From positions 1-64,000 of the IMG/VR virus record IMGVR_UViG_3300033146_001182: a stretch of 64,000 bases of DNA. One strand, written 5' to 3'. Below are positions 1 to 64,000 of the stretch, piece by piece. The translations under genes were made by a program, and so were the position numbers. The notes under the pieces are model-generated. The model was not told where the DNA came from and searched no databases. It saw only the letters and a program-made list of their open reading frames with translations. The DNA is from a virus. The number at the start of each line of letters is the position of its first letter. Positions within the stretch are counted from its first letter, which is position 1.

Positions 1-1368
1 GGTATTAAAAATATAAAAGCATGGGCTAAAGAATATAAAACGGCAGAAGGTTATTTCCATATGGATACGGATGGTGTAACTAGTGCTATCGGTATGAAGG
101 CATATTTGGAGGGTTATGGTATAAAAACTGTGGCTGTTCATAAGATAAATTATGGGTCTAATGAGTTTTCTGCTGTAAAGGCAAAGAAGGGTAATTTGGC
201 ATGGATGGTTGACTTTGCTCATGGTAAACCATTCCTTCATATACATACTGATCACCATGAAGGTCAAACAGGTACAAGTAATCAAACATCTACTGCATTT
301 GAAAAAGCACCTTCTAATGTTGAGGCAATAAGTATGAAAATAAGTCCAAGAAATCTATTTTCTGCTGAGGACATTAAAGTTATATCAACTATTGATAGTG
401 CTGATTTTTCTAAGAATAATATTTCACCAGATCAGGTTATGAACGCAGCATTTGGATTTGATGATTCATTGGATGTTAAACGAAATCATATGATGATGGG
501 TCTTGTCGTTAATAAATTATTATTGGCATATAAGAATAAAAAAGGATTCCTTGAAGAATTGGTGATGAGATCAAAACCTTCTTTGGTGAGTATGTATGTA
601 ACAATCGTTGATATTGCCAAACGAGAAGGATATAAGACACCACTTGAAGTTGGTGCTGGTGTTCAAAATTATGCTTCTGCTCAAGCAGGAAAGATACAAA
701 AACCTAATACCAATCCAAAGAAATTAAAGAGTGGTGAATCCACTATGTGGGGAACAACTTTGGTTCAGTATGGTGGTGGGGGTATGTCAAATGGTTATGA
801 TAGATATACACCATTTAAGAATTGTCCTGATGCTGAGTATTTAATTATTGGGTGGCCGATGGGTTTGGTTCAATTAACTAAAAATCCATTTAAGTCAGAA
901 AAAAATCAATATCATCTAGGTGATGTTGCTCTTAAAACTGTACTTAGTGGTAGTAAATGGAAGGGTAAATTATCTAAAAAAAGAGTATCATTGGCTGAAA
1001 TAAAAAGAATATTTGAGATGGATATCAAACCACAAGATAGAGATGCAATGGGATTTAATTGGGATGATTTTGCTGGTTTGGTGACTAAAGAACAAGTTCG
1101 TGGTTTGGATTTGGATAGTGAGGGTGGTTATACATCATTTATTAAATCAATTTCCAATGTTAAGTTTAATAAATTATCATATAAACAAAAACAAAATCTT
1201 GAAAAAATAACAGTATCAGTATATGATATTATGATGGCACAATCTGGTGGTCATAGAGAAATTACCAATGTTCAAGGTTTCAATTTCTTAGGAAAAGGTT
1301 ACACTGATGACATGAAAGATTTTATGCTAGATTTGGCAAAAGAAATGAAGGATAAAAGGTTACAGTAA
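1..1368 (+). CDS. DHH-family phosphoesterase, 5' end cut by window edge
   Basis: The frame is open to the first base, so the ATG at 61 is internal and the true start lies outside the window. The first DHH motif, HMDTDGVTSA, straddles this ATG at codons 20-29. Numbering from the ATG, a VDF motif follows at 50-52, the DHH triad at 64-66 and a further aspartate in TIDSADF near 112. These are the metal-binding motifs of the RecJ/NrnA-type DHH superfamily, which cleaves phosphoester bonds in small oligonucleotides, cyclic dinucleotides or single-stranded DNA. The C-terminal half, with a GGGGM stretch near 240, is not recognised as a standard DHHA1 domain. It directly abuts the HAD phosphatase gene. 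The substrate is unknown. Confidence 0.8.
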   Translation, partial: GIKNIKAWAKEYKTAEGYFHMDTDGVTSAIGMKAYLEGYGIKTVAVHKINYGSNEFSAVKAKKGNLAWMVDFAHGKPFLHIHTDHHEGQTGTSNQTSTAFEKAPSNVEAISMKISPRNLFSAEDIKVISTIDSADFSKNNISPDQVMNAAFGFDDSLDVKRNHMMMGLVVNKLLLAYKNKKGFLEELVMRSKPSLVSMYVTIVDIAKREGYKTPLEVGAGVQNYASAQAGKIQKPNTNPKKLKSGESTMWGTTLVQYGGGGMSNGYDRYTPFKNCPDAEYLIIGWPMGLVQLTKNPFKSEKNQYHLGDVALKTVLSGSKWKGKLSKKRVSLAEIKRIFEMDIKPQDRDAMGFNWDDFAGLVTKEQVRGLDLDSEGGYTSFIKSISNVKFNKLSYKQKQNLEKITVSVYDIMMAQSGGHREITNVQGFNFLGKGYTDDMKDFMLDLAKEMKDKRLQ

Positions 1369-1872
1369 ATGAAACTTAATAAGTATCTTAAAGAAGAAGC
1401 CAATAAGTATACTATATATGTTGATATGGATGGTGTGTTATCTGATTTTGTTAGACAAACTGAAGAGACATTTGGTGTTAAGTTTGATACACTATTGAAT
1501 GATGATAGTTTATTTTGGCAATTAATTAGAAAAGCGGGTGAACCATATTGGTCTGAAATGCCAATAATGAAAGATGCTAAGAAACTAATGAATTATATCA
1601 AAGATGAGAATGTAGTTATATTATCATCAGCAGGTTCACCAAGAAATGAATATAAAGATACAATAAGTGGGAAGAAGAAATGGATGAAAAAACATTTCCC
1701 TAATGTTCCTGTTATTATTGAATATAAAAAATATAAGTATGCAAATGATCATTCTATATTGATTGATGATTTGAAGAAAAATATAGATCCTTGGGTTAAA
1801 CATGGTGGAATTGGTATATTACATACTGATGCTGATTCAACTATTAAAAAATTAAAGTCATATGGGATATAA
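1369..1872 (+). CDS. HAD-superfamily 5'-nucleotidase-like phosphatase with capsid-targeting-like N-terminus
   Basis: This 167-residue protein has HAD motif I DMDGVLSDF at residues 19-27 (nucleophile and acid/base aspartates), motif II at ILSSAGS (84-90) and motif IV LIDD (131-134). The arrangement resembles the 5'(3')-deoxyribonucleotidase branch, so a nucleoside monophosphate is the likely substrate. The enzyme core is preceded by MKLNKYLKEEA, which resembles the T4 internal-protein capsid-targeting sequence. The start directly follows the stop of the DHH gene. Family assignment is firm; substrate and packaging are inferred. Confidence 0.8.
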   Translation: MKLNKYLKEEANKYTIYVDMDGVLSDFVRQTEETFGVKFDTLLNDDSLFWQLIRKAGEPYWSEMPIMKDAKKLMNYIKDENVVILSSAGSPRNEYKDTISGKKKWMKKHFPNVPVIIEYKKYKYANDHSILIDDLKKNIDPWVKHGGIGILHTDADSTIKKLKSYGI

Positions 1873-1874
1873 TA

Positions 1875-2108
1875 ATGAGTAAAATTAAACAAGTGTTAGA
1901 ATCAGAAGCAACAAGATTAAGAAAAGAAGATGATACAAATGAAATCATTAAAGAAATTAATGGACAATTTGAAGATATTACATTTTATCTTGAAGTGATT
2001 AGTGAATCAAAACTGGTTTCTGATAATATTACTAGGAAACTATTGAAAGTAAGACGAGATATATTAAAAATACAATCAGATATAATTAAAGAGAATACAA
2101 GGAGTTAA
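1875..2108 (+). CDS. Small hypothetical protein
   Basis: A 77-residue charged, mostly helical protein of unknown function. A GGGAT sequence lies upstream of the ATG and the gene sits two bases after the HAD gene. The N-terminus MSKIKQVLESEA is similar to, but not a clean match for, the capsid-targeting motif of its neighbours. Confidence 0.6.
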   Translation: MSKIKQVLESEATRLRKEDDTNEIIKEINGQFEDITFYLEVISESKLVSDNITRKLLKVRRDILKIQSDIIKENTRS

Positions 2109-2110
2109 GA

Positions 2111-2344
2111 ATGAGTAAATTAAAAGAAAAATTATTAATTGAAAGTAATCTTAGAGATGAAATCAAAGAAATAGATAATGTTAATGATTTGAAGGATCAT
2201 TATTATAATGCAGCAGAAGGTGTTTGGGGAACATATGAGTTCTTAAAGGATGTTAAGAATAATCCATCATTAGGTAAAGAATATAAATTATGGGAAAAAA
2301 TTAAACAATTAGTAGATAAATCTGAATTAGGAAAATATCTTTAA
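2111..2344 (+). CDS. Small hypothetical protein with capsid-targeting-like N-terminus
   Basis: A 77-residue protein of unknown function, two bases after the previous gene and preceded by AAGGAG. It starts MSKLKEKLLIESN, which contains LIE followed by S, a match to the prohead-protease consensus (L/I)-x-E. The rest is charged, with Trp and Tyr near the middle. Confidence 0.6.
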   Translation: MSKLKEKLLIESNLRDEIKEIDNVNDLKDHYYNAAEGVWGTYEFLKDVKNNPSLGKEYKLWEKIKQLVDKSELGKYL

Positions 2345-2356
2345 TAGGAATATAAT

Positions 2357-3868
2357 ATGTCACTTAAAGACGAGTTTGAAAAATTGAAATTAAAATACCT
2401 TGAAGAAGCAGAAGGTATTGATTCTGACCCTGAAAAAGAGGATACACCAGAATATGAAGAAGTGGAAGGATTTAATATTCTCATACTTACATCATCAACT
2501 GATTCTAAGAACAGACGAACTAAAAAGAATCCGACTGTTACTAAGATAGAAAAATGGTGTAAATCTCATGATGTCAAATATTATACAGCATTTGTTGATA
2601 CTGCATATCTTAAAAAAGATGATGATATAATTAAAATGTATAATGTTGATGATAAAGAAGGTTATGAAATTGATAGAGATAAAACCTTTATTATTGCTAG
2701 AAGAGGTGTAGTATTTCATAGATATTCTCTTAATATTATGACCCGTCTTGAAAGATATCGTTTCTGTTTCTTGAATGAAAGAAATGCCATTGAAACATGT
2801 GAAGACAAATATATGACAACATTAAGATTAGAAGAGGCAAAAATACCAACACCAGAAACATCATTAGTTCCAACTGAGGAAATGATTGATTTGGCACATG
2901 AACAAGTAGGTGGTAAGTTTCCTGTTGTTGTTAAAACATTAAATGGAACACAAGGTAAAGGTGTTTTTATTGTTAATGAATATAAGGCATTGAAATCAAC
3001 ATTACAAGCTATTTGGTCAGTTGGTGATGGTGTTGAAATGATGTTACAAAAATATATCAAATCAGAGTATGATGTTCGTATTCATGTTTTAGGTGATAAA
3101 GTTATTGCCTCAATGAGAAGAGATGTTGTTGATAATGATTTTAGAAGTAATGTTCATTTAGGCGGACAAACAAAGAAATATAAACCCAACAAAGAAATTC
3201 AAGAATTGGCAGTTAGAGCAGCAAAAGCCGTTAAATGTAAATGGGCTGGTGTTGATATTATGTTTGATTCAAAAGGTAATCCATATGTATTAGAAGTAAA
3301 TGCTTCCCCAGGTACAGATGGTATTGAAGAATTAACAAATGAAGATATTGTCGGTAAAGTAATGGAGTTTTCAAAAAATACTATCAATTGGAATAGACCT
3401 TCACAAGAAATTGGTGTTGTTGAAACTATAGAAATTGATGGCATTGGTCAATTACATGCTAGATTTGATACAGGAAATAGTTCTGATAGTTCCTCATTGG
3501 ACGCACAGGACATTAAAATAGATAAAGACAGTATATCATGGGTTACAAACGGTAAACGCCTAACCAGTAAGAAGGTGAAGGATGTTAGAATGAAAAGTAA
3601 TACATCTTCTGATGATAATACTGATGAAAATAGAAGACCAGTTGTTTCATTAAATATTTCATTTGAAGGTGTTTCTTACGAAGATGTTTTATTTAATCTC
3701 AATGATAGAAGTCATAAAACTACACCAGTATTAATTAATAAAGATTTTATGATTCGTTCTGGTAGTGTCATCAATCCAGCAAAGGTTTATAGTGTTACAT
3801 CAAAACCCGATTATCTTAAAAAGAAAAAGAAAAAGAAATTTGAAAAAGAAGAACGGGAAGAAAATTAA
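2357..3868 (+). CDS. RimK-like ATP-grasp ligase fused to retropepsin-like (RimB/zinc-protease family) domain
   Basis: A 503-residue two-domain protein. Residues about 110-340 form an ATP-grasp fold of the RimK type: VVVKTLNGTQGKGV (190-203) is the nucleotide-binding loop and VDIM (299-302) with LEVNASPG (312-319) carries the metal ligands. Residues about 351-480 resemble the RimB/PF05618 retropepsin-like family, with FDTGNSS at 370-376 in place of the usual DTGA(K/R)TS and a downstream RPVVSL. RimK ligases add amino acids such as glutamate to protein C-termini and RimB-type proteins trim such tails, so the fusion would combine writer and eraser. The N-terminus ends in YLEEA (14-18), a candidate prohead-protease site. 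A Lys/Glu-rich tail closes the protein. The target is unknown. Confidence 0.75.
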   Translation: MSLKDEFEKLKLKYLEEAEGIDSDPEKEDTPEYEEVEGFNILILTSSTDSKNRRTKKNPTVTKIEKWCKSHDVKYYTAFVDTAYLKKDDDIIKMYNVDDKEGYEIDRDKTFIIARRGVVFHRYSLNIMTRLERYRFCFLNERNAIETCEDKYMTTLRLEEAKIPTPETSLVPTEEMIDLAHEQVGGKFPVVVKTLNGTQGKGVFIVNEYKALKSTLQAIWSVGDGVEMMLQKYIKSEYDVRIHVLGDKVIASMRRDVVDNDFRSNVHLGGQTKKYKPNKEIQELAVRAAKAVKCKWAGVDIMFDSKGNPYVLEVNASPGTDGIEELTNEDIVGKVMEFSKNTINWNRPSQEIGVVETIEIDGIGQLHARFDTGNSSDSSSLDAQDIKIDKDSISWVTNGKRLTSKKVKDVRMKSNTSSDDNTDENRRPVVSLNISFEGVSYEDVLFNLNDRSHKTTPVLINKDFMIRSGSVINPAKVYSVTSKPDYLKKKKKKKFEKEEREEN

Positions 3869-4455
3869 TGAAACTTAAAATATATTTAACTGAATCTAAA
3901 GAATATTTAGATTGGAAGGAAATTAAACAAGTTATAAAATTAGACTGTCAACCATTCCTCAAAGAAAAAGTTATTTTGTATAGAGGTGGGGGTTATTTTG
4001 GTGATGGTATGATATATAAGAAATTAAGAACAGACAGAATACCTACTGATTTACCGAGGAAACTTCATGATGCTTTTGATAATGTAACAAATAAAAAATA
4101 TGGATTTAAGGCAAGAAGTGAATCTGTATTTGCAACACCAAATATTGTTACTGCTAATAGATATGACAAACCAAATTTAATATTCCCTAAAGGTGATTTT
4201 AAGTATATATGGAGTCCAGATATTAAAGATTTATTTTATAGTTGGTTACATAGTTTTAAGAAAGATGTTAAATTTTTACATGATAAAGAACTTGATGAAT
4301 ATTTTGAAGATTTTATTGATATGTTTTATCAACCATATGGATTAAAAGATATAAAAAAATATGATGTAGAGGTTATGATACATTGCCCAATGGGATATTA
4401 TTTAGTGAATACTGATTATGAACAACAGATAAGAAAGGAATTTAATATTAAGTGA
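3868..4455 (+). CDS. Putative ADP-ribosyltransferase-like protein with capsid-targeting N-terminus
   Basis: A 195-residue protein starting MKLKIYLTES, a good match to a T4-type capsid-targeting sequence with a cut after LTE. Behind it come VILYRGGG (R39), a central RSESVFATPN block (83-92) and an IFPKGDFKYIWS block (105-116). This order is reminiscent of ADP-ribosyltransferase folds (R, then S-containing strand) and of a phage family I recall only loosely. T4 packages the ADP-ribosyltransferase Alt in the head, which makes the combination plausible. No clear catalytic E-x-E motif was identified, so the assignment is tentative. It overlaps the previous stop by one base. Confidence 0.45.
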   Translation: MKLKIYLTESKEYLDWKEIKQVIKLDCQPFLKEKVILYRGGGYFGDGMIYKKLRTDRIPTDLPRKLHDAFDNVTNKKYGFKARSESVFATPNIVTANRYDKPNLIFPKGDFKYIWSPDIKDLFYSWLHSFKKDVKFLHDKELDEYFEDFIDMFYQPYGLKDIKKYDVEVMIHCPMGYYLVNTDYEQQIRKEFNIK

Positions 4456-5243
4456 ATAAAATATATATTGATGGGATTGGTCTTCACAGTGGTAAAACTG
4501 TTGGGGTTACTCTTATACCAAATTCAAACCACGGTATAAGATTTTTCAAAAATTCAATACCCGTCACTAAAAATGTGAATAGTACAGAATTATCAACTTC
4601 TATTGGAACAGATAATAAAATATCAACAATTGAACATTTCATGTCATTACTATACGCATTAGAAATGTTTAATGTTGATATTGATGTGGTTGGTAATGAG
4701 ATGCCAATATTAGATGGCAGTTCAATTGAAATATATAATAAAATGTTAGAACAAGATTTTATAGTTGATTGTTCTAATAATCCACCCCCAATTGTAATCA
4801 CTCAAGATTTGAAAGTTACAAAAGGTAATTCATATATAAAAATATCCCCATGTGAGAGGACAGAAATTGATTTTATTATTGATTTTGATCATCCATTGAT
4901 CGGTGAACAGAAATATAACTTTGTATTGACACCAGAGACATATATAAATGAAATTGCACCAGCAAGAACATTTGGTTTCTATAGAGAATATGAATATCTT
5001 AAATCAATAGGTTATGTTAAAGGTGGTTCATTGTCTAATGTCGTTGTCTTAACAGATGATGGAATAATGAATGTTAATGGTTTAAGATTTCCTGATGAGT
5101 TTGTAAGACATAAGATATTAGATTTGATTGGTGATTTTAGTTTATTAGAACGTCCATTTATAGGTAAAATTGAAGCATATAAGTCAGGACATACACTCAA
5201 TAATGAAATGGTAGAATTGATTAAAATGACATTATGCAATTAA
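4452..5243 (+). CDS. lpxC: LpxC, UDP-3-O-acyl-N-acetylglucosamine deacetylase
   Basis: LpxC catalyses the committed step of lipid A synthesis in Gram-negative bacteria. All family landmarks are present in 263 residues: GIGLHSGK (8-15), TIEHFMS with the zinc-ligand pair E61/H62, PILDGS (85-90), PARTFGF (170-176), GGSLSNVVV (191-199), LRFPDEFVRHKILDLIGD with zinc ligands H220 and D224, and KSGHTLNN with the catalytic histidine H247. It is shorter than the roughly 305 residues of E. coli LpxC, but no core motif is missing. Translation appears to start at GTG 4452, overlapping the previous TGA by four bases. No capsid-targeting leader is seen. It is the last gene of the plus-strand operon. Confidence 0.95.
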   Translation: MNKIYIDGIGLHSGKTVGVTLIPNSNHGIRFFKNSIPVTKNVNSTELSTSIGTDNKISTIEHFMSLLYALEMFNVDIDVVGNEMPILDGSSIEIYNKMLEQDFIVDCSNNPPPIVITQDLKVTKGNSYIKISPCERTEIDFIIDFDHPLIGEQKYNFVLTPETYINEIAPARTFGFYREYEYLKSIGYVKGGSLSNVVVLTDDGIMNVNGLRFPDEFVRHKILDLIGDFSLLERPFIGKIEAYKSGHTLNNEMVELIKMTLCN

Positions 5244-5285
5244 ACATAATATCATTTATGGTGTTATAGAAGTGATAAAAATTAA

Positions 5286-5507
5286 TTATTTTTTATTTCT
5301 CTTTCTGAATTTCTTTCTGTTTCTAGCAGCGTAAGCTTTCCCCCTGCGGTTTACACATTCTTCAAATCTACCAGTAATTTCATTGAATCTACCAGTTGGA
5401 ATATCCCCATAATCTTTAGTGAAGTCACGATGAACAATTCCGTCAATTTTATGAATATGCCAACATTTATGTTCAATTATTACATCTACAGTTTTATAAA
5501 AAGTCAT
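5286..5507 (-). CDS. Small basic early protein
   Basis: A 73-residue protein ending in a Lys/Arg-rich tail (RNRKKFRKRNKK), of unknown function. The ATG at 5507 is chosen over the longer GTG frame because GGGAGA lies just upstream and the longer form would begin inside the conserved leader. It is driven by a near-consensus promoter at 5552-5580. Confidence 0.65.
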   Translation of the reverse strand: MTFYKTVDVIIEHKCWHIHKIDGIVHRDFTKDYGDIPTGRFNEITGRFEECVNRRGKAYAARNRKKFRKRNKK

Positions 5508-5551
5508 ATCAATTCTCCCAAAAGAAAGGGTTATCACCAACTCACAAACTT

Positions 5552-5580
5552 AGTATAACCTTTCTTGATTATAAAGTCAA
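5552..5580 (-). promoter_or_regulatory. Early sigma70-type promoter with shared leader
   Basis: TTGACT, 17 bases, TATACT on the minus strand. The transcript would begin with the leader TTTGTGAGTTGGTGATAACC (reverse complement within 5525-5548), also found after the promoters at 6862, 7343 and 32998. Confidence 0.85.
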
Positions 5581-5744
5581 GAATTAAAAATTAACTCTCA
5601 ACCCAAATATTTATATTATCCCACACCCTTTCATTGATAATATCATCTTGTAAATCAACCCTCGTTCTATTGAACCACCCTGTATGTTGGGTTTACGTTC
5701 TTCAACCAACAACCATCGGGTTTAGTGTTCAACAGCAAAACGAT
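5581..5744 (-). other. Short non-coding stretch with a possible gene remnant
   Basis: No complete gene is seen. A minus-strand frame ending at about 5588 could encode about 34 residues finishing VWDNINIWVES, but it has no ATG, so it looks like the tail of a decayed gene. The spacer motif AATATTTGGGT..GAGTTAA resembles the spacers around 5945 and 6135. Confidence 0.4.
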
Positions 5745-5915
5745 TTACAAATTTTTCAAATATTTGTCCACAATTTCTTCAAGATCAGACCACAGTAATC
5801 CATCACCTTGTGCAACAGAATTCCGAACGGCTAACATGAAGTCCATATAGTCTTGAGTATTTCTTGTGGAATTTTCAAATTTCTTAAATGCGGATTCAAA
5901 AGCTAATTTTTTCAT
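5745..5915 (-). CDS. Small hypothetical protein, 56 aa
   Basis: An acidic, helical 56-residue protein (MKKLAFESAFKKF...) preceded by AGGGGAATAG before the ATG. Function unknown. It is one of a run of very short early genes between 5286 and 7295. Confidence 0.6.
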   Translation of the reverse strand: MKKLAFESAFKKFENSTRNTQDYMDFMLAVRNSVAQGDGLLWSDLEEIVDKYLKNL

Positions 5916-5966
5916 AGTTTCTATTCCCCTACTAATTTATTAGTTAATTCCCACCCAAATATTAGA

Positions 5967-6119
5967 TTAAAATGACACATCTTTTTTGATGATAAATGGT
6001 GTTCCAATATTATTAATAGACCATAACATATTACATTCAATACATTTTTTACAATGTTTTGATACTTTAGGCATTCGTTTTTGTTTGTTTTCCTTTGCAC
6101 CACAATTTGGACAATTCAT
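5967..6119 (-). CDS. Small zinc-ribbon protein, 50 aa
   Basis: The 50-residue product has two Cys pairs, CPNC at residues 3-6 and CKKCIEC at 23-29, typical of a one-zinc ribbon. A GGAGGA ribosome-binding site lies upstream of the ATG. The role is unknown; early zinc-ribbon peptides in phages often bind host nucleic-acid enzymes, but that is only a possibility here. Confidence 0.65.
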   Translation of the reverse strand: MNCPNCGAKENKQKRMPKVSKHCKKCIECNMLWSINNIGTPFIIKKDVSF

Positions 6120-6146
6120 TAGTTAATCCTCCACTCAAATATTACC

Positions 6147-6374
6147 TTATGCCATACAATCATAACCATCATGGTAGACAGAACAATTATTTTCTTTACA
6201 GTATTTCCGCCAGATATCTCGTTCTTTAGCTTCTTCCATCAAATCCTCATAACGGTCAATTAAAGAATATCTACGGTCATCTGAAGCATTGTAGGCATTA
6301 CCTAATGATTTAGCAGTTTTCTTCAACCATTTCAATAATTGAACATCTGACATTTCTTTTGGATTTTTCATCAT
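6147..6374 (-). CDS. Hypothetical early protein, 75 aa
   Basis: A 75-residue charged helical protein preceded by AGGAGATAA. There are three Cys near the C-terminus (CKENNCSVYHDGYDC), without a recognised fold. Function unknown. Confidence 0.6.
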   Translation of the reverse strand: MMKNPKEMSDVQLLKWLKKTAKSLGNAYNASDDRRYSLIDRYEDLMEEAKERDIWRKYCKENNCSVYHDGYDCMA

Positions 6375-6428
6375 TTATCTCCTAAAAGAAAATAATAACC
6401 CATTTGATGAATAATGTCAAGAAAATTA

Positions 6429-6818
6429 TTAACCTTCATATACATATGGTTTGTTCCACTTACCAATATTGATTTCAGTATAAAATCCAACGTCAAAGTA
6501 ATCAGTCATTCTATCCGAATTGTCATAATTACCAATATTCATAGCTTCATTTACTTCACTAAGAAATGCGGCTGCCTTAGGATTATCTTTATAATGATCT
6601 TGGGGATTATCTTTATAATGATCTTGGATATGATATTGATTAACTTGTTCGTAACCACGTTCTGAACCCTTCAAAAAGTCAATTTTACCTTTACGAATAT
6701 TTAACACCAATACTTGATAATGATGAACAGCCAGAGTGGCACTGATTCCATATTGTTTACAGATTTCTTTGATTTTAGGGGCGAGTTCTTTTTTCATTTC
6801 TTGAGACATATAAGCCAT
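6429..6818 (-). CDS. Conserved phage/plasmid-type hypothetical protein
   Basis: A 129-residue protein starting MAYMSQEMKKELAPKIK. The opening, together with VLVLNIRKGKIDF (52-64), recalls a family widespread in phages and plasmids, without known function. An eight-residue unit QDHYKDNP is duplicated at about 65-80, matching a 24-bp tandem repeat in the DNA. Promoter at 6862-6890 with the shared leader. Confidence 0.65.
   Translation of the reverse strand: MAYMSQEMKKELAPKIKEICKQYGISATLAVHHYQVLVLNIRKGKIDFLKGSERGYEQVNQYHIQDHYKDNPQDHYKDNPKAAAFLSEVNEAMNIGNYDNSDRMTDYFDVGFYTEINIGKWNKPYVYEG
6581..6628. repeat. 24-bp tandem duplication inside a gene
   Basis: Two head-to-tail copies of a 24-base unit beginning GATTATCTTTATAATGATCT, differing at the last base. 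They keep the reading frame and duplicate eight residues of the encoded protein. Confidence 0.9.
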
Positions 6819-6861
6819 AATTTTCTCCCAAAAGAAAGGGTTATCACCAACTCACAAACCA

Positions 6862-6890
6862 ATTATACAGGAATGGTGTGATAAGGTCAA
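6862..6890 (-). promoter_or_regulatory. Early sigma70-type promoter with shared leader
   Basis: TTGACC, 17 bases, TATAAT on the minus strand, followed by the common leader element within 6835-6858. Drives the gene ending at 6429. Confidence 0.85.
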
Positions 6891-6896
6891 GATATT

Positions 6897-7295
6897 TTAT
6901 TCATGAATTTCCCTTACAACTTCAGCATCTTCAGCGTTATTAATAATGTGATATGCGGCATCAATTTTAATATCAAAGTGAACATATTTGTCGCCTTGCA
7001 TACCTTGCTCAGAGTAACCCATTTCATCTACCAGACCATACTCATCGTCAAGATAGTTAATAACATCTTCTTCAAAAACACGGTCAGTGTAAATAAGACC
7101 GTCTTTACGGACATCCCAATCATTCTCATCAAAATGAACCTCAAGAAATGCCCAACGACCATACATGACATCATCAACGATTTCAATTTTAATTTCTTTG
7201 ATACGAACTTTACGGGCAGGAACATTACTCCACAGAGATTTTGCACCGAAGTTGAACCATACATCTTCTGTTGGGATGGTGTATACTTTATTCAT
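6897..7295 (-). CDS. Hypothetical early protein, 132 aa
   Basis: An acidic protein of unknown function. The start at 7295 (MNKVYTIPTEDV) is chosen because TTAGGAGATTTGAT precedes it and a longer frame would run into the leader. It contains regular beta-type segments around EIKIEIVDDVMYGRWAFLEV. Confidence 0.6.
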   Translation of the reverse strand: MNKVYTIPTEDVWFNFGAKSLWSNVPARKVRIKEIKIEIVDDVMYGRWAFLEVHFDENDWDVRKDGLIYTDRVFEEDVINYLDDEYGLVDEMGYSEQGMQGDKYVHFDIKIDAAYHIINNAEDAEVVREIHE

Positions 7296-7342
7296 ATCAA
7301 ATCTCCTAAAAAGAAAAAGGATTATTACCAACTCACAAGAAG

Positions 7343-7371
7343 ATAATAACCCATATTTGAAATGGAGTCAA
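7343..7371 (-). promoter_or_regulatory. Early sigma70-type promoter with shared leader
   Basis: TTGACT, 17 bases, TATTAT on the minus strand, followed by a slightly diverged copy of the common leader (GTGAGTTGGTAATAA) at 7315-7338. Confidence 0.8.
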
Positions 7372-7374
7372 GAG

Positions 7375-7719
7375 TTAATTTGGTGCTGCCTCCAAACATT
7401 CCGTCATTTGTTTTGCAGCAAAATCATCAATCACTTGTTGACGATATTTTTCTTTAACCCTTTTTACTTTATATGCATCTATGATTATTAGAGTAACTAA
7501 TTCATCAATTGTATCATATTGACTATTATGTTTCTTGGCATATTCTTGTTGTTTTTTAATCATATCTTTCATTGGTGTTCCATTTTGTCTATGTATCATA
7601 ATGTTTTCTGATACAGTGTAAAATATTGAACATACTTGTCTATCTTCTGCGGTAATTTGTCCAAATGCCGAACCACTCATAATAATAATTAATAGACATA
7701 CTAATATAATATTTTTCAT
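7375..7719 (-). CDS. Secreted/periplasmic hypothetical protein with signal peptide
   Basis: Starting at ATG 7719, preceded by GGGAGAGTTAAT, the 114-residue product begins MKNIILVCLLIIIMSGSAFG, a clear Sec signal peptide with a likely cut after AFG. The mature part is helical and charged, with two Cys (EDRQVC and MTECLE). Function unknown; export suggests action in the periplasm. Confidence 0.7.
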   Translation of the reverse strand: MKNIILVCLLIIIMSGSAFGQITAEDRQVCSIFYTVSENIMIHRQNGTPMKDMIKKQQEYAKKHNSQYDTIDELVTLIIIDAYKVKRVKEKYRQQVIDDFAAKQMTECLEAAPN

Positions 7720-7720
7720 A

Positions 7721-8611
7721 TTAACTCTCCCTTTTGAATGGTAACTCAAATGGAAGGATTGATTGTTGAAAACCAGATGCACCCATGTGTCCACCACCCC
7801 CATATTTTTTTGCAATACTTCCAACATCTACATTTTTCTTATCGGTATACATTGATATGGTCCATTTACCGTTTGTAAAGCCAAAGGTTAATACGGCATC
7901 ATAATCCCTATGATTGAACTTAGAATCAAACAGTTGTGAATTGATATTCATTGCATTTGCTGCCAAAAACCTATGATTTTCAAAATACAAATCAAATGAA
8001 TGTGATTTACAATATGATTCATTCAATTGTGTCTGGTAATCATAACAAATATCCCCAATTCTTATAATTTCATCATATAAATCTTCATCTTCTTCAATAA
8101 TTTTTTTCCAGAATAACCTATCATCAGCATTAGGGTCTTTGAATCTAATACCTGTCTGATAAATTAATACATCTTCATGGAAATCCAAATCCCATACATC
8201 ATATCTACCAATCAATTGAATTCCTCTTGGATAGATTTTATCAGCTGTAAACCACTCCCATGTTAATTCACATCCAGCATCACCAACTCGTTGAATTCCT
8301 TGAAATGATTGTCCTGATTTTTTCATATCTTCAATTGCTGTTTTATGATGATCTATCCAAATAAAATTATCTTCACCGACAATTTCTTTGAGTTTAATCA
8401 TATCGGAAAATGGTTGAAGACCAAAATCAACCATATATACTTTCTGTGCTCGCTTAATAAGATTCCAAGGAACATCATATCCATAGTTCATTTTATACAT
8501 CTGACATTCTTTACCAAGATTTTCTTCAAAGTATCCTACAATTGCTCCTGCACTAATTCCATCTGCGTCATTATGATGAATTACTAGATTTTCAATATCT
8601 TTTTGTTTCAT
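7721..8611 (-). CDS. DHH/DHHA1 phosphoesterase
   Basis: This 296-residue protein has the full NrnA-like layout: HHNDADGISAG (12-22), VDF (61-63), the DHH triad in WIDHHKT (85-91) and the DHHA1 glycine motif GGGGHMGASGF (271-281) near the C-terminus. Members degrade nano-RNA, pAp or cyclic dinucleotide products. It is the second DHH enzyme of the window. Its ATG overlaps the TGA of the upstream gene (ATGA). Confidence 0.85.
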   Translation of the reverse strand: MKQKDIENLVIHHNDADGISAGAIVGYFEENLGKECQMYKMNYGYDVPWNLIKRAQKVYMVDFGLQPFSDMIKLKEIVGEDNFIWIDHHKTAIEDMKKSGQSFQGIQRVGDAGCELTWEWFTADKIYPRGIQLIGRYDVWDLDFHEDVLIYQTGIRFKDPNADDRLFWKKIIEEDEDLYDEIIRIGDICYDYQTQLNESYCKSHSFDLYFENHRFLAANAMNINSQLFDSKFNHRDYDAVLTFGFTNGKWTISMYTDKKNVDVGSIAKKYGGGGHMGASGFQQSILPFELPFKRES

Positions 8612-9390
8612 TGTGTTAATCCCTTCTTATATGTAATGTATTTTTTATAATTTATTTCTTCATCAATTGTAAAATAATCATATTCACATTCAACATTAAT
8701 AAAATGTCTTTGTATGTATTGTGACCATTCAGTTTTTTTGGGTAATGTTGGGTATATATTCTCATCTAATGATATATTAATATGATATATGATGTCATCT
8801 AACATTTCTTTTATATGAGATTTTACTAAGTCACCTCTATCATTTAATGTAAGTGATATTTTATTACCTTTATTATCAATCATATAACCATTTTTGAAGG
8901 TAACATCTTTAGCATCATCAAAAAATGGAATAATGAACTTCTTCCCTTTATATTCACTATAATATTCATCACGATCTATATCAACAAAGACTTTTCTGAC
9001 AAATTCTTTGTGGTAATTCCCCGTATTTGATTTTTGCCAATACTCAAATATAGGTAAACCCTTTTGTTCAATGTGTCCATATATAAATGATTCTTGATTA
9101 TATTCCAATGAAAATTGTGTAAGGTCTTTTATAGTAATGTTGGGGATAAAAAATGAATGTTCTTTCCCACCAAAATGTCCATCAATTACCCTATAACCAT
9201 ATCGTTTAGTAGATAGATGTTCTTTGAATTCATCTACCAATAATTTATTCTCTTTTGGTGATATCAATTCCCCCATCGGATTTTCAGGTGTCATGATCCC
9301 AAAAGTTTTAATTGTTGGTTTATATCCCGCTAATGCCAATTTTAATTGAGAAGATGTAGATTCATTTATATATTTTGACAACTTACTCAT
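8608..9390 (-). CDS. Hypothetical protein with capsid-targeting N-terminus
   Basis: A 260-residue protein starting MSKLSKYINESTSS, a good capsid-targeting match with a predicted cut after INE. The segment FGIMTPENPMGE (30-41) and the GYRVIDGHFGGKEHSFFI block look like a conserved phage domain, but I cannot name it. It sits between the transglycosylase and DHH genes with four-base overlaps. Confidence 0.65.
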   Translation of the reverse strand: MSKLSKYINESTSSQLKLALAGYKPTIKTFGIMTPENPMGELISPKENKLLVDEFKEHLSTKRYGYRVIDGHFGGKEHSFFIPNITIKDLTQFSLEYNQESFIYGHIEQKGLPIFEYWQKSNTGNYHKEFVRKVFVDIDRDEYYSEYKGKKFIIPFFDDAKDVTFKNGYMIDNKGNKISLTLNDRGDLVKSHIKEMLDDIIYHINISLDENIYPTLPKKTEWSQYIQRHFINVECEYDYFTIDEEINYKKYITYKKGLTQ

Positions 9391-10007
9391 TTAATTAACC
9401 TTTCTTTTATTTGATAATCTCCTTTTAGGAATGGTAAGATAATTGTTTTTCTCCACTTTTTCACCATATAAACATAATTATTGATATCTTTTGGATTTCT
9501 TCCCATACCACGATTATATGATAATATTGCCTTTTCCCAATTACCTTTCCTGTATGATAACATAGATATAAAATAATGTGAACCAACCTCAATATTAAAT
9601 TTGTTATCAATTAATAAATCAATAATTAATTCCTCATCTAATGGCATCCTATCACCATATTTCTTTTTGAATATATAAGGGAACTTCTTATTTACCCATT
9701 TAGCTGTTGGAACTTGGACTTGCATTATCCCCAATGATCGTGGTACACCTTTAGAGTTTATATCACCAACCACCACGCCATGTCGTCTCCAATGTGAACC
9801 ATTACACCATGATTCTTGATATGCAATAGAAGCAATTGTTTCCCCCCATGTATCACCATATATCTCAATTTTATTACTAATATCATATACCATTTGAATA
9901 CATTTAACTTGTTCCTCTTCTAAAGTCACTATATTTTTAGCATATGATGTAGTATTTGTTACCAAAAAAAAGACTGCCATTATGACAGTCATAATTATTT
10001 TATACAT
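9387..10007 (-). CDS. Lytic transglycosylase with signal peptide (endolysin candidate)
   Basis: 206 residues. MYKIIMTVIMAVFFLVTNTT is a signal peptide or signal anchor. The SLT-type lysozyme-like fold follows, with catalytic glutamate E65 in AYQESWC, the SLGIMQVQ motif (91-98) and ILSYNRG (161-167). Such enzymes cleave the glycan strands of peptidoglycan. With its export signal it could act as the lysis endolysin or as a virion wall-degrading enzyme. It lies far from the spanin genes at 41045-41720. Confidence 0.8.
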   Translation of the reverse strand: MYKIIMTVIMAVFFLVTNTTSYAKNIVTLEEEQVKCIQMVYDISNKIEIYGDTWGETIASIAYQESWCNGSHWRRHGVVVGDINSKGVPRSLGIMQVQVPTAKWVNKKFPYIFKKKYGDRMPLDEELIIDLLIDNKFNIEVGSHYFISMLSYRKGNWEKAILSYNRGMGRNPKDINNYVYMVKKWRKTIILPFLKGDYQIKERLIK

Positions 10008-10018
10008 AATTAAGTATC

Positions 10019-10408
10019 CTATTTGTTCTCTAAATCTTTTATTCGGGCTTCTAAATCTTTTATTTTTAATTCTAACATCATTGTATCACCTTCAATAGTT
10101 GGGAATCTTTCTTTATTTTTCTCCCCTTCATCTATCAAACCACCACTAGCATATAATGAATTATTTATTGATATTAAATCATTTTCTAATCTAATTAATA
10201 ATTCATCCATCCGATCAAGTCTATTTGTTATATTTTCTAATTCATAACTTTGATTGGCACCGACATAACTATTAGAATTTACATCATAAGATAAAGTAAC
10301 TCCATCAATTATACCACCACTAATTACAGTTTGTCCACTTATTTCATTTGGGATATTATCTGATATACCTAAACGATATAGTGCGTCCTCACTTAATTCT
10401 TCTTCCAT
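10019..10408 (-). CDS. Hypothetical protein with coiled-coil C-terminus
   Basis: 129 residues; function unknown. The N-terminus holds LSEDALYRLGI, which resembles LSDTALSRIGI of the neighbouring 190-residue protein. The C-terminus (MLELKIKDLEARIKDLENK) is a heptad-like coiled coil. Confidence 0.65.
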   Translation of the reverse strand: MEEELSEDALYRLGISDNIPNEISGQTVISGGIIDGVTLSYDVNSNSYVGANQSYELENITNRLDRMDELLIRLENDLISINNSLYASGGLIDEGEKNKERFPTIEGDTMMLELKIKDLEARIKDLENK

Positions 10409-10980
10409 TATTTTACAACCTTATATACTGATTTATTTAATAATTCCATATAATCTTTTCTCCACTCATCAATTTCCGTTTGAAGGTTTTTTACTAATTT
10501 CTCTGATTCACTTTTACCAGAATTATAACCACTTTCATATCCATATTCATAACCTTGATCATATTCAGCGAATGGTCCATCATAGGCATCTTCATTTTGT
10601 TCTTTCATCCCATCTTCAAATCCAGCCTCATAACCTCTAGTATAATCTTGAGTATTTCTAACTACATATTGTTCTTGATCATAATCCCCATCTTCATCAT
10701 CGTCTTCCCAAATATCATCCTCTTCATGCCAATCAACTTCATCACCAATACCAATACGAGATAATGCTGTATCACTTAAAGAAGAAAAGTTATCATCTTC
10801 TACAATTTCATCATCTTCATGTTCAGAGAAAGTTGAGTTTTCAAACATTGTTGGTTCATCTGGATTATTGAGTTCGTTAATGAATCTATCAAGAAACTTA
10901 TCATTTGAAATATATTCTTTAATGTATTCATCATAATTAAATTTCTGATAATAATTCTTGAAATCATCTTCATCATTCAT
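10408..10980 (-). CDS. Very acidic hypothetical protein with G-Y repeats
   Basis: 190 residues with long Asp/Glu runs (EEDDIWEDDDEDGD) and repeated G-Y/F segments (YTRGYEAGFEDGM, DQGYEYGYESGYNSG). It shares the LS-x-x-AL-x-R-x-GI motif with the downstream gene, so the two products may bind the same partner or be related. No enzyme motif. Confidence 0.65.
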   Translation of the reverse strand: MNDEDDFKNYYQKFNYDEYIKEYISNDKFLDRFINELNNPDEPTMFENSTFSEHEDDEIVEDDNFSSLSDTALSRIGIGDEVDWHEEDDIWEDDDEDGDYDQEQYVVRNTQDYTRGYEAGFEDGMKEQNEDAYDGPFAEYDQGYEYGYESGYNSGKSESEKLVKNLQTEIDEWRKDYMELLNKSVYKVVK

Positions 10981-11978
10981 TATGTATTCCTTCCATATAA
11001 TGTCATCAATAATTCTGTTCGTTTACCTTTGTTAAATTGATTTGGAATATTACTTTCTTTTTCCAATCTTTTTAATATAATTTCTGTTTGTGTATAATAT
11101 GATGTAAACTCTTCCATTGATATTCCACCATATTTAATTTGTTTAAGTATATTGGCACTTTCTAACGGGTATGTAACATATCCTTTTGATAATAATTCTA
11201 ATGCTTCAACCAATGTCCTCAATGAATGAGATAGTGCTTTCCAATCAACATCATTTCTATTTTCTTTTGCTCTTAATCCATATCTTTGTATATTTCGTTC
11301 CATTCTATCAATAAATTCAGATAATGGAATAGTAATTTGATATTTTTTGTTGAGAATATTCAAATACATATTTCCTTTATCATCACTATCAATAAAAATA
11401 TCATCATTATTAAGTGAATAAATCAATTCTTCAAGGTCAAGATCTCCTAATTTTAGATATTCATCTCCTAATGTTAATGTTGAAATGTATTCTAAGATTT
11501 GTTCCAATAATTGTAATCTATTACCTTTTTGACTATATTTGATTACTTGACTTTTTGAAAAACCTGTGTAACTTTTAATGTTTTTAGGGTTAAATAAATA
11601 GTATCCATTTGTCATCACTGGTATTATTTCATTATTAACATATAAAATCATATCAGCGTTTAGACTAGAAAATAAAATTGATAAGGCATTTGAATCACCT
11701 TTTTCTAGTAATCTAAACCATTTCTGGATTGACCATAAGTTAATATCAATATCATCTTTTGAATTTTTATCTTTATCATTAGATGTATATTTTAGGTCAT
11801 CAACTATATTCCCACATAATGCACTTTCTTCTGTTGGTAGAAATATACCTCTTACGTCAATATCAGATGTTTTACCGTCTGTTCCATGTAATTTAGAACC
11901 AGAATAACATAAAAACAATAATTTATGTGGTAATGTTAATGACGAAGCATATGATAAAATACGACTTTTATCCCACAT
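10980..11978 (-). CDS. Predicted nucleotidyltransferase (PF10127-like)
   Basis: 332 residues from ATG 11978, chosen because AAAGGAAC precedes it and a start at 12041 would overlap the upstream gene by 40 bases. YSGSKLHGTDGKTSDIDVRG (25-44) is the polymerase-beta-type GS...DxD motif. Members of this family transfer nucleotides to RNA or protein. The rest is helical. The substrate is unknown. Confidence 0.8.
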   Translation of the reverse strand: MWDKSRILSYASSLTLPHKLLFLCYSGSKLHGTDGKTSDIDVRGIFLPTEESALCGNIVDDLKYTSNDKDKNSKDDIDINLWSIQKWFRLLEKGDSNALSILFSSLNADMILYVNNEIIPVMTNGYYLFNPKNIKSYTGFSKSQVIKYSQKGNRLQLLEQILEYISTLTLGDEYLKLGDLDLEELIYSLNNDDIFIDSDDKGNMYLNILNKKYQITIPLSEFIDRMERNIQRYGLRAKENRNDVDWKALSHSLRTLVEALELLSKGYVTYPLESANILKQIKYGGISMEEFTSYYTQTEIILKRLEKESNIPNQFNKGKRTELLMTLYGRNT

Positions 11979-12001
11979 ATTATATTGTTCCTTTTCTTCT
12001 G

Positions 12002-12313
12002 TTATTTCGGGTCTTTTTCCAAAATCAATAGAACTTCCCATTGTAAATCCTCATCATCTTCATCAACATCAAAAGAACCCACACTGAGTTCATAAATAAC
12101 ACCTCTAGCACCATCATAAGTAGCAATATGCCCAACTGTATGTGCATATTGTTCATATAAATCAAATGGTTCAATATCATCACCATCTTCACAGAAAGTT
12201 GGGTCCATTAACATAACTTCACCTTCTGCTGTTGCCGTTTCTCTGTAATATACTTGAAATACTTCCAAAGCAGTATCTAAGTTTTCTTCAATATAAATTA
12301 GAAATTCTTCCAT
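12002..12313 (-). CDS. Acidic hypothetical protein
   Basis: 103 residues, rich in Asp and Glu, with no recognised domain. It starts immediately after the protein phosphatase gene with an overlapping stop and start. Confidence 0.6.
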   Translation of the reverse strand: MEEFLIYIEENLDTALEVFQVYYRETATAEGEVMLMDPTFCEDGDDIEPFDLYEQYAHTVGHIATYDGARGVIYELSVGSFDVDEDDEDLQWEVLLILEKDPK

Positions 12314-13017
12314 TATGCCACCTTCAAATCACTCATTTTTTGAGTATATTTTTTATTTGTAAGTATATCAATACATGTAAGATTGTATCCGAAAACACAA
12401 GCACTGTCAAGATTGATACGGTCTTTATATTTTTTATTATATTCATCTAACTTATCGGGCTCCATTGGTGTATGACCATGAACTACAGTCTTACCTCCTG
12501 CAACCTCTCCATCATAAAACAAAAAGTCTTGTCTTATCCATAACATATCTTCTTCTGTTTGATTTTCTAATGGATAATTAGGGTCAACTCCTGCATGAAC
12601 AAAAACATAATCATTTTCTGTATGTATGATATTTAGATTATTAAAAAAATCTTGATGTGATTGAGGAAACATTTCAAATGAGAATGTTTGTTGACGGTTA
12701 GTGATACCTAGATGTTTACGGTATGAATCTAATGTTGAACCACCACCATTCAAGACAAATATTCTTGCCATTTCTCTTTCACCATCACGAAATCCTCTCA
12801 ACATCATATCTTCGTGATTACCTTTCAGGAATACACAATCAAAATTATTTGATAATTCTATAAGGAAATCAACAACTTCAAATACATTTTGACCACGATC
12901 AATATAGTCTCCTAAAAAGATCAATTTGTCATCTTTGGTTAATTTTATTTTATCTATGAGTTTTTTAAGTGTATCGGCACATCCATGAATGTCACCAAAT
13001 ACTAGTAGTCGTTGCAT
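12313..13017 (-). CDS. Ser/Thr protein phosphatase, phage-lambda type
   Basis: 234 residues with the metallophosphatase signatures GDIHG (8-12), GDYIDRG (36-42), GNHED (66-70), a central HAGVDP and a C-terminal HGHTP. This is the lambda PP/PrpA/ApaH-like group, using two metals to hydrolyse phosphoprotein or dinucleoside polyphosphate. The ribosome-binding site AGGAG lies in one arm of a 16-bp inverted repeat whose other arm sits in the promoter spacer, so translation may depend on which promoter made the mRNA. Confidence 0.9.
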   Translation of the reverse strand: MQRLLVFGDIHGCADTLKKLIDKIKLTKDDKLIFLGDYIDRGQNVFEVVDFLIELSNNFDCVFLKGNHEDMMLRGFRDGEREMARIFVLNGGGSTLDSYRKHLGITNRQQTFSFEMFPQSHQDFFNNLNIIHTENDYVFVHAGVDPNYPLENQTEEDMLWIRQDFLFYDGEVAGGKTVVHGHTPMEPDKLDEYNKKYKDRINLDSACVFGYNLTCIDILTNKKYTQKMSDLKVA

Positions 13018-13020
13018 ATC

Positions 13021-13071
13021 ATTCTCCTAATTCTATAATTATTTTTTATCATAACATAGAATTAGGAGAAT
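13021..13071. repeat. 16-bp perfect inverted repeat over promoter and ribosome-binding site
   Basis: Arms ATTCTCCTAATTCTAT (13021-13036) and its exact complement (13056-13071), separated by 19 bases. The left arm contains the minus-strand AGGAG of the phosphatase gene; the right arm lies between -35 and -10. Confidence 0.9.
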
Positions 13072-13077
13072 AGTCAA
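13048..13077 (-). promoter_or_regulatory. Sigma70-type promoter overlapping an inverted repeat
   Basis: TTGACT, 18 bases, TATGAT on the minus strand, just upstream of the phosphatase gene. A transcript starting here contains only one arm of the inverted repeat, leaving the ribosome-binding site free. Confidence 0.75.
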
Positions 13078-13078
13078 C

Positions 13079-13531
13079 TTATGAAAGGAATTTTTCTGAT
13101 AATTTGGTCTTTTTCTTGACTTTCATTACTTTTTTGGGTTTAGTTGATTCTTTTACGGTTTTATTTTTAGGTTTAACTACTTCAACCTTTGCTTCAACTT
13201 TTGTTTCTTCTTTAATTGGTTCAGACATTAAACTTGTTGCAACAACTTTGGTTGGTTGTTCTATTGTAATTTCATCTTCCCAAGGTACAAATATATTTTC
13301 ACCAACAATGACTTCAAGTTTACCATCAAAATTAATAGAATCAGTTAATGTTAATAATTCTGAAATATCAACAGTAACCTCATTGTCATCTAATTTTCCT
13401 TCAAATACTAAACTTATACCATTTTCTGATATAGGTATAATCAATCTTGGATTAGGTATATCAGAAGAACCAACAACATTAACTTGAAACTTTAATTCAG
13501 TTGATTCATCTGGATTTATTTTAATAGACAT
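13079..13531 (-). CDS. Hypothetical structural-region protein with basic C-terminus
   Basis: 150 residues. The first 95 look like beta-rich Ig-like sequence; the last 55 are a low-complexity Lys/Val/Thr tail (KPKKVMKVKKKTK). It is the last gene of the virion cluster 13079-21528. Role unknown; a small virion component is plausible. Confidence 0.6.
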   Translation of the reverse strand: MSIKINPDESTELKFQVNVVGSSDIPNPRLIIPISENGISLVFEGKLDDNEVTVDISELLTLTDSINFDGKLEVIVGENIFVPWEDEITIEQPTKVVATSLMSEPIKEETKVEAKVEVVKPKNKTVKESTKPKKVMKVKKKTKLSEKFLS

Positions 13532-13719
13532 TATAATTTCCTCATATTTAAGTATTTCGCAGTAACACGAATATTGTTCTTCTTCTTATTTATCTTAATT
13601 GATGCAGTAACAACAATTTGTTTCCTTGGAAGAATACCCCCTCCACCAAATCCACCCCCATTTGGCACATCTATATATTCAATTTTAGGACAACGTTTTA
13701 ACCAATTTGGAAAAATCAT
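13531..13719 (-). CDS. Small hypothetical protein
   Basis: 62 residues with a glycine-rich NGGGFGGGG stretch followed by a basic part. It overlaps both neighbours' ends. Function unknown; structural by location. Confidence 0.55.
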   Translation of the reverse strand: MIFPNWLKRCPKIEYIDVPNGGGFGGGGILPRKQIVVTASIKINKKKNNIRVTAKYLNMRKL

Positions 13720-14153
13720 GGTACAGGAATCCTAATACGACAATCACCTTGAATTTGGAACTCTTTCAACGGTGTTATGCCATCATCGTCATAAATTGTT
13801 GTATGTGTATCATCGGGTGTAACAACAGCTTTATTTGTTTCAATTTTTCTTAATAATTCCATTGTTTCTCTTGATGTTATTCCACCTTCAAACATTTGAC
13901 CCCAAGCATCATTACTACCCGAACCCATATATCTATCAGCATCAGACAAAGTAGGACCGCCATCACATCTAATCACATAATTTATCTTTGCATCATATCC
14001 AACAAAATCATAACGATACCATCCATCACCAATTTCATCCATACTCTCATCAGTGACCATTAATTGACCATCACTTACTCTTCTTACTCTAATAGTAGGT
14101 GTTAATCCTGTTGCTGGTATATCTCTATCTGTAAAAAATGCTGTTATATACAT
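13716..14153 (-). CDS. Hypothetical virion-region protein
   Basis: 145 residues, beta-rich at the N-terminus (MYITAFFTDRDIPATGLTPT) with YRYDFVGYDAKINYVIRCDG and GGPTLSDADRYMGSG. Such sequences are common in tail or baseplate-associated phage proteins. Four-base overlap with the downstream gene. Confidence 0.6.
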   Translation of the reverse strand: MYITAFFTDRDIPATGLTPTIRVRRVSDGQLMVTDESMDEIGDGWYRYDFVGYDAKINYVIRCDGGPTLSDADRYMGSGSNDAWGQMFEGGITSRETMELLRKIETNKAVVTPDDTHTTIYDDDGITPLKEFQIQGDCRIRIPVP

Positions 14154-14161
14154 AATTATCC

Positions 14162-15067
14162 TTAATATGTTAATAAGTATATTAAATAATCTTTAAGTGT
14201 TGTTCCTTCTTGATCTATTACATAACCCATAAATGTATATTCAGTTGTATCTAAATCCATAGCTTGAATATCATCTCTCCATAAGGTTAACCCAACTTCA
14301 AGAAACTTAATTCTGTTATATTCACAATAATCCCAATAAGGCATTAACATATTAACCACCTCATCATGAGTTTTATCAGGATTATATTGTTTCATAACTC
14401 CAATTGTGAATATTTGAATATAACCAATAATATATTCACGAGCTTTAACTCGTTCTTCTACCATCATTGCCATGTCAGTAGGATTACTTTGATCGTATGT
14501 TTTATCTTTTATAAGAATATCCATACTTTTTGAACCATCTGTTTTGATATAATTCAATATTTCTCTTCTTCTAGTGATTATATTATTTTCATCAGCATCA
14601 AATATAAATGTAATTATTGCCATCAATTCATTATTATAAAAATATTCACTTTTTGTTGGTCTACCATCAATACCACGAGTTACCTTTTTTTCAAGATATA
14701 TTTCTGGTTTTAAGTCTCTCTTAAAATCAATATAATTAATTTTAGAATCACTAAAAGGTTTATCAATGTATGGAGCAATACGATATTCGGATGTATCGTC
14801 AATATTTAATACATCTTTAAGATCTTCAAACTTATAAGGTATTAATCCAACACTATCAAAATTGATTACTGGTTCTAATCCATCTTCAATCTGTTGTTTA
14901 GTATCAAAATAATATTTAGATACTTCATTTAACCATGACTTGATTGCCATTGCTTTTGGGTTATTTTTTGATATTTCATAATTTAATAATATTACTTCAT
15001 CAGCAGTAAAACTAATTAATTCTTTGTACGAAACATTTAATATATCTAATAATTGTCTTTTTGTCAT
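14162..15067 (-). CDS. Hypothetical protein in virion cluster
   Basis: 301 residues, no recognised domain; mixed alpha/beta with many aromatic residues. It sits two bases from the MAM-like protein gene in a continuous operon of tail-fibre-type genes, so a structural or assembly role is likely. Confidence 0.6.
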   Translation of the reverse strand: MTKRQLLDILNVSYKELISFTADEVILLNYEISKNNPKAMAIKSWLNEVSKYYFDTKQQIEDGLEPVINFDSVGLIPYKFEDLKDVLNIDDTSEYRIAPYIDKPFSDSKINYIDFKRDLKPEIYLEKKVTRGIDGRPTKSEYFYNNELMAIITFIFDADENNIITRRREILNYIKTDGSKSMDILIKDKTYDQSNPTDMAMMVEERVKAREYIIGYIQIFTIGVMKQYNPDKTHDEVVNMLMPYWDYCEYNRIKFLEVGLTLWRDDIQAMDLDTTEYTFMGYVIDQEGTTLKDYLIYLLTY

Positions 15068-15068
15068 A

Positions 15069-16154
15069 TTATATACTCACAAACTTAATTTTGTCAATTG
15101 CAATATCGCCGTCATAATAGCCACCATCTTCAAATACAAATCGTAACATTACAGCATCCCAACTGGAAGCATCTATTGTTCCTGTATATAAAAACGGGTC
15201 ACTTTGATTTGATTGTTGTTCACCATCTCTTCGCCATCTTTCTGTCCATATACCATCACTATCTTTTGATTGTAATACTAAAGCTCCTATACCATCACCA
15301 AACATATGATAATAAAATGATACTTCTGTTAATATTCTAAAATAACTTGTACTCATTTGACCATAATTTCCAGTACCATAGTTTGGATTAGATTTTTCAC
15401 CAAATAAATAATATCCATCCACACCAGAATTAGGTCCTGTTCCATTAGAAGGTGTTCCAGCATCACTTGTCATAAAGAAATCATCAACACTATTAATATC
15501 ACCAAATACTTCTAATGTCCAATTACCATCAAATGCTCCTAAACCACTTCCACCATTAAATCCCCATTCGTATGTTCCTTGAGGACCTGTTCCCATAGCA
15601 CTGTCTATAACTTTAATTGTTGGAACATTACCAAAACTTTGTGTACTACCCTTCGTCATAACAATATCAGTTTCTATTTGGTTTGATGAACCTGCTGTAA
15701 TATTAACTACCATTTGATTATCTGTTATAGAATCAAACCCATTTACTGTAATTTGAGGTCCAAAGTTTAATGTAACATCAGGGTCAAAATTACCGCCATT
15801 AATTATTATGGATTTATTTTCATTTTGTCTTAATACAATACTTTCAGATGTTGATATATAAGGTCTTGTAGTTGAAGCATCTTCTTCTACAATTTCTGGT
15901 ATTGTTGTTATATCATTACCATATACATAAGTTAATGAAGATATACCCTTAAATGTCATATATTCATCAAATGATCTTGAATCAACACCAAAATCCAATA
16001 CTCCAACGAATCTAATTGGTGTTAAGTTTTCACATATAAATCCGACTATTACACCATTATCAACAATTTTAGTAGTTACATCACTAAGATATATTAAATT
16101 AGCTGAATTGAGGTTTGTTTCTGTCTGTGCTGATATTGATGATAAAAAATCCAT
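15069..16154 (-). CDS. Virion adhesin-like protein with IPT/TIG-like and MAM-like regions
   Basis: 361 residues. About 100-190 resemble an IPT/TIG immunoglobulin-like domain (IIINGGNFDPDVTLNFG). About 195-361 look like a jelly-roll/MAM-type domain (GTYEWGFNGGSG..., SFYYHMFGDGIGALVLQS, DIAIDKIKFVSI). Both occur in phage surface and receptor-binding proteins. It lies directly downstream of the collagen-like fibre. Confidence 0.6.
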   Translation of the reverse strand: MDFLSSISAQTETNLNSANLIYLSDVTTKIVDNGVIVGFICENLTPIRFVGVLDFGVDSRSFDEYMTFKGISSLTYVYGNDITTIPEIVEEDASTTRPYISTSESIVLRQNENKSIIINGGNFDPDVTLNFGPQITVNGFDSITDNQMVVNITAGSSNQIETDIVMTKGSTQSFGNVPTIKVIDSAMGTGPQGTYEWGFNGGSGLGAFDGNWTLEVFGDINSVDDFFMTSDAGTPSNGTGPNSGVDGYYLFGEKSNPNYGTGNYGQMSTSYFRILTEVSFYYHMFGDGIGALVLQSKDSDGIWTERWRRDGEQQSNQSDPFLYTGTIDASSWDAVMLRFVFEDGGYYDGDIAIDKIKFVSI

Positions 16155-16155
16155 T

Positions 16156-17547
16156 TTAATTCTCCGTATACTTTAACCAAGCTGTTACAACATTTGGACT
16201 TTCACTGTTAGCAGCGGCTGTTGTTCTAAAGTTTATATAATCTCCATTAGATATAGAAACTGGTGTAAAACTATCATTAGTTGCACCTTGACCAGTAGAT
16301 ACTGTAACATCACAGTTAGATCCTTGTAATGTTCCATTATGTACCAATTCAACTGTAGCTGTACCAGCACCAACCCTTAACGACATTGCAACAACTGTAC
16401 ATGAATATCCAGATGGAACATATATAGTAACACCACCATCATTAGGGGTATTTGCACCATTACCATAAGCCCATTCATATGTTCCCGCTGCAATTGTTTG
16501 ATTTTCTTCTGCCCAAACAGGTATCATATAAGTATTTTTTGGTCTGGTATAATTTACTGTAGCACTACCACTTCCGCCATCAGTTGCAGTTAAATCACCT
16601 GTAAAATTAATGGTTGTATGTGGTGTATTAGGTATTGATGTACCTGAATCAGCAACAATTATTGAAGTACCTGAACCATCAGTTCCAGCTTTTGCAACTA
16701 AATCCCATCCAGTATTTGGTGAAGCAGGTGTACCAGGATTAGTTGTTGTTCCTGTTACAGTACATACAAAACAAGAACCATTATATTCAACGGTATCATT
16801 TTCATTATATGCTTGTGAAGACCATGTTCCTTGCCATTCCAAATCACCAGAAGGACCTGTTGCTCCTGGAGCACCATCATCTCCTTTTATACCTTTAGAA
16901 CCTTTTGTATTAAAAATTGTAATATTACATCCTTCTGGTATAGTTTTCATTGATCTATTACCAGAATATCTTACTGTTTGTACTCTAATTTTATCATCTT
17001 TACTGATATCTAATGGTACTGTAATAGAACAGGATTCTTGTGCTGGATCTGAACTATAATTAAATGTTGATATTTTAAGATTAGGTACATCAGAAAAACC
17101 CGAACCAGTATCTAATTGTATAAAAGCATTTGCTCCAGTTCTTCTATTACCATCTCTGTCTATTGATACTGTTATACTAACAATATACTTTCCATCTTCG
17201 TTAAATGTTACTTCACCACTTGATAATGAAAAATAAGGATTGGATAGTCTAACAGTATTGAAATTGATTGTTATTCTTGTGTTAGTAAATGATTGTGAAC
17301 TTGTAGGATAACAAGAGAACATTGCACTTGCACTTTGTTCCCAATCAGAAGATACATCAGGTGCATTTGATAAATCACCTTCTGTTGTTGCTGTTACAGC
17401 AGAAACACATTTATATTCTGTACCTTGCCAAAATACAGTATCACCAACAGAATAGGAATTCATTTCACTGTATATCCCTATTCCATCAACTAGTGATGCA
17501 CCTGTTAAGTTTTGATTTTTTAATTGATTTCTATTGATTTGTGTCAC
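16156..17547 (-). CDS. Tail-fibre-like protein with collagen-like and carbohydrate-binding-type segments
   Basis: 463 residues. Two segments, YSVGDTVFWQGTEYKCVS near 32-49 and YNENDTVEYNGSCFVCT near 248-264, resemble the small CBM5/12-type carbohydrate-binding unit. Between them is a C1q/TNF-like beta region and a short Gly-X-Y collagen-like stretch (GSKGIKGDDGAPGATGPSGD). The C-terminal 130 residues are a further beta-rich domain. This modular make-up is typical of phage fibres that bind cell-surface glycans. Confidence 0.75.
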   Translation of the reverse strand: MTQINRNQLKNQNLTGASLVDGIGIYSEMNSYSVGDTVFWQGTEYKCVSAVTATTEGDLSNAPDVSSDWEQSASAMFSCYPTSSQSFTNTRITINFNTVRLSNPYFSLSSGEVTFNEDGKYIVSITVSIDRDGNRRTGANAFIQLDTGSGFSDVPNLKISTFNYSSDPAQESCSITVPLDISKDDKIRVQTVRYSGNRSMKTIPEGCNITIFNTKGSKGIKGDDGAPGATGPSGDLEWQGTWSSQAYNENDTVEYNGSCFVCTVTGTTTNPGTPASPNTGWDLVAKAGTDGSGTSIIVADSGTSIPNTPHTTINFTGDLTATDGGSGSATVNYTRPKNTYMIPVWAEENQTIAAGTYEWAYGNGANTPNDGGVTIYVPSGYSCTVVAMSLRVGAGTATVELVHNGTLQGSNCDVTVSTGQGATNDSFTPVSISNGDYINFRTTAAANSESPNVVTAWLKYTEN

Positions 17548-17563
17548 AATATTATCCTATATG

Positions 17564-17587
17564 AAGGGGCTGAATTAACAGCCCCTT
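17564..17587 (-). terminator. Intrinsic terminator between two fibre genes
   Basis: Perfect 9-bp stem AAGGGGCTG/CAGCCCCTT with a six-base loop. The following T-tract is weak on the minus strand, so termination may be partial. Confidence 0.65.
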
Positions 17588-17601
17588 TATTGTATTACTA
17601 A

Positions 17602-19119
17602 TTATTCGTCTGTATAATCCATAATAATAACATCACCAGTAGTGATTGTTTGTGCTGCGGTAAATGTAACTTCACCAGTTGTTGTATTTGTAACAGTATA
17701 ATCAGTTGTTAAAATCTGACGAACACCATTCAAATATACAACACCATTAGCAAAACCAGTAGAAGGTGCTGTTGTTAATGTTGCCTTCTGTCCAGCTACA
17801 TCAAGAGTTGCAGGATTATTATATTTTCTTGCTGATGTTTTTGAATTAACATACTCAACAGTAGCAATAGCAAGATTAACAGTACCATCTGGTGTATGAC
17901 CAATACGATAACTATTAACTGTATTTCCAAGATCAAAGTTAGTTGCATTTACAAGGAAATTACGAGAAATATTTGCATTGAAATCTTGATTCGCTCTAAT
18001 ATTGAAATTAGAAATCTCAGTACCAGCAGCATTACCAAAATAAATATTCTCTGCATAGTTTGTTGTATCATTATTACCAACAACCGAAAACTCAAATAAT
18101 TTCATGTCGATTGAAGTGGTTTTTGTTAAATCTCCACCTAACTCAACATAACTTGAGTTCATTGTTAAACCATTTCGTGCTTGTGCTGTACTTGTTGCAA
18201 TGTTAGCTTTTAATTCTACCAATGCGTTGATAATAGCTTCATCAGTAAAATCAGCTCTAAATTGGTCAATAACATCACCAACAGCAGTACCGTTACCATT
18301 ACCATAGTTAGTAGTAGCTTGAACTGCCAATGGAATAGCAGCTGAACTAGTAGCATTTGTTACTTCATTATCTTTGAAAGTAATATCATCTCCACCCAAT
18401 ACAAATTCAGTATTAGTTGATGTGAAAGTTCTACTACCTGTAATTGATGATGCTAATTCAAGACCTGTTGCTGAAACTTCAAGACTTGTTCCATTAGTAT
18501 TACCAATTCTAACTTGCATGTTGTTTGCATTAACAGTTAATGAATTATCTGCTGATACAACATCAAAATCAGTACCATTTTTAACTAAACCAGCACCAGC
18601 AGTAATATTTCCACTTACATAGGTTGCTAATTTTAATGGTGTAACAAAATCAGTATCATTTGTACCAGTATTTGTAATTGCCTGAGTTGCAATCTTTGCC
18701 ACACCCAATGTTGATTCTGTTGCTTGGGTACGGTTTGATTCAGCAACCATCCAATCTGAATCTGTTGTTGCACTTGGATTGTCAACCAAAGCAATAAGTA
18801 AGTCCTCAACATTAACATCACGAGAACCACCACCAATACCATTTTGTGCTGCGGTGATACGGAATGAATCACCTGCTTGGATTGCTACCCCACCATAAGT
18901 TGTTGGATAGTTTCCTGTTGTAGTTGGATCATAAGCCTCTGGTGTTTTAAGACTACCATCTACTAATTGGTCTACATACGATTTTACCGCATCGGCTCTA
19001 ACAAGTTCATCACTTCCAGCTGATACAGTCAAATCTGTTGTATACGCATTTGTTGTACTTAACTGTTCAAAATCTATAGAACCGTCAAGTATCTGTGTAT
19101 TACCTCTAATTTGTGCCAT
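17602..19119 (-). CDS. Tail fibre protein
   Basis: 505 residues rich in Ala, Thr, Asn and Gly, with fibre repeats such as DLTVSAGSDELVRADAVKSY (30-49) and STLGVAKIATQAITNTGTND near 136-155. These resemble long-tail-fibre repeats of T4-like phages. The C-terminus ends with a beta module (GVVYLNGVRQILTTDYTVTN). A late promoter TATAAATA is at 19183-19190 and AGGAGAAAAAATAAT precedes the ATG. Exact equivalence to gp34 or gp37 is not claimed. Confidence 0.8.
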   Translation of the reverse strand: MAQIRGNTQILDGSIDFEQLSTTNAYTTDLTVSAGSDELVRADAVKSYVDQLVDGSLKTPEAYDPTTTGNYPTTYGGVAIQAGDSFRITAAQNGIGGGSRDVNVEDLLIALVDNPSATTDSDWMVAESNRTQATESTLGVAKIATQAITNTGTNDTDFVTPLKLATYVSGNITAGAGLVKNGTDFDVVSADNSLTVNANNMQVRIGNTNGTSLEVSATGLELASSITGSRTFTSTNTEFVLGGDDITFKDNEVTNATSSAAIPLAVQATTNYGNGNGTAVGDVIDQFRADFTDEAIINALVELKANIATSTAQARNGLTMNSSYVELGGDLTKTTSIDMKLFEFSVVGNNDTTNYAENIYFGNAAGTEISNFNIRANQDFNANISRNFLVNATNFDLGNTVNSYRIGHTPDGTVNLAIATVEYVNSKTSARKYNNPATLDVAGQKATLTTAPSTGFANGVVYLNGVRQILTTDYTVTNTTTGEVTFTAAQTITTGDVIIMDYTDE

Positions 19120-19181
19120 ATTATTTTTTCTCCTATTTTATATTTTATTTAATTAAAATTACATATTATATTACATCTTAA

Positions 19182-19598
19182 TTATTTATACATATAAGTT
19201 ACTTGTATTTTATCTCCAATTGTTAAAAGAGATAATTGTGTATTTGTAAAAACTATTCTATTTGTTGATGCATCTATTGTAAAATCTTCATTTAATCCTT
19301 CAAATAATATCAACCCATTCATATTAACCAAATGTGGTTCATCTTCTTCTATATCTTCTACTAAAGGTAAATAACCATTTGATATTATTGTTGAATCTAT
19401 TATAAATGTCTCTATTTGTTGTGAAAATAAGTTGCCGCCTGATTCAAAATATGCTAAGTTATTCCAATCAGTTACACCATCACCAAACTTAATTTTAATA
19501 GTATCTTTTTCAATACATAATTCGCCTTCAGCAGGGGTAGGATTGTTTGCCGTCCAATTCGCCGCAGTATCTCTTCTTAGTTGTATCTGAACAGCCAT
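19182..19598 (-). CDS. Fibre-associated protein with Mtd_N-like domain
   Basis: 138 residues. The opening IQLRRDTAANWTANNPTPAE, followed by a GDGVTDWNNLAY motif, matches the N-terminal module found on many tail fibres and on the Bordetella phage tropism determinant (PF18454-like). The C-terminal half is beta-rich. It probably attaches to or extends the tail fibre. Confidence 0.7.
   Translation of the reverse strand: MAVQIQLRRDTAANWTANNPTPAEGELCIEKDTIKIKFGDGVTDWNNLAYFESGGNLFSQQIETFIIDSTIISNGYLPLVEDIEEDEPHLVNMNGLILFEGLNEDFTIDASTNRIVFTNTQLSLLTIGDKIQVTYMYK
19183..19190 (-). promoter_or_regulatory. T4-type late promoter
   Basis: TATAAATA on the minus strand about 65 bases upstream of the tail-fibre gene start at 19119. 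It overlaps the end of the upstream gene. Confidence 0.7.
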
Positions 19599-19939
19599 TA
19601 ACTAGATCCTCCATCTATTGGTGATATTGCCACATTATCATAAATTGTATTGGCACAGCCACCTTCTATATTTATCATATCTCCACCTTCTCTTACCCAT
19701 AATCCACCAGCATCATCAGATACTTTTTTCCATATTGTGAAGGGAGTTGTATTCTTTTGTGTATATCGTGTTCCACTCGGACAATGATATAATAAAAACT
19801 CACCATCTGAATTCAATGGTACAGCAAGATTAGGATCACCATCATATCCTAATTGTGTTCCATCAGGCATTGATGTATCTTTATGGAATAATATTGATCG
19901 TCTTTCTACTTCAAATAATAAATCATCAATCAATGCCAT
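19598..19939 (-). CDS. Hypothetical fibre-cluster protein
   Basis: 113 residues. GTQLGYDGDPNLAVPLNSDG and FLLYHCPSGTRY look like a beta module of fibre-tip proteins, but no family is recognised. It overlaps both neighbours by one base. Confidence 0.6.
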   Translation of the reverse strand: MALIDDLLFEVERRSILFHKDTSMPDGTQLGYDGDPNLAVPLNSDGEFLLYHCPSGTRYTQKNTTPFTIWKKVSDDAGGLWVREGGDMINIEGGCANTIYDNVAISPIDGGSS

Positions 19940-21528
19940 TAGATTATTTCCTCAATTGTTATTGTTGATTCCTGTGAACTTGAATTAGCAGCACTGGTAT
20001 CAAGAATCTCCACTTCTGTTGGGTTTATATTAGTATTATTTATCGTCCATCCATTAACGACAGGTGGAGTTGTTCCTATTGGATAAAATACCATATTAGG
20101 TTTGAAACTCCATGTCATTCTTAATTTAGATGTATCAGTAACATATGTATCAAGATTAGTTGTTGTTGCAAATGCTGCCAATGGAAGATCTCTTGAAATA
20201 AATCCACCAACAACCTCATCACCAGTAATATTTGCACTTAATCCAGCATTGTTAGTAGGAACAGTTATAAATGTCCATGCACCAGTTCCACCTATATCAC
20301 CATCAGTTAATATAATTCGTCTTGTCCATATTTTAGGTCCACCAGTAAATCCAGTTCCATCCCACGTTCCTGATACTGGAATATCTATATCTGGCGCTGA
20401 TGAAAGATTTTGATCACTAGTGGCAGTTATAGTATAATATATACCATTAGGAGAAGTTCTCATTCTTGTTACAGGTTGACTAACAGTAATTGTTGGTGAT
20501 ACATTAGCTACTTCTATAACTTTATTAAAATATGATGTTGCTCCATTAGCTGTTCTTGTAGCTCTTATTCTAAAATTAGTTACACTATCATTGTAATGAG
20601 AAACATTATTAAATACTATAACTTTATATTCACTGTAACTTGTTTCATCATCTGGAAAAAAGAAATCATTATTTGGACTTGTATATAATATTGTGTCAAA
20701 ATCATTTACAATTGTATATTGTCCACCTTCTTCATGATTCTTAAATGCTGTTTGTCCTGTTGGATATCTTGTTCCATTATCAACAAAAGAAGGATATAAA
20801 TCATTACATAACACCGTATTAATTCCATCTACAGAACCATTATCATTAGTATTAACAATATTACCTCTTGTATGGTTATTATTATATGAAGTTAATCTAG
20901 CATATTGAGTAGATTGAGTTGTTCCTGTGTGTCTTATTGTTGTAGTTATTGTTGCGTGATGAACAGTTCCCCAATTTAATTCAGTTGTAGATAAATCAAT
21001 GTAATTATATTGACATGCACCATAATCATATACTTCCAAATGAGTTGGTTCTGCTTCATTAGGATCAAAATTAACAATAATATCAAAATGATCACCATAT
21101 TTAACTTCTGTTTGACCAGAAGGATAACCACCTGTAAATACTGTATCTAATATCACAGGAATAGGATCAGGACCAACAATTATAGTATGATATGCTCCAT
21201 CTTCATGTTTAGCAGTTATTGTACCAGTATTCATCGTTAATGTAGCTGTTCCATAATATGATGTAGGATTTTGGTTTGCATTAGTTGACCATGTTACATC
21301 AATTCCATTTACTTTAACATTAGGACGCACATGTGTATGTCCAGTATAAGCAAATACACCAACAGTGATTTCAGTTACATCTGGACTTGCAACAGCAGAA
21401 GCAACTGCTGTATTGTTTTCCGCCATTGTTGTTGTGATATTACCAGTATTTGGAGTTAAAGAATAAATGAATACAGAACCATTTATACTTGCCCCACCAG
21501 AACCTTGTTTTGTTACAATAATCTGCAT
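19939..21528 (-). CDS. Large beta-rich virion protein
   Basis: 529 residues, Thr/Asn-rich with repeated Ig-like segments. Two related stretches, TGGYPSGQTEVKYGDHFDII near 132-151 and NGTRYPTGQTAFKNHEEGGQ near 251-270, suggest internal duplication. It lacks enzyme motifs. A late promoter is at 21573-21580. A baseplate or fibre role is inferred from composition and position. Confidence 0.65.
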   Translation of the reverse strand: MQIIVTKQGSGGASINGSVFIYSLTPNTGNITTTMAENNTAVASAVASPDVTEITVGVFAYTGHTHVRPNVKVNGIDVTWSTNANQNPTSYYGTATLTMNTGTITAKHEDGAYHTIIVGPDPIPVILDTVFTGGYPSGQTEVKYGDHFDIIVNFDPNEAEPTHLEVYDYGACQYNYIDLSTTELNWGTVHHATITTTIRHTGTTQSTQYARLTSYNNNHTRGNIVNTNDNGSVDGINTVLCNDLYPSFVDNGTRYPTGQTAFKNHEEGGQYTIVNDFDTILYTSPNNDFFFPDDETSYSEYKVIVFNNVSHYNDSVTNFRIRATRTANGATSYFNKVIEVANVSPTITVSQPVTRMRTSPNGIYYTITATSDQNLSSAPDIDIPVSGTWDGTGFTGGPKIWTRRIILTDGDIGGTGAWTFITVPTNNAGLSANITGDEVVGGFISRDLPLAAFATTTNLDTYVTDTSKLRMTWSFKPNMVFYPIGTTPPVVNGWTINNTNINPTEVEILDTSAANSSSQESTITIEEII

Positions 21529-21572
21529 TAAATATTAACCTTATTAGAATATATTTTCTTTAATTATAATAG

Positions 21573-21580
21573 TATTTATA
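21573..21580 (-). promoter_or_regulatory. T4-type late promoter
   Basis: TATAAATA on the minus strand, about 45 bases upstream of the 529-residue virion gene, heading the structural cluster. Confidence 0.75.
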
Positions 21581-21601
21581 TCCTAACATCTACCGAATTA
21601 T

Positions 21602-22147
21602 CTATTTTAGATTTTTTAATAAACCATCAGCAAAACCCATCTCAATTGCTTCTTTTGCATCAAGATATGCGTTTCTACTAATAAGATTCATTATTTCATC
21701 ATTATTTAATTTTGACCCTTCACATATTTTATCAACAAATAAAGAACGACATCTTTGTAATTCTTCAATCTCAATTTCAATATCGGGAACAGAACCTTCC
21801 ATACCTGCTGATGGATTATGTAACATCAATCTGGCATGTTTACTCATAAATCTCTTTCCTTTAGTTCCTGATGAAAAAATCAATTGTCCTGCACTCATTG
21901 CCTTTCCAATACAAATAGTTTGAATATCACAAGTTAACATATCCATCATATCCACAATTGAAAATGCTGCAAATAAATCTCCACCATAACTATCTATAAT
22001 TAAAGTGATATCTTGTAATGGATCATCTCGTTGTAAACTTATCATTCCAATATTAATATCTTGTGCTGTCATTTCATTTACTTCACCTGCAAGATAAAGT
22101 ATTCTTCCGTGATACCTTGTTGATTTCTTTTCATCATCTCTCGTCAT
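21602..22147 (-). CDS. ClpP-like serine protease
   Basis: 181 residues from ATG 22147, preferred over a TTG four codons earlier that sits too close to CGGAG. The ClpP fold is clear: DSYGGDLFAAF (52-62), nucleophile S85 in GKAMSAGQL and H110 in RLMLHNPS. The third triad position, Asp in typical ClpP, is N159 in SRNAYLDAKEA. No Clp ATPase is in the window. It could work with the host ClpX or ClpA, or process virion proteins; the T4-like cleavage sites elsewhere suggest a separate prohead protease. Confidence 0.85.
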   Translation of the reverse strand: MTRDDEKKSTRYHGRILYLAGEVNEMTAQDINIGMISLQRDDPLQDITLIIDSYGGDLFAAFSIVDMMDMLTCDIQTICIGKAMSAGQLIFSSGTKGKRFMSKHARLMLHNPSAGMEGSVPDIEIEIEELQRCRSLFVDKICEGSKLNNDEIMNLISRNAYLDAKEAIEMGFADGLLKNLK

Positions 22148-22148
22148 A

Positions 22149-22400
22149 TTATTTTTCAATCTCCGATTTCTTAAATAGTATTGTTTGTAACCATAGTAAT
22201 GTTGATATTGGTGTTAATAATATACTCATTATAAACAACATTCTTAATTCTTTCTTGGTGTAATCATGAACGACTAAAAGAAAGTTTATATTTTTCCTCA
22301 TAGTTATTATGGTTATAAGTGTTTGTATCAATAACATTATAAAATATATTGATAATCCAATTATATATGGATTTGTCATGAATTGTATAAATTGTTCCAT
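22149..22400 (-). CDS. Small membrane protein with two transmembrane segments
   Basis: 83 residues from ATG 22400, preceded by AAAGGAATAAT. Hydrophobic segments lie at about 11-33 (YIIGLSIYFIMLLIQTLITI) and 53-74. The longer frame would start inside a terminator hairpin. Function unknown. Confidence 0.6.
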   Translation of the reverse strand: MEQFIQFMTNPYIIGLSIYFIMLLIQTLITIITMRKNINFLLVVHDYTKKELRMLFIMSILLTPISTLLWLQTILFKKSEIEK

Positions 22401-22425
22401 TATTATTCCTTTTGATAAAAAAATA

Positions 22426-22448
22426 GGGTTATTAAAATCTAATAACCC
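22426..22448 (-). terminator. Intrinsic terminator overlapping the next promoter's start site
   Basis: Perfect 9-bp stem GGGTTATTA/TAATAACCC with a five-base loop, followed on the minus strand by TATTTTTTT. It begins two bases after the -10 box at 22450-22455. Confidence 0.8.
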
Positions 22449-22449
22449 C

Positions 22450-22478
22450 ATTATATACCATATATGATATTTAGTCAA
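22450..22478 (-). promoter_or_regulatory. Sigma70-type promoter
   Basis: TTGACT, 17 bases, TATAAT on the minus strand, upstream of the small membrane-protein gene. The expected start falls inside the terminator's first arm. Confidence 0.85.
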
Positions 22479-22503
22479 TCTTTGTCATACAAAAATGTTC
22501 TAA

Positions 22504-22734
22504 TTATTCGCTCGCCAATGTATTTTTGCATCTTACAAGATCATCCTTTGTAGTTAATCTCATTTTCTTTAATTTTTTCAATAACATAGTATCTTCATAA
22601 GACAGATACCCTCTTCTTTCCTGTAATTCGTCAATCTGTTTGTCTATAAGAGTGTATTCTTCCATATATCGTCTGAATACTGGATTCTCTCTTAATGGAG
22701 AACTCTCATCACCGAAAAAACTCTTACCTAACAT
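22504..22734 (-). CDS. YdcH/DUF465-like small protein
   Basis: 76 residues, helical hairpin. The YTLIDKQIDELQERRGY and MLLKKLKKMRLTTKDDL pattern resembles DUF465 (YdcH), small coiled-coil proteins of unknown function in Gram-negative bacteria. Match by eye only. Confidence 0.5.
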   Translation of the reverse strand: MLGKSFFGDESSPLRENPVFRRYMEEYTLIDKQIDELQERRGYLSYEDTMLLKKLKKMRLTTKDDLVRCKNTLASE

Positions 22735-22766
22735 TTAATCTTACCTCCGAATAGTTTTGTTTTCAT

Positions 22767-25520
22767 TTAACCACCAAAAAATGCGTTAAATGATTGATTT
22801 TGTTCTAATATGTGTTCCTTTTTTGCTGGTTCTAAGAATGATAATAGTTTCTGTGTTAAAAACTTATCAATCATCTTATCTTTATCTGGCATTATACCGA
22901 TTTTCTCAAACTCTTTTACCCACCTGTCATACATGATACATTGTATTCCATATGGATTTGGTTTGATATACACAAGTTTGTTTTTTGATTCATCTTCAAT
23001 TTCAGGATATATATTATCAACTTTTAATTCTTTGATTAAATTATTATATGCTGCGGCAGCTTTAACATGATATGGTGTTCCTTTAATACATTCACCATTT
23101 ACAACATATTTCTCCAATCCTTTGATACCTTTATTTTCTGATATTTCTTCTGTATATGCTGTTTTTGCTATCTTTTTATATTTGTTATAAGATTCATAAA
23201 TAATATCATCTTCTTCATTTCTAAGAATCATTCCTAACATATCTTTCAATGCTTCACGAAATACAGATGGGGTTTCTGATCTAATAATCTCCAATCCAGT
23301 AACATCAATGTCATCACAAGGAACTCCTTCATTATTAACAACATGATATCCATATTTCTTTTTTTGAATGAATAATGCTGATTTACATACAATCTCTTGT
23401 TTGAATACAATTGAAAATATATCTTTGGTCATTTTTGAAGCATATTCACCTTGTTGTGTTTCTACATAAGCACATTCATTAACATAATTTTCTATAATTT
23501 TAGATATATTAAGTATAACTTCAGTTATTAGTTCATCATCTAATTCTTTTTTCCATTCAGTTCCCATAATTTGATCTATAAAATGTCCTAATTTAATGAA
23601 AACAGAATCAGTATCAATATATGCAACTAAATCACCTTCAATTTTTATATTAGTATCCACCTTACCTAACCGTGACAATTCATCTAAGACATTTTGATCT
23701 TTCCAATGATCTTCTCTAAACCATCTATTAACATATTTTTGTCCATCAATAATTGCTCGTCTACCACAAGAAGCAATTGCCTCTGATATATGAATATTAA
23801 AATATCTTGAATAAGGAACACCAGTAACACCATAAGCAGAGTTTAATACAATTTTAATCGCCCATTGTAGTGCAAAAAGGTTATTTGCTTTTGCCTCATG
23901 CTCTTTTTTCTTTTCTGGATTTCTTGCCCTATTAACTTTAAGTTTTGCCTCTTTCATTAAACCTTTAACAATTGATCGTTTTCTATATGTTTCTAATTCA
24001 ACTTGAGAGAAATGTCCTTGTTTATGTTGAAAAAATATTGACCCACAAGGAGCAATAGTTAATAACCCTTTTTTCAGAGCATTATTAAACTTTTCTAACT
24101 TCTCACCCTCTATTGTTGATACTGTTTGTTGCCCAACTGAATCAGATAAATCAGGTTCTTTTAATAATTTGAATGGTGGAAACTTTCTATTAAATGTAAA
24201 CTCAGTAATGGGAGTTTCACCTTGTGCAACTTCTTCAATATTTAATTCATCTCTTCCATTAAATATATCAATCTCTCTGCCAGTATGTTCATCAATATAT
24301 GAAATAATTCGTCCATAATATGTCTCTGGTGACATGTTTAATGTAATTATGGCTGTAGGGTAGGAAGAAGCAATATCAAGGTCTACAATCCAATCATATT
24401 GTCCTCTTGACGGTTCTTTAACAAAAGCAGCAGGAAACCATGCTTGATGTCCACCTTTCAATCTAGGAGCACATAAATCATTTCTTCTGTAATGAGTTAA
24501 CATTAATCCTTCAATCAATGCAACAGATGAATTGTAATTTTCCATTTGACAATGACACAATAATGAAAGGTTTTGTGCAAGTCTAATGTAACCTAATTTC
24601 TCTTCTAATTGATCAACCCTCATAGTATCAACAGCATTATAATCAACATATAAATTGAAATCTTCATTATAAAGATTTGATAAGTTTTCATATTGTGAAT
24701 AATCTAACTTACCTTCTTCCAATTCTAACATTGCAATTGTATCAAGTTTATAATTTTCGGGATTTTTTGGAGTATACCATTTATATAAGGCTAGATAATC
24801 AATTACAGATACACCAGCAATATTAATACTCATTGCATTTGTATCCTTATCATCCCAACATCTTACTACATTAATAGGAGATAATTGATGCCAAATTGTG
24901 GTCTTTTCACCAAAGAGATTTTTTGAACGATTGATGAGATAAGGAAAGTCAAATCCACCTCTTCTGTTCATTTTGTTATCAGCAACAATATTCCACCCTG
25001 TAACAACATCAGGAGAATGTTTTTGCCACCAAGAAAAGAACTTATCTAATAAATCTCGTTCATCTCTACATTGATAATATTCTATACCATATTTGTTATC
25101 ACCTGTATATTCTTTAAGACCCCAAGTAACATTACATACTCCACCCATACCTCTTACATTTATCAATACAACAGGAAATTTGGCTTCTTGTGCCTTTGGA
25201 AATCCTTCTTCTGAATGGACTTCAATATCAATAGAATAGATTTTTAATTTAGGAACTTCAATATCATCATCAGGAATGTGGTGATATTTTTCACATAGAA
25301 ATTGAATATCAAAAGGAACTTCATTCTCAAACACTGTATTTTTATGAAGTTTTTGATAATCTTTGTAATCTTTTATCGCAGCAAATGTTCGTTTATTGAC
25401 AGGAATACCATCAATAGTTTTAATATTAGATGATTTTGATTCATCTGCCTCATACACATATGGGACCCAATTCACGATATTAAATTCATCGTTACCTTTT
25501 GATTGTTCCCACAGATACAT
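22767..25520 (-). CDS. 43: Family B DNA polymerase, T4 gp43 type
   Basis: 917 residues. The proofreading exonuclease has DIE at 98-100, GWNI at 175-178 with D191, and YNAVD near 294-298. The polymerase domain has motif A DLDIASSYPT (380-389), motif B KIVLNSAYG (556-564) and motif C YIDTDSV (634-640). The C-terminus NAFFGG looks like the clamp-binding tail of T4 gp43 (LDFLFG). The ATG at 25520 has only a weak ribosome-binding site, and the frame stays open upstream through Y-K-N-I-T-G-F-D-P-K-G without ATG, GTG or TTG, so the true start is uncertain. Confidence 0.95.
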   Translation of the reverse strand: MYLWEQSKGNDEFNIVNWVPYVYEADESKSSNIKTIDGIPVNKRTFAAIKDYKDYQKLHKNTVFENEVPFDIQFLCEKYHHIPDDDIEVPKLKIYSIDIEVHSEEGFPKAQEAKFPVVLINVRGMGGVCNVTWGLKEYTGDNKYGIEYYQCRDERDLLDKFFSWWQKHSPDVVTGWNIVADNKMNRRGGFDFPYLINRSKNLFGEKTTIWHQLSPINVVRCWDDKDTNAMSINIAGVSVIDYLALYKWYTPKNPENYKLDTIAMLELEEGKLDYSQYENLSNLYNEDFNLYVDYNAVDTMRVDQLEEKLGYIRLAQNLSLLCHCQMENYNSSVALIEGLMLTHYRRNDLCAPRLKGGHQAWFPAAFVKEPSRGQYDWIVDLDIASSYPTAIITLNMSPETYYGRIISYIDEHTGREIDIFNGRDELNIEEVAQGETPITEFTFNRKFPPFKLLKEPDLSDSVGQQTVSTIEGEKLEKFNNALKKGLLTIAPCGSIFFQHKQGHFSQVELETYRKRSIVKGLMKEAKLKVNRARNPEKKKEHEAKANNLFALQWAIKIVLNSAYGVTGVPYSRYFNIHISEAIASCGRRAIIDGQKYVNRWFREDHWKDQNVLDELSRLGKVDTNIKIEGDLVAYIDTDSVFIKLGHFIDQIMGTEWKKELDDELITEVILNISKIIENYVNECAYVETQQGEYASKMTKDIFSIVFKQEIVCKSALFIQKKKYGYHVVNNEGVPCDDIDVTGLEIIRSETPSVFREALKDMLGMILRNEEDDIIYESYNKYKKIAKTAYTEEISENKGIKGLEKYVVNGECIKGTPYHVKAAAAYNNLIKELKVDNIYPEIEDESKNKLVYIKPNPYGIQCIMYDRWVKEFEKIGIMPDKDKMIDKFLTQKLLSFLEPAKKEHILEQNQSFNAFFGG

Positions 25521-25605
25521 ACGACTTCTTTTTGTGTCATAATAACAATTCTTATACAGATTACACCTACCTTTTGGATCAAATCCAGTGATATTTTTGT
25601 ATCTA

Positions 25606-25634
25606 TAATGACATATTCAAACTTATATGTAAAT
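25606..25634 (-). promoter_or_regulatory. Possible promoter for DNA polymerase
   Basis: TTTACA, 17 bases, CATTAT on the minus strand, matching the GTTTACAT-type promoters elsewhere but with a poorer -10. It lies in the in-frame region upstream of the polymerase ATG. Confidence 0.4.
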
Positions 25635-25645
25635 GTTAGAAAATA

Positions 25646-25801
25646 TTATTTTGGTGCTTCTTCTTCACTGTCTTTGTTGGTTGGTTTTTTAGGTTTACCT
25701 TTTTTGGCAAATAATCCTGATACCTTTTTATCAGCAGCAGCAATTTTAGCATTATCATTTTCTTCTTTGAGATGTTTTTCTATAATTTCTTCAATATTCA
25801 T
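25646..25801 (-). CDS. Small acidic/basic hypothetical protein, 51 aa
   Basis: MNIEEIIEKHLKEEND... followed by a Lys/Pro-rich segment and an acidic end. The ATG is preceded by CGGAGAACAAC. The N-terminus loosely resembles the capsid-targeting motif (HLKEE). Function unknown. Confidence 0.55.
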   Translation of the reverse strand: MNIEEIIEKHLKEENDNAKIAAADKKVSGLFAKKGKPKKPTNKDSEEEAPK

Positions 25802-25812
25802 GTTGTTCTCCG

Positions 25813-27120
25813 TTATTTAAGTAAATAATTTACCATACCCTGTGAACCTGTAATATCATTCATTGATGCTTTAGAACCAATAATTGTTAATGACATTGAA
25901 TCACTCTTACTTATTTTAAATGATACAATACCTTTTTGCCAATCTTTAATATTTAAATTTGCTTGCCAAAAATCTTTTACACCTAAAACTGTTAATAATT
26001 CATCAATTGCTTGACGATCAGTATTAATCATATAAGATAATCTTCTGGAAAAAAATGATGTTAATGAATTTGGTAACATTGATTTTATTCTACTTAAATT
26101 ACCTTCTATTTTCCAATTACCATTCATGATCATATTAATTACTTTTTTTACTTCTGGTGTATCATTACCTTTTCTTATATTAACATATACTTCCATTGGA
26201 TTCATTTTACCCAATCCCAATATTTCATCAAATCCGAATTTATATAGTATATCTTTACCTTGACGATTTGGATTCAAACTACCTTTTTCTGTGATATCAA
26301 TAAGTTGTTTTAATATTTTACTTCTTACATTTTGTTTATTTTTTATCAAAACAGGTAATAAATTGGAGAAAAATGATGCCTTTGCTCCAACTCCAAATTT
26401 AGAAGAAATTGCTATTACAGTTCCATCAGCTTTTTTTATAAACATTGAATCAACCCCAGAAAATGATGGGTCATCTGGAACTACAAATGATACTTTATCT
26501 TTAGATGATAATGCACCTGGTATTACCAATTCACCATTTAATGCAAGTAAACCAATAATTAATTCACCTAAATATTTCCCTAATTCATTTATTTGATCAT
26601 TTGTTATACTACCATCCCATTCAATATTCTTAAATGATGTTTGATTTAGATACTTAGATAAAATTGATTTAATATTATCAGGTATTAATTTATTGCCACC
26701 TATAGAAGAATTAATAATTGAACTTAATTCTTCTACAGATGTGAATATTTTTGCTTCAAAGGTCTTATTTGCTAAGGTTACTGTTTCAGTTTTAGCTCCT
26801 CTGGTCATATTTGTAGCATTTATTCTTAATTTCTCAGTTGCACCTTTAGTTATTGGTTTTGAAATTGTATTAAAAGGAATTTTTACTATGGAAGTATTAA
26901 ATTTAATATTTGATAATAAAGTATTTTTTATTTTTTGTAATGGTAAATCTAATACTGTAATTGTACTTCCAATAGGAATGATAGTATCAGTTTTGTTACC
27001 ATCATTGTCATATACGATTGCATCTTTATTTAATGTAGTTTTAACTTCTTGATCTTTGAAATATTTCTTCCAAGAAGAAAAACCTGTCGTTGCTTCTGTT
27101 AGATATCGTTCCAATCTCAT
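25813..27120 (-). CDS. Large capsid-targeted protein candidate, unknown function
   Basis: 435 residues starting MRLERYLTEATTGF, a strong capsid-targeting match with a predicted cut after LTE. The body is Ser/Thr/Asn/Lys-rich without a recognised domain; an AISSKFGVGAKASFFSNL segment lies near 233-250. Its ribosome-binding site GGGAG is inside the 3' arm of a terminator hairpin, and a late promoter lies in the 5' arm, indicating late expression. Confidence 0.7.
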   Translation of the reverse strand: MRLERYLTEATTGFSSWKKYFKDQEVKTTLNKDAIVYDNDGNKTDTIIPIGSTITVLDLPLQKIKNTLLSNIKFNTSIVKIPFNTISKPITKGATEKLRINATNMTRGAKTETVTLANKTFEAKIFTSVEELSSIINSSIGGNKLIPDNIKSILSKYLNQTSFKNIEWDGSITNDQINELGKYLGELIIGLLALNGELVIPGALSSKDKVSFVVPDDPSFSGVDSMFIKKADGTVIAISSKFGVGAKASFFSNLLPVLIKNKQNVRSKILKQLIDITEKGSLNPNRQGKDILYKFGFDEILGLGKMNPMEVYVNIRKGNDTPEVKKVINMIMNGNWKIEGNLSRIKSMLPNSLTSFFSRRLSYMINTDRQAIDELLTVLGVKDFWQANLNIKDWQKGIVSFKISKSDSMSLTIIGSKASMNDITGSQGMVNYLLK

Positions 27121-27156
27121 AAAAAAATACTCCCTTGATTTCTCTCAGGAGTATTT
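27121..27156 (-). terminator. Intrinsic terminator containing a late promoter and a ribosome-binding site
   Basis: 9-bp stem AAATACTCC/GGAGTATTT with a 14-base loop and a following T7 run that ends at the next ATG (27120). It terminates the DruA-like operon and sequesters the GGGAG of the next gene. Confidence 0.85.
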
Positions 27157-27159
27157 ATA
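27152..27159 (-). promoter_or_regulatory. T4-type late promoter inside terminator arm
   Basis: TATAAATA on the minus strand, overlapping the 5' arm of the hairpin. Transcripts starting a few bases downstream lack that arm. Confidence 0.8.
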
Positions 27160-27162
27160 TTA

Positions 27163-28377
27163 TTATCGACCAACATCAGTCAAATATTTCTTTTTAGTTT
27201 CTTCACCTTCCAATTCATCATAAAAAAGAATGTCGTTAGTTACATTATCCTTTTCAATTAATTTTGTAATTCTTTTTGAAGCATACTTTTCTTTCCATAA
27301 TTTAGACAATGTTTCTACACTGTTATCAAACTTTTTTTCACCATGATTATCAGATTCTTGTCTCAAATATTCATTGGTCTTTGTATATAATGGCGCCCAA
27401 TAAACACCACGAGGTGCATTATTCTTAGGTGGTTTAATATTTAATTCTTTGAACACCTTACTCATTATTTTAGTTTTAGGATGAGAAGGTATTGAACATC
27501 CATCTCCATCATTTTTTGGTCTTACAAATGAAGCATAATCATCTGGATAATAATCTTTACAATAATTTTTAATTAACTCATATGTCTCATTTGAGGGCTC
27601 CATTGCAATTTCACCTGTGGATGATTTACATTTTTTCCAATATTTAAGATTATTGTATTGTGAGAATCCACCATATAAAGATGTTGTAGTTACACCCAAT
27701 AATTTTTCATTATATGATTCATTCCAAGCATTTTCTATGACATCACTCAATACCATTAAACTAATTAATTTACCACCCAAATAATTATAGCCTAATGGTT
27801 GAGTTGGAACAATACTTGAACCCATAGCAGTATGTTTTAACATCCCACCTTTCATTTTATTTTCCATTGTCCAATTAATAGCTTTATCTCTACCACCAAT
27901 TGATATAAAATCTGAACCAAGAGAAATAACACCTAAATACTTGTGATTTGTAACCTTATTACCAAATAAATCAACATTTTCTTCTTCATGGACAACATAA
28001 AATCTTAGATTTCTTCCTGGATTCTGATTCCATGCAGCAGAGGAAATATATAATCTTAAAATCCTCCAAATCAATAGAGTTTCTTTGTCATTTGCCCAAA
28101 TTACTTTAATGTTAAGATCTTTATAATCATCAATAGATTTTGGTTGCCAAATATTCTTTTTTATATGTTTAACTTTATTGTAATCAGAATCAGACCAATT
28201 AAGACTGTTTATTTCTAACCACTTTCTATACAATGTGTATTCTGGTATACTCATTGTTGATAGATATTCAAAGTTTTCTTTAATTGTTTTTTTTATTTCA
28301 TCTTGTTTATTGATATTTTCTGTGACAGATTTTTCATCTTCACCTAAAAATGCAATATCAAATAAAGGGTTATTCAT
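27163..28377 (-). CDS. DUF4338/DruA-like protein
   Basis: 404 residues. The block FYVVHEEENVDLFGNKVTNH, then LGVISLGSDFISIGGRD, GYNYLGGKLISLMVLSDVIE and GVTTTSLYGGFSQYNNLKYW resembles DUF4338, the core domain of DruA in the Druantia defence system and also found in large phages. Its biochemical activity is not established. The gene overlaps a 61-residue gene and a PD-(D/E)XK nuclease gene by four bases each, suggesting a functional unit. Confidence 0.6.
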   Translation of the reverse strand: MNNPLFDIAFLGEDEKSVTENINKQDEIKKTIKENFEYLSTMSIPEYTLYRKWLEINSLNWSDSDYNKVKHIKKNIWQPKSIDDYKDLNIKVIWANDKETLLIWRILRLYISSAAWNQNPGRNLRFYVVHEEENVDLFGNKVTNHKYLGVISLGSDFISIGGRDKAINWTMENKMKGGMLKHTAMGSSIVPTQPLGYNYLGGKLISLMVLSDVIENAWNESYNEKLLGVTTTSLYGGFSQYNNLKYWKKCKSSTGEIAMEPSNETYELIKNYCKDYYPDDYASFVRPKNDGDGCSIPSHPKTKIMSKVFKELNIKPPKNNAPRGVYWAPLYTKTNEYLRQESDNHGEKKFDNSVETLSKLWKEKYASKRITKLIEKDNVTNDILFYDELEGEETKKKYLTDVGR

Positions 28378-28559
28378 ACATTATCCCACCTTGCCTGTTT
28401 ATTGAATTCTTCTCTAGTTATTTCAATTACTTCTATAACTAGTTTGTTACCTTTTTCCATATAATCAGTAAAGGTAATAATTTCATTATATAACCCTTGA
28501 TCTGTTTCTCTTAATATAATTGTATTTGTATTTGGGTCAGTTATTTTATATACTATCAT
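28374..28559 (-). CDS. Small hypothetical protein
   Basis: 61 residues, beta-strand-rich N-terminus (MIVYKITDPNTNTIILRE) and a helical C-terminus. Unknown function; overlaps both neighbours by four bases. Confidence 0.55.
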   Translation of the reverse strand: MIVYKITDPNTNTIILRETDQGLYNEIITFTDYMEKGNKLVIEVIEITREEFNKQARWDNV

Positions 28560-29089
28560 ACAATATCAAAAAGAACATTATGTGTTTCCCATAAAGTTTT
28601 CTTCATTTCTTGTTCTTTTTTGCCATTCATGGAATTTTTCAATCTATCATCATCAGATGTATCAACAAACAAATAAACAACAAAATCATAATGAGTATTA
28701 TAGACAAGTGATTGTCCAATACCTTCTCTAATAGATTTACCAGATGAACCTTTTTTAATTTCAACAGCAATTTTAATATCATCAAAATCAATTGTAAAAT
28801 CAGGACGATGTTGAACTCCCATAAACATAAAATTATTTACGGTGGTATTTGGATCTTCTTCACTTGCCAATTTCATTCGGGCTAATTTCTTTGCTGTTTC
28901 TGGTACATATCCTTTGAATTCTTCATATAATGAAATTACTTCTCGATGAAGTGGTGTCGCCATTCTATTTTGAAGTTCTGATTCAGTTTTTTGTTTATAC
29001 TTTACTCTATCAAAAACCTCATCATTCTTTAGAGCATTCATAATACGATTCAAAATTTTAGACCTACGTTCACTTTTTTTAGTACACAT
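28556..29089 (-). CDS. PD-(D/E)XK nuclease-like protein
   Basis: 177 residues. HRPDFTIDFDDIKIAVEIKK (94-113) contains PD (96-97) and E-x-K (110-112), the metal-binding core of restriction-type nucleases; a conserved-looking GQSLVYNTHYDFVVYLFVD follows. A basic helical N-terminus may bind DNA. Co-transcribed with the DruA-like gene. Confidence 0.7.
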   Translation of the reverse strand: MCTKKSERRSKILNRIMNALKNDEVFDRVKYKQKTESELQNRMATPLHREVISLYEEFKGYVPETAKKLARMKLASEEDPNTTVNNFMFMGVQHRPDFTIDFDDIKIAVEIKKGSSGKSIREGIGQSLVYNTHYDFVVYLFVDTSDDDRLKNSMNGKKEQEMKKTLWETHNVLFDIV

Positions 29090-29129
29090 TTCAATTTCCT
29101 TTCATTTTTAAGTTGTTATAATTACTTTA

Positions 29130-29885
29130 TCATAATTCAATTACTTTGTCAGGTTCAAATCTTTTATTTTCAAGATCATCAATAATATATCCCTGTGGAT
29201 TACATACAATTCTAGTTTTACCTACATTATAATCAAAAGATGTATGAGTATGTCCATGTATCCAACAATCAGGTTGATAATCTTCAATTAAATATTCCCA
29301 TTTGTTACCAAAACATGTATTTAATTCACTTGATTTATATTGTGTGTCAAGTGACTTATAATGTGGGTAATGATGGGTTATAACACATACTTTATCATAA
29401 CTATTTTCTAATTCTTCTTTTAGAAAACTTTTAGATTGTTTACCCCATGTGATACCTTTATCATTACCTTCATTCATGATATCAAAAATACGATAAAAAT
29501 CATTAAGACATCTAATAACAGAAGGAGTTAATGGTCCATTAGAACCATCCCACCATCCAGTAGTTCCAATAAAATGAATGTTTTCAAAATCAATAGTATC
29601 TTCCATTAAAATATGAATATTTGATTGAGATTTATTAAATTCAATTAATTCACGATCAAATCTATCTTTACGAACCCCATAATATTCATGATTACCAGGA
29701 ACAAAGATAATATCTTTATCAGCATCTTCTTGTATAGAAATAAGACTATTAAAAAGTGAAGAATTAACATTTATATCACCAGCTAATACTAATAAATCAG
29801 CTTTTGTGTTAATCATTCTTTCATAATAGTCTTTATATGTATTACCAAACTCCAAATGGAGATCACTAATTATTTGAACTTTCAT
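29130..29885 (-). CDS. Calcineurin-like metallophosphoesterase
   Basis: 251 residues with the complete motif set: SDLH (7-10), LAGDIN, PGNHEYY, THHYPH and HGHTH, and a C-terminal CNPQGY common in this family. It hydrolyses phosphoester bonds; the natural substrate is unknown. Its start overlaps the upstream gene by about 20 bases. Confidence 0.9.
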   Translation of the reverse strand: MKVQIISDLHLEFGNTYKDYYERMINTKADLLVLAGDINVNSSLFNSLISIQEDADKDIIFVPGNHEYYGVRKDRFDRELIEFNKSQSNIHILMEDTIDFENIHFIGTTGWWDGSNGPLTPSVIRCLNDFYRIFDIMNEGNDKGITWGKQSKSFLKEELENSYDKVCVITHHYPHYKSLDTQYKSSELNTCFGNKWEYLIEDYQPDCWIHGHTHTSFDYNVGKTRIVCNPQGYIIDDLENKRFEPDKVIEL

Positions 29886-30189
29886 CTTGTCTTCCTTTTA
29901 ACAACATAAAGTATAAATCTTTAATTGTTTTTAATGGAATATTATTTCCATCTTTATCTTGAACTCTACCTTCGGCATCATTACCAAATTCACATTCCCA
30001 ACACCAATATTGAATCCACTCATCAGCATCATCCATTACAATTTCAAGTAATTCGATAATTCTGTCAATTAATTCACCTGAATACACAATAAATCCTTCA
30101 ACTTCTAGTATTTCTGAAAGTGCATCATCTTTTTTATAATATTTTATAATGGTGTCCATATGTTTTTCAAAATCATTAAATGATAACAT
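29866..30189 (-). CDS. Conserved phage-type hypothetical protein
   Basis: 107 residues, acidic, with WIQYWCWECEFG (58-69) and a helical tail ending in LYFMLLKG. It resembles small proteins seen in many phages; function unknown. Confidence 0.6.
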   Translation of the reverse strand: MLSFNDFEKHMDTIIKYYKKDDALSEILEVEGFIVYSGELIDRIIELLEIVMDDADEWIQYWCWECEFGNDAEGRVQDKDGNNIPLKTIKDLYFMLLKGRQDESSNN

Positions 30190-30275
30190 TATTTTTCCTC
30201 TCTTTTATGTTCTTCAATTGCTCTTTTCCAACACATTTCACCAGAAAATACACTGGCATCAACCAATTCAATCAT
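30189..30275 (-). CDS. Possible 28-aa peptide
   Basis: MIELVDASVFSGEMCWKRAI followed by a charged end. AAGGA lies seven bases before the ATG and the stop overlaps the next ATG (TAATG), which fits translational coupling. Very short, so uncertain. Confidence 0.4.
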   Translation of the reverse strand: MIELVDASVFSGEMCWKRAIEEHKREEK

Positions 30276-30276
30276 T

Positions 30277-30816
30277 TTATATTTCCTTGAATTTTATGAG
30301 TGTTTGTTTCATAAGATTTATACTATCATGTTGTCTTAAAATACTTGGCGGTAGAGACAAGACTGTTGGAATCACCACTTGATTTAATTTTGGTTTGATA
30401 ACTGTGCCATGTAGTTCAGTGATACCATTAAAATTACCTGTCAAATACTCCAAAGGGATGTTACCAAAAGCAATCATTTTTTTGGGTTTGACTATTTTTA
30501 AGTATTCATTGAACCAAATGTTACAAGTTGCCCTGTGTAATTGTGATGGTCTGTTATAACGCTTTGTTCTTTTGTTTATATCAGGAGAACATTGGACTAC
30601 ACTAATTTGTAGGAAATGTTCCTCCAACAATCCAAATCTCCCCGCCAATTTCCAAAACTCTTTCATAAAATCTGGTGTTTGTTTATATGGATATTCTGTT
30701 AACATAACATACTTTGTCATGCCACTCCATTTAGGACATATAACACCGTTTTTACTGATGTAACAAGTATTACATTTTTTCAATCGTTTGTCAATCTCTT
30801 CTAACTCTTCAATCAT
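30277..30816 (-). CDS. Uracil-DNA-glycosylase-superfamily-like protein, degenerate motifs
   Basis: 179 residues. The layout follows family 4-type glycosylases: an N-terminal Cys pair (CNTC, 15-18), a beta segment MLTEYPYK in the GE-PG position, ISVVQCSPDINKRTKRYNRP, then VKPKKMIAFGNIPLEYLTG and PTVLSLPPSILR in place of the usual HPSxLLR. The catalytic histidine is missing, so it may bind rather than excise, or act on another base. Confidence 0.55.
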   Translation of the reverse strand: MIEELEEIDKRLKKCNTCYISKNGVICPKWSGMTKYVMLTEYPYKQTPDFMKEFWKLAGRFGLLEEHFLQISVVQCSPDINKRTKRYNRPSQLHRATCNIWFNEYLKIVKPKKMIAFGNIPLEYLTGNFNGITELHGTVIKPKLNQVVIPTVLSLPPSILRQHDSINLMKQTLIKFKEI

Positions 30817-30818
30817 TT

Positions 30819-31010
30819 TTAATCTCTATAACTATCAACATAGTATTTTTCACCGTAATGATGTTTACCGTTATACAATTGAACTTTTCTACATAATGGG
30901 TTTGATAATCCCCCCATTGTACAGAAATGAAGATATGTTGTGGGAACATTTGATATTAATATTTCCCTTGTGATTGGTTTTATATGATTTTCACATGGAT
31001 TATTATACAT
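30819..31010 (-). CDS. Small hypothetical protein
   Basis: 63 residues from ATG 31010, just downstream of the preceding stop. It contains three Cys and many Tyr. Unknown function. Confidence 0.5.
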   Translation of the reverse strand: MYNNPCENHIKPITREILISNVPTTYLHFCTMGGLSNPLCRKVQLYNGKHHYGEKYYVDSYRD

Positions 31011-31012
31011 TT

Positions 31013-31576
31013 TTAATCCCACCAAGAATAAAGATATTTATTGATGATATCGGTTAAATATTTAAGATCTTGTTTTTTAAGATATTCAGAATGTTTTGAC
31101 CATCGTAAGAATTCTTTACGCTCTTGTTCTTCAGTTTCTTCAGTTACATTAGGGCGATCAAATTTAGCTTCTTTGTAACCATCATTGTCAGAATCAATCC
31201 AATCAATACTCAATTCACCCCATTTTTTATCATGTGAACGAAAAGCCAATTCATGATAATCATCTTTTAAGATTCGATCTATAATCATCACGGCTTTATG
31301 AATTCTGTCGGCATCTTTTTCAGCATACAAATGAATGCCGTGATTACGAATAAATTTTTCCATCCGAGATAATTTTAGACGATTCATTTTTAACCAATAA
31401 TGATAATCCCAATCACGATCATTCCAAATAATTTTGAAATAAACAATTAGATTTTCAATTCCATATTTAAGATCATAAAATGGATAAGACCATTTCCGCA
31501 TATGATATTTCATTGATAAATAATATGTCCTTATATAATCTTTAATCGAATAACATACCTTGACTAGAGTTTTCAT
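31013..31576 (-). CDS. Conserved phage hypothetical protein
   Basis: 187 residues from ATG 31576, preceded by GAGGTGG. An aromatic block YPFYDLKYGIENLIVYFKI and WNDRDWDYHYWLKMN, then a long charged helical region, resemble a protein recurrent in large phages. Function unknown. Its start overlaps the upstream 59-residue gene. Confidence 0.6.
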   Translation of the reverse strand: MKTLVKVCYSIKDYIRTYYLSMKYHMRKWSYPFYDLKYGIENLIVYFKIIWNDRDWDYHYWLKMNRLKLSRMEKFIRNHGIHLYAEKDADRIHKAVMIIDRILKDDYHELAFRSHDKKWGELSIDWIDSDNDGYKEAKFDRPNVTEETEEQERKEFLRWSKHSEYLKKQDLKYLTDIINKYLYSWWD

Positions 31577-31721
31577 TATCAACCACCTCTTTTTCCAACA
31601 AAATTTGATATTGAGTAAATCCAATTACTCGCCAACCATCTTTTGATAGAACAAATAATTCCGTTTCTGTATCATATTTATTTTGTCGATTGTCCATAAT
31701 TTTATATTCATATTTCTTCAT
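31542..31721 (-). CDS. DUF4177-like small protein, 59 aa
   Basis: MKKYEYKIMDNR...ELFVLSKDGWRVIGF matches the pattern of DUF4177 (a short beta-alpha-beta protein of unknown role). The ATG is preceded by GAGGTAAGAT. Its end overlaps the following gene by 35 bases. Confidence 0.55.
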   Translation of the reverse strand: MKKYEYKIMDNRQNKYDTETELFVLSKDGWRVIGFTQYQILLEKEVVDNENSSQGMLFD

Positions 31722-31724
31722 ATC

Positions 31725-32954
31725 TTACCTCATTTCTTTAATTTTACAACGGGTCATAACCGTTTGTTTTACATCATTATATTCATTATGTTCTTTGATA
31801 GTTCCAGTTAACAGAAGTTGTTCCCCTTTATCAAACTCTCTGGCACTACTAGTTTTCCAAATTACGATGTTACCTTTACAAGTAACAAACTTGAGATAAC
31901 TAACATAACCATAAGAAGAATTGAAACCCCATTCATTGAGGAAAGTTACTGGAATATCTTTTACTCGTTCTTTAACTTCACCAAACCATTCCGATTTTTT
32001 TTCATCATTAACTTCACGATCTTTTTCTAATTTTTTCCGATAAGTTGAAATGAGTGAACACACCAAACCAAACTCTTTTTCTTCAATGTATTCACGATTA
32101 ACACAAACGGCACAATTGAAGAGATATTCATTCAGTTTTGGGTCATTCATATCTAAAGATTTCACCCAATCAATTACCTCTTTTGCGAACTCTTTATTTT
32201 TATCAGTAATATTTTTTGAAATTACATACAAATCAGGATGATAGTGGTTTAATTCATTATCAACAATGATTCTACTAACTTGAGTTGCCGTGTCAATTTC
32301 ACCACTATCACGAGCAACACTCCGACTAACCCAACCCAATTCATTAATAACAGCATCAGTAATTGCTAATACATCTTCAACTTTATATTCTGGTTTGAAC
32401 TCAACACCAATACCACCAAATCCACCAATCATTTCTTCTATATATTCAATGTATTTGGCGGAATTGACAATATAACTTGGGTCATTCTCACCTAAGAAAT
32501 CTTTAATACAAGTAGAACCGACCTGACGATATTCATCAGTATCGGGATTATGAAGAGTATATGTATTTTTACGAAATCTTTTAGTGTTACAATGTTCACA
32601 AACAGAAGGAATATCAACCAATTTTACACGGTCAATTTTTTCCTCATAATTTGGAAGAACCCGAACCTTATTACCTTTTTTCTCAACATCAACTCGTGAA
32701 TGTTCAACAACAGCAGCCAAGTTCCAACCTTTAACAATTGGAAACTCACCACTATAAGTAACAGGAACGAAAACTACATCCATTTCCTCAGTATGGTCAT
32801 AAAATGGAACTTCAACCTTTTTAATAACAATTTCATTCTTAAAGACCAAAAGTTCAGGAGCTTCCAAACCAAGTTTTTCAGCTTTTTTGACAGCCCTTTG
32901 AAACTTTTTCTTCAATTTTTCAAGGTTTTGACGAGGAATTAAAATCTTTTCCAT
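31725..32954 (-). CDS. Zinc-binding protein with OB-like C-terminus
   Basis: 409 residues. A CEHC...C zinc site (CEHCNTKRFRKNTYTLHN, then GSTCIKDFLG) lies at about 118-150. The C-terminal 80 residues resemble an OB-fold (YGYVSYLKFVTCKGNIVIWK, LLLTGTIKEHNEY). Similar proteins occur in phages and plasmids, without a known function; nucleic-acid binding is plausible. Early promoter with the shared leader at 32998-33026. Confidence 0.65.
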   Translation of the reverse strand: MEKILIPRQNLEKLKKKFQRAVKKAEKLGLEAPELLVFKNEIVIKKVEVPFYDHTEEMDVVFVPVTYSGEFPIVKGWNLAAVVEHSRVDVEKKGNKVRVLPNYEEKIDRVKLVDIPSVCEHCNTKRFRKNTYTLHNPDTDEYRQVGSTCIKDFLGENDPSYIVNSAKYIEYIEEMIGGFGGIGVEFKPEYKVEDVLAITDAVINELGWVSRSVARDSGEIDTATQVSRIIVDNELNHYHPDLYVISKNITDKNKEFAKEVIDWVKSLDMNDPKLNEYLFNCAVCVNREYIEEKEFGLVCSLISTYRKKLEKDREVNDEKKSEWFGEVKERVKDIPVTFLNEWGFNSSYGYVSYLKFVTCKGNIVIWKTSSAREFDKGEQLLLTGTIKEHNEYNDVKQTVMTRCKIKEMR

Positions 32955-32997
32955 GATAAATCTCCGAAAAAAAGGGTTATCACCAACTCACAAATCT

Positions 32998-33026
32998 ATT
33001 ATAAAACAATTACCAAATAAAGTCAA
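32998..33026 (-). promoter_or_regulatory. Early sigma70-type promoter with shared leader
   Basis: TTGACT, 17 bases, TATAAT on the minus strand, followed by the common leader at 32971-32994. Confidence 0.85.
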
Positions 33027-33030
33027 TCTT

Positions 33031-33378
33031 TTATTCAGTTCTTTCATATTTTATCTTTAATGTTTCTTTTAATAGATTTTCGTGGACTGATTCTCTAGTC
33101 GCACCATATTGAGTGAAAACTAAAATCCCATATATAAAGAATAATGTTGTTGGATATCTATCAATATTAAATTCTTTTTTGAACTTTTTATTTTTATCAC
33201 CATCTATTTCATAATACTTTACTTTTTCGCCATTGTAAAGATTGAATTTTTTTTCCCATTTTTTATATCGTGGCTTCAATAACTTACAAGGTCCACACCA
33301 TTTCGCATGAACTTTTACTATTGCAATTCTATCATTATCAATTGTTTTATATGTTGAATCTGTCAATACTTTTACCAT
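33031..33378 (-). CDS. Thioredoxin
   Basis: 115 residues. The redox motif WCGPC is at 27-31 and a cis-proline RYPTTLFF follows. It could supply electrons to the phage class II ribonucleotide reductase at 55295-57925 or reduce disulfides in other phage enzymes. One-base overlap with the helicase gene. Confidence 0.9.
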   Translation of the reverse strand: MVKVLTDSTYKTIDNDRIAIVKVHAKWCGPCKLLKPRYKKWEKKFNLYNGEKVKYYEIDGDKNKKFKKEFNIDRYPTTLFFIYGILVFTQYGATRESVHENLLKETLKIKYERTE

Positions 33379-34751
33379 TATTCCCCACTTTGAACATGTA
33401 ATTCTCGTTCATCCCCTGAACTTTCAATATCACTCATCCACAAATCCATTTCAGATGAACAATACATTTTCATTGATCTACCATCATAAAAGAACTTATC
33501 CATTTCTCCTACTCTACCTCCAAAACGATTTTTTACAATTTTCCAATGAACCTCATTTTTATAAATCATATGTTCATCATCAGCACCCATAATCATCATA
33601 AAATCTGCTGTTGCAGGAACACCCATTGATTCAGCAATACTATTAAAATCAACATCACCAAATGACATAAAAGTTCCTGATCTATTCAACTGTGATACAG
33701 ATACCATTGGAATATCAAATTCAAATCCCATTGCTCGTGTTTCTTCTGCAATTGATTTTACTGTTCCATATGAATTATCACTACCTTTATTATCTTCTGC
33801 TGACATTAAGTTAAGATAATCAAAAAAGAAAATATCAATATCAATTCCTCTTAACTTTAATTCTCTTACCCAAGCTCTAAAATCTTTAACAGAGGCTTTA
33901 CCTGTAGGAAAGGATTTAATATATAATTGTCCTCTACCTTCTGTTGCTTTAGTTTCTCTTAATTTTTGTGTTAATTGTTGTTGTAATCTTTGATTGAAAT
34001 AAAATCTATTAATATCCAATTTTGAATAGATACCATCAAATCGTTGAGCAAACATATCTTCACTCATTTCCAATGATGCTAATGCTACATTTTTTCCATT
34101 TAATACTTGTCTGGCAATCATATTTGCCATAACATTGGACTTAAAACCATGAACTTTTGCAACGAACACACTTAATGTTTTTGGTGGGAAACCTCCATTA
34201 ATATATTCATCAAACACTGGAAAATATGTTGGTACTCGTTGGGTATCATCAGTAAACATTCTGTGTAATCTTGGACCCAAATCACCGAAATAATTCAACC
34301 CTAAATCTACATCTAATGTTCTACATAATGCTTCTTCAACAAGATTTCTAATTTCATGTGTATTATCACCATCCTCAATAACATCAACAGATCGTCTGAT
34401 TGCATCTTTAATGGCTTTATCACGCAGATACAAATCAGTTTGTTCCATCAACCAATCACGATGTTGTGTTATATTGATATCCATATTGTCAATTTCAGAA
34501 AGATAACTTCTCATATCTTCCCTAATATCAGCTGGAACATTATTAATCATTAAATCTTTAGATGGGATGGTTTTATGTTGTTCAAAATATTGTTTTACGA
34601 ATGTAAATATTTCTCTAACAACAGGGGAATCAAAGTAATCTTCTTCAAATACTCTAATTACAGTTACAATAAAATCTTTATCTTCTAATAAGGCTTTTGC
34701 AACAACTTGTTCTAAATACTCAATGTTATCGGTTAATGTGGCTTCTGTCAA
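33378..34751 (-). CDS. 41: Replicative DNA helicase, T4 gp41 type
   Basis: 457 residues, DnaB-like RecA fold. The N-terminal helical domain precedes a P-loop at about 198-205 (AKVHGFKS, where the usual GK(S/T) has F before K), SLEMSEDMFAQRFD (226-239), Walker B IFFFDYLNL (307-315) and SQLNR. It unwinds DNA at the fork with the gp61-like primase. Translation appears to start at TTG 34751, nine bases after GGAG; an out-of-frame ATG lies between. Confidence 0.9.
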   Translation of the reverse strand: MTEATLTDNIEYLEQVVAKALLEDKDFIVTVIRVFEEDYFDSPVVREIFTFVKQYFEQHKTIPSKDLMINNVPADIREDMRSYLSEIDNMDINITQHRDWLMEQTDLYLRDKAIKDAIRRSVDVIEDGDNTHEIRNLVEEALCRTLDVDLGLNYFGDLGPRLHRMFTDDTQRVPTYFPVFDEYINGGFPPKTLSVFVAKVHGFKSNVMANMIARQVLNGKNVALASLEMSEDMFAQRFDGIYSKLDINRFYFNQRLQQQLTQKLRETKATEGRGQLYIKSFPTGKASVKDFRAWVRELKLRGIDIDIFFFDYLNLMSAEDNKGSDNSYGTVKSIAEETRAMGFEFDIPMVSVSQLNRSGTFMSFGDVDFNSIAESMGVPATADFMMIMGADDEHMIYKNEVHWKIVKNRFGGRVGEMDKFFYDGRSMKMYCSSEMDLWMSDIESSGDERELHVQSGE

Positions 34752-34781
34752 ATCTCATTTCTCCTAATTTATTATTGAGAT

Positions 34782-34810
34782 AGAATACCAGATATTATAT
34801 CAAATGTCAA
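34782..34810 (-). promoter_or_regulatory. Sigma70-type promoter for the helicase operon
   Basis: TTGACA, 17 bases, TATTCT on the minus strand, divergent from the plus-strand promoter at 34823-34851. Confidence 0.75.
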
Positions 34811-34822
34811 TATGGGTGAATG

Positions 34823-34851
34823 TTTACATATAAGGTATTTTGTGATAATAT
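34823..34851 (+). promoter_or_regulatory. GTTTACAT-type promoter for uvsY-uvsW operon
   Basis: TTTACA, 17 bases, TAATAT on the plus strand. The -10 ends only seven bases before the ATG at 34859. Confidence 0.75.
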
Positions 34852-34858
34852 TTCTGTT

Positions 34859-35116
34859 ATGAATAATAAACAAAAATTAAAACAATTATTTGATGAATAT
34901 TGTAAAACTAATAATCCTAAAACTCTTGATATGATTAAGATTTTATGTGATATACCTTTATCTATCAAGATTCCTATTAAAATTGTAATGGAAACAGCAG
35001 TAAGAAAAATGAATACAGATGAAATGGACATACCAGAAGATCGTATAGAAAAAAATGATATTGAAGATATTAAAGATATTCTTGGTATTGATTTAAAGGA
35101 TTTATTCAAAATATGA
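34859..35116 (+). CDS. Hypothetical protein upstream of uvsY, possibly leaderless
   Basis: 85 residues (MNNKQKLKQLFDEYCKTNNP...), helical and charged, with an acidic C-terminal half. No ribosome-binding site is seen and the ATG is at the predicted transcription start. It overlaps uvsY by four bases. Confidence 0.6.
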   Translation: MNNKQKLKQLFDEYCKTNNPKTLDMIKILCDIPLSIKIPIKIVMETAVRKMNTDEMDIPEDRIEKNDIEDIKDILGIDLKDLFKI

Positions 35117-35604
35117 GTGACGAAAAAGATTATTCGGAATTATTAAGAGGTTATAATACAGAAACAAAATCAGTCATTGAAAAAATTAGAGATGAATTGA
35201 ATGAAGATGTATTATTTGGAAAATTAGAAGAACAATATAATGTTTATGATATTTTGATGTTCAATGAATTCACTATAAAAGAACGGTTAGAACGAAATGC
35301 CTTTCATTATAAAGATTTTCGACTAAAATATCTACAAGAAATGGCTAAATACGAACAGGTAAAAGAACATCTTGAAAAGAAAATTGGTGAAAAATATCAA
35401 ATACTTAAAGAAGGTTCTGTTAAATTAACAAAAACTGAAATTGAGAAATATTATTTACCAAAAGATGAAGAATTACTTAAATTAAAGTCATTGGTCAGAA
35501 AACAAGAAATCAGAGCAAATTACTTTCAAGCTGTTTGTGATGCCTTTGATAAACAAGGATGGGCAATGAAAAACTTTATAGAAAATCAAAAAGGTGGTTT
35601 CTGA
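35113..35604 (+). CDS. uvsY: UvsY-like recombination mediator
   Basis: 163 residues. The C-terminal part (LLKLKSLVRKQEIRANYFQA, then GWAMKNFIENQKGG) matches the T4 UvsY tail (LKVDTSLQYWGILLDFC..GFAIKHIQDMRAF) in pattern, and the N-terminal helical layout also fits. UvsY loads UvsX recombinase on gp32-coated single-stranded DNA. It lies directly upstream of uvsW. No uvsX is in the window. Confidence 0.75.
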   Translation: MSDEKDYSELLRGYNTETKSVIEKIRDELNEDVLFGKLEEQYNVYDILMFNEFTIKERLERNAFHYKDFRLKYLQEMAKYEQVKEHLEKKIGEKYQILKEGSVKLTKTEIEKYYLPKDEELLKLKSLVRKQEIRANYFQAVCDAFDKQGWAMKNFIENQKGGF

Positions 35605-35609
35605 TATAA

Positions 35610-37055
35610 ATGATTAACTTTGTATTACATGATTCTTTACATATTAAAATTGATACTGAAAATTGGGATTACTATAGAGCAGTAAAAGATTACTTTAGTT
35701 ATTATAAACCTAATTATAAGTTTATGCCAAGATATAAAGCAGGTCTATGGGATGGTAAAATATCATTGTTTAATGGTTATAATCAAACTATTCCATATGG
35801 ATTGATGTTAGACTTATTGAAATATCATAAAAAAGAATGGTCAGATGTTCCATATTCTTTATCTGATGAAGTAAAACAACTATTTAATGGGATACCACCT
35901 GTATATAAAAAAGATTTATTATTTGAACCATATGATTATCAAGATGATTGTATTTCTGCTTGTCTAAAAACATCAAAAGGTATCATTAGGTCTGCAACAG
36001 CATCAGGTAAAAGTATTATGATCTCATATGTATTAAGAACATTATGGGAATCAGGTCAAATTGAAAATGCTATTATTATTGTGCCTTCAATTGGATTGGT
36101 TACTCAGTTTTATACAGATATGGAAGATTATGGTATTGATATGAAATTAATAGGTAGAGTTGGTGATGATTGGAGAGAATGGGAAAAACCAATTGTCATA
36201 TCAACATGGCAATCATTACAAAATGTTCCTGAACAAATGAATAGAATGGATGTTGTTGTGGTTGATGAAGTTCATGGTGCAAAAGCTGATGTTTTATCTG
36301 GATTATTACAACAAGCAACTAGAGCAAGATTTAGATATGGATTTACTGGAACAATGCCTAGTTCACCATTAGAACAAAATCAAATTAAATCTTATTTAGG
36401 TCCTGTATTGAGAGAATATGGTAGTGTAGAATTAGCTAAACTTGGTTATGTTGCAAAATGTATTATTAATATGGTTTATATTAATTATGATGAAAAACCT
36501 AAAGGTAATTATAATGAAGTTAAAGATCAATGTTTTAATAATATTTTTAGATTAGGTATTATTAAAAATATTATTCTTAAAACAGATGATAACATATTAT
36601 TATTAGTAGGAAAAGTAGAAGATGAAGGTGAAATGTTAAAAGAATTGTTGATTGATGATCCTTTGTTTGAAAAATATGAAATTGAATTTTTATCAGGTAA
36701 AGATGATGGAACTGAAAGAGAAAAATGGCGTAAATATATGGATACAAGTAATAATACTATTCTTATCGCTACTTATGGTATTTTTCAACAAGGTATTAAC
36801 ATTAAGTCTTTATCTAATTTAATACTTGCATCACCATTCAAAAGTAAAGTTAGAGTTTTACAATCCATTGGTAGAACATTAAGATTACATGCAGATAAAA
36901 AGAATGGTGCTGTTATATGGGATATTTGTGATAGAGTTAAATATCTTGATAAACATGCTGATACAAGAATGAAACATTATTCTATTGAAGGGTTTGAAGT
37001 AGTAGACCATGAATTAGTAGAAGGGAATATATACGAAAACACCCTATTTGACTAG
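35610..37055 (+). CDS. uvsW: UvsW-like DNA helicase
   Basis: 481 residues, superfamily 2. An N-terminal UvsW-type domain (YKFMPRYKAGLWDGKISLFN, 36-55) is followed by the Q motif region, Walker A SATASGKSI (128-136), DEVH (219-222), TGTMPS (motif III) and the C-terminal ATYGIFQQGIN...QSIGRTLR motif VI. UvsW remodels forks and Holliday junctions and unwinds R-loops, ending origin-dependent replication in T4. Confidence 0.9.
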   Translation: MINFVLHDSLHIKIDTENWDYYRAVKDYFSYYKPNYKFMPRYKAGLWDGKISLFNGYNQTIPYGLMLDLLKYHKKEWSDVPYSLSDEVKQLFNGIPPVYKKDLLFEPYDYQDDCISACLKTSKGIIRSATASGKSIMISYVLRTLWESGQIENAIIIVPSIGLVTQFYTDMEDYGIDMKLIGRVGDDWREWEKPIVISTWQSLQNVPEQMNRMDVVVVDEVHGAKADVLSGLLQQATRARFRYGFTGTMPSSPLEQNQIKSYLGPVLREYGSVELAKLGYVAKCIINMVYINYDEKPKGNYNEVKDQCFNNIFRLGIIKNIILKTDDNILLLVGKVEDEGEMLKELLIDDPLFEKYEIEFLSGKDDGTEREKWRKYMDTSNNTILIATYGIFQQGINIKSLSNLILASPFKSKVRVLQSIGRTLRLHADKKNGAVIWDICDRVKYLDKHADTRMKHYSIEGFEVVDHELVEGNIYENTLFD

Positions 37056-37062
37056 GGTGTTT
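37037..37062. terminator. Bidirectional intrinsic terminator
   Basis: Perfect 10-bp stem AAACACCCTA/TAGGGTGTTT with a six-base loop, overlapping the uvsW stop codon and separating it from the convergent minus-strand cluster. Confidence 0.85.
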
Positions 37063-37071
37063 AGTAATTCA

Positions 37072-37359
37072 TTAATTTTGACCAACATAAGGTCCTTTAT
37101 GTAATTTCAAATATTTTTCTCGTCCAATAGCATCAACAACTTCAGCATCTTTGGATGATCTTAATTGTTTCAAAACACCATTTGCAGTTTTCCTTGAAAC
37201 AACCGTACTTCTTGGTGTGTCAAATGGGGAATAAATCCACTCGTATTGATTTTTTTGTCCTTTTATTTTATGTAATACCTTTCCATCAGGTTGAACAAGT
37301 AACCATACATTAGCAGTAGATTCATTCAACATCACATCAATCCTTTCTAATATATCCAT
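37072..37359 (-). CDS. Capsid-targeted small protein candidate
   Basis: 95 residues starting MDILERIDVMLNESTANVW, with LNE then S as a prohead-protease-like site. The rest, VWLLVQPDGKVLHKIKGQK and YSPFDTPRSTVVSRKTANG, looks like a small beta-rich domain. Function unknown; last gene of the cluster. Confidence 0.6.
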   Translation of the reverse strand: MDILERIDVMLNESTANVWLLVQPDGKVLHKIKGQKNQYEWIYSPFDTPRSTVVSRKTANGVLKQLRSSKDAEVVDAIGREKYLKLHKGPYVGQN

Positions 37360-37563
37360 TTAATGTTTCCATCCTCCCGCATTTTTAGCAAATTGAGCCA
37401 TTTTTCTTACATGTGGATCATCACTATTAAGACCCTTTTGAATATCAGCATCAGTAATAGGTTCATCTTCATCTTTACCTAACCATTGATGAAATGCACC
37501 TTTTTTTAATTTTAATTTCATTTTTTCTAAAATATATTTTTCTACTACTTCATCAATACTCAT
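37360..37563 (-). CDS. Small protein related to capsid-targeted set
   Basis: 67 residues from ATG 37563, preceded by AAAGGATTG. It begins MSIDEVVEKYILEKM, close to the paralogous start MNIDEVVGKYISEG of the upstream gene. The C-terminus ITDADIQKGLNSDDPHVRKM is a motif often seen in small phage proteins. Function unknown. Confidence 0.6.
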   Translation of the reverse strand: MSIDEVVEKYILEKMKLKLKKGAFHQWLGKDEDEPITDADIQKGLNSDDPHVRKMAQFAKNAGGWKH

Positions 37564-37862
37564 AATTTCAATCCTTTTAGTGGTTTTACCCAACCTTCAC
37601 CACTCTTTTGATCTGAAAACCCTGTAAATTCTGTTTTTCCTGCTTCTGGAAAATAATTCGGATTGTTTGGCATTTCAACACTCGAATCTTTTTCAAGCCA
37701 ATGATACGCTCCTTCGGGTGTTTTCCCTAAATATTTCGCCCATTTTGGGGCATCTTTTAGAATTGGTTTGCCTACAGTAACCTTAACTTTTAATTTTCTA
37801 CCTAATTTGTTTAATATTGTACCCTCACTAATATATTTTCCTACTACTTCATCAATATTCAT
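37560..37862 (-). CDS. Capsid-targeted small protein candidate
   Basis: 100 residues from ATG 37862, after GAGGT. MNIDEVVGKYISEGT holds ISE followed by G. The body is basic with GKTPEGAYHWLEKDSS. Function unknown. Four-base overlap with the next gene. Confidence 0.6.
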   Translation of the reverse strand: MNIDEVVGKYISEGTILNKLGRKLKVKVTVGKPILKDAPKWAKYLGKTPEGAYHWLEKDSSVEMPNNPNYFPEAGKTEFTGFSDQKSGEGWVKPLKGLKL

Positions 37863-37870
37863 AGTATACC

Positions 37871-38185
37871 TCAACTAATATACATGTTCAATTCAAAACG
37901 ACCTTCATCACCATAAATCTGAACATGTAACATCTTTTTTTGTTCTTTGTTATTTTTATATAACTTCAAATCAAATTTATTAGTTTTTCCATTTGTCGGT
38001 TTCTTTGGACCTCGTCCAATTTCATCAAACATTTGTGAACCAATATTTTCTTTATCGGATTCATCATCTAATGTATATCCATTTTTCTTTACAAACTTCT
38101 CAATCTCTGATACAGCATCAGAATATGATTTGTGATAAATCTCATAATCTTTTTTACCTTCATTTAGATATTTTTCTAATTTCAT
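37871..38185 (-). CDS. Capsid-targeted small protein candidate
   Basis: 104 residues starting MKLEKYLNEGKKD, a very good capsid-targeting match (LNE then G). YEIYHKSYSDAVSEIEKFVK and the C-terminal LHVQIYGDEGRFELNMYIS recall a small protein family recurring in large phages. No catalytic motif. Confidence 0.65.
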   Translation of the reverse strand: MKLEKYLNEGKKDYEIYHKSYSDAVSEIEKFVKKNGYTLDDESDKENIGSQMFDEIGRGPKKPTNGKTNKFDLKLYKNNKEQKKMLHVQIYGDEGRFELNMYIS

Positions 38186-38194
38186 GATGATCTC

Positions 38195-38581
38195 CTAATA
38201 TTTATTCCTTAATAATTTCTTTTCCCAAGGTCCATATGTCTTGAATTCAGTAACTTTTCTACTCATTTCTTCATATGTATAACAGTATACATTTTTTTTA
38301 TCAATTTGTCCAATTTCATAATACATCTTTTTTGGAAGTTTAATTGGTATTGTTTCATCTATAACAATTTGATTATCCTCCACCCAAGCATGAGTATAAA
38401 CGATACCTTCTATATTTCCTTGTCCTGTTACCAATCCATGACACAATTTTAATCTTTTACTTTTGTGTGACATCATATAATTCAATGCAACTTGAAAACA
38501 ATCTCCACCTTGATTTGCATCAGGAATATCATCATGATAACCAAAGCCTTCAAATAATCTAAGAAATCTTGAATATCTCAT
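38195..38581 (-). CDS. Putative papain-like-fold protein with capsid-targeting N-terminus
   Basis: 128 residues. MRYSRFLRLFEG gives LFE then G as a possible cut. GDCFQVALNYMM (C28), THAWVED (H64) and VIDET (D75) are in the order Cys-His-Asp of papain/NlpC-type or transglutaminase-like enzymes. The substrate is unknown; a protease, deamidase or acyltransferase is possible. Confidence 0.5.
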   Translation of the reverse strand: MRYSRFLRLFEGFGYHDDIPDANQGGDCFQVALNYMMSHKSKRLKLCHGLVTGQGNIEGIVYTHAWVEDNQIVIDETIPIKLPKKMYYEIGQIDKKNVYCYTYEEMSRKVTEFKTYGPWEKKLLRNKY

Positions 38582-39282
38582 TACTTTTCCACCACAAAAG
38601 CTGTTTTCTTTCCATCTTTTTTCTTGGAAAACTCCATCCCCAAAGAATCAGCAATATCAATCAATGACAATGTGAGATCATCATTTGGTAAATATGTCAA
38701 GACAACCTCATCATCATAATTAGTTATATTAACATCAGCTTTAATACTTTTTAATTTTAACTGTTTATTTTTTGCCATCAATATTGACTTTGATAACATT
38801 TTACGATCATTTGATGATAATACTTCTTCATTGATGATTTCTGTATCTCCAATCCATGATGTAATTTTTTCAGTAATATCCATAGTTTCCTCTTTATCAT
38901 TACTTAATTTTTCTTCTTGATCAACTTCACCATCCTTAAAAGCGTCTTCTTTATCAGGGGATAATTCATGTCTTTTACCAGAAGTATGTTTCCATAATCT
39001 ATCACCTAAAATACTTTTAAGACTATCTAATGTATCTGAATATGAATCATCAGAACCCATACCTATAGAATGTTCAAATTCATCGTAATTCCAATTTTCA
39101 TCTTTATCAGCGGCAGGAACATACTTTATGGTTGAACCTGTCAATCTATTTGTTACCAATTCTGGAACATATTTATCACCAAATACTGTTGTTCCTGTTG
39201 GCAAATCATCATCGGAAGCAGGTCCTGTTGAACCATCATCTGGATATCCACCTGTTACAGTAGTCTCAAATATATTCTTCAT
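38581..39282 (-). CDS. Hypothetical protein in capsid-targeted cluster
   Basis: 233 residues. It begins MKNIFETTVTGGYPDDGSTG; IFE then T is a weaker cleavage-site match. The middle is acidic and disordered, the C-terminal 80 residues mixed alpha/beta. Unknown function; overlaps neighbours by one base. Confidence 0.55.
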   Translation of the reverse strand: MKNIFETTVTGGYPDDGSTGPASDDDLPTGTTVFGDKYVPELVTNRLTGSTIKYVPAADKDENWNYDEFEHSIGMGSDDSYSDTLDSLKSILGDRLWKHTSGKRHELSPDKEDAFKDGEVDQEEKLSNDKEETMDITEKITSWIGDTEIINEEVLSSNDRKMLSKSILMAKNKQLKLKSIKADVNITNYDDEVVLTYLPNDDLTLSLIDIADSLGMEFSKKKDGKKTAFVVEK

Positions 39283-40001
39283 TAATAACTATACCATCCT
39301 TTTACTTTTTGTTTGATATTTTCTTTACTAATATCATTTGTATTTTCAAGATACTTTCCATTATTATTTATAAGTTCTTGAATAATATCTTGCCCATATA
39401 AGTTTTTTATTGGAGCAGAAAAGAAAGTATTTGTTTTTGAATATAATTTAGATACAACTTTATCAGTTAATTCACCATCATTGTTGTTAACTTCTAAAAA
39501 CCAATCAAATTCACTTTTGTAATAAGGTTTTAATCTATTAATTTTTTCCCATGTTTCAACAATAAAATCAACAGGAACATGTCTACCAATTCGTTTTTCT
39601 CTTTCTTCAGCACGAGCAATTGCTGCATCTAAATCAGTATTTACCCATAACATACCAGTATCATAACCATATGCCTCTAATATACCTTGTCTTGATTTGA
39701 CATCACTTGTCTTTGACGATGTTCCATCAATCCATAAAGGTAATAAACTATTAATATATAATGTTAACTGATTGGCAGATATTCTTTTAATATCATCTTT
39801 GAAAAAATCCCATTGTCCTTTTGCACCTGCACCTAGAAACTCCACCCAAGTATCAGTGTTTACAACTCTTGGTTCAACACCACCACTTAATTTCTTTCTA
39901 ACAAATGACTTACCAGCACCTGGAGTTCCTGCTAAAAATATCGCTTTTAATATACCCTTATCGTTAATACTTTCTGTTAACATATAATTTTCAAATTTCA
40001 T
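39282..40001 (-). CDS. P-loop kinase-like protein with capsid-targeting N-terminus
   Basis: 239 residues from ATG 40001. MKFENYMLTES is a good capsid-targeting sequence. Walker A GTPGAGKS is at 25-32, followed by TDTWVEF and an ARAEEREKRIGRHVPVDFI lid-like region, like polynucleotide or zeta-toxin-type kinases. It probably phosphorylates a small substrate or nucleic-acid end; which one is unknown. Start chosen six bases after GGGG. Confidence 0.65.
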   Translation of the reverse strand: MKFENYMLTESINDKGILKAIFLAGTPGAGKSFVRKKLSGGVEPRVVNTDTWVEFLGAGAKGQWDFFKDDIKRISANQLTLYINSLLPLWIDGTSSKTSDVKSRQGILEAYGYDTGMLWVNTDLDAAIARAEEREKRIGRHVPVDFIVETWEKINRLKPYYKSEFDWFLEVNNNDGELTDKVVSKLYSKTNTFFSAPIKNLYGQDIIQELINNNGKYLENTNDISKENIKQKVKGWYSY

Positions 40002-40335
40002 CATGTTCCCCATTTAATTTGTTCGGATATCTTATATCACCCATTTGCCATCTTCCTAATGGTATGAACTTAATTATTCCTTCTGAATTTCTTATAAAAA
40101 TCCCCATTAGTGATATTTCTTCTATTACACCTTCAAATCCATCATATATTATTAATGTTCTTTTTGAAAATAAATCAGAAAACCTTAACCTTACATATAT
40201 TGCAATATTTTTAGTAATATTAACAATCATATTCATAATTATTAATAATATTATACCTTTAAGAAATATACTATATAATTCTGGAGCAATTTCATTTAAC
40301 AATTGCATTATTTGATCGGCTAATTGTGTTTCCAT
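39991..40335 (-). CDS. Membrane protein with MscS-like beta domain
   Basis: 114 residues. One long transmembrane segment (about 23-47) is followed by KRTLIIYDGFEGVIEEISLM and FIRNSEGIIKFIPLGRW, resembling the beta domain of small mechanosensitive channels (MscS). It is far shorter than a full channel. A role in the host inner membrane is inferred. Confidence 0.55.
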   Translation of the reverse strand: METQLADQIMQLLNEIAPELYSIFLKGIILLIIMNMIVNITKNIAIYVRLRFSDLFSKRTLIIYDGFEGVIEEISLMGIFIRNSEGIIKFIPLGRWQMGDIRYPNKLNGEHDEI

Positions 40336-40755
40336 TTAATCAATCTCAATAATTTTTATTTGTTTTCCTTCAACAACAACATGTTCTGTTCCTGTTTTTG
40401 GTATATGTTTACCTTTCGGCAAAAATGTTATTAATTTAATATTACCTTGTGGGTCAATTGTACTTACAAATCCTTGTTTAAGACTTCTTGACCAAAATAA
40501 AATCTCTTCACCAGTATGAACACCCAATTCAATAGCTTTTTCAATAGCTTCTTTGAATAATCTTTTCAAATCTTCAACCGATAATTTATTTCGTTGAATT
40601 ATTCTCTCCAACCCATGTGCAGTATTAATAATCCATTTATTTTTCCAAAAATATAAAAACTTACTACCCATACTTAATACATTATCAAGAACACCTTCTG
40701 ATATATGCTTCTGAGAAACCTTTTCAGTTAATATAAATTCAATAAATGATTTCAT
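40336..40755 (-). CDS. Hypothetical protein with capsid-targeting-like N-terminus
   Basis: 139 residues. MKSFIEFILTEK and, a few residues on, KHISEG (ISE then G) are two possible prohead-protease sites. The core HGLERIIQRNKLSVEDLKRL, EILFWSRSLKQGFV and FLPKGKH looks like a known phage domain of toxin-like or DUF4258-like type, not firmly identified. Confidence 0.6.
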   Translation of the reverse strand: MKSFIEFILTEKVSQKHISEGVLDNVLSMGSKFLYFWKNKWIINTAHGLERIIQRNKLSVEDLKRLFKEAIEKAIELGVHTGEEILFWSRSLKQGFVSTIDPQGNIKLITFLPKGKHIPKTGTEHVVVEGKQIKIIEID

Positions 40756-41048
40756 AAAATTAATCCTACATCACGTTTTGATAATTCAATCTTATACTTC
40801 TTTTTCATGAAATCTCGAAGTTCTTTTCGAATTTTATCAACTTCTTTCATGAATTTAATTTTTTGACCTGGAGCCATACCTTTTGAATGCTTATCATAAT
40901 AATTTTTAATCAACTTCGCACAAGATTTTGCTTGTTCTTTAGTTTTACAACTCTTTATAGATTTTTGAACTTTTTCTAAATCCTGTTCACGATTTTTATC
41001 TTCACCTTCGTTAATTTCAATATATTTTTCAACAATATCTTCAATCAT
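40752..41048 (-). CDS. Small helical capsid-targeted protein candidate
   Basis: 98 residues starting MIEDIVEKYIEINEGEDK (INE then G). The rest is Lys/Glu-rich helix with two Cys. Basic, packaged-type composition. Function unknown. Confidence 0.6.
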   Translation of the reverse strand: MIEDIVEKYIEINEGEDKNREQDLEKVQKSIKSCKTKEQAKSCAKLIKNYYDKHSKGMAPGQKIKFMKEVDKIRKELRDFMKKKYKIELSKRDVGLIL

Positions 41049-41350
41049 TTGTTCTTCTCCTCGTGACGTTTTGTTTGTTTTTCATAACATAAAATAGCAT
41101 CAGATAACCCATTATTATATGTTTTCATTTTTTGTGCATTACCTATCAATATATTTATGTTATATGCACTACCTAAATGACTGTTTGGGTCAAGTTCTAC
41201 ATAATTAGGTTTATTAGGAACAGTACAAGGATTATATACATATACTGTTTTTATGATCACCTTTGGTTCAGGTGGAATCGGTTTAGGACATCCACTAATT
41301 ATTAAAGATATCATTAAGACGATTAACAGCATCAATACTCTTTTCATCAT
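41045..41350 (-). CDS. Outer-membrane lipoprotein, Rz1-like o-spanin candidate
   Basis: 101 residues. The signal sequence MMKRVLMLLIVLMISLIISG ends in lipobox LIISGC, followed by a proline-rich PKPIPPEPK stretch typical of Rz1. The gene overlaps the upstream i-spanin-like gene by 56 bases in another frame, the classical arrangement. Together they would fuse inner and outer membranes at lysis. Confidence 0.7.
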   Translation of the reverse strand: MMKRVLMLLIVLMISLIISGCPKPIPPEPKVIIKTVYVYNPCTVPNKPNYVELDPNSHLGSAYNINILIGNAQKMKTYNNGLSDAILCYEKQTKRHEEKNK

Positions 41351-41720
41351 TCACCACCTTATTTGATGATGGAACTACAGGAGTTTCATCATCATTATTA
41401 TAACACACTTTATTATCATATAATTCTTGCCAATGTTCTACTTGTTTGTAAGCAGCTTCTAATTGTTCTTTTATTGCATTATTAGATTTCATCCATTCAT
41501 CTGCTTGATTGTTACATGTACTAATTGCATCTAATAAATCACTTTCATTACTCTTACAAGTATTGAAATTATTTTCCATTAGAACTATTGATGCTTTAAG
41601 TTTTTCTATTTTTGCATCTTGTATTTTATTATTAGTATATAATGTTCCACATATTAACACTAATACAATAATTGCTAATATTGCTGGTTTCTTTATAAAA
41701 TTTAATACCATCATCCACAT
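41295..41720 (-). CDS. Rz-like i-spanin candidate
   Basis: 141 residues. A single N-terminal transmembrane segment (PAILAIIVLVLICGTLY) is followed by a periplasmic coiled coil with several Cys and a C-terminal SIDAVNRLNDIFNN, resembling spanin ends. AGGAATATAAAAA precedes the ATG. It overlaps the lipoprotein gene. Confidence 0.7.
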   Translation of the reverse strand: MWMMVLNFIKKPAILAIIVLVLICGTLYTNNKIQDAKIEKLKASIVLMENNFNTCKSNESDLLDAISTCNNQADEWMKSNNAIKEQLEAAYKQVEHWQELYDNKVCYNNDDETPVVPSSNKVVNDEKSIDAVNRLNDIFNN

Positions 41721-41741
41721 TTTTTATATTCCTATGATTCT

Positions 41742-41981
41742 TTATTTTGGTTTGGTTGAATTGAATAATACAGTCTTTTTAAGGATATTATAAGTTGCTG
41801 TAATATACAACATTTGTGTATGTGCTGCTGTGATATCTGTAGTTGTGAATGCCCATTTCCACATAGCAAGTCCAAATGTCATCCAAAAAGCAACTCTACC
41901 AACAGACATATTTGTATATTCACCTTCTGGATTTCTTTCTGATATCAATGAAATAAAGAAGTTTGATTTTTTCTTTTCCAT
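41742..41981 (-). CDS. Small membrane protein, holin candidate
   Basis: 79 residues, two hydrophobic segments (VGRVAFWMTFGLAMWKWAF and AHTQMLYITATYNILKK) and a charged N-terminus. GGGGGAATT precedes the ATG and two late promoters lie just upstream. Its place directly before the spanin genes suggests a holin, but no lysin is adjacent, so this is inference. Confidence 0.5.
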   Translation of the reverse strand: MEKKKSNFFISLISERNPEGEYTNMSVGRVAFWMTFGLAMWKWAFTTTDITAAHTQMLYITATYNILKKTVLFNSTKPK

Positions 41982-41998
41982 AATTCCCCCAATACACT

Positions 41999-42021
41999 TA
42001 TTTATATTATAGGTATTTATA
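41999..42021 (-). promoter_or_regulatory. Two tandem T4-type late promoters
   Basis: TATAAATA at 42014-42021 and again at 41999-42006 on the minus strand, immediately after a terminator and before the membrane protein/spanin genes. Confidence 0.8.
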
Positions 42022-42024
42022 TAA

Positions 42025-42056
42025 AAAAATAGGGTGATACCCGAAAGGCATCACCC
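42025..42056 (-). terminator. Intrinsic terminator after the JAMM protease gene
   Basis: Minus-strand stem GGGTGAT-CC/GG-ATCACCC followed by a TATTTTTTT tract. It separates the ubiquitin-like module from the late lysis genes. Confidence 0.85.
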
Positions 42057-42084
42057 CAATTTCATAGGAGGAAATTAATTTTTA

Positions 42085-43194
42085 CTAATGAATAATTCTT
42101 ATATTAACAGGTTCTTCTTCAACAATTTCTTCCTCTGTCAAATCACAGATTGAATCATCGTTGTCATCGGTATCAATTTTAATATCAATACCATATGATA
42201 CTTGGTGATAACCTGTTTGTCCACCAGTACCACTTTCTTCATCTTCGGTTGTCCAATTTTCAACTTCATTTTTTGTTGTATCTTCAATGGACTCCCATTC
42301 TTCCTCTTCCCATTCCTCATCAGTCATGACCATAGTTTGTTCTTCTTCCATTTGTTGAAGAAGATGAAGTTCTTGGTCAGCAGTTCCATCTTCAATCAAT
42401 TCAGTAATATCATCATCTGAATAATATTTACTTAATGATGTACGAAGTTCTTTTTCCATTTTAGGAGTGTAATACAAACCTGTTACTGGATGAAGATGTC
42501 GTGTTACAACATCTTTTGAAATTGAAGAATCAATATCACTAAAATGATTAACATAAACAGGACGATTGGAATTGATTTTAGAAGTAAACTCTTTTTCAAA
42601 AGCATCTTCATCAAGAACTTTCTTATGTTTTACTGAAAAAGTCAAATCTTCAGCAAGAATATAAGAACCACAAAGGGTCTTCATTCTTACTTGTCCTTTA
42701 ATTGGTGAAGAAGGGTTAGTTGAAACTACAATTGAAACATCATGGTTTTGATTAATATAAGCATCATCAGTTCCACTAAAAAATGCTCCCATTGTATGGT
42801 GTGAATGGATAACACCAATGATTTTACGACCATCACTCCAACCATATTCAACATTATAAACATTAACTCCTGTTACTTCTTGACTATCAGGAATAATAAT
42901 ATCAGTTACCAGAACATGTTTTTGTTCATGATTAACTTCACCTTCCAGATAAGCCAACCATTCCAAAGTTGGGTAATAATCTTGAAGTTTTTTGATTTTC
43001 TCATCAGCCAAAACTTCAAATTCAACCTTATATTTAGGAACGGTCATATGACCACATGTTTTGATGATTTTAATACCAGCATCCCAACAAGTATTTGCTG
43101 CGGCAATTTGTTTGGCAAATGCCCCACCCTTATTATGTTTTTTAATAAGTGCGTCCATTTCCTCATTGGTCATTGGTTTCAAATGATTTTTCAT
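42085..43194 (-). CDS. JAMM/MPN-domain metalloprotease (deubiquitinase-like)
   Basis: 369 residues. The JAMM motif is complete: H130-S-H132 then S140-G-T-D143 in HSHHTMGAFFSGTDD, with an upstream glutamate in AYLEGE near 84. JAMM enzymes cut isopeptide bonds to ubiquitin-like proteins or mature their tails. The C-terminal 100 residues are very acidic. In this four-gene module it would be the deconjugating or maturation enzyme. Own promoter at 43233-43261. Confidence 0.85.
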   Translation of the reverse strand: MKNHLKPMTNEEMDALIKKHNKGGAFAKQIAAANTCWDAGIKIIKTCGHMTVPKYKVEFEVLADEKIKKLQDYYPTLEWLAYLEGEVNHEQKHVLVTDIIIPDSQEVTGVNVYNVEYGWSDGRKIIGVIHSHHTMGAFFSGTDDAYINQNHDVSIVVSTNPSSPIKGQVRMKTLCGSYILAEDLTFSVKHKKVLDEDAFEKEFTSKINSNRPVYVNHFSDIDSSISKDVVTRHLHPVTGLYYTPKMEKELRTSLSKYYSDDDITELIEDGTADQELHLLQQMEEEQTMVMTDEEWEEEEWESIEDTTKNEVENWTTEDEESGTGGQTGYHQVSYGIDIKIDTDDNDDSICDLTEEEIVEEEPVNIRIIH

Positions 43195-43232
43195 ATTAAA
43201 TCCTTATAGTTTATTTGTTATCAGATGGGGCT

Positions 43233-43261
43233 AGTATAACCTAACCCCATGATTCTGTCAA
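43233..43261 (-). promoter_or_regulatory. Early promoter of the JAMM gene
   Basis: TTGACA, 17 bases, TATACT on the minus strand. The -10 lies in an imperfect GGGGTTAG/CTAGCCCC dyad; the leader contains ATCTGATAAC shared with the E1- and E2-like genes. Confidence 0.85.
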
Positions 43262-43263
43262 GA

Positions 43264-43857
43264 TTAAACAGAATAGAAATCTTTCAAATGACAACCCATT
43301 TCACCACCTGAATATTTCATTACTTTTCCAACAACCAGTGCGGCAGCCATAATGGCAGGAACAGCCCAAGATGGGGTAACACGATAACCATCTTGTGTAT
43401 CACCAACATCCCAAGAAGCAACACGGTCATTGATAGACATACGTTCACCATCATAACCTGATTTTACATACTTAGCACCATTCTCATCTGCCATTCGTTG
43501 ATTTTCAAGTTGTGATTTATGGTTATCAGTACAATCAATAACCCAATCAACATTTTTTGGATAAGTATGGTCTTTCAGTGGAAATGGAAATGCCTTCACT
43601 TTTGTATCAGGACGAAGTTGTTTAATAACAGTTTTGACAATATCAGCTTTATTTTTACCGATAAAATCAGCTGTTACATCCAACCGATTAAGATTAGATT
43701 CTTCCAAAGTATCAGGGTCAAAAACATACAGTTCTTTGATACCAGACATTGCCAAAAGTTTAGCAACATGAAAACCAATTCCGCCAGCACCAACTACTAA
43801 TACTTTCAAATCAGTATTAATTCCTTCAATCAATTCTTGCCGATTGTAAATGGACAT
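43264..43857 (-). CDS. E1-like (ThiF/MoeB/UBA superfamily) adenylating enzyme
   Basis: 197 residues. GAGGIG (23-28) binds the nucleotide, DPDTLEESNLNR (47-58) holds the acidic and arginine residues, and VIDCTDN (107-113) is the conserved central strand. It is shorter than ThiF (about 250), with only two Cys, C109 and C189. E1-like enzymes adenylate the C-terminal glycine of a beta-grasp modifier. The modifier gene at 44958-45170 is the likely substrate. Confidence 0.85.
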   Translation of the reverse strand: MSIYNRQELIEGINTDLKVLVVGAGGIGFHVAKLLAMSGIKELYVFDPDTLEESNLNRLDVTADFIGKNKADIVKTVIKQLRPDTKVKAFPFPLKDHTYPKNVDWVIDCTDNHKSQLENQRMADENGAKYVKSGYDGERMSINDRVASWDVGDTQDGYRVTPSWAVPAIMAAALVVGKVMKYSGGEMGCHLKDFYSV

Positions 43858-43895
43858 AATTTTTTCCTTTCAAATAATCGTTATCAGATAGATAT

Positions 43896-43924
43896 ATAAT
43901 ACGAAATTAAGTTTGATTTGTCAA
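43896..43924 (-). promoter_or_regulatory. Early promoter of the E1-like gene
   Basis: TTGACA, 17 bases, TATTAT on the minus strand, followed by the leader ATCTGATAACGA. Confidence 0.85.
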
Positions 43925-43926
43925 GA

Positions 43927-43958
43927 AAAGATTGGGCGAAATAAATCACCCAATCTTT
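43927..43958 (-). terminator. Intrinsic terminator after the E2-like gene
   Basis: Perfect 10-bp stem AAAGATTGGG/CCCAATCTTT with a 12-base loop and a TTTTCTT tract on the minus strand. Confidence 0.85.
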
Positions 43959-43966
43959 CCTCATTA

Positions 43967-44827
43967 TCAGGTTGACCAGACAGAACCAACATTATCTGAT
44001 ACATCTTGTGTGATACCAGACCGTTCATCTGCCCTTGAGACAGAATACTGGACATCTTCACCACGATTAAGAAGATGTTGTTGGAGGGTTGAAAGTCTAG
44101 GCAATCCTGTTGGTGTGGTAGTTCCTGGTGATGCTGAATTGACATTTTCCAAAACAACCAAGGCTTCACGACCAATTGCCAAAATATCATCAGGTGAAGA
44201 CCAAGTTTGTGGATGTCGCCAATCACCCCAACAATCAGAAGAACGACCCATTGCGTGATAATGTGAAAACTTATCTAATCCAATGGTTTTACGGACGATA
44301 ACTTCATTTACACGGTCATCTTCTGTTTTAATTTCAATAGTAACAGGTGAAATAAGACGTTTGGAGTATTTTGGTTCAATTGGACGACCATCAACATATT
44401 TTGGCCAGTATACACCTTGATACAACCAAACCATACGACCATTACCATTTGAAACAACAGACAAACCAGCTTTTGCGTGTTCACGAGTAATATTTGGCAT
44501 AATATTACTTGAGTTCAATCGTTCCTGTAATTCACGTTCTTTTTCTTCATAATCCATACGGTTTTGTTCAACCATATAAGACATTTCTGACATTTTTTCA
44601 TTCAGAACTGATTTGATTTGTTGAAGTTTTTCGGTAAGTTTAGCAGAATATTCTGCCCGAATATCGTCTTCTGGTAGAGAAAATTCCTCAGTAATTTCAA
44701 GTTTCACCACCCGTCCACCGATACGAACAGTCATTCCCTCAGATTTTACGTCATCAATTGAAACACTATCAAGAGTGTTATCAATAGAATCTTTAATATC
44801 TTCAACAACAGATGTATCCCAAGCCAT
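43967..44827 (-). CDS. Candidate E2-like protein of the ubiquitin-like module
   Basis: 286 residues. An N-terminal beta part and a coiled coil (55-105) precede a C-terminal domain with FSHYHAMGRSSDCWGDWRHP (187-206) and DDILAIGREALVVLENVNSA (213-232). A histidine-containing strand, a Cys followed by WG (C199), then a helix ending before a Pro/Gly-rich tail resembles the E2 fold in bacterial ubiquitin-like operons. C199 is the proposed active-site cysteine. The match is by motif order only; another partner function remains possible. Confidence 0.5.
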   Translation of the reverse strand: MAWDTSVVEDIKDSIDNTLDSVSIDDVKSEGMTVRIGGRVVKLEITEEFSLPEDDIRAEYSAKLTEKLQQIKSVLNEKMSEMSYMVEQNRMDYEEKERELQERLNSSNIMPNITREHAKAGLSVVSNGNGRMVWLYQGVYWPKYVDGRPIEPKYSKRLISPVTIEIKTEDDRVNEVIVRKTIGLDKFSHYHAMGRSSDCWGDWRHPQTWSSPDDILAIGREALVVLENVNSASPGTTTPTGLPRLSTLQQHLLNRGEDVQYSVSRADERSGITQDVSDNVGSVWST

Positions 44828-44863
44828 AATGTTTTCCTTTCTTTTTCGTTATCAGATGAATAT

Positions 44864-44892
44864 ATAATACTATTCTTTTCAGGTGGTGTCAA
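44864..44892 (-). promoter_or_regulatory. Early promoter of the E2-like gene
   Basis: TTGACA, 17 bases, TATTAT on the minus strand, followed by the leader CATCTGATAACGA. Confidence 0.85.
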
Positions 44893-44897
44893 GAGGA

Positions 44898-44938
44898 AAA
44901 AATACAGGATTGAGGTTTTAATTCAATCCTGTATTTTT
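44898..44938 (-). terminator. Strong intrinsic terminator after the modifier gene
   Basis: Perfect 16-bp stem (AAAAATACAGGATTGA and its complement) with a nine-base loop and a T-tract on both strands. Confidence 0.9.
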
Positions 44939-44957
44939 AATTGAAGTTACGTTATTT

Positions 44958-45170
44958 CTAACCAGCCACTTCATAAGGCTTAATTTCCAGTGCCATGCCA
45001 CTTTCCATATTAGCTGGAGCAGTAGCAGGGTCAATTTCCGAACCATTCAGAATAACACGGAATTTCCCAAGTCCAGCATCTTTTGCGGCACTAATTACGG
45101 TATCTTTGAAGGAAGTTCCCTCAGTGATGGTAGAAGTAGAACCATTGATAGTCAGAGTTGCGTTTGCCAT
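44958..45170 (-). CDS. Ubiquitin-like/MoaD-ThiS-type beta-grasp modifier
   Basis: 70 residues. MANATLTINGSTSTITEGTS, a central helix (FKDTVISAAKDAGLG), FRVILNGSEIDP and the end GMALEIKPYEVAG follow the beta-beta-alpha-beta-beta pattern of beta-grasp proteins. The exposed C-terminus ends A-G, suited to adenylation and conjugation; no trimming is needed to expose glycine. Two near-consensus promoters and a strong terminator suggest abundant, separate expression. Confidence 0.75.
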   Translation of the reverse strand: MANATLTINGSTSTITEGTSFKDTVISAAKDAGLGKFRVILNGSEIDPATAPANMESGMALEIKPYEVAG

Positions 45171-45218
45171 AATATTTCTCCTATTTAAGTTGTGGGATAT
45201 TTCCCGTTGATGATTAGT

Positions 45219-45247
45219 ATAATAACCAATCTAAAATCATTTGTCAA
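45219..45247 (-). promoter_or_regulatory. Proximal promoter of the modifier gene
   Basis: TTGACA, 17 bases, TATTAT on the minus strand. Confidence 0.85.
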
Positions 45248-45285
45248 TACTTTTTTATTTTTTATTTTTCCCGAAGACAAGTAAG

Positions 45286-45314
45286 ATAATAACAAAATCA
45301 TCTTACTCTGTCAA
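45286..45314 (-). promoter_or_regulatory. Distal promoter of the modifier gene
   Basis: TTGACA, 17 bases, TATTAT on the minus strand, about 67 bases upstream of the proximal one. The spacer and -10 form an imperfect dyad GTAAGAT/ATCTTAC. Confidence 0.75.
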
Positions 45315-45320
45315 CGATTT

Positions 45321-45776
45321 TTATTCAACATTCCATGATTTATTTTCTTCAATTTTGTTAAGATCCCCTAATGGAAGACCACAACTTTTTCTAAGAAAAT
45401 TCCAACCATAGATACGACCATTTGTATCAAAATCTGGTTTTTCAATCAATTTAATGTCATCAGTTGACCACATATTTTGATTTTTTTGTACCATTTCAAT
45501 CCATTGAACATATTGAGTATGATAATCGTAATATCTATCAATATCAGCTTGTGTTGGATTGATAGTAAGGTCTTCATTTAGAATGATTTTTAATTGTTCA
45601 TCAACATATTCTTGTGCTTTAACAACATCATAAACATTTTTTAATAATTTAACATCTTCTTCTGTTAGTTGAACTGGTTGATTTTGTTGAACTTTTTCTT
45701 GTTCATTAATTTTTTTAATTTCGTCAGATAATAACCACCGTTCTATTTTACCACTTAGATTTTTGAAAAATCCCAT
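45321..45776 (-). CDS. Hypothetical protein downstream of the sliding clamp
   Basis: 151 residues, acidic and helical, with NEDLTINPTQADIDRYYDYH and NGRIYGWNFLRKSCGLPLGD segments. No recognised domain. Separated by 15 bases from gp45, so probably co-transcribed. Confidence 0.65.
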   Translation of the reverse strand: MGFFKNLSGKIERWLLSDEIKKINEQEKVQQNQPVQLTEEDVKLLKNVYDVVKAQEYVDEQLKIILNEDLTINPTQADIDRYYDYHTQYVQWIEMVQKNQNMWSTDDIKLIEKPDFDTNGRIYGWNFLRKSCGLPLGDLNKIEENKSWNVE

Positions 45777-45791
45777 AACTAACCCTTTCCG

Positions 45792-46529
45792 TTATTCTTC
45801 TAATTTAGATAATAGGTAATACTTTTCACTACTGTCATTATTTTCAAATAATACCATACCAGCACCTTGTGCGTCAACCCAAGTAAACTTTGCAGTAAAA
45901 TTATTTAGGTTTTCATTGATACATTGTAATACAGCATTAAAGTTCTTAAAATCAAAACAAATATCAATATCATCATGATCAATTTCACCCAATTCAAAAT
46001 TGATTCCATTGGCAAACCGATTGGTTCTATCAGTTGTTTCCACACTAAACTTTTTATCTTTTACTGTAAAATAAACTTTTTCAAACTTACCAGCAACTTT
46101 ACGGATTTTATCAAAATATTCACCAACTTCTGGTGTCAATTCAAGTTCATAAAATGCAGGAATATTTGGTTCTTGTCCAGTGAATGTAGTGACAAATGAA
46201 GACATACAAAAATGAAGATTTGTTCTATGCCTACCATCCTTCAATGTTAATTTATCATCTGTTACTATAGCATTTACTGTTTCACTATCAATGAGATTAA
46301 GATACGGTTTAACCTTCATATTAGGTTCATCAAAATTAAGTTCAATTTCACCTTGAATTTCATTGATGGCTTCGTTTTTTAAGTCAAGATAAACAACAAC
46401 TGTATTATTGGCACTCCTCATTTTTGTTGTAATTTTCTCATTATCAGCTTTTAACTGAACAGATGGAATTACATAATTAAGAGTTGCTTTCTTAATAACT
46501 TCCTGTAATTGTTCTACATTTATAATCAT
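45792..46529 (-). CDS. 45: DNA polymerase sliding clamp, T4 gp45 type
   Basis: 245 residues, acidic, with the repeating beta-alpha pattern of PCNA-like clamps. MIINVEQLQEVIKKA opens domain 1; ELELTPEVGEYFDKIRKVAG opens domain 2; the C-terminus ends in a strand KYYLLSKLEE. Length is close to T4 gp45 (228). The gp62 and gp44 loader genes are upstream in the same strand, supporting the call. Confidence 0.8.
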   Translation of the reverse strand: MIINVEQLQEVIKKATLNYVIPSVQLKADNEKITTKMRSANNTVVVYLDLKNEAINEIQGEIELNFDEPNMKVKPYLNLIDSETVNAIVTDDKLTLKDGRHRTNLHFCMSSFVTTFTGQEPNIPAFYELELTPEVGEYFDKIRKVAGKFEKVYFTVKDKKFSVETTDRTNRFANGINFELGEIDHDDIDICFDFKNFNAVLQCINENLNNFTAKFTWVDAQGAGMVLFENNDSSEKYYLLSKLEE

Positions 46530-46564
46530 TTATACTAATTCTCCTTAGATTTTTTTATAAGAGA

Positions 46565-46593
46565 ATTGTATCATATCATTACATATATGTAAA
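46565..46593 (-). promoter_or_regulatory. GTTTACAT-type promoter of the clamp gene
   Basis: TTTACA, 17 bases, TACAAT on the minus strand. Confidence 0.7.
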
Positions 46594-46872
46594 TCAACTA
46601 TTTTTTGTAGTCCAAACTTTTTCAGATTTTCGTTTTTTTAATTCACCAAGATAGGAATGAAGAAGGAATTGTTGTTTTACTGTAGGTTTGAACTTCTTCA
46701 ACATTAAACCAGCACAAAAAGCATTAATAATTGTCCAAGTATTGAATTCAAAATCAATTACACAAGCAATATTCATGGCAAATATAATAGCACATAAAAA
46801 ACTCCATAGTTCTTCTTTGTAAATCAATTTTGTAATACCTTTAATTTCTTCATCTAAGTTCAACTTGTCCAT
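46594..46872 (-). CDS. Small membrane protein
   Basis: 92 residues with one or two hydrophobic segments (LWSFLCAIIFAMNIACVIDF and TIINAFCAGLMLKKF) and a basic C-terminus. Unknown function. Confidence 0.6.
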   Translation of the reverse strand: MDKLNLDEEIKGITKLIYKEELWSFLCAIIFAMNIACVIDFEFNTWTIINAFCAGLMLKKFKPTVKQQFLLHSYLGELKKRKSEKVWTTKNS

Positions 46873-47375
46873 AATTCCACCTTTCTGTTTGGGTTCAATG
46901 TAATTAACTTACCTTTTAAGCCACTTGTTTTAACTGATTTAATATTATTTTCACCATATACAACTAAACAACTTGGTGCATTTGCCGTATTAGTAATCTT
47001 ACCAGAAATATGATGAAACTTCAACCTTCCTTTGAAAAAAAATATCGCATCTGCCTTATTCCATATTTGTTCATGAAATCCAATAGTTTCAGTTCTAGCA
47101 AATATTAAACCAATACCATTACCGTGTTTATGTAATTTTTCCATCCATTTGAAAGTTTCTCTCCCATAAGGTGGATTACACCATACTCTACCATACCATT
47201 CTTGTCGTAAACCATTATCTAATGTTGAATAATGATTTTTTGCTGTATCCCAAGGTCTTACATCAGGAAGTGGTGAACATGGGTCTAAATCAAACTCACC
47301 TAATGATTCAATAATATATGGTGGAGTTAACCATTCTTCTTTATTGTGTGTATTTGTATTAAAATCTTTAGACAT
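46860..47375 (-). CDS. dam: Phage DNA N-6-adenine methyltransferase (Dam-type)
   Basis: 171 residues of the phage N-6-adenine-methyltransferase family: EEWLTPPYIIESLGEFDLDP (13-32) for cofactor binding and CNPPYG (66-71), the catalytic (N/D)PPY motif. It methylates adenine in DNA, probably to mask phage DNA from restriction or to mark strands. It lies between clamp and clamp-loader genes. Confidence 0.9.
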   Translation of the reverse strand: MSKDFNTNTHNKEEWLTPPYIIESLGEFDLDPCSPLPDVRPWDTAKNHYSTLDNGLRQEWYGRVWCNPPYGRETFKWMEKLHKHGNGIGLIFARTETIGFHEQIWNKADAIFFFKGRLKFHHISGKITNTANAPSCLVVYGENNIKSVKTSGLKGKLITLNPNRKVELWTS

Positions 47376-47741
47376 TTATTTCTCCGTTAAGGATAATGCT
47401 GCTTCTCGTTTAGAAATACCATACATTTCAACTAACTCATTGATTAGTTTTTCTTTATCTTTTGCTACTTTTGTTTTTTTAGTGAACTTTAAGTATCTTT
47501 TACCTTTTGGGATGATGTTTACATAATACTTGAAAATTAATTCATCTGGCAAGGAAAATTGATATTTATTTATTTCATTAACATATTTTATAATATTAGG
47601 ATCTTCACTAAGAAACAATGATAATACAAAAGCTGAAAACTCTTTTGGTTCATATTCACAAGGTTGTTTTAGTGTTATAGCATTAAGAACTTCTGTTAGG
47701 TGATTTTTCTTTTTTGGATTTTTTGTTTTTGTTTTTGCCAT
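47376..47741 (-). CDS. 62: Clamp loader small subunit, T4 gp62-like
   Basis: 121 residues. LIFKYYVNIIPKGKRYLKFT near 71-90 aligns with the T4 gp62 block FNYLMAAVPRGKRYGKW, and the following helix with a YxxxxxxA ending also fits. It is shorter than T4 gp62 (187). The ATG at 47741 is preceded by GAGGGAAGA. Together with gp44 it loads the clamp. Confidence 0.7.
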   Translation of the reverse strand: MAKTKTKNPKKKNHLTEVLNAITLKQPCEYEPKEFSAFVLSLFLSEDPNIIKYVNEINKYQFSLPDELIFKYYVNIIPKGKRYLKFTKKTKVAKDKEKLINELVEMYGISKREAALSLTEK

Positions 47742-47847
47742 TTCTTCCCTCATGTTTATGATTTTTCATACAATCATTCATAGAATCCTGTAGATTTTTA
47801 ATAATATCAGGATTTAATTTTGCTGGTTTTTTCTTATTTTTACCCAT
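47683..47847 (-). CDS. Small basic protein overlapping gp62, 54 aa
   Basis: MGKNKKKPAKLNPDIIKNLQ, then a Lys/Asn-rich tail. The ATG directly follows the previous stop (TAAATG). Its last 20 codons overlap the start of gp62 in a different frame. Unknown function. Confidence 0.5.
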   Translation of the reverse strand: MGKNKKKPAKLNPDIIKNLQDSMNDCMKNHKHEGRNGKNKNKKSKKEKSPNRSS

Positions 47848-48147
47848 TTATTCTATCTCCATAATGTTTTCAAATATATGCCAAATTAAAGAATTACTAT
47901 TCATTGACACTGTTCCAATAAATCTTAATGTATGTTCATAATTCATAGGATTACCAGTTCCAAATACTCTAATTCGTCTTGGAACTAAAGGATTCTCATC
48001 ATTCAATTTTACCCACATATATAATGAATCAATCATTTCTCCATATGTTGGTGGTTGAGACATTACACTAAGGATTTCTGCATCTTTCGGTAGGTTAATT
48101 ATTTGAAAATCAGTTACTTCCAGTTTATATTTATATATTTTTTCCAT
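47848..48147 (-). CDS. DUF7352-like phage protein
   Basis: 99 residues. YKYKLEVTDFQIINLPKDAE (5-24) and RRIRVFGTGNPMNYEHTLRF, GTVSMNSNSLIWHIFE follow the pattern of a small beta-rich phage family with unknown function. It starts at the gp44 stop. Confidence 0.6.
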   Translation of the reverse strand: MEKIYKYKLEVTDFQIINLPKDAEILSVMSQPPTYGEMIDSLYMWVKLNDENPLVPRRIRVFGTGNPMNYEHTLRFIGTVSMNSNSLIWHIFENIMEIE

Positions 48148-49061
48148 TATACTACACCTTTCATTATCATATTAAAATACATTGTCATAAAATTAATTTC
48201 TCTATTTCCAACAATATTATCTCTATAATCATGTTCACCCAATAGTAAGATTGCCTCACCATCTTTTTTGAATACTGAATCTTCTGCCATAAGAGTTGTA
48301 TAGATATGTGAATATAATCCAGCATAATCAATTTGATGTGATTTAAGAATTGTTCTTACTGCTTCAGGATCACCATTTTTCATGGCTTCTAAAATCTCAC
48401 CATAAGTCTCATCATATGCAGTAATTTTAATATTATTAACCAATTCTCCATTAATAACATTCTCTTTTAATACTACCAATGTCTTTCTAATATCAGGTTT
48501 TTGTTTCCAGATTGACTTAACTAAATCAATTACAACTTTTTTGTCATATTTAACACCCTCTTTATCAAGAATATACCAACATTTCTTGACAACATCAATT
48601 GCAGGTGGATTAGATAGTTCAATAACTCTACATCTTGACATTAATTCTGGAATAATTTTATGTACATAGTTACAACAAAAAATAAATCTTGTTACACTTT
48701 GAACTGATTCCATTAAATCACGAAGCATTGCCTGTGCATTGGTAGATAGATAATCAGCCTCATTAAGATAAACAATTTTAATTCCACCAAAACCAGCACT
48801 TGTGGCAAAGGATTTAACTTTATCTCTGATTGCATCAATACCTGTTTCATCTGAACAGTTCAATTTCAAAATATCAGGATTTTTTGTGTGTTTCAAAATG
48901 TCAACAAATGTTCCTTTACCAGTACCAGAAGGACCGTATAGGATAATATTTGGTAATTCTTCTAATGCTGCTTGTAATTTTGGTTTAACTTCATCATCAA
49001 GAATCATTTCATCAAAAGTTTTAGGACTATACTTAAACTCATATAAGTCATTCAAATTCAT
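48147..49061 (-). CDS. 44: Clamp loader large subunit, T4 gp44 type
   Basis: 304 residues, AAA+ ATPase of the RFC small-subunit group. Walker A GPSGTGKG (43-50), Walker B-like IVYLNEADYLS, and sensor/arginine finger region LMSRCRVIEL are present. T4 gp44 is 319 residues. With gp62 it opens and loads gp45. Confidence 0.9.
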   Translation of the reverse strand: MNLNDLYEFKYSPKTFDEMILDDEVKPKLQAALEELPNIILYGPSGTGKGTFVDILKHTKNPDILKLNCSDETGIDAIRDKVKSFATSAGFGGIKIVYLNEADYLSTNAQAMLRDLMESVQSVTRFIFCCNYVHKIIPELMSRCRVIELSNPPAIDVVKKCWYILDKEGVKYDKKVVIDLVKSIWKQKPDIRKTLVVLKENVINGELVNNIKITAYDETYGEILEAMKNGDPEAVRTILKSHQIDYAGLYSHIYTTLMAEDSVFKKDGEAILLLGEHDYRDNIVGNREINFMTMYFNMIMKGVV

Positions 49062-49076
49062 ATATTATTTCTCCAA

Positions 49077-49349
49077 TTATTTTACTGCTCGTTTCAAATT
49101 ATCTGATGGTTTGAAAGTAGGAACTTGTTTAGATGGAATATGTACAATAGTTCCTGTTTTCGGATTTCTTCCTTTTCGGGGATTTCGTTGTTTTACAATA
49201 AAATTACCAAATCCTACAATTGTAACCTTTCCTTCTTTTCTCATACCATATTCAATACCTTCAAAGGTTTTTTCAACAATAATACGAACATCTTTTTTAT
49301 ACATCCCCAATTCTTGGGCAACATATTCAATTAATTCTGCTTTGTTCAT
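49077..49349 (-). CDS. HU/IHF-family DNA-binding protein
   Basis: 90 residues from ATG 49349, preceded by GGAGAATAAC. The family signature GFGNFIVKQRNPRKGRNPKTG (one residue over the usual PROSITE core) and helix-helix N-terminus (MNKAELIEYVAQELGM) are clear. It bends or compacts DNA. Confidence 0.9.
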   Translation of the reverse strand: MNKAELIEYVAQELGMYKKDVRIIVEKTFEGIEYGMRKEGKVTIVGFGNFIVKQRNPRKGRNPKTGTIVHIPSKQVPTFKPSDNLKRAVK

Positions 49350-49378
49350 TATGTTATTCTCCACTTGTTTTTCTAATG

Positions 49379-49407
49379 ACTATATCAGAAAATAACATTT
49401 ATGTAAA
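49379..49407 (-). promoter_or_regulatory. GTTTACAT-type promoter of the HU gene
   Basis: TTTACA, 17 bases, TATAGT on the minus strand. Confidence 0.7.
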
Positions 49408-49408
49408 C

Positions 49409-49534
49409 TTATTCTTCTGGTATTTTTTCTTTATGTTTAACCTTTCTGGTATATTTTGAATTATCTTTATGTAATTTGGATGGGGGTGCGGTAGGTTTAC
49501 GGATAATATCAACAATCTTTTTTTCTTTTTTCAT
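49409..49534 (-). CDS. Possible small basic protein, 41 aa
   Basis: MKKEKKIVDIIRKPTAPPSK and a Lys-rich tail. AAGGA lies eight bases upstream of the ATG. It overlaps the end of the upstream gene by 26 bases. Confidence 0.45.
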   Translation of the reverse strand: MKKEKKIVDIIRKPTAPPSKLHKDNSKYTRKVKHKEKIPEE

Positions 49535-49787
49535 GAGAATATTCCTTATATTTTTCTAATTCTTTATTAAGATATTTTTCTAATATGTTGAGATTTTTTT
49601 CATCATCTTTGAAATGTTCATATACTTTAATTATATTTAATTTATTTGAATGAAATAAACTTTTAATGGTATGTTTAGCTGTTTGTTTATCCATTCCTAA
49701 TTTAATCAAATCATTTTCAAAATCAAGTGGAAATAAACATCTATCAACCCATGAATAAAATCTTAATGTCTCTGTTAATGTATGCAT
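49509..49787 (-). CDS. Hypothetical protein, 92 aa
   Basis: Starts at ATG 49787 (MHTLTETLRFYSWVDR), five bases after GGAGG; the longer frame would cover the promoter. Helical and charged. Unknown function. Confidence 0.6.
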   Translation of the reverse strand: MHTLTETLRFYSWVDRCLFPLDFENDLIKLGMDKQTAKHTIKSLFHSNKLNIIKVYEHFKDDEKNLNILEKYLNKELEKYKEYSHEKRKKDC

Positions 49788-49809
49788 AATTTCCTCCATT
49801 TCTATAAAT

Positions 49810-49838
49810 AATATAATATATTTTATTATTTTAGTCAA
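49810..49838 (-). promoter_or_regulatory. Sigma70-type promoter
   Basis: TTGACT, 17 bases, TATATT on the minus strand, directly after a terminator and upstream of the 92-residue gene. Confidence 0.7.
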
Positions 49839-49841
49839 TAA

Positions 49842-49876
49842 AAAAGGGAAGAGCATATATATTCCTCTTCCCTTTT
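49842..49876. terminator. Strong intrinsic terminator
   Basis: Perfect 12-bp stem AAAAGGGAAGAG/CTCTTCCCTTTT with T-tract on the minus strand (TTTTTTATTG). It would end the putative small RNA. Confidence 0.9.
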
Positions 49877-50095
49877 CTCATTTTACATTCTTTTAGTTAT
49901 TCTTCTTAATATAATATTTAGTCTAATATTTAGTAATCTCTTATTACTAATAATTTATAGGTAAGAATTTTTTAACCTTGAAAATCTCCTAACCTTAGTT
50001 TACGAACAAGGGTTCTTATGTATTTTGTTTTTGGCCAAAACAGGAAAACTTCTTAACTATCAGCGCTAATATTTAAGTCGTTCACCTCTTAATGA
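49842..50095 (-). ncRNA. Candidate phage small RNA, about 250 nt
   Basis: A near-consensus promoter at 50101-50129 faces about 220 bases without a convincing reading frame, then a strong terminator at 49842-49876. Local inverted repeats such as TTAGTAAT/ATTACTAA and the palindrome TTTTGGCCAAAA lie inside. No tRNA or known RNA family was recognised. Confidence 0.5.
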
Positions 50096-50128
50096 CATAC
50101 ACTATACCATTATATATAGTGTATGTCA
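50093..50128. repeat. 14-bp perfect inverted repeat over promoter (operator candidate)
   Basis: Arms TGACATACACTATA and TATAGTGTATGTCA separated by eight bases. They cover the -35 and -10 of the putative small-RNA promoter. Confidence 0.85.
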
Positions 50129-50129
50129 A
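50101..50129 (-). promoter_or_regulatory. Promoter of the candidate small RNA
   Basis: TTGACA, 17 bases, TATAGT on the minus strand, entirely inside a 14-bp inverted repeat. Confidence 0.8.
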
Positions 50130-50131
50130 CT

Positions 50132-50398
50132 TTATTTCGGTCTTGTTTTTACAACATCCGAAAATTCATCTTTATTTAGATACCAAAATGGTTTTGTTCC
50201 ATCTTTGTATTGCATTTCCCCAAAATCACCTGGATGGGTAGCAATATGAGCCACCAATCTGATAATATTTGTCATATTAGAATTATCCCAATGATCATCT
50301 TTTCTGGCTCTAAGGAATAATACCAGTGGAAAACAAATCATACCTAAAATGAACATTGCTAAACCAAACAATATAAAACATATATAGATACTAATCAT
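50132..50398 (-). CDS. Conserved phage membrane-anchored protein
   Basis: 88 residues. N-terminal hydrophobic segment (YICFILFGLAMFILGMICF), then ARKDDHWDNSNMTNIIRLVA, HPGDFGEMQY and PFWYLNKDEFSDVVKTRPK. This layout is familiar from many large phages; function unknown. Confidence 0.7.
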   Translation of the reverse strand: MISIYICFILFGLAMFILGMICFPLVLFLRARKDDHWDNSNMTNIIRLVAHIATHPGDFGEMQYKDGTKPFWYLNKDEFSDVVKTRPK

Positions 50399-50526
50399 CG
50401 TCTCCCCCTTCTACCTTGTCCTTGTCCTCTACCTTGTCCTTGTCTTTGTCCACTGTTACAATTACCAGCACCTCTACCAGTTTTTGCACCCTGTCCTTGA
50501 GGACCTGTTCCATCTTTTCTTGGCAT
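50395..50526 (-). CDS. DUF5320-like Gly/Gln/Arg-rich small protein, 43 aa
   Basis: MPRKDGTGPQGQGAKTGRGA opens the protein, followed by Gly-Gln-Arg repeats. The opening matches the DUF5320 pattern (MP..DGTGP.G.G..TGRG.G.C). GGAGGTGAATGATT precedes the ATG and the stop overlaps the next start (ATGA). Confidence 0.65.
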   Translation of the reverse strand: MPRKDGTGPQGQGAKTGRGAGNCNSGQRQGQGRGQGQGRRGRR

Positions 50527-50528
50527 AA

Positions 50529-50690
50529 TCATTCACCTCCTTTAAGGATTGCCTTCTCAATCTTAATGCGTTTAATCTCATCATCTTTCATGTAAAATGC
50601 CATTTTGTTTGATGTTTTTAACAATGGATATTCTTTGCCATCAACAATAATAAATAATCCATCTTTTGTGTAATTTTTGTTAGATTTCAT
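50529..50690 (-). CDS. Small hypothetical protein, 53 aa
   Basis: MKSNKNYTKDGLFIIVDGKE followed by a basic helix. Three consecutive ATG codons precede; the third was taken. It overlaps the end of the upstream gene. Confidence 0.55.
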   Translation of the reverse strand: MKSNKNYTKDGLFIIVDGKEYPLLKTSNKMAFYMKDDEIKRIKIEKAILKGGE

Positions 50691-50865
50691 CATCATCTAC
50701 CCAAATATAATATCCTTCACTTCTTTTATCCAAATCAAACTTTTTATTTTTATATTTAACATAATGTTTATTTGTTTTGGAATTGAAAGTTGGTTTTCTT
50801 TCAATTTTATCAATAACATCATGATAATATGGTCTTACACAAACCGAAATATTAACTTTATCCAT
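50680..50865 (-). CDS. Small hypothetical protein, 61 aa
   Basis: Starts at ATG 50865 after AAAGGAGGTATGTT. Lys/Asp-rich with a YVKYKNKKFDLDKRSEGYYI beta hairpin-like C-terminus. Unknown function. Confidence 0.55.
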   Translation of the reverse strand: MDKVNISVCVRPYYHDVIDKIERKPTFNSKTNKHYVKYKNKKFDLDKRSEGYYIWVDDDEI

Positions 50866-50885
50866 AACATACCTCCTTTTGAGAG

Positions 50886-50914
50886 ATAGTATCACATTAA
50901 GATTTATATGTAAA
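50886..50914 (-). promoter_or_regulatory. GTTTACAT-type promoter
   Basis: TTTACA, 17 bases, TACTAT on the minus strand, upstream of the 61-residue gene. Confidence 0.7.
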
Positions 50915-50919
50915 CAAAC

Positions 50920-51294
50920 TCAATAATCAACATATGTTGCATTACCAGATTCAACTAATCTATCGTTGACACAAACCCAAACTTCACCATAATTTACTAA
51001 TACATCGGCAACATATCTACCATATTTTCCATGATTTTTATATGTTTTTAATCTTACTTCCCCACCTGCAAAAATTATGTTTTCTAAAAATTGTTTTGCA
51101 TTATAACCTTTTCGTTTTTCATCTAAATCTTTTGTTCTAGTTTCAGGACAATTAATTCTCGCAAATCTAACATGTTCATTATGAATCCATGTATCAAATC
51201 CCAAATCAATATCACAAACAATTGTATCACCATCAATAACACGAACTACCTTACATTTATACAAATAATCAATCTGCGTCTGCTGGTTTAACAT
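50920..51294 (-). CDS. Staphylococcal-nuclease-like (SNase) endonuclease
   Basis: 124 residues from ATG 51294, after GAGAGGTGAAG. VIDGDTIVCDIDLGF (19-33) supplies calcium-binding aspartates, VRFARINCPET (42-52) holds R43 and E51, and KYGRYVADV supplies the second arginine. No signal peptide, so it acts in the cytoplasm or virion; host DNA or RNA degradation is possible. Confidence 0.85.
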   Translation of the reverse strand: MLNQQTQIDYLYKCKVVRVIDGDTIVCDIDLGFDTWIHNEHVRFARINCPETRTKDLDEKRKGYNAKQFLENIIFAGGEVRLKTYKNHGKYGRYVADVLVNYGEVWVCVNDRLVESGNATYVDY

Positions 51295-51529
51295 CTTCAC
51301 CTCTCGCTTTTGCTTCTTTATAGGCTTTCCAATATTGTGATGTTTCACCTGTCCAATCACACATATCAGTTTTATTATTATATTTTAATTCAAATGACCC
51401 AAATGACACCTTTTTTGTCATAGGTTTACCACATTCAGGACATAATTCTGTTGGTTGTTCACCATATTTAAGATTTACATCTTCTTTAATTATTTTACAA
51501 TCATGACAAATAATATCACACCACGGCAT
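51269..51529 (-). CDS. FmdB-like zinc-ribbon protein
   Basis: 86 residues. CHDC (8-11) and CPEC (30-33) form a zinc ribbon, followed by SFGSFELK, the FmdB-type continuation. The C-terminus is charged. It overlaps the SNase gene start. Confidence 0.7.
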   Translation of the reverse strand: MPWCDIICHDCKIIKEDVNLKYGEQPTELCPECGKPMTKKVSFGSFELKYNNKTDMCDWTGETSQYWKAYKEAKARGEDVKPADAD

Positions 51530-51752
51530 ATACTTGTTCTCCTTTTAATCTACAATTTTGGCATATAAATTCACCATTCTCAGAATCAAGAATAAAATCA
51601 GTATTTTCTTCAATATACTTTATTTGTTCATCTGCTGTTAAATGTGATTTATATATAAACACTGATGATTCTTGTCCACAATCATTACATTTAATTACAG
51701 CAAAATCCCACTCTTCTTTATATTTATGTTGATTTGGTGTATCCAGATGCAT
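51516..51752 (-). CDS. Zinc-ribbon-like protein
   Basis: 78 residues from ATG 51752, following GGTGGGGGATGG. Two Cys pairs, CNDC and CQNC, are about 43 residues apart and could bind one zinc. Overlaps both neighbouring zinc-ribbon genes. Confidence 0.6.
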   Translation of the reverse strand: MHLDTPNQHKYKEEWDFAVIKCNDCGQESSVFIYKSHLTADEQIKYIEENTDFILDSENGEFICQNCRLKGEQVYAVV

Positions 51753-51912
51753 ACCATCCCCCACCTTTCAACTCAAATGATGACCTACTAGGTATCTTTA
51801 TCATCATTCTTCCACATTCTTCACATGTTAATTGTTTCAATTTTGAATCTTCCATTTTTAATAGTCGTTCCTTTACACCACATGCAGGACAACAAAATTC
51901 ATAAAGAGGCAT
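51724..51912 (-). CDS. FmdB-family zinc-ribbon protein
   Basis: 62 residues, classical FmdB form: MPLYEFCCPACG, CEECG near 34-38, then SRSSFELKGGGWYASGY. FmdB-type ribbons are putative regulators, function not defined. Confidence 0.8.
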   Translation of the reverse strand: MPLYEFCCPACGVKERLLKMEDSKLKQLTCEECGRMMIKIPSRSSFELKGGGWYASGYTKST

Positions 51913-52740
51913 TTAATCTATCTCCTGTAAATACTTATCTATTTGTTTCAATAAATTTCTAATATTCCCATCATTATTATGATATATAATTTTTGCTTTA
52001 TTATTATTAAAATTGTATATACCATCTGTTCTATATTGACCTACATTTTCACCCCAAGATAATACAGGAACATTTTGTAAATTAGCTATAACTGTCCAAT
52101 GGGAACATGGAGTTATCACTGCCTTTGCATTAGTAATAGCTGTAATTGTCTTCTGATACCCTGTTTGTATGTAATCTATATCTTGTAAAATCTCATTACT
52201 TTCAGGTAAATGACATTTCATATCACCAACAACAGCAAACTTACATGAACTATTAAGATAATCAAATATTAATAAAGCATCATCCTCTGTCATTGAAATA
52301 TCAGGTATGAATACAACATATCCTCTTCTCTTTGAAATCGGAACTTTTATTGGTTCAAATACTTTATGATAAATTGAAATTGGTGATATATATTTTACAT
52401 ATGGTAATGATTGTTGATCTATATTCTTTTTGATACAATTCATCTGTAATGCTATCGTATCTTTATACTTTCTAACGATACCCATAAAATCATGTTGATC
52501 TACATCTTTATGACTGTATCCTGATTGGTGAATCTCCTGACGAGTTAATTGTTTATAGACGGGCTTATATCTTCTATTTGATACTTGAGGATACAAAAAC
52601 TTCCTATTGAAATGAGATGAATAAAATACATGTTTAGTATCAGTATTTAATTCAATCCAACGCATATATGGTCGGAAGGTCAATATTTCTTGTTCAAATG
52701 ATCCTATAAAAGGACCTAATGCCAATACATTTTTACTCAC
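51913..52740 (-). CDS. Glycosyltransferase-like protein (GT-B, GT9-like)
   Basis: 275 residues. The C-terminal half has FAVVGDMKCHLPE, ITNAKAVITPCSHWTVIANL and VPVLSWGENVGQYRTDGIYN, the order of acceptor/donor-site segments seen in GT9 heptosyltransferase-like proteins. A GT-B fold is inferred; it may modify phage DNA, virion or host surface. Confidence 0.5.
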   Translation of the reverse strand: MSKNVLALGPFIGSFEQEILTFRPYMRWIELNTDTKHVFYSSHFNRKFLYPQVSNRRYKPVYKQLTRQEIHQSGYSHKDVDQHDFMGIVRKYKDTIALQMNCIKKNIDQQSLPYVKYISPISIYHKVFEPIKVPISKRRGYVVFIPDISMTEDDALLIFDYLNSSCKFAVVGDMKCHLPESNEILQDIDYIQTGYQKTITAITNAKAVITPCSHWTVIANLQNVPVLSWGENVGQYRTDGIYNFNNNKAKIIYHNNDGNIRNLLKQIDKYLQEID

Positions 52741-52753
52741 AGATTATTTCCTA

Positions 52754-53209
52754 TTATACAAGTATTAAATTTCCTGACCATTTATTAAAAGGTTCAGGAT
52801 TTTCTTTATAATGTTTCTCTCCAACTATCATTACTTCGGTATTATATAATACATCTTCTAATGCAACTGAAAAAACAAACGCCTTTTCTAATGGATTTAA
52901 TACTGTAGTATCCAACAATACTTTATTATTTCTCTTAAAGAATGTTATCAATCTATCATCTACTGTATTTGATATATAATATTTTTTATTTGTATTCCTT
53001 AAAATACTGTTATAAAATCTTATGTTATTATCTATTACAAATCTATTAGTAAGATTAAATGTTTTCAATACATATTCTACTTTTTCTACTGTAGGTTCTT
53101 TGAAATCTAATTTTATTATATGTATTCTTGGGATTGATGTAATTAATTCATTCGCCATATTTGACTCTGTAATACATACATAATCAATTCCCATTTTAGT
53201 AATTTTCAT
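52754..53209 (-). CDS. Hypothetical protein, 151 aa
   Basis: Starts at ATG 53209 (MKITKMGIDYVCITESNMAN), where the preceding GGAGG overlaps an earlier ATG. Alternating beta-alpha pattern; no recognised family. Late promoter TATAAATA at 53245-53252. Confidence 0.6.
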   Translation of the reverse strand: MKITKMGIDYVCITESNMANELITSIPRIHIIKLDFKEPTVEKVEYVLKTFNLTNRFVIDNNIRFYNSILRNTNKKYYISNTVDDRLITFFKRNNKVLLDTTVLNPLEKAFVFSVALEDVLYNTEVMIVGEKHYKENPEPFNKWSGNLILV

Positions 53210-53243
53210 TTTTTCCTCCATAACAAAACATCATATTATAGTA

Positions 53244-54275
53244 TTATTTATACTTTTTATAATGATTTTTTATCGTTATGGATGCCTTAAAGTGTTTTAA
53301 CGAATTATCTACTATATAATCATATATATTAAGTTGTTTATTATTTACTTTTAATTCATTCAAATCTTTAATATTCTCTCTAGGCATAAAAAAATACTTT
53401 AATGTTTTGGCATACTTTGATTCTTCTATAATTTTTATGTAATTTTCACACCCTGATTTATCATATGATGGATTATCCAATGCAATTATTATCTTCCTAG
53501 AAAAACATAGTATTTTTTCTAGGAAATCATCTGATATAGAAGCACCTAAACATGTTGTGCCTTGGTTGTTTTCTACCATAAAAGCATCAATTAACCCTTC
53601 GGTGATTATAATATATTTTTCAGGATCAAAATACTCTTTATTTAATATAATACTTTCTTTTTGGACTACTGGATTAAGATATTTTGGTTCAATATAATCA
53701 TTCATTGACCTACCTTGGAAATATACCATTATACCATTCTCATATACTGGTATAATAAATCTATTTTTATATTTTCCTGAATGACATACCATAATATTTC
53801 TTCTTAATGGTATTTGTCTATCAATATAAAATTTTTTCAAAGACTGGTGATATCTTCCCTGAATTTTTCCATCTGGTTTTTGGTCTAATGTTAAACAATC
53901 AGATAAATCAAGATCTAATACACCTTGTTCATCTTCTTCATCTTTATATTCTTTCTTCTTGTCAAGTCGTTCTTTTAATTTATCTTTATCATATTTTGTT
54001 TCATTAAGTGCTTTATTTGCCTCTTTCCATGAAACACCCATAACATGAGAATATAATGATTGTATGTTACCTGATGGAGCAGGACAACCACCATTATAAC
54101 AAGTATATATCCATTCATCATATTTTGGATAATAATCAACATGACATCTTCTTTTATTAGGATTTTTTTTAGAATCACCGCAGACAGGACAACGTAATAT
54201 ATAACCATCACCACTACGTTTTACTTTATTACAATTTGAATATAAAAATTCTTCTATTAAGTATCGTTCTGACAT
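53244..54275 (-). CDS. 61: DNA primase, T4 gp61 type
   Basis: 343 residues, nearly the length of T4 gp61 (342). A zinc finger at C29-x2-C32 ... C59-x4-C64 is followed by a linker and TOPRIM domain with E226 in YIIITEGLIDAF and D267 in IIIALDNPS. It makes RNA primers for lagging-strand synthesis with gp41. It overlaps the upstream gene by 19 bases. Confidence 0.9.
   Translation of the reverse strand: MSERYLIEEFLYSNCNKVKRSGDGYILRCPVCGDSKKNPNKRRCHVDYYPKYDEWIYTCYNGGCPAPSGNIQSLYSHVMGVSWKEANKALNETKYDKDKLKERLDKKKEYKDEEDEQGVLDLDLSDCLTLDQKPDGKIQGRYHQSLKKFYIDRQIPLRRNIMVCHSGKYKNRFIIPVYENGIMVYFQGRSMNDYIEPKYLNPVVQKESIILNKEYFDPEKYIIITEGLIDAFMVENNQGTTCLGASISDDFLEKILCFSRKIIIALDNPSYDKSGCENYIKIIEESKYAKTLKYFFMPRENIKDLNELKVNNKQLNIYDYIVDNSLKHFKASITIKNHYKKYK
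53245..53252 (-). promoter_or_regulatory. T4-type late promoter
   Basis: TATAAATA on the minus strand, overlapping the end of the primase gene and upstream of the 151-residue protein/glycosyltransferase-like pair. Confidence 0.65.
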
Positions 54276-54571
54276 AATTTATCTGAGTAATAAGCTAAAA
54301 TATCCCCATGACATGGATTTGGTTTACAAAAACATACCAATATTTTATCATTCAATTCCTTTAATTTTTGTCTATATTCTTCATCAGTTTCTATACGTTC
54401 AACAACATAACTTCGGAATAATTCTAAGGTAGAACCTCTTTTTTTACCATTCAATTTAATAGGATTACCCCAATATCCATCAAATCCTCTACCAGCCCGA
54501 CCAATATAAACATATTTAGGATTATCTTCCCATCCAATTGGAGCATTTCTTATGTTTATAACTTCTGCCAT
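54257..54571 (-). CDS. DUF4326 protein
   Basis: 104 residues. YIGRAGRGFDGYWGNPI (22-38), GSTLELFRSYV and LVCFCKPNPCHGDIL are the signature of DUF4326, common in phages and bacteria, function unknown. Confidence 0.85.
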   Translation of the reverse strand: MAEVINIRNAPIGWEDNPKYVYIGRAGRGFDGYWGNPIKLNGKKRGSTLELFRSYVVERIETDEEYRQKLKELNDKILVCFCKPNPCHGDILAYYSDKLCQNDT

Positions 54572-54789
54572 TATTCAAGATATCCTTCTTCTGTTATATC
54601 TGTATCAATTATAGTAACATCATCGTAATCAAATGTAAATAACAAGTGGGGAACATTATCATTTGCTTTGTTCATTTCATTTTCCCATTCTTTTGCCATT
54701 TTTGTTGCATCAGATAAAGATAAAGCCACGAAACTTCGTAGCCATATCTGTTGATTCTTTATTTTATTTTTGAATTGATATATTTTCAT
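54571..54789 (-). CDS. Small hypothetical protein
   Basis: 72 residues, mixed alpha/beta with an acidic C-terminus. One-base overlap with the next gene. Unknown function. Confidence 0.55.
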   Translation of the reverse strand: MKIYQFKNKIKNQQIWLRSFVALSLSDATKMAKEWENEMNKANDNVPHLLFTFDYDDVTIIDTDITEEGYLE

Positions 54790-54977
54790 CTTTTAATAAA
54801 TTCTACACAATCAAACTCTATTGATGTATATAACCTTGACTTCTTTACATCAACAGGACTGAACTTGTCATTTTCACATTCTCTTATATTATTATGAACT
54901 ATACAATAAACACAATCTTTACATAAATTAGTTGTGTTTAATTTACAATTATCTAATTGGATAAATTCTTGTATCAT
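54786..54977 (-). CDS. Small Cys-rich protein
   Basis: 63 residues with six Cys, including CKDCVYC (19-25), suggesting zinc or disulfide binding. Overlaps both neighbours. Confidence 0.55.
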   Translation of the reverse strand: MIQEFIQLDNCKLNTTNLCKDCVYCIVHNNIRECENDKFSPVDVKKSRLYTSIEFDCVEFIKR

Positions 54978-55227
54978 TCTTTAATTCATCCTTAATTCTT
55001 TTTGGAAATAAATCATAAAACTGTTGAATATCTTCATCTTCCACTACGCCAAACCAATCTCTCATAAACAAAACTACCTCCGTGGGGGATACGTCTTCTT
55101 CCATTAACCCATCATAAATTTTAATAATTGCTCTTTTTAATGATTGTGACACAGCTTGTCGGGAAATATTTAGTTCTCGTGCAATTTCAGAACCCGTCTT
55201 GGCTTGAACATATTCAACATTTTTCAT
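54949..55227 (-). CDS. Helix-turn-helix protein, sigma region-4-like
   Basis: 92 residues. KTGSEIARELNISRQAVSQS (10-29) is a clear helix-turn-helix similar to sigma-70 region 4. The C-terminal half is acidic and helical. It could be a phage transcription regulator or a minimal sigma-like factor. Own promoter at 55258-55286 with AAAGGAGAAAT before the ATG. Confidence 0.7.
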   Translation of the reverse strand: MKNVEYVQAKTGSEIARELNISRQAVSQSLKRAIIKIYDGLMEEDVSPTEVVLFMRDWFGVVEDEDIQQFYDLFPKRIKDELKNDTRIYPIR

Positions 55228-55257
55228 ACATTTCTCCTTTGGTTAGATGTTTTTGTT

Positions 55258-55286
55258 AATATATCACAATATAATTTCATTGTCAA
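55258..55286 (-). promoter_or_regulatory. Sigma70-type promoter of the HTH gene
   Basis: TTGACA, 17 bases, TATATT on the minus strand. Confidence 0.8.
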
Positions 55287-55294
55287 ATCTTTTT

Positions 55295-57925
55295 TTAACA
55301 TTCAGAATAATCACACTCAGAACATTTTATACATCCTTCAATAAAAATCATCTTCTCATTACAAATTGGACATTTCTTACCATTTTCCATTGTATCTATA
55401 TATTCCATCAATAGTTTCTTTAATCTATATACTAATGATGAAATAGGCAATTCTAAAATATCCAATGTCTTAACAATTTTTTCAATTTGAACATTATGTC
55501 TCAATAATAAACTTATAGTACGAGCAATTTTATTAACATTATTTTGTCCTGTACATTTTTTGGCATTATCTTCAATATGTTCTAAAGCAATACCTTCAAC
55601 CTCTGCCAACTCATTAAGTGCTTCAATAGTTCCAAATGTAGTAATTTCTGGTTCACGATGATTAGTAGAAACAAATAACGCAAATGGACGAGTCATTTGT
55701 TTATCCTTATACGACATAGATACATACCATTTTTTACCCTCAGATGCAATTTTACGACCTTTCATTGGGTATTCTGATGGTAGATCTACTTGATGTGGAA
55801 TAACCTCACCCTTTTCATGTTCCTTCCATTCATTGAAAAACTCTTTTTGTTCTTTCTTGGCAGTTTTCTTAATATCTTTCTTTTCCTTATTTGTTTCTAA
55901 TACTGCCATCATTGTGCCTTCACGATATGTCGTTACGCCACGACCACCTTCACGCCACAATTTACGATATAATTGATCAAAATCTTCTACAGGATAATCA
56001 GCAGGTAGATTGATAGTTTTACTAATACTATTATCCACATACTTACTCAACAAAATAAATGTATCTAAATGTTCTTGAGCACTCAAATCATTAGCACATG
56101 AAAATACTCCTCTCTCTTTATAATCATAATATACCTCTTCGGATAAATTATCAATGATTACTTTATAAGCATAATCATAAACTTGTATTTTTTCTGTAAG
56201 TCCACGATTTTTATCAATCATGATCTTTCCACACTTAGAAACTAATACCTGATCGTCACCTCTCATTTGAAACTTGAAATCATCTGTCTCATACCATTCA
56301 CCACGTTCCCATTCTGGATAATCCATAGTTTTAAGTATTCCTTTAGAACGATGATTAGCAATAACCCAACGGAAATAATCAGTTTCATATACTGGTTCAA
56401 TACCACCTGAAATACATCCAGCATAAATTGAAAGATTACCTGTCGGAGCAACTGTTAAGATTTGTGAGTTTCTTAATCCATTTTTCTTAATCATTTCTAA
56501 TGTTTCTTGTGTCAAAATACCAGAGTTTTTAATAAAACCTTGATTGAGACACTTTTCTTCATCATATAACATGAATGAACCTTTTTGAGCTGCCAATAAA
56601 GATGATTGTTGATATGCAATATTAGCGAAAATACTCATCAATCGTTCAGTAAACTTTAATGCTTCTGGTGAACCATATTTCATCCCCATCATCATTAATG
56701 TTGAACCATATCCAAAAATACCAGCACCAATTTTACGTCTTAATTTTGCGGCTGTCTCAAGTTCATCAAATGGATAACCTGAAATATCAATAAGATTATC
56801 AAGTCCAATTACCAATAATTTAACATCATCAATAAATCTATCCCAATCAAACCCTTTATTATAGAGTTCACTTTCATTTTCAAGATTATTAAAAACTTCA
56901 ATATTAACATACATACAAAGATTCAATGATCCTAAATTACAAATATCACCTAAATGTTTGTAAAGAATACCATCTTTCTCAAATACCCCAGCATCAGCAA
57001 GCATAGAAATTTCACCACAAGGATTAGTTCCTGTTACTTTTTGGTAATGAATAACATTATTATAACGATTAGCATTATCAATAAAATAAATACCAGGTTC
57101 ATTTCGTTTGTGCATTGTTTCAATCAAGAAATCCCAAATCTCTTGAGCGGGTTTTGTATCATATACTACTTTAGGATAACCTTTTGATTCCCATTCTTCA
57201 AAATCACCATTCCATTCATCATCATATTTTTCAAAATGGATATCAGGAAACCAAAAATCCCAATCTCCACCAGCTTCCAATGTTTCCATGAACACATCTG
57301 GTACAATAACAGACATATTAAACTTTGTTAACATATTAGGAACTGATTTTGCTTTAATGTAATTTATAATCTCAGGATGGTAGATACTCAACATTGCCAT
57401 TTGAGCACCTTTACGAATTTTCTTTTTGGTCTTCATCTTTTTACGTTGTTTAACATCTTCTGATGAACCACGAGTAATAATCTCGGCAGATTTATCATAG
57501 ATTTCCATAAATGCTACAACACCAGGAGTTCCAACACCAACACCTTTAATCAATGTACCTTTAGGACGGATATGATTAAAATTATAACCAATACCACCCT
57601 CTGTCTTTAAGATTTCAGCAGCATTATGTAAGTCTGTGAAAATATTTTTAATTGAATCAACTGGCTTTGTAGCACGTTGAGCGCCATAACAGTTAAAAGA
57701 ATGAACATTTTTAATTCCTGTACCTGTATTAGCAGTAACCCGACCACCAAAAAACAATCTTCTACTCAATAATGACTTAAACGCTTTAACTTTAATTTCT
57801 GTTGGTTCATCTTGGTATATTGTACCACTTAACCTTTCTTGGGTATGTTCGATAGTTTCATTATTATTCTCATAATTATCCTCCCATACCATTTTTTGAA
57901 AATCATTTACAAAAAAATCTACCAT
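55295..57925 (-). CDS. nrdJ: Adenosylcobalamin-dependent (class II) ribonucleotide reductase
   Basis: 876 residues. SFNCY holds the first redox Cys (C79), NPCGE (301-305) the active-site Cys/Glu and DICNLGSLNL (328-337) the partner Cys; APTGNLSIYAGCISGG is the conserved finger region. The C-terminal CPICNEKMIF...CIKCSECDY zinc ribbon is characteristic of NrdJ. It makes deoxynucleotides without a separate small subunit, using host vitamin B12, and would be reduced by thioredoxin. Confidence 0.9.
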   Translation of the reverse strand: MVDFFVNDFQKMVWEDNYENNNETIEHTQERLSGTIYQDEPTEIKVKAFKSLLSRRLFFGGRVTANTGTGIKNVHSFNCYGAQRATKPVDSIKNIFTDLHNAAEILKTEGGIGYNFNHIRPKGTLIKGVGVGTPGVVAFMEIYDKSAEIITRGSSEDVKQRKKMKTKKKIRKGAQMAMLSIYHPEIINYIKAKSVPNMLTKFNMSVIVPDVFMETLEAGGDWDFWFPDIHFEKYDDEWNGDFEEWESKGYPKVVYDTKPAQEIWDFLIETMHKRNEPGIYFIDNANRYNNVIHYQKVTGTNPCGEISMLADAGVFEKDGILYKHLGDICNLGSLNLCMYVNIEVFNNLENESELYNKGFDWDRFIDDVKLLVIGLDNLIDISGYPFDELETAAKLRRKIGAGIFGYGSTLMMMGMKYGSPEALKFTERLMSIFANIAYQQSSLLAAQKGSFMLYDEEKCLNQGFIKNSGILTQETLEMIKKNGLRNSQILTVAPTGNLSIYAGCISGGIEPVYETDYFRWVIANHRSKGILKTMDYPEWERGEWYETDDFKFQMRGDDQVLVSKCGKIMIDKNRGLTEKIQVYDYAYKVIIDNLSEEVYYDYKERGVFSCANDLSAQEHLDTFILLSKYVDNSISKTINLPADYPVEDFDQLYRKLWREGGRGVTTYREGTMMAVLETNKEKKDIKKTAKKEQKEFFNEWKEHEKGEVIPHQVDLPSEYPMKGRKIASEGKKWYVSMSYKDKQMTRPFALFVSTNHREPEITTFGTIEALNELAEVEGIALEHIEDNAKKCTGQNNVNKIARTISLLLRHNVQIEKIVKTLDILELPISSLVYRLKKLLMEYIDTMENGKKCPICNEKMIFIEGCIKCSECDYSEC

Positions 57926-57941
57926 TTACTTTTCCTCCGAA

Positions 57942-58481
57942 TTATCTTGTTCCTGTTGAATTATATGCACCTTCACCACGTTCAGTTTTATCAAGTTCAT
58001 TTACTTCAACAAAATTAGCTTTTAATACTGGACAAATCACTCCTTGAGCAATTCTTTCTCCACATTCAATTTCAATTACTTCATTTGATATATTTTGACA
58101 AATTACTCCAACAACACCACGATATCCACTATCAACTGTTCCTGGGGAATTCGCAACAACAAATCCTCTTTTCAATGGTGAACCTGATCTTGTTCGTACT
58201 TGTAATTCTGTTCCTTCTGGTACGGCAACTTTAATGCCACATGGGATAACAATAGTTTCTCCGATTCTAATTTGATAACCACCTCTATCATTCGTTTCAG
58301 CCCTCAAATCAAACCCTGAATCACCTTGTTTTTCATAGGTAAGTTTCTTATTTTCTTCTCCACCACAATAATTCTCTGTATATACAATTTCTACAGGTAT
58401 TTGTTCATTTTCATTATTAAATAAATCCCATATTTGACCTGCAATATCAGAAAACATATTAACATAACTTTCTTTATTCAT
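57942..58481 (-). CDS. dut: dUTPase
   Basis: 179 residues with the five dUTPase motifs, including DSGFDLRAE (47-55), RSGSPLKRGF, GTVDSGYRGVVGV, ERIAQG and the C-terminal ERGEGAYNSTG. It converts dUTP to dUMP, feeding dTMP synthesis. Preceded by AAAAGGAGTAAAG and in an operon with the reductase. Confidence 0.95.
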   Translation of the reverse strand: MNKESYVNMFSDIAGQIWDLFNNENEQIPVEIVYTENYCGGEENKKLTYEKQGDSGFDLRAETNDRGGYQIRIGETIVIPCGIKVAVPEGTELQVRTRSGSPLKRGFVVANSPGTVDSGYRGVVGVICQNISNEVIEIECGERIAQGVICPVLKANFVEVNELDKTERGEGAYNSTGTR

Positions 58482-58526
58482 AACACTTTACTCCTTTTAA
58501 TAACATATTTGGTATAGATAATACAA

Positions 58527-58558
58527 AAATAAAGGGTGCTATTACACACCCTTTATTT
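58527..58558. terminator. Intrinsic terminator
   Basis: Perfect 12-bp stem AAATAAAGGGTG/CACCCTTTATTT with T-rich flank on the minus strand, between the 68-residue gene and dut. Confidence 0.9.
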
Positions 58559-58578
58559 CTTTTTGTGGGTAATTCTAT

Positions 58579-58785
58579 TTATCCAAAATATACATTACTC
58601 ACAAAATTCTCGTAATCTGGTTGCCAGACTACATCTACAGTGTCACCAATCATTTGTTCAATACTTGCTGTGGTATCCCACTTTTGTTGAGCATTGAATG
58701 CTTCTTGGAATGTTTCAAAGAGTTGTGGAAGTGATTGATTCCATTCTTTGTGAACGACTTTATAGACACCTTCATAGTTTTTCAT
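58579..58785 (-). CDS. Small hypothetical protein, 68 aa
   Basis: Starts at ATG 58785 after AAAAGGAAAAA. Trp-containing acidic protein; no recognised family. Own promoter and terminator make it a single-gene unit. Confidence 0.6.
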   Translation of the reverse strand: MKNYEGVYKVVHKEWNQSLPQLFETFQEAFNAQQKWDTTASIEQMIGDTVDVVWQPDYENFVSNVYFG

Positions 58786-58823
58786 TTTTTTTCCTTTTAC
58801 GTTAGGGGTTAAAAGATACATAC

Positions 58824-58852
58824 ATATTAACCTATTAAGATTGATATGTAAA
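58824..58852 (-). promoter_or_regulatory. GTTTACAT-type promoter
   Basis: TTTACA, 17 bases, TAATAT on the minus strand, upstream of the 68-residue gene. Confidence 0.7.
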
Positions 58853-59749
58853 CTAGTATAATTCTAAAAGTTTATTTTCCACATTTGTAAAATTTTCCAT
58901 ATACTCTGGCCATTTATATTTGTTAATAAACTTATAAATGTTATCTGGTGAAGGATAAACATAATTATCATATTCACGATTAATTCTTCGTTTAATTTCT
59001 TCTGGTATACGACCCAAATCCATTAAATTACGATTAAACTCATATCGTTCTCGTAAATTATTTTCATCCAACCATTTATCCAAACCAGTGGCAATAACTT
59101 TTTCATATGCCTTCTCACCAAATCCTGGTTTCTTCTTTCCATCAGGAAAATCTAAAGGTGTTTTAATATTGTAAATATTGTCTTTAGTTTGACCCCGTAA
59201 TGTTTGTTCAACTATAAACAATTCAGGATTAGGATGTTCTACTTCTGTTTTTTTCAAAGGATTATAAATTTTCACTCTTGGTGAACATAATTGTAAAAAA
59301 TCCTTATCTGTTGAAATGATATAAAAATCTTGTGGTTTTGTCAAGGCTAATACACCAATAATGTCATCACCCTCAGCATCTTCAACTTTGATTACCTTAA
59401 AAGGAAGGTTTTCTTTTAATTCTAACATAAAAGAATCATAAACATCAAAATACTCATCCCAATCTAAATCAATCTTTTCTCTACTAGATTTACGATTAGC
59501 TTTATATTTTGTCCAATATAATTTTCGCCATGAACGTCTTGAGTCCATAGCGAGAATTATTTCACCGACTTCACCTTGTTTATGTTTGAATAGAGATTTA
59601 TAGATAGAATCAAATATTCTATATTTCATAATCTCGTAGTTTTTTTCTATAACATGTGTTTTATCTTTTGGGTCCATTATCAAGATATCAGGACCGAAAA
59701 GATTTCTGATTGCTAGGTTATTAGCATCAAAACAAATTGTTTTTTTCAT
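58853..59749 (-). CDS. rnh: RNase H / 5' flap nuclease, T4 Rnh type
   Basis: 298 residues (T4 Rnh 305). FEN-1/PIN-like metal sites include D8 in CFDANN, AMDSRRSWRKLYWTKYKANR near 68-87, VEDAEGDDIIG and STDKDFLQLC. It removes RNA primers and flaps from Okazaki fragments. Confidence 0.9.
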   Translation of the reverse strand: MKKTICFDANNLAIRNLFGPDILIMDPKDKTHVIEKNYEIMKYRIFDSIYKSLFKHKQGEVGEIILAMDSRRSWRKLYWTKYKANRKSSREKIDLDWDEYFDVYDSFMLELKENLPFKVIKVEDAEGDDIIGVLALTKPQDFYIISTDKDFLQLCSPRVKIYNPLKKTEVEHPNPELFIVEQTLRGQTKDNIYNIKTPLDFPDGKKKPGFGEKAYEKVIATGLDKWLDENNLRERYEFNRNLMDLGRIPEEIKRRINREYDNYVYPSPDNIYKFINKYKWPEYMENFTNVENKLLELY

Positions 59750-59779
59750 GTAAATTCTCCAAAATTAGATTTATGGAAA

Positions 59780-59808
59780 ATTATACAATATACTACCCTA
59801 TATGTAAA
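59780..59808 (-). promoter_or_regulatory. GTTTACAT-type promoter of rnh
   Basis: TTTACA, 17 bases, TATAAT on the minus strand. Confidence 0.8.
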
Positions 59809-59810
59809 CT

Positions 59811-60155
59811 CTATTTAACTCGTCTAATATATTTTTTACCATCATCATCAGTATGTCTAATGAAAAATGGTCTGTTATATTTTGTTTTTGACATATACTG
59901 TTGTGCATTTGAACCTGACTTAAAACGTAAACGTCTCCGTCCATCTTGCATATTCTGATAGAACTCACCTTGATCTACATCAAAACAAGGAAACTCATCT
60001 TTGCCCTGTTTGATTACATCATCCGCACGAACATCAGCAACATCTGTTTCAAATCCTGATTGTGAGTTATCTCCACCATCAGCAACATCACTTGATCCCA
60101 TTGTCACATTTTCAGGGGTATGTGTATCACCTGACCCTGTTAAAAATTCACCCAT
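59811..60155 (-). CDS. Hypothetical protein between rnh and gp32
   Basis: 114 residues. Disordered acidic N-terminus, then FPCFDVDQGEFYQNMQDGRR and a basic KYIRRVK end. Occupies the region where T4 carries dsbA, 33 and 59, but I cannot assign any of these. Confidence 0.6.
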   Translation of the reverse strand: MGEFLTGSGDTHTPENVTMGSSDVADGGDNSQSGFETDVADVRADDVIKQGKDEFPCFDVDQGEFYQNMQDGRRRLRFKSGSNAQQYMSKTKYNRPFFIRHTDDDGKKYIRRVK

Positions 60156-60699
60156 TATTTCTTTCCTCCTTTTCTCTTATGCAATAATCTATTATTTTGT
60201 CTAACCGTTCTTCCGTGATAGGCATAGATGTTTTATATCTAACCTCTTTTACTTTTCTAAATATTCTTTTACATAAATCTCTATCAAAATCTGATTGTAT
60301 TTCTTCACCTTCTTTAATACCAACCGTTCTTTTTGCAGCTTTACCTAACGATTTCAATGTTTTATCTAATACAGTATTTCTTTCTTTCTTACCAATACGT
60401 TTCGTTGTCTTTTTTCCTGTATCAACATTTTTAGTAGTAACCGACCCTGTAATTTCAATACGAGCAGAAGGTCCGTCCTCAAATACCTTTTTAATCCGTT
60501 TATATTTAATTCTTGTAGTGGAATCCATTTCCATATACGTCTTAAATAGTTGTGATTTGAACCCACCACCTTTTTCCAATTTTGTTATGAATTCATCAAA
60601 TCTTTTATTGTCAGTTAAAAGGTCTTCCCTCATAGCTTCCAATAAAAAAATCATAACAATATCAGCATATTCTTCTGGATCAACAAGTATTTGACTCAT
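60148..60699 (-). CDS. Hypothetical protein, 183 aa
   Basis: Mostly helical, basic in the middle (KKTTKRIGKKERN) with a C-terminal charged helix. No recognised domain. Eight-base overlap with the next gene. Confidence 0.6.
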   Translation of the reverse strand: MSQILVDPEEYADIVMIFLLEAMREDLLTDNKRFDEFITKLEKGGGFKSQLFKTYMEMDSTTRIKYKRIKKVFEDGPSARIEITGSVTTKNVDTGKKTTKRIGKKERNTVLDKTLKSLGKAAKRTVGIKEGEEIQSDFDRDLCKRIFRKVKEVRYKTSMPITEERLDKIIDYCIREKEERNNG

Positions 60700-60962
60700 A
60701 TAATCAGTCTCACAGTATCATGTTTTTTTAATTGTTTATTCATTCTCTTAAATGATAATTTAGTTTTTGCTGGTTCTCTATAATAAACTGTTCTAAGATC
60801 ACCCAAAGGTCTTTTTGCTATATGTCTAAGAAAATCATCAAACTCTTCTGTATATATAACCTCTTTATCTTCCAATAATAATGCTTTATTTTCCTGTGTA
60901 ATTTTAATCAAATACAACATTATTGTTTCGTGAAATTCGTCTCTTGTTAAATTAAGATTCAT
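60696..60962 (-). CDS. Hypothetical protein, 88 aa
   Basis: Small helical protein (MNLNLTRDEFHETIMLYLIK). Size and place between rnh and gp32 would suit a gp33-like late coactivator, but no gp33 signature was recognised. Confidence 0.55.
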   Translation of the reverse strand: MNLNLTRDEFHETIMLYLIKITQENKALLLEDKEVIYTEEFDDFLRHIAKRPLGDLRTVYYREPAKTKLSFKRMNKQLKKHDTVRLII

Positions 60963-61486
60963 AAACTTTTAATATCCTCTGGTGAGATTGTATTCAAAAA
61001 CTCTTCCATATCAAATAAATGACATATAGGTAATTCATATTGATTACCCCATGACATAGTAATTGATGGTATATGTTGTAATTTTTGTTTTAATACACCT
61101 TTTAGTTCAGAAATACCAATAAGTGCATTATATTGTTTTTTCTTATATATTAACATAGGCAACTTATCTGCCCTATTTGCATCATTTACACATTGTTCCC
61201 AAAATAGTCTTATCTCGTCATTCTTTACACCTTTTAAGTGTTTATGAAAATTACTATTTGGATAACCATTCTTTGCTTCTATACTAAACTTATCTGTTAA
61301 AAATGCACCTTCTGGTCTAAATGCCATAATATCACCAGAAAGTTCTTTATTTTCTTCTGATATAGTAGCAATTGCTCCACTCCCAGGCATTCTCCACCAA
61401 ACATAAGGTTTTTCTTTACCTGTCAACCATTTTGTAAGTGTTTTGGCAATTTCTCGTTCCCAATTACTTCCTTTCCCTGACTTCAT
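60959..61486 (-). CDS. Holliday-junction-resolvase-like PD-(D/E)XK nuclease
   Basis: 175 residues from ATG 61486. KGSNWEREIAKTL (E10), WRMPGSGA (31-38), GDIMAF (51-56) and FSIEAKNG (E70, K72) form the E-GD-ExK core of Hjc/RecU-type resolvases. It may cut branched recombination intermediates. Confidence 0.7.
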   Translation of the reverse strand: MKSGKGSNWEREIAKTLTKWLTGKEKPYVWWRMPGSGAIATISEENKELSGDIMAFRPEGAFLTDKFSIEAKNGYPNSNFHKHLKGVKNDEIRLFWEQCVNDANRADKLPMLIYKKKQYNALIGISELKGVLKQKLQHIPSITMSWGNQYELPICHLFDMEEFLNTISPEDIKSL

Positions 61487-61619
61487 TATCATCATCCACA
61501 ATAAACAAATTCTTTTCTTCTTCAAAAAAGTCTACTGATTTATTTTTTTCCTTCACGGATTTAGTTTCCCATTCATATGTTCCTTGATATGTTCCTTGAT
61601 TATTGGTTGTCCACCACAT
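61464..61619 (-). CDS. Small hypothetical protein, 51 aa
   Basis: MWWTTNNQGTYQGTYEWETK with a duplicated QGTY unit, then an acidic tail. Its ATG follows the upstream TGA by one base and its end overlaps the resolvase start. Confidence 0.5.
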   Translation of the reverse strand: MWWTTNNQGTYQGTYEWETKSVKEKNKSVDFFEEEKNLFIVDDDNEVRERK

Positions 61620-61620
61620 A

Positions 61621-62151
61621 TCACCGTTCAATTACACCTTCCACTGATTCCAAAATTATGATGGCATTTTCTTCATCAAAACTTTCACCAGATTCATATA
61701 AAATATCATTTGCAATATCTTGTATTGTATAATTCTTATTAAAATGATCCTTAAATCCTTGAATGTTAACAGGAATATATTTATCCTTTTCCTTTAATCC
61801 TCTTATACCTGTATTTAGAAGTTTATATGCCCAATCAAAAAGAATATCTTTAACTTTTTTAGTCATCTGTTTAATATTAACAGAATAACCTTTATTGTCA
61901 TATCGTCTAACTCTAATCCACCCTTTATTTACAACATCTTTTATGATCTCTTCACGAGCTTTACCTTCAATACCAAGTGGTTCATTATACTTATCATAAA
62001 TCTCTTTAATTTTATCTTCTGTATATCCAAACTTTTTGGGATTACTAATGATTAATTGAATATGATTAGTTCCTACCTCAACAACTTCACCATATGGAGA
62101 AATCCAATATGCCTGTGAATTAGCTTCTTGTAGATATGTTTGATATTTCAT
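61621..62151 (-). CDS. Capsid-targeted protein candidate, 176 aa
   Basis: MKYQTYLQEANSQAYW is a strong capsid-targeting match (LQE then A). The following WISPYGEVVEVGTNHIQLII, EPLGIEGKAREEIIKDVVNK and GWIRVRRYDNKGYSV recall a recurring phage family without known function. Both a GTTTACAT-type promoter and a late promoter lie upstream. Confidence 0.7.
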   Translation of the reverse strand: MKYQTYLQEANSQAYWISPYGEVVEVGTNHIQLIISNPKKFGYTEDKIKEIYDKYNEPLGIEGKAREEIIKDVVNKGWIRVRRYDNKGYSVNIKQMTKKVKDILFDWAYKLLNTGIRGLKEKDKYIPVNIQGFKDHFNKNYTIQDIANDILYESGESFDEENAIIILESVEGVIER

Positions 62152-62184
62152 CTGTTCTCCTTATAGTAATAGGGTTTAACTAAT

Positions 62185-62213
62185 ATAATACATTATTAAT
62201 ATTGAAATGTAAA
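62185..62213 (-). promoter_or_regulatory. GTTTACAT-type promoter
   Basis: TTTACA, 17 bases, TATTAT on the minus strand, just downstream of the gp32 terminator. Confidence 0.7.
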
Positions 62214-62214
62214 T

Positions 62215-62256
62215 AAAAAATAAGGTTCATCAGTATTTATACCAATGAACCTTATT
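62215..62256 (-). terminator. Terminator of gp32 with a late promoter in its loop
   Basis: 12-bp stem (AATAAGGTTCAT and complement, arms 62219-62230 and 62245-62256) with a 14-base loop and a TTATTTTTTATTT tract on the minus strand. Confidence 0.9.
62234..62241 (-). promoter_or_regulatory. T4-type late promoter inside terminator loop
   Basis: TATAAATA on the minus strand within the loop of the gp32 terminator, upstream of the capsid-targeted gene. Confidence 0.75.
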
Positions 62257-62281
62257 AATTTATCTATCTAAAAGAAGACTA

Positions 62282-63253
62282 TTACAAGTCTTGAAGTTCA
62301 GCCAACAAAGCATCAGTATTATCTTCACTTTCCTCAGTTTGTAATACTGTTTGAGTTGGTTCATTTGTTGCATCCTCAGATGGTTGTACAACAGTAGTAT
62401 TTTCCTGAACTGGTTCGGATTGTTGAGTTGTTGGTGCTGGTGTTGACCCACCAGAACGCCATACTTTTTCAAATTGATGTCCAACATCATCCCACATCAT
62501 TTCAGTTTTAAGAAGTTTTTCATGTTCATCAACAGACAATTTCAAACTCTTAATATATTCATCAAGATTATATCGTTCAGACATGATTTTTTCAATCTCT
62601 TCTTCGGTATCAGCCAATGGTGATGAACGTCTTGAAAACATTGTATCCCCATAATCTGGCCATACTTTACCATTTTTATCTTGTGGTTTAGCTTTAATTT
62701 TAAGAATGAAATCATATCCATCTTCTGGATCAAAAATTGCCATACCGTAACCTTGTTCGGTATCAGTAATCTCATTTTTGATTTTTGATTCTACTGTGGC
62801 AGGAAACTCATACAATCTAACTTTACCAGTTACTTTGTATTTGTCATCTTTAATTTCGGCATCACGAGGATCTTCAACAATATAAACATTTGAAACATAG
62901 CGTTCTTTACGTTTATATTCACCAGCCTTACGTTTGTCTGATTCATTACCTTGATACAACATTTTGGTTGCTTCACACCAAGGACAGAATTTATCCATAC
63001 CATGAGTTTTTTCACACAAGAAATACTTAAAAGTTTCTCCTGATTTGAAACCATGATACATATACTTTTTATAGAAACCATTTTCAATATCAGGCAACAA
63101 ACGAACTTTATATTCTTTTGCCTTATCTACTGTTCCCATTTTAGGGTTTTTCCATTTATTATAAAAACCCCCAACTTCTTGTTCCTGTTCTGCTTCTTTG
63201 GTCTTTTCATTCGCAAACATCTCATACGAATCTTTCTTTAGCCATTTTGACAT
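62282..63253 (-). CDS. 32: Single-stranded DNA-binding protein, T4 gp32 type
   Basis: 323 residues. The zinc site FLCEKTHGMDKFCPWC gives C80, H84, C90 and C93, followed by the OB-fold core and a long acidic Ser/Thr/Gln-rich tail ending DNTDALLAELQDL, used for protein contacts in T4. The 5' leader has repeated ACAGT units. It coats single-stranded DNA in replication and recombination. Confidence 0.9.
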   Translation of the reverse strand: MSKWLKKDSYEMFANEKTKEAEQEQEVGGFYNKWKNPKMGTVDKAKEYKVRLLPDIENGFYKKYMYHGFKSGETFKYFLCEKTHGMDKFCPWCEATKMLYQGNESDKRKAGEYKRKERYVSNVYIVEDPRDAEIKDDKYKVTGKVRLYEFPATVESKIKNEITDTEQGYGMAIFDPEDGYDFILKIKAKPQDKNGKVWPDYGDTMFSRRSSPLADTEEEIEKIMSERYNLDEYIKSLKLSVDEHEKLLKTEMMWDDVGHQFEKVWRSGGSTPAPTTQQSEPVQENTTVVQPSEDATNEPTQTVLQTEESEDNTDALLAELQDL

Positions 63254-63330
63254 AATTTACTTCTCCCTTTACTGTTATTTGATTTTATTACTGTGATCAA
63301 ACTCTCTACTGAATTCACTGTAATACTGTT

Positions 63331-63359
63331 ATTATACTGTATTTTATCTTAAATGTAAA
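63331..63359 (-). promoter_or_regulatory. GTTTACAT-type promoter of gp32
   Basis: TTTACA, 17 bases, TATAAT on the minus strand, followed by a leader with repeated ACAGT units. Confidence 0.8.
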
Positions 63360-63376
63360 TCTATGTTATATATTTT

Positions 63377-63718
63377 TTAGTGTAATATTTCCCATTGAAA
63401 TTGTAAATCCAACTCTGGTAATGAACTAATTTTATCACTTTTAACTATATTAGAATATGTTGATTCATGTCCTTCTCCATCACTTGCAGTCACAGCAAAC
63501 CAATGTTCTTCATCATCAGGTAAATTGGCAATCTCAAAATTAAGAACATTCCCTGCAACAACGCTATTTTTGAATGGTGGAGTGGGTTGATTATCCCAAT
63601 ATAAAGTATATGACACCACACTAGAAGTAGGACTAGGGTCCCAACTTAATTTAACATCTTTGGCATTTACTGCCGTAACCATTAAAATAACTAATAGAAA
63701 CGGCAGTAATCTTTTCAC
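63377..63718 (-). CDS. Secreted fibronectin-type-III-like protein
   Basis: 113 residues from GTG 63718. The N-terminus VKRLLPFLLVILMVTAVNA is a signal peptide. The remainder is one Fn3-like domain: VKLSWDPSPTSSVVSYTLYW and HWFAVTASDGEGHESTYSNI. A TTG start at 63754 would lengthen it by 12 residues and weaken the signal. A periplasmic or surface role is inferred. Confidence 0.65.
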   Translation of the reverse strand: MKRLLPFLLVILMVTAVNAKDVKLSWDPSPTSSVVSYTLYWDNQPTPPFKNSVVAGNVLNFEIANLPDDEEHWFAVTASDGEGHESTYSNIVKSDKISSLPELDLQFQWEILH

Positions 63719-63738
63719 CCAACTCTTGATCTTGAACC

Positions 63739-64000
63739 TTAAATTGTTGACCAAGTAATTGTAAAATCGAGAGCGGGTGCGGTAAAATTTTCCTCTAAAA
63801 TAAAAAAACGACCCGATTCAATATCCAAATTATCATCTTTATAATAAGTCAATTCTAATTTATGTAATCCACCATACAACTCATCTGTCAAATAATTGAA
63901 ATCTGGTTGATCAATATCAGTCATTACCTTTACATCATTATCATAAAGGTTAAACTTGATGTCTGTTAAATCATCTGAAGTATTAATTAAAACTCGTATT
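63739..64000 (-). CDS. C-terminal part of a protein cut by the window edge
   Basis: The frame stays open from the window edge through the ATG at 63924, so only the last 86 codons are visible. The sequence is acidic and beta-rich (LHKLELTYYKDDN, ESGRFFILEENFTAPALDFT), similar in style to tail proteins. Identity unknown. Confidence 0.55.
   Translation of the reverse strand, partial: IRVLINTSDDLTDIKFNLYDNDVKVMTDIDQPDFNYLTDELYGGLHKLELTYYKDDNLDIESGRFFILEENFTAPALDFTITWSTI

Follow-up and report, generated by a model that had tools for sequence, protein, structure and literature searches.

A candidate ubiquitin-like conjugation operon beside the sliding clamp gene of T4-like phages

Eukaryotes and some archaea are known to possess complete ubiquitin-like pathways, and so are bacterial operons, of which several act against phages. 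In the Bil antiviral system, separate genes encode the ubiquitin-like protein (Ubl) BilA, the E2 BilB, the JAB protease BilC and the E1 BilD, and Bil operons with such activities act in defence. The PRTRC operons, type 6d of Iyer et al. (2006), comprise the Ubl PRTRC-C, the E2_D protein PRTRC-B, the JAB protein PRTRC-A and a ThiF protein; in the PRTRC operon of Sulfuricystis (L052), dnaN was seen in the usual place of ParB. A phage Ubl together with a JAB peptidase has been described in the tail-assembly pair TAPI-TAPK of Lambda and T1 (PMC1779556). No report of phages with their own complete ubiquitin-like pathway was found in the literature searched, and a cassette of the type described here is unmentioned in a 2021 survey of 224 jumbo phages (PMC7824862).

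The window, that is, the whole stretch of viral DNA analysed (64,000 nucleotides of IMG/VR record IMGVR_UViG_3300033146_001182), carries four neighbouring genes that a first-pass annotation had placed in a T4-like phage. The four open reading frames were confirmed in place, all on the minus strand and in one operon, and T4-type genes are indeed present, among them a gp43-type DNA polymerase, sheath, primase, helicase and clamp, as well as a clamp loader with a Gp44-lid match in Pfam. The features are as follows.

42085..43194, minus strand: JAMM/JAB metalloprotease, 369 aa; Prok-JAB match; acidic, low-complexity C-terminal tail
42766..42807, minus strand: JAMM motif H130-S-H132-x7-S140-x2-D143, within HSHHTMGAFFSGTDD
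43264..43857, minus strand: E1, 197 aa; compact ThiF/MoeB-type Ubl-activating enzyme; Pfam ThiF and PDB profile matches
43967..44827, minus strand: P286, 286 aa; candidate E2-like transfer protein; 36 homologues
44225..44269, minus strand: candidate active-site block of P286, F187-x-H189-Y190-H191-x7-C199-W200-G201; 36 homologues
44958..45170, minus strand: Ubl, 70 aa, ending Y-E-V-A-G; ubiquitin-like (beta-grasp) modifier by AF2, Foldseek and 36 homologues
44961..44966, minus strand: A69-G70, C-terminus of the Ubl; G70 conserved in 33/36 homologues
45321..45776, minus strand: 151-aa protein between clamp and Ubl; occurs only in the window's own subgroup
45792..46529, minus strand: sliding clamp (gp45-like); phrog_223, E=5.1e-9, and synteny

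Searches of Pfam and PHROGs with the 151-aa protein gave no family match over threshold. The cassette is not a chance assemblage, because its matches to ThiF (E=1.2e-27) and Prok-JAB (E=1.4e-8) both exceed the Pfam cut-offs.

Thirty-six different cassettes (33 at 90% identity) were found in uncultivated phages, and the same gene order recurs in dozens of other phage contigs, the homologues there having a median identity of 33-52%. Among the 29 loci found by E1 alone, 27 had all five genes in the order clamp-Ubl-P286-E1-JAMM, and in all complete loci of sufficient length a clamp gene lies on the upstream side of the cassette. The E1 and JAMM genes of one locus (L032) share a stop-start overlap. 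One 57 kb contig (L081) carries E1 and JAMM without Ubl or P286, and mobile-element-like genes adjoin them. When the distance matrices of the five genes were compared, the correlations were positive but varied from 0.19 to 0.47, and they are not taken as proof of co-evolution. The named phage Rctr197k has a ThiF gene but was rejected as a carrier, there being no P286 and no recognised JAMM adjoining it.

The description of the 197-residue protein as an E1-like adenylating enzyme with GAGGIG (residues 23-28) and NLNR (residues 55-58) is borne out by its score of 97.1 bits against Pfam ThiF (PF00899; cut-off 28.1) and by the invariance of its catalytic residues. The motifs R6Q7, GxGGxG, NxNR58, K70 and D108CTD111 are invariant in 19 proteins and match the residues R73, K86 and D130 described for MoeB (PMC12355090). 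Its profile matches MccB (best), Uba1, MoeB and ThiF among PDB sequences. The enzyme has neither a Cys half-domain nor a rhodanese domain, and the structural cysteine of DCTD is its sole invariant cysteine, the other ThiF/MoeB cysteines being missing in the 19 proteins. The JAMM protein likewise passes the Pfam cut-off for Prok-JAB (PF14464; 35 bits, cut-off 25), and E78, H130, S131, H132, S140 and D143 are invariant in 21 proteins, so that the HxH...SxxD motif is intact, as had been noticed; its profile gave no significant match to PDB sequences.

Structure prediction agrees with the earlier view of the 70-residue protein as a beta-grasp modifier. The AF2 model (pLDDT 84) has the order strand-strand-helix-strand, and its top Foldseek matches are ThiS, the single best among solved structures, SUMO and ubiquitin-based designs (probability 1.00, best E=4.4e-3); the beta-grasp fold is thus predicted with confidence. 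There was no match over threshold in Pfam, PHROGs, NCBIfam or PADLOC, and none of significance between the Ubl profile and PDB sequences. In 3 of 36 Ubls, two of them near-identical, Ala replaces the terminal Gly. The homologues (n=36) carry a variable tail of 0-6 residues after this position, such as A, SK, RANR (L008), NVNP (L011), GEITG and AIILCQ, and the window Ubl is already Gly-terminated with no extra residues. At the sequence level, the kept Gly with variable tails is a processing signature. The proposal to detect A-G isopeptide remnants by proteomics does not suit tryptic digests, from which this remnant of the window Ubl would be absent, the nearest trypsin site being K64-P65; digestion with Glu-C would yield a VAG remnant.

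P286 consists of an N-terminal hairpin and coiled coil followed by a small alpha/beta domain that holds C199. FxHYH and CWG are present in 36/36 homologues, with a spacer of 2, 5, 6 or 7 residues, and C199 is the sole invariant cysteine (36/36); a second, tandem copy of P286 retains HYH...CWG. The AF2 model is poor (pLDDT 66, pTM 0.45). It has strands at 122-126, 131-140, 160-169 and 172-180, then the Cys loop and a helix at 212-225, and this predicted order of four strands, Cys loop and helix is that of the E2 fold. When the model was compared with solved folds, the check suggested beforehand, Foldseek gave no significant match, the E2-sized chains 8tz0_C/D of a solved bacterial E1-E2-Ubl complex ranking 8th and 10th without significance, and a fold search of BFVD gave none either. 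P286 had no match over threshold in Pfam, PHROGs, NCBIfam or PADLOC, 22 members had none to the Pfam E2 families, and the P286 profile had no significant match among PDB sequences. With hhalign, the probability was 1.4 or less, and so not significant, against E2_D (PRTRC-B), the Bub E2 and two human E2s. A search of 295 genomes for Prok-E2_B found no match, but its controls also gave none, which makes it uninformative.

The best local match of P286 to PRTRC-B in hhalign falls on the Cys (CWG versus CxG), but with 36 sequences its score of 16.0 stays under the shuffled-target maximum of 18.2. An alignment centred on the Cys against human E2s is suggestive only: of 590 Cys segments, that of the window's P286 belongs to the highest 7%, and the mean of the family, 1.4, exceeds the background of -6.1 (sd 6.8) but lies below most PRTRC-B controls. 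Across the 36 P286 proteins the HYH-to-Cys spacing ranges from 2 to 7, and only 9/36 agree with HPN-x7-Cys as in eukaryotic E2s. For the first-pass identification of P286 as an E2, the invariant Cys followed by a helix and the operon linkage speak in favour, whereas a sequence, profile or significant fold match was not obtained; similarly, the SDCWGDW block has its invariant C199 and the following helix is predicted, while their resemblance to an E2 active-site region is an interpretation. Taken together, the invariant Cys in the HYH...CWG block, the predicted order of strands, Cys loop and helix, and the strict operon linkage support an E2-like role for P286, which probably transfers the Ubl.

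On balance, we think it fairly likely that the cassette is a phage-encoded, clamp-linked ubiquitin-like conjugation operon in which P286 represents a new E2-like family. The JAMM would trim tailed Ubl precursors and expose the terminal Gly, a step unneeded for the window Ubl, and may also take the Ubl off its products. The compact E1 would use ATP to form the C-terminal acyl-adenylate of the Ubl, and C199 of P286 would most likely attack this adenylate directly, because no E1 cysteine besides the structural one of DCTD is invariant. With its HYH...CWG site, P286 could then hand the Ubl on to a target protein. Thioester transfer, protein conjugation, target and purpose are put forward here as what we infer. 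Because the clamp linkage is constant, the clamp or the replication/late-transcription machinery is the first candidate target to test.

The main rival, a sulfur-carrier or other small-molecule pathway, seems unlikely to us. Here a ThiS/MoaD/CysO-like Ubl would be adenylated by the E1 for thiocarboxylation without protein conjugation, the JAMM would cleave a carrier adduct, as Mec+ does on CysO, and P286 would be a sulfur acceptor or thiolation enzyme. Although no solved structure matches the Ubl model better than ThiS, the Ubl ends in AG, not GG; the E1 is of MoeB/ThiF size and has no E1 Cys domain, but apart from that of DCTD it lacks the ThiF/MoeB cysteines. Sets of Ubl, E1 and JAMM are also known from sulfur pathways (PMC1779556), but the genes recognised next to the cassette include none for a rhodanese, cysteine synthase, sulfurtransferase or tRNA thiolation, and E1/JAB operons without metabolic enzymes are predicted to be standalone regulatory pathways (PMC1779556).

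It is rather improbable that the cassette serves in conflict, as a captured bacterial antiviral (Bil/CBASS-like) operon directed at rival phages or as a decoy against a host tagging defence. Genes for defence or counter-defence tend to be mobile and patchily distributed; the cassette keeps one fixed clamp-side position in phages with a median clamp identity of 38%. With CBASS-type E1-E2 profiles, the phage E1 gives matches in their E1 part, and CBASS operons with such activities act in defence (PMC10097602, PMC11153139), but no linked effector (CD-NTase, nuclease) was seen. Least probable of all is that P286 is a metal-binding or structural partner whose HYH and C199 hold a metal, the Ubl acting through a non-covalent or peptide-nucleotide (MccB-like) product. 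The H-x-H...C cluster is plausible as a metal site, MccB is the best solved match of the E1 profile and the P286 fold searches were not significant; nevertheless, MccB-type chemistry leaves the folded beta-grasp Ubl, its kept terminal Gly and the JAMM unexplained, and the succession of Cys loop and helix fits the E2 order.

The conjugation reading suggests that cassette-bearing viruses run their own protein-tagging pathway. A fixed clamp-side cassette would make viral protein tagging part of normal phage growth, P286 would add a new family of cysteine enzymes with which to test the minimal number of parts of such a pathway, and the clamp link gives a concrete candidate substrate. A bolder proposal, which we regard as a long shot, is that P286 founds a new E2-like class and that the phages tag their own sliding clamp or replisome with the Ubl, like PCNA ubiquitylation/SUMOylation; if true, such tagging would control replication, late transcription or DNA repair.

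Among the described systems, TAPI-TAPK differs in having no E1 or E2, in the fusion of its JAB to NlpC/P60 and in its place among tail genes; membership was rejected for the phage JAMM, which stands alone, its gene lying beside the clamp and spanin-like genes. The multi-ubiquitin operons (Bub, type 6e) also combine Ubl, E2 and E1, and occur on plasmids (L045, L048, L049), but have multiubiquitin proteins, a longer E1 and a DUF6527 partner, whereas the phage has a single-domain Ubl and a JAMM. Type II CBASS shares E1-type activation and a JAB protease (Cap2/Cap3), and in PADLOC 2.0 the phage E1 matched E1-E2 models only, in their E1 part. However, Cap2 is an E1-E2 fusion with a CD-NTase as substrate, while in the phage the enzymes are encoded separately and the Ubl is a dedicated one; the phage E1 (197 aa) is unfused and no CD-NTase occurs among the scanned neighbours, which places the cassette outside type II CBASS. 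Bil, compared by description, has the same four activities in separate genes, but P286, with 286 aa and a coiled coil, and the phage-borne, fixed position set the cassette apart.

PRTRC operons differ in that the phage ThiF and A proteins score 37.6 and 25.2 bits against NCBIfam cut-offs of 144.75 and 101.8, and that the phage Ubl and P286 match neither Prok_Ub nor E2_D, also by hhalign, although the EbN1 controls for the Prok_Ub and Prok-E2_D searches match at 5e-23 and 7e-64. Among the scanned neighbours of the cassette, none of the PRTRC partners ParB, E and F was recognised. Nevertheless, in both cases a single operon on mobile DNA encodes a free-standing Ubl of ~70 aa, an E2-like protein (a candidate one in the phage), a compact ThiF and a JAB; the profile probability is 98% for the phage E1 and 70-84% for the phage JAMM, and AFFSGTDD is common to both JAMMs. 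C-x-G is found at the Cys in 12/13 PRTRC E2_D proteins, two of which have CWG, as does P286. Thus, the suggested kinship with PRTRC-type operons does not extend to membership, given the cut-offs, Prok_Ub and E2_D, but the likeness holds in composition and in the profiles of the E1 and the JAMM.

We found the same cassette in further IMG/VR contigs by searches with P286 (the 286-residue candidate E2-like protein), the E1 and the JAMM protein, and also in two contigs from one archaeal (Thermoplasmata) MAG bin (L021 and L043) and one from a Mollicutes-like (Izimaplasma) MAG bin (L020), which are probably misbinned phage DNA or else hint at the host. No P286 relative turned up among 50,697 phage records. 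The 36 P286 proteins form 33 clusters at 90% identity, with a median pairwise identity of 36%. When only the E1 was used to find loci, a route that imposes no selection for P286, the genes for the clamp, Ubl, P286, E1 and JAMM occurred in one order and direction in 27 of 29 loci. The exceptions were L084, a contig that begins within the cassette, and L081, which keeps only E1 and JAMM (2916-5839), adjoining transposase-like/TnpB-like and HNH genes; Ubl and P286 were not found in its 57 kb, and the locus is a cassette remnant. In another contig, L011, GIY-YIG-like genes on the reverse strand separate Ubl from P286 (5234-5854) and E1 from JAMM (7566-8300), leaving all four cassette frames intact.

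The virus record is 88.8 kb long, 64 kb of which is covered by the window, and the genes of the window mark a T4-like contractile-tailed phage. They comprise a gp43-type DNA polymerase (541 bits), a sliding clamp and clamp loader (Gp44-lid match), and sheath, primase, helicase and ribonucleotide reductase genes. Among the collection searched, the phages nearest to the polymerase are cyanophages, at only about 30% identity. The minus-strand order is clamp, 151-aa protein, Ubl, P286, E1, JAMM and small genes, with the following features around the cassette:

46529-45792, minus strand: sliding clamp, first in the cassette-region gene order
41045-41350 and 41295-41720: probable spanin pair of overlapping genes, downstream of the cassette
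46860-47375: Dam-type DNA N6-adenine methyltransferase (Pfam Dam, 47 bits), adjoining the clamp region

One gene of the spanin-like pair carries a lipoprotein-like signal and the other an N-terminal membrane segment.

Three of the four assignments made in the first-pass annotation were borne out. The Ubl sequence matched no family; its predicted structure, the check proposed for a beta-grasp modifier, is a clear beta-grasp (pLDDT 84) that, within the PDB, best matches ThiS, SUMO and ubiquitin-type chains. The A/P-G ending is conserved in 33 of 36 Ubls, the other three, two of them near-identical, terminating in Ala. What follows the Gly varies (none, A, T, R, M, SK, AE, VE, LV, RANR, NVNP, GEITG, NVVLV or AIILCQ), and a constant Gly with a free tail is the pattern of a processed modifier. 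A single Ubl copy was present per contig in eight larger phage contigs. The E1-like enzyme scores 97.1 bits for ThiF (cut-off 28.1), and its solved relatives in a profile search are MccB, Uba1, MoeB and ThiF; R6-Q7, GxGGxG, N55/N57/R58, K70 and D108-C-T-D111 are invariant in 19 homologues, C109 of DCTD being the sole invariant Cys. The JAMM motif is likewise intact: the protein scores 35 bits for Prok-JAB (cut-off 25), which matched 11 of 11 members scanned, and E78, H130-S-H132, S140 and D143 are kept without exception across 21 proteins. This JAMM would be the protease that processes tailed Ubl; under a rival sulfur-carrier reading it would cleave a carrier adduct, as Mec+ does for CysO. JAMMs of a second subgroup (L032:6764-7756, L043:1-892 and L021:4831-6006) carry a CxxC zinc-ribbon-like N-terminal extension that the window protein lacks. 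In L005, a full E1 (7730-8320) precedes an incomplete repeat of its own C-terminal part (9022-9201), as if produced by repeat or mobile-intron activity.

The proposal that P286 is an E2 was not established. In its model, a long coiled coil precedes four strands (122-126, 131-140, 160-169 and 172-180); H189-Y-H191 and C199 then sit in a loop of low confidence, after which comes helix 212-225. The predicted element order is that of an E2. This model, built from 9 sequences of a family that later reached 36, is poor (pLDDT 66, pTM 0.45). F-x-HYH and CWG occur in 36 of 36 proteins, the gap from HYH to C being 2, 5, 6 or 7 residues. HYH-x7-C in the window protein is spaced like the eukaryotic HPN-x7-C, but most relatives differ, so this feature cannot serve as evidence for the family. 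Against an E2 stand the lack of any family match in the databases searched and of a significant Foldseek match among 350,542 chains, where 8tz0_C/D, chains of a bacterial E1-E2-Ubl complex read as E2 from their length, ranked 8th and 10th (E=1.5). Profile comparison with human E2 yardsticks was not significant either. P286 is duplicated in tandem in L074 (5968-6957 and 6964-7710) and likewise in the related L075; because both copies keep HYH...CWG, they may work as two enzymes or as an E2/E2' pair.

A set of Ubl, E1, invariant-Cys protein and JAMM is probably best explained by Ubl conjugation, and no sulfur or cofactor enzyme was recognised with the cassette. Because the E1 has no invariant Cys of its own beyond DCTD, direct attack of P286 C199 on the Ubl-adenylate would be the simplest route. 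The clamp gene is the cassette's constant neighbour, with the 151-aa gene intervening in the window subgroup. T4 clamps act in replication and late transcription, and the adjacency may reflect a functional tie to these processes or merely an ancestral insertion site; that the cassette modifies the clamp or replisome seems improbable.

The likeness to PRTRC-type operons claimed at first pass extends to composition and to the E1 and JAMM profiles, not to membership. PRTRC (Iyer 6d, PMC1779556) is the closest known operon by composition, with hhalign probabilities of 98% for the E1 and 70-84% for the JAMM, which shares AFFSGTDD. P286 aligned to PRTRC-B weakly and non-significantly, exactly on the CWG/C-x-G Cys; the catalytic Cys of E2_D proteins lies in C-x-G in 12 of 13 collected, and in CWG in two. 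However, the cassette proteins score far under both NCBIfam cut-offs, and Ubl did not match Prok_Ub nor P286 E2_D, whereas the EbN1 controls did, so PRTRC membership was rejected. CBASS type II, multi-ubiquitin and the lambda TAPI/TAPK pair were likewise rejected, and the cassette belongs to none of the operon types tested. By analogy, it may nevertheless work like a bacterial Ubl conjugation operon. In the PRTRC operon of a Sulfuricystis multivorans plasmid (L052:555-1682), dnaN (beta clamp) occupies the usual place of ParB; like the phage cassettes, this bacterial Ubl operon adjoins a sliding clamp.
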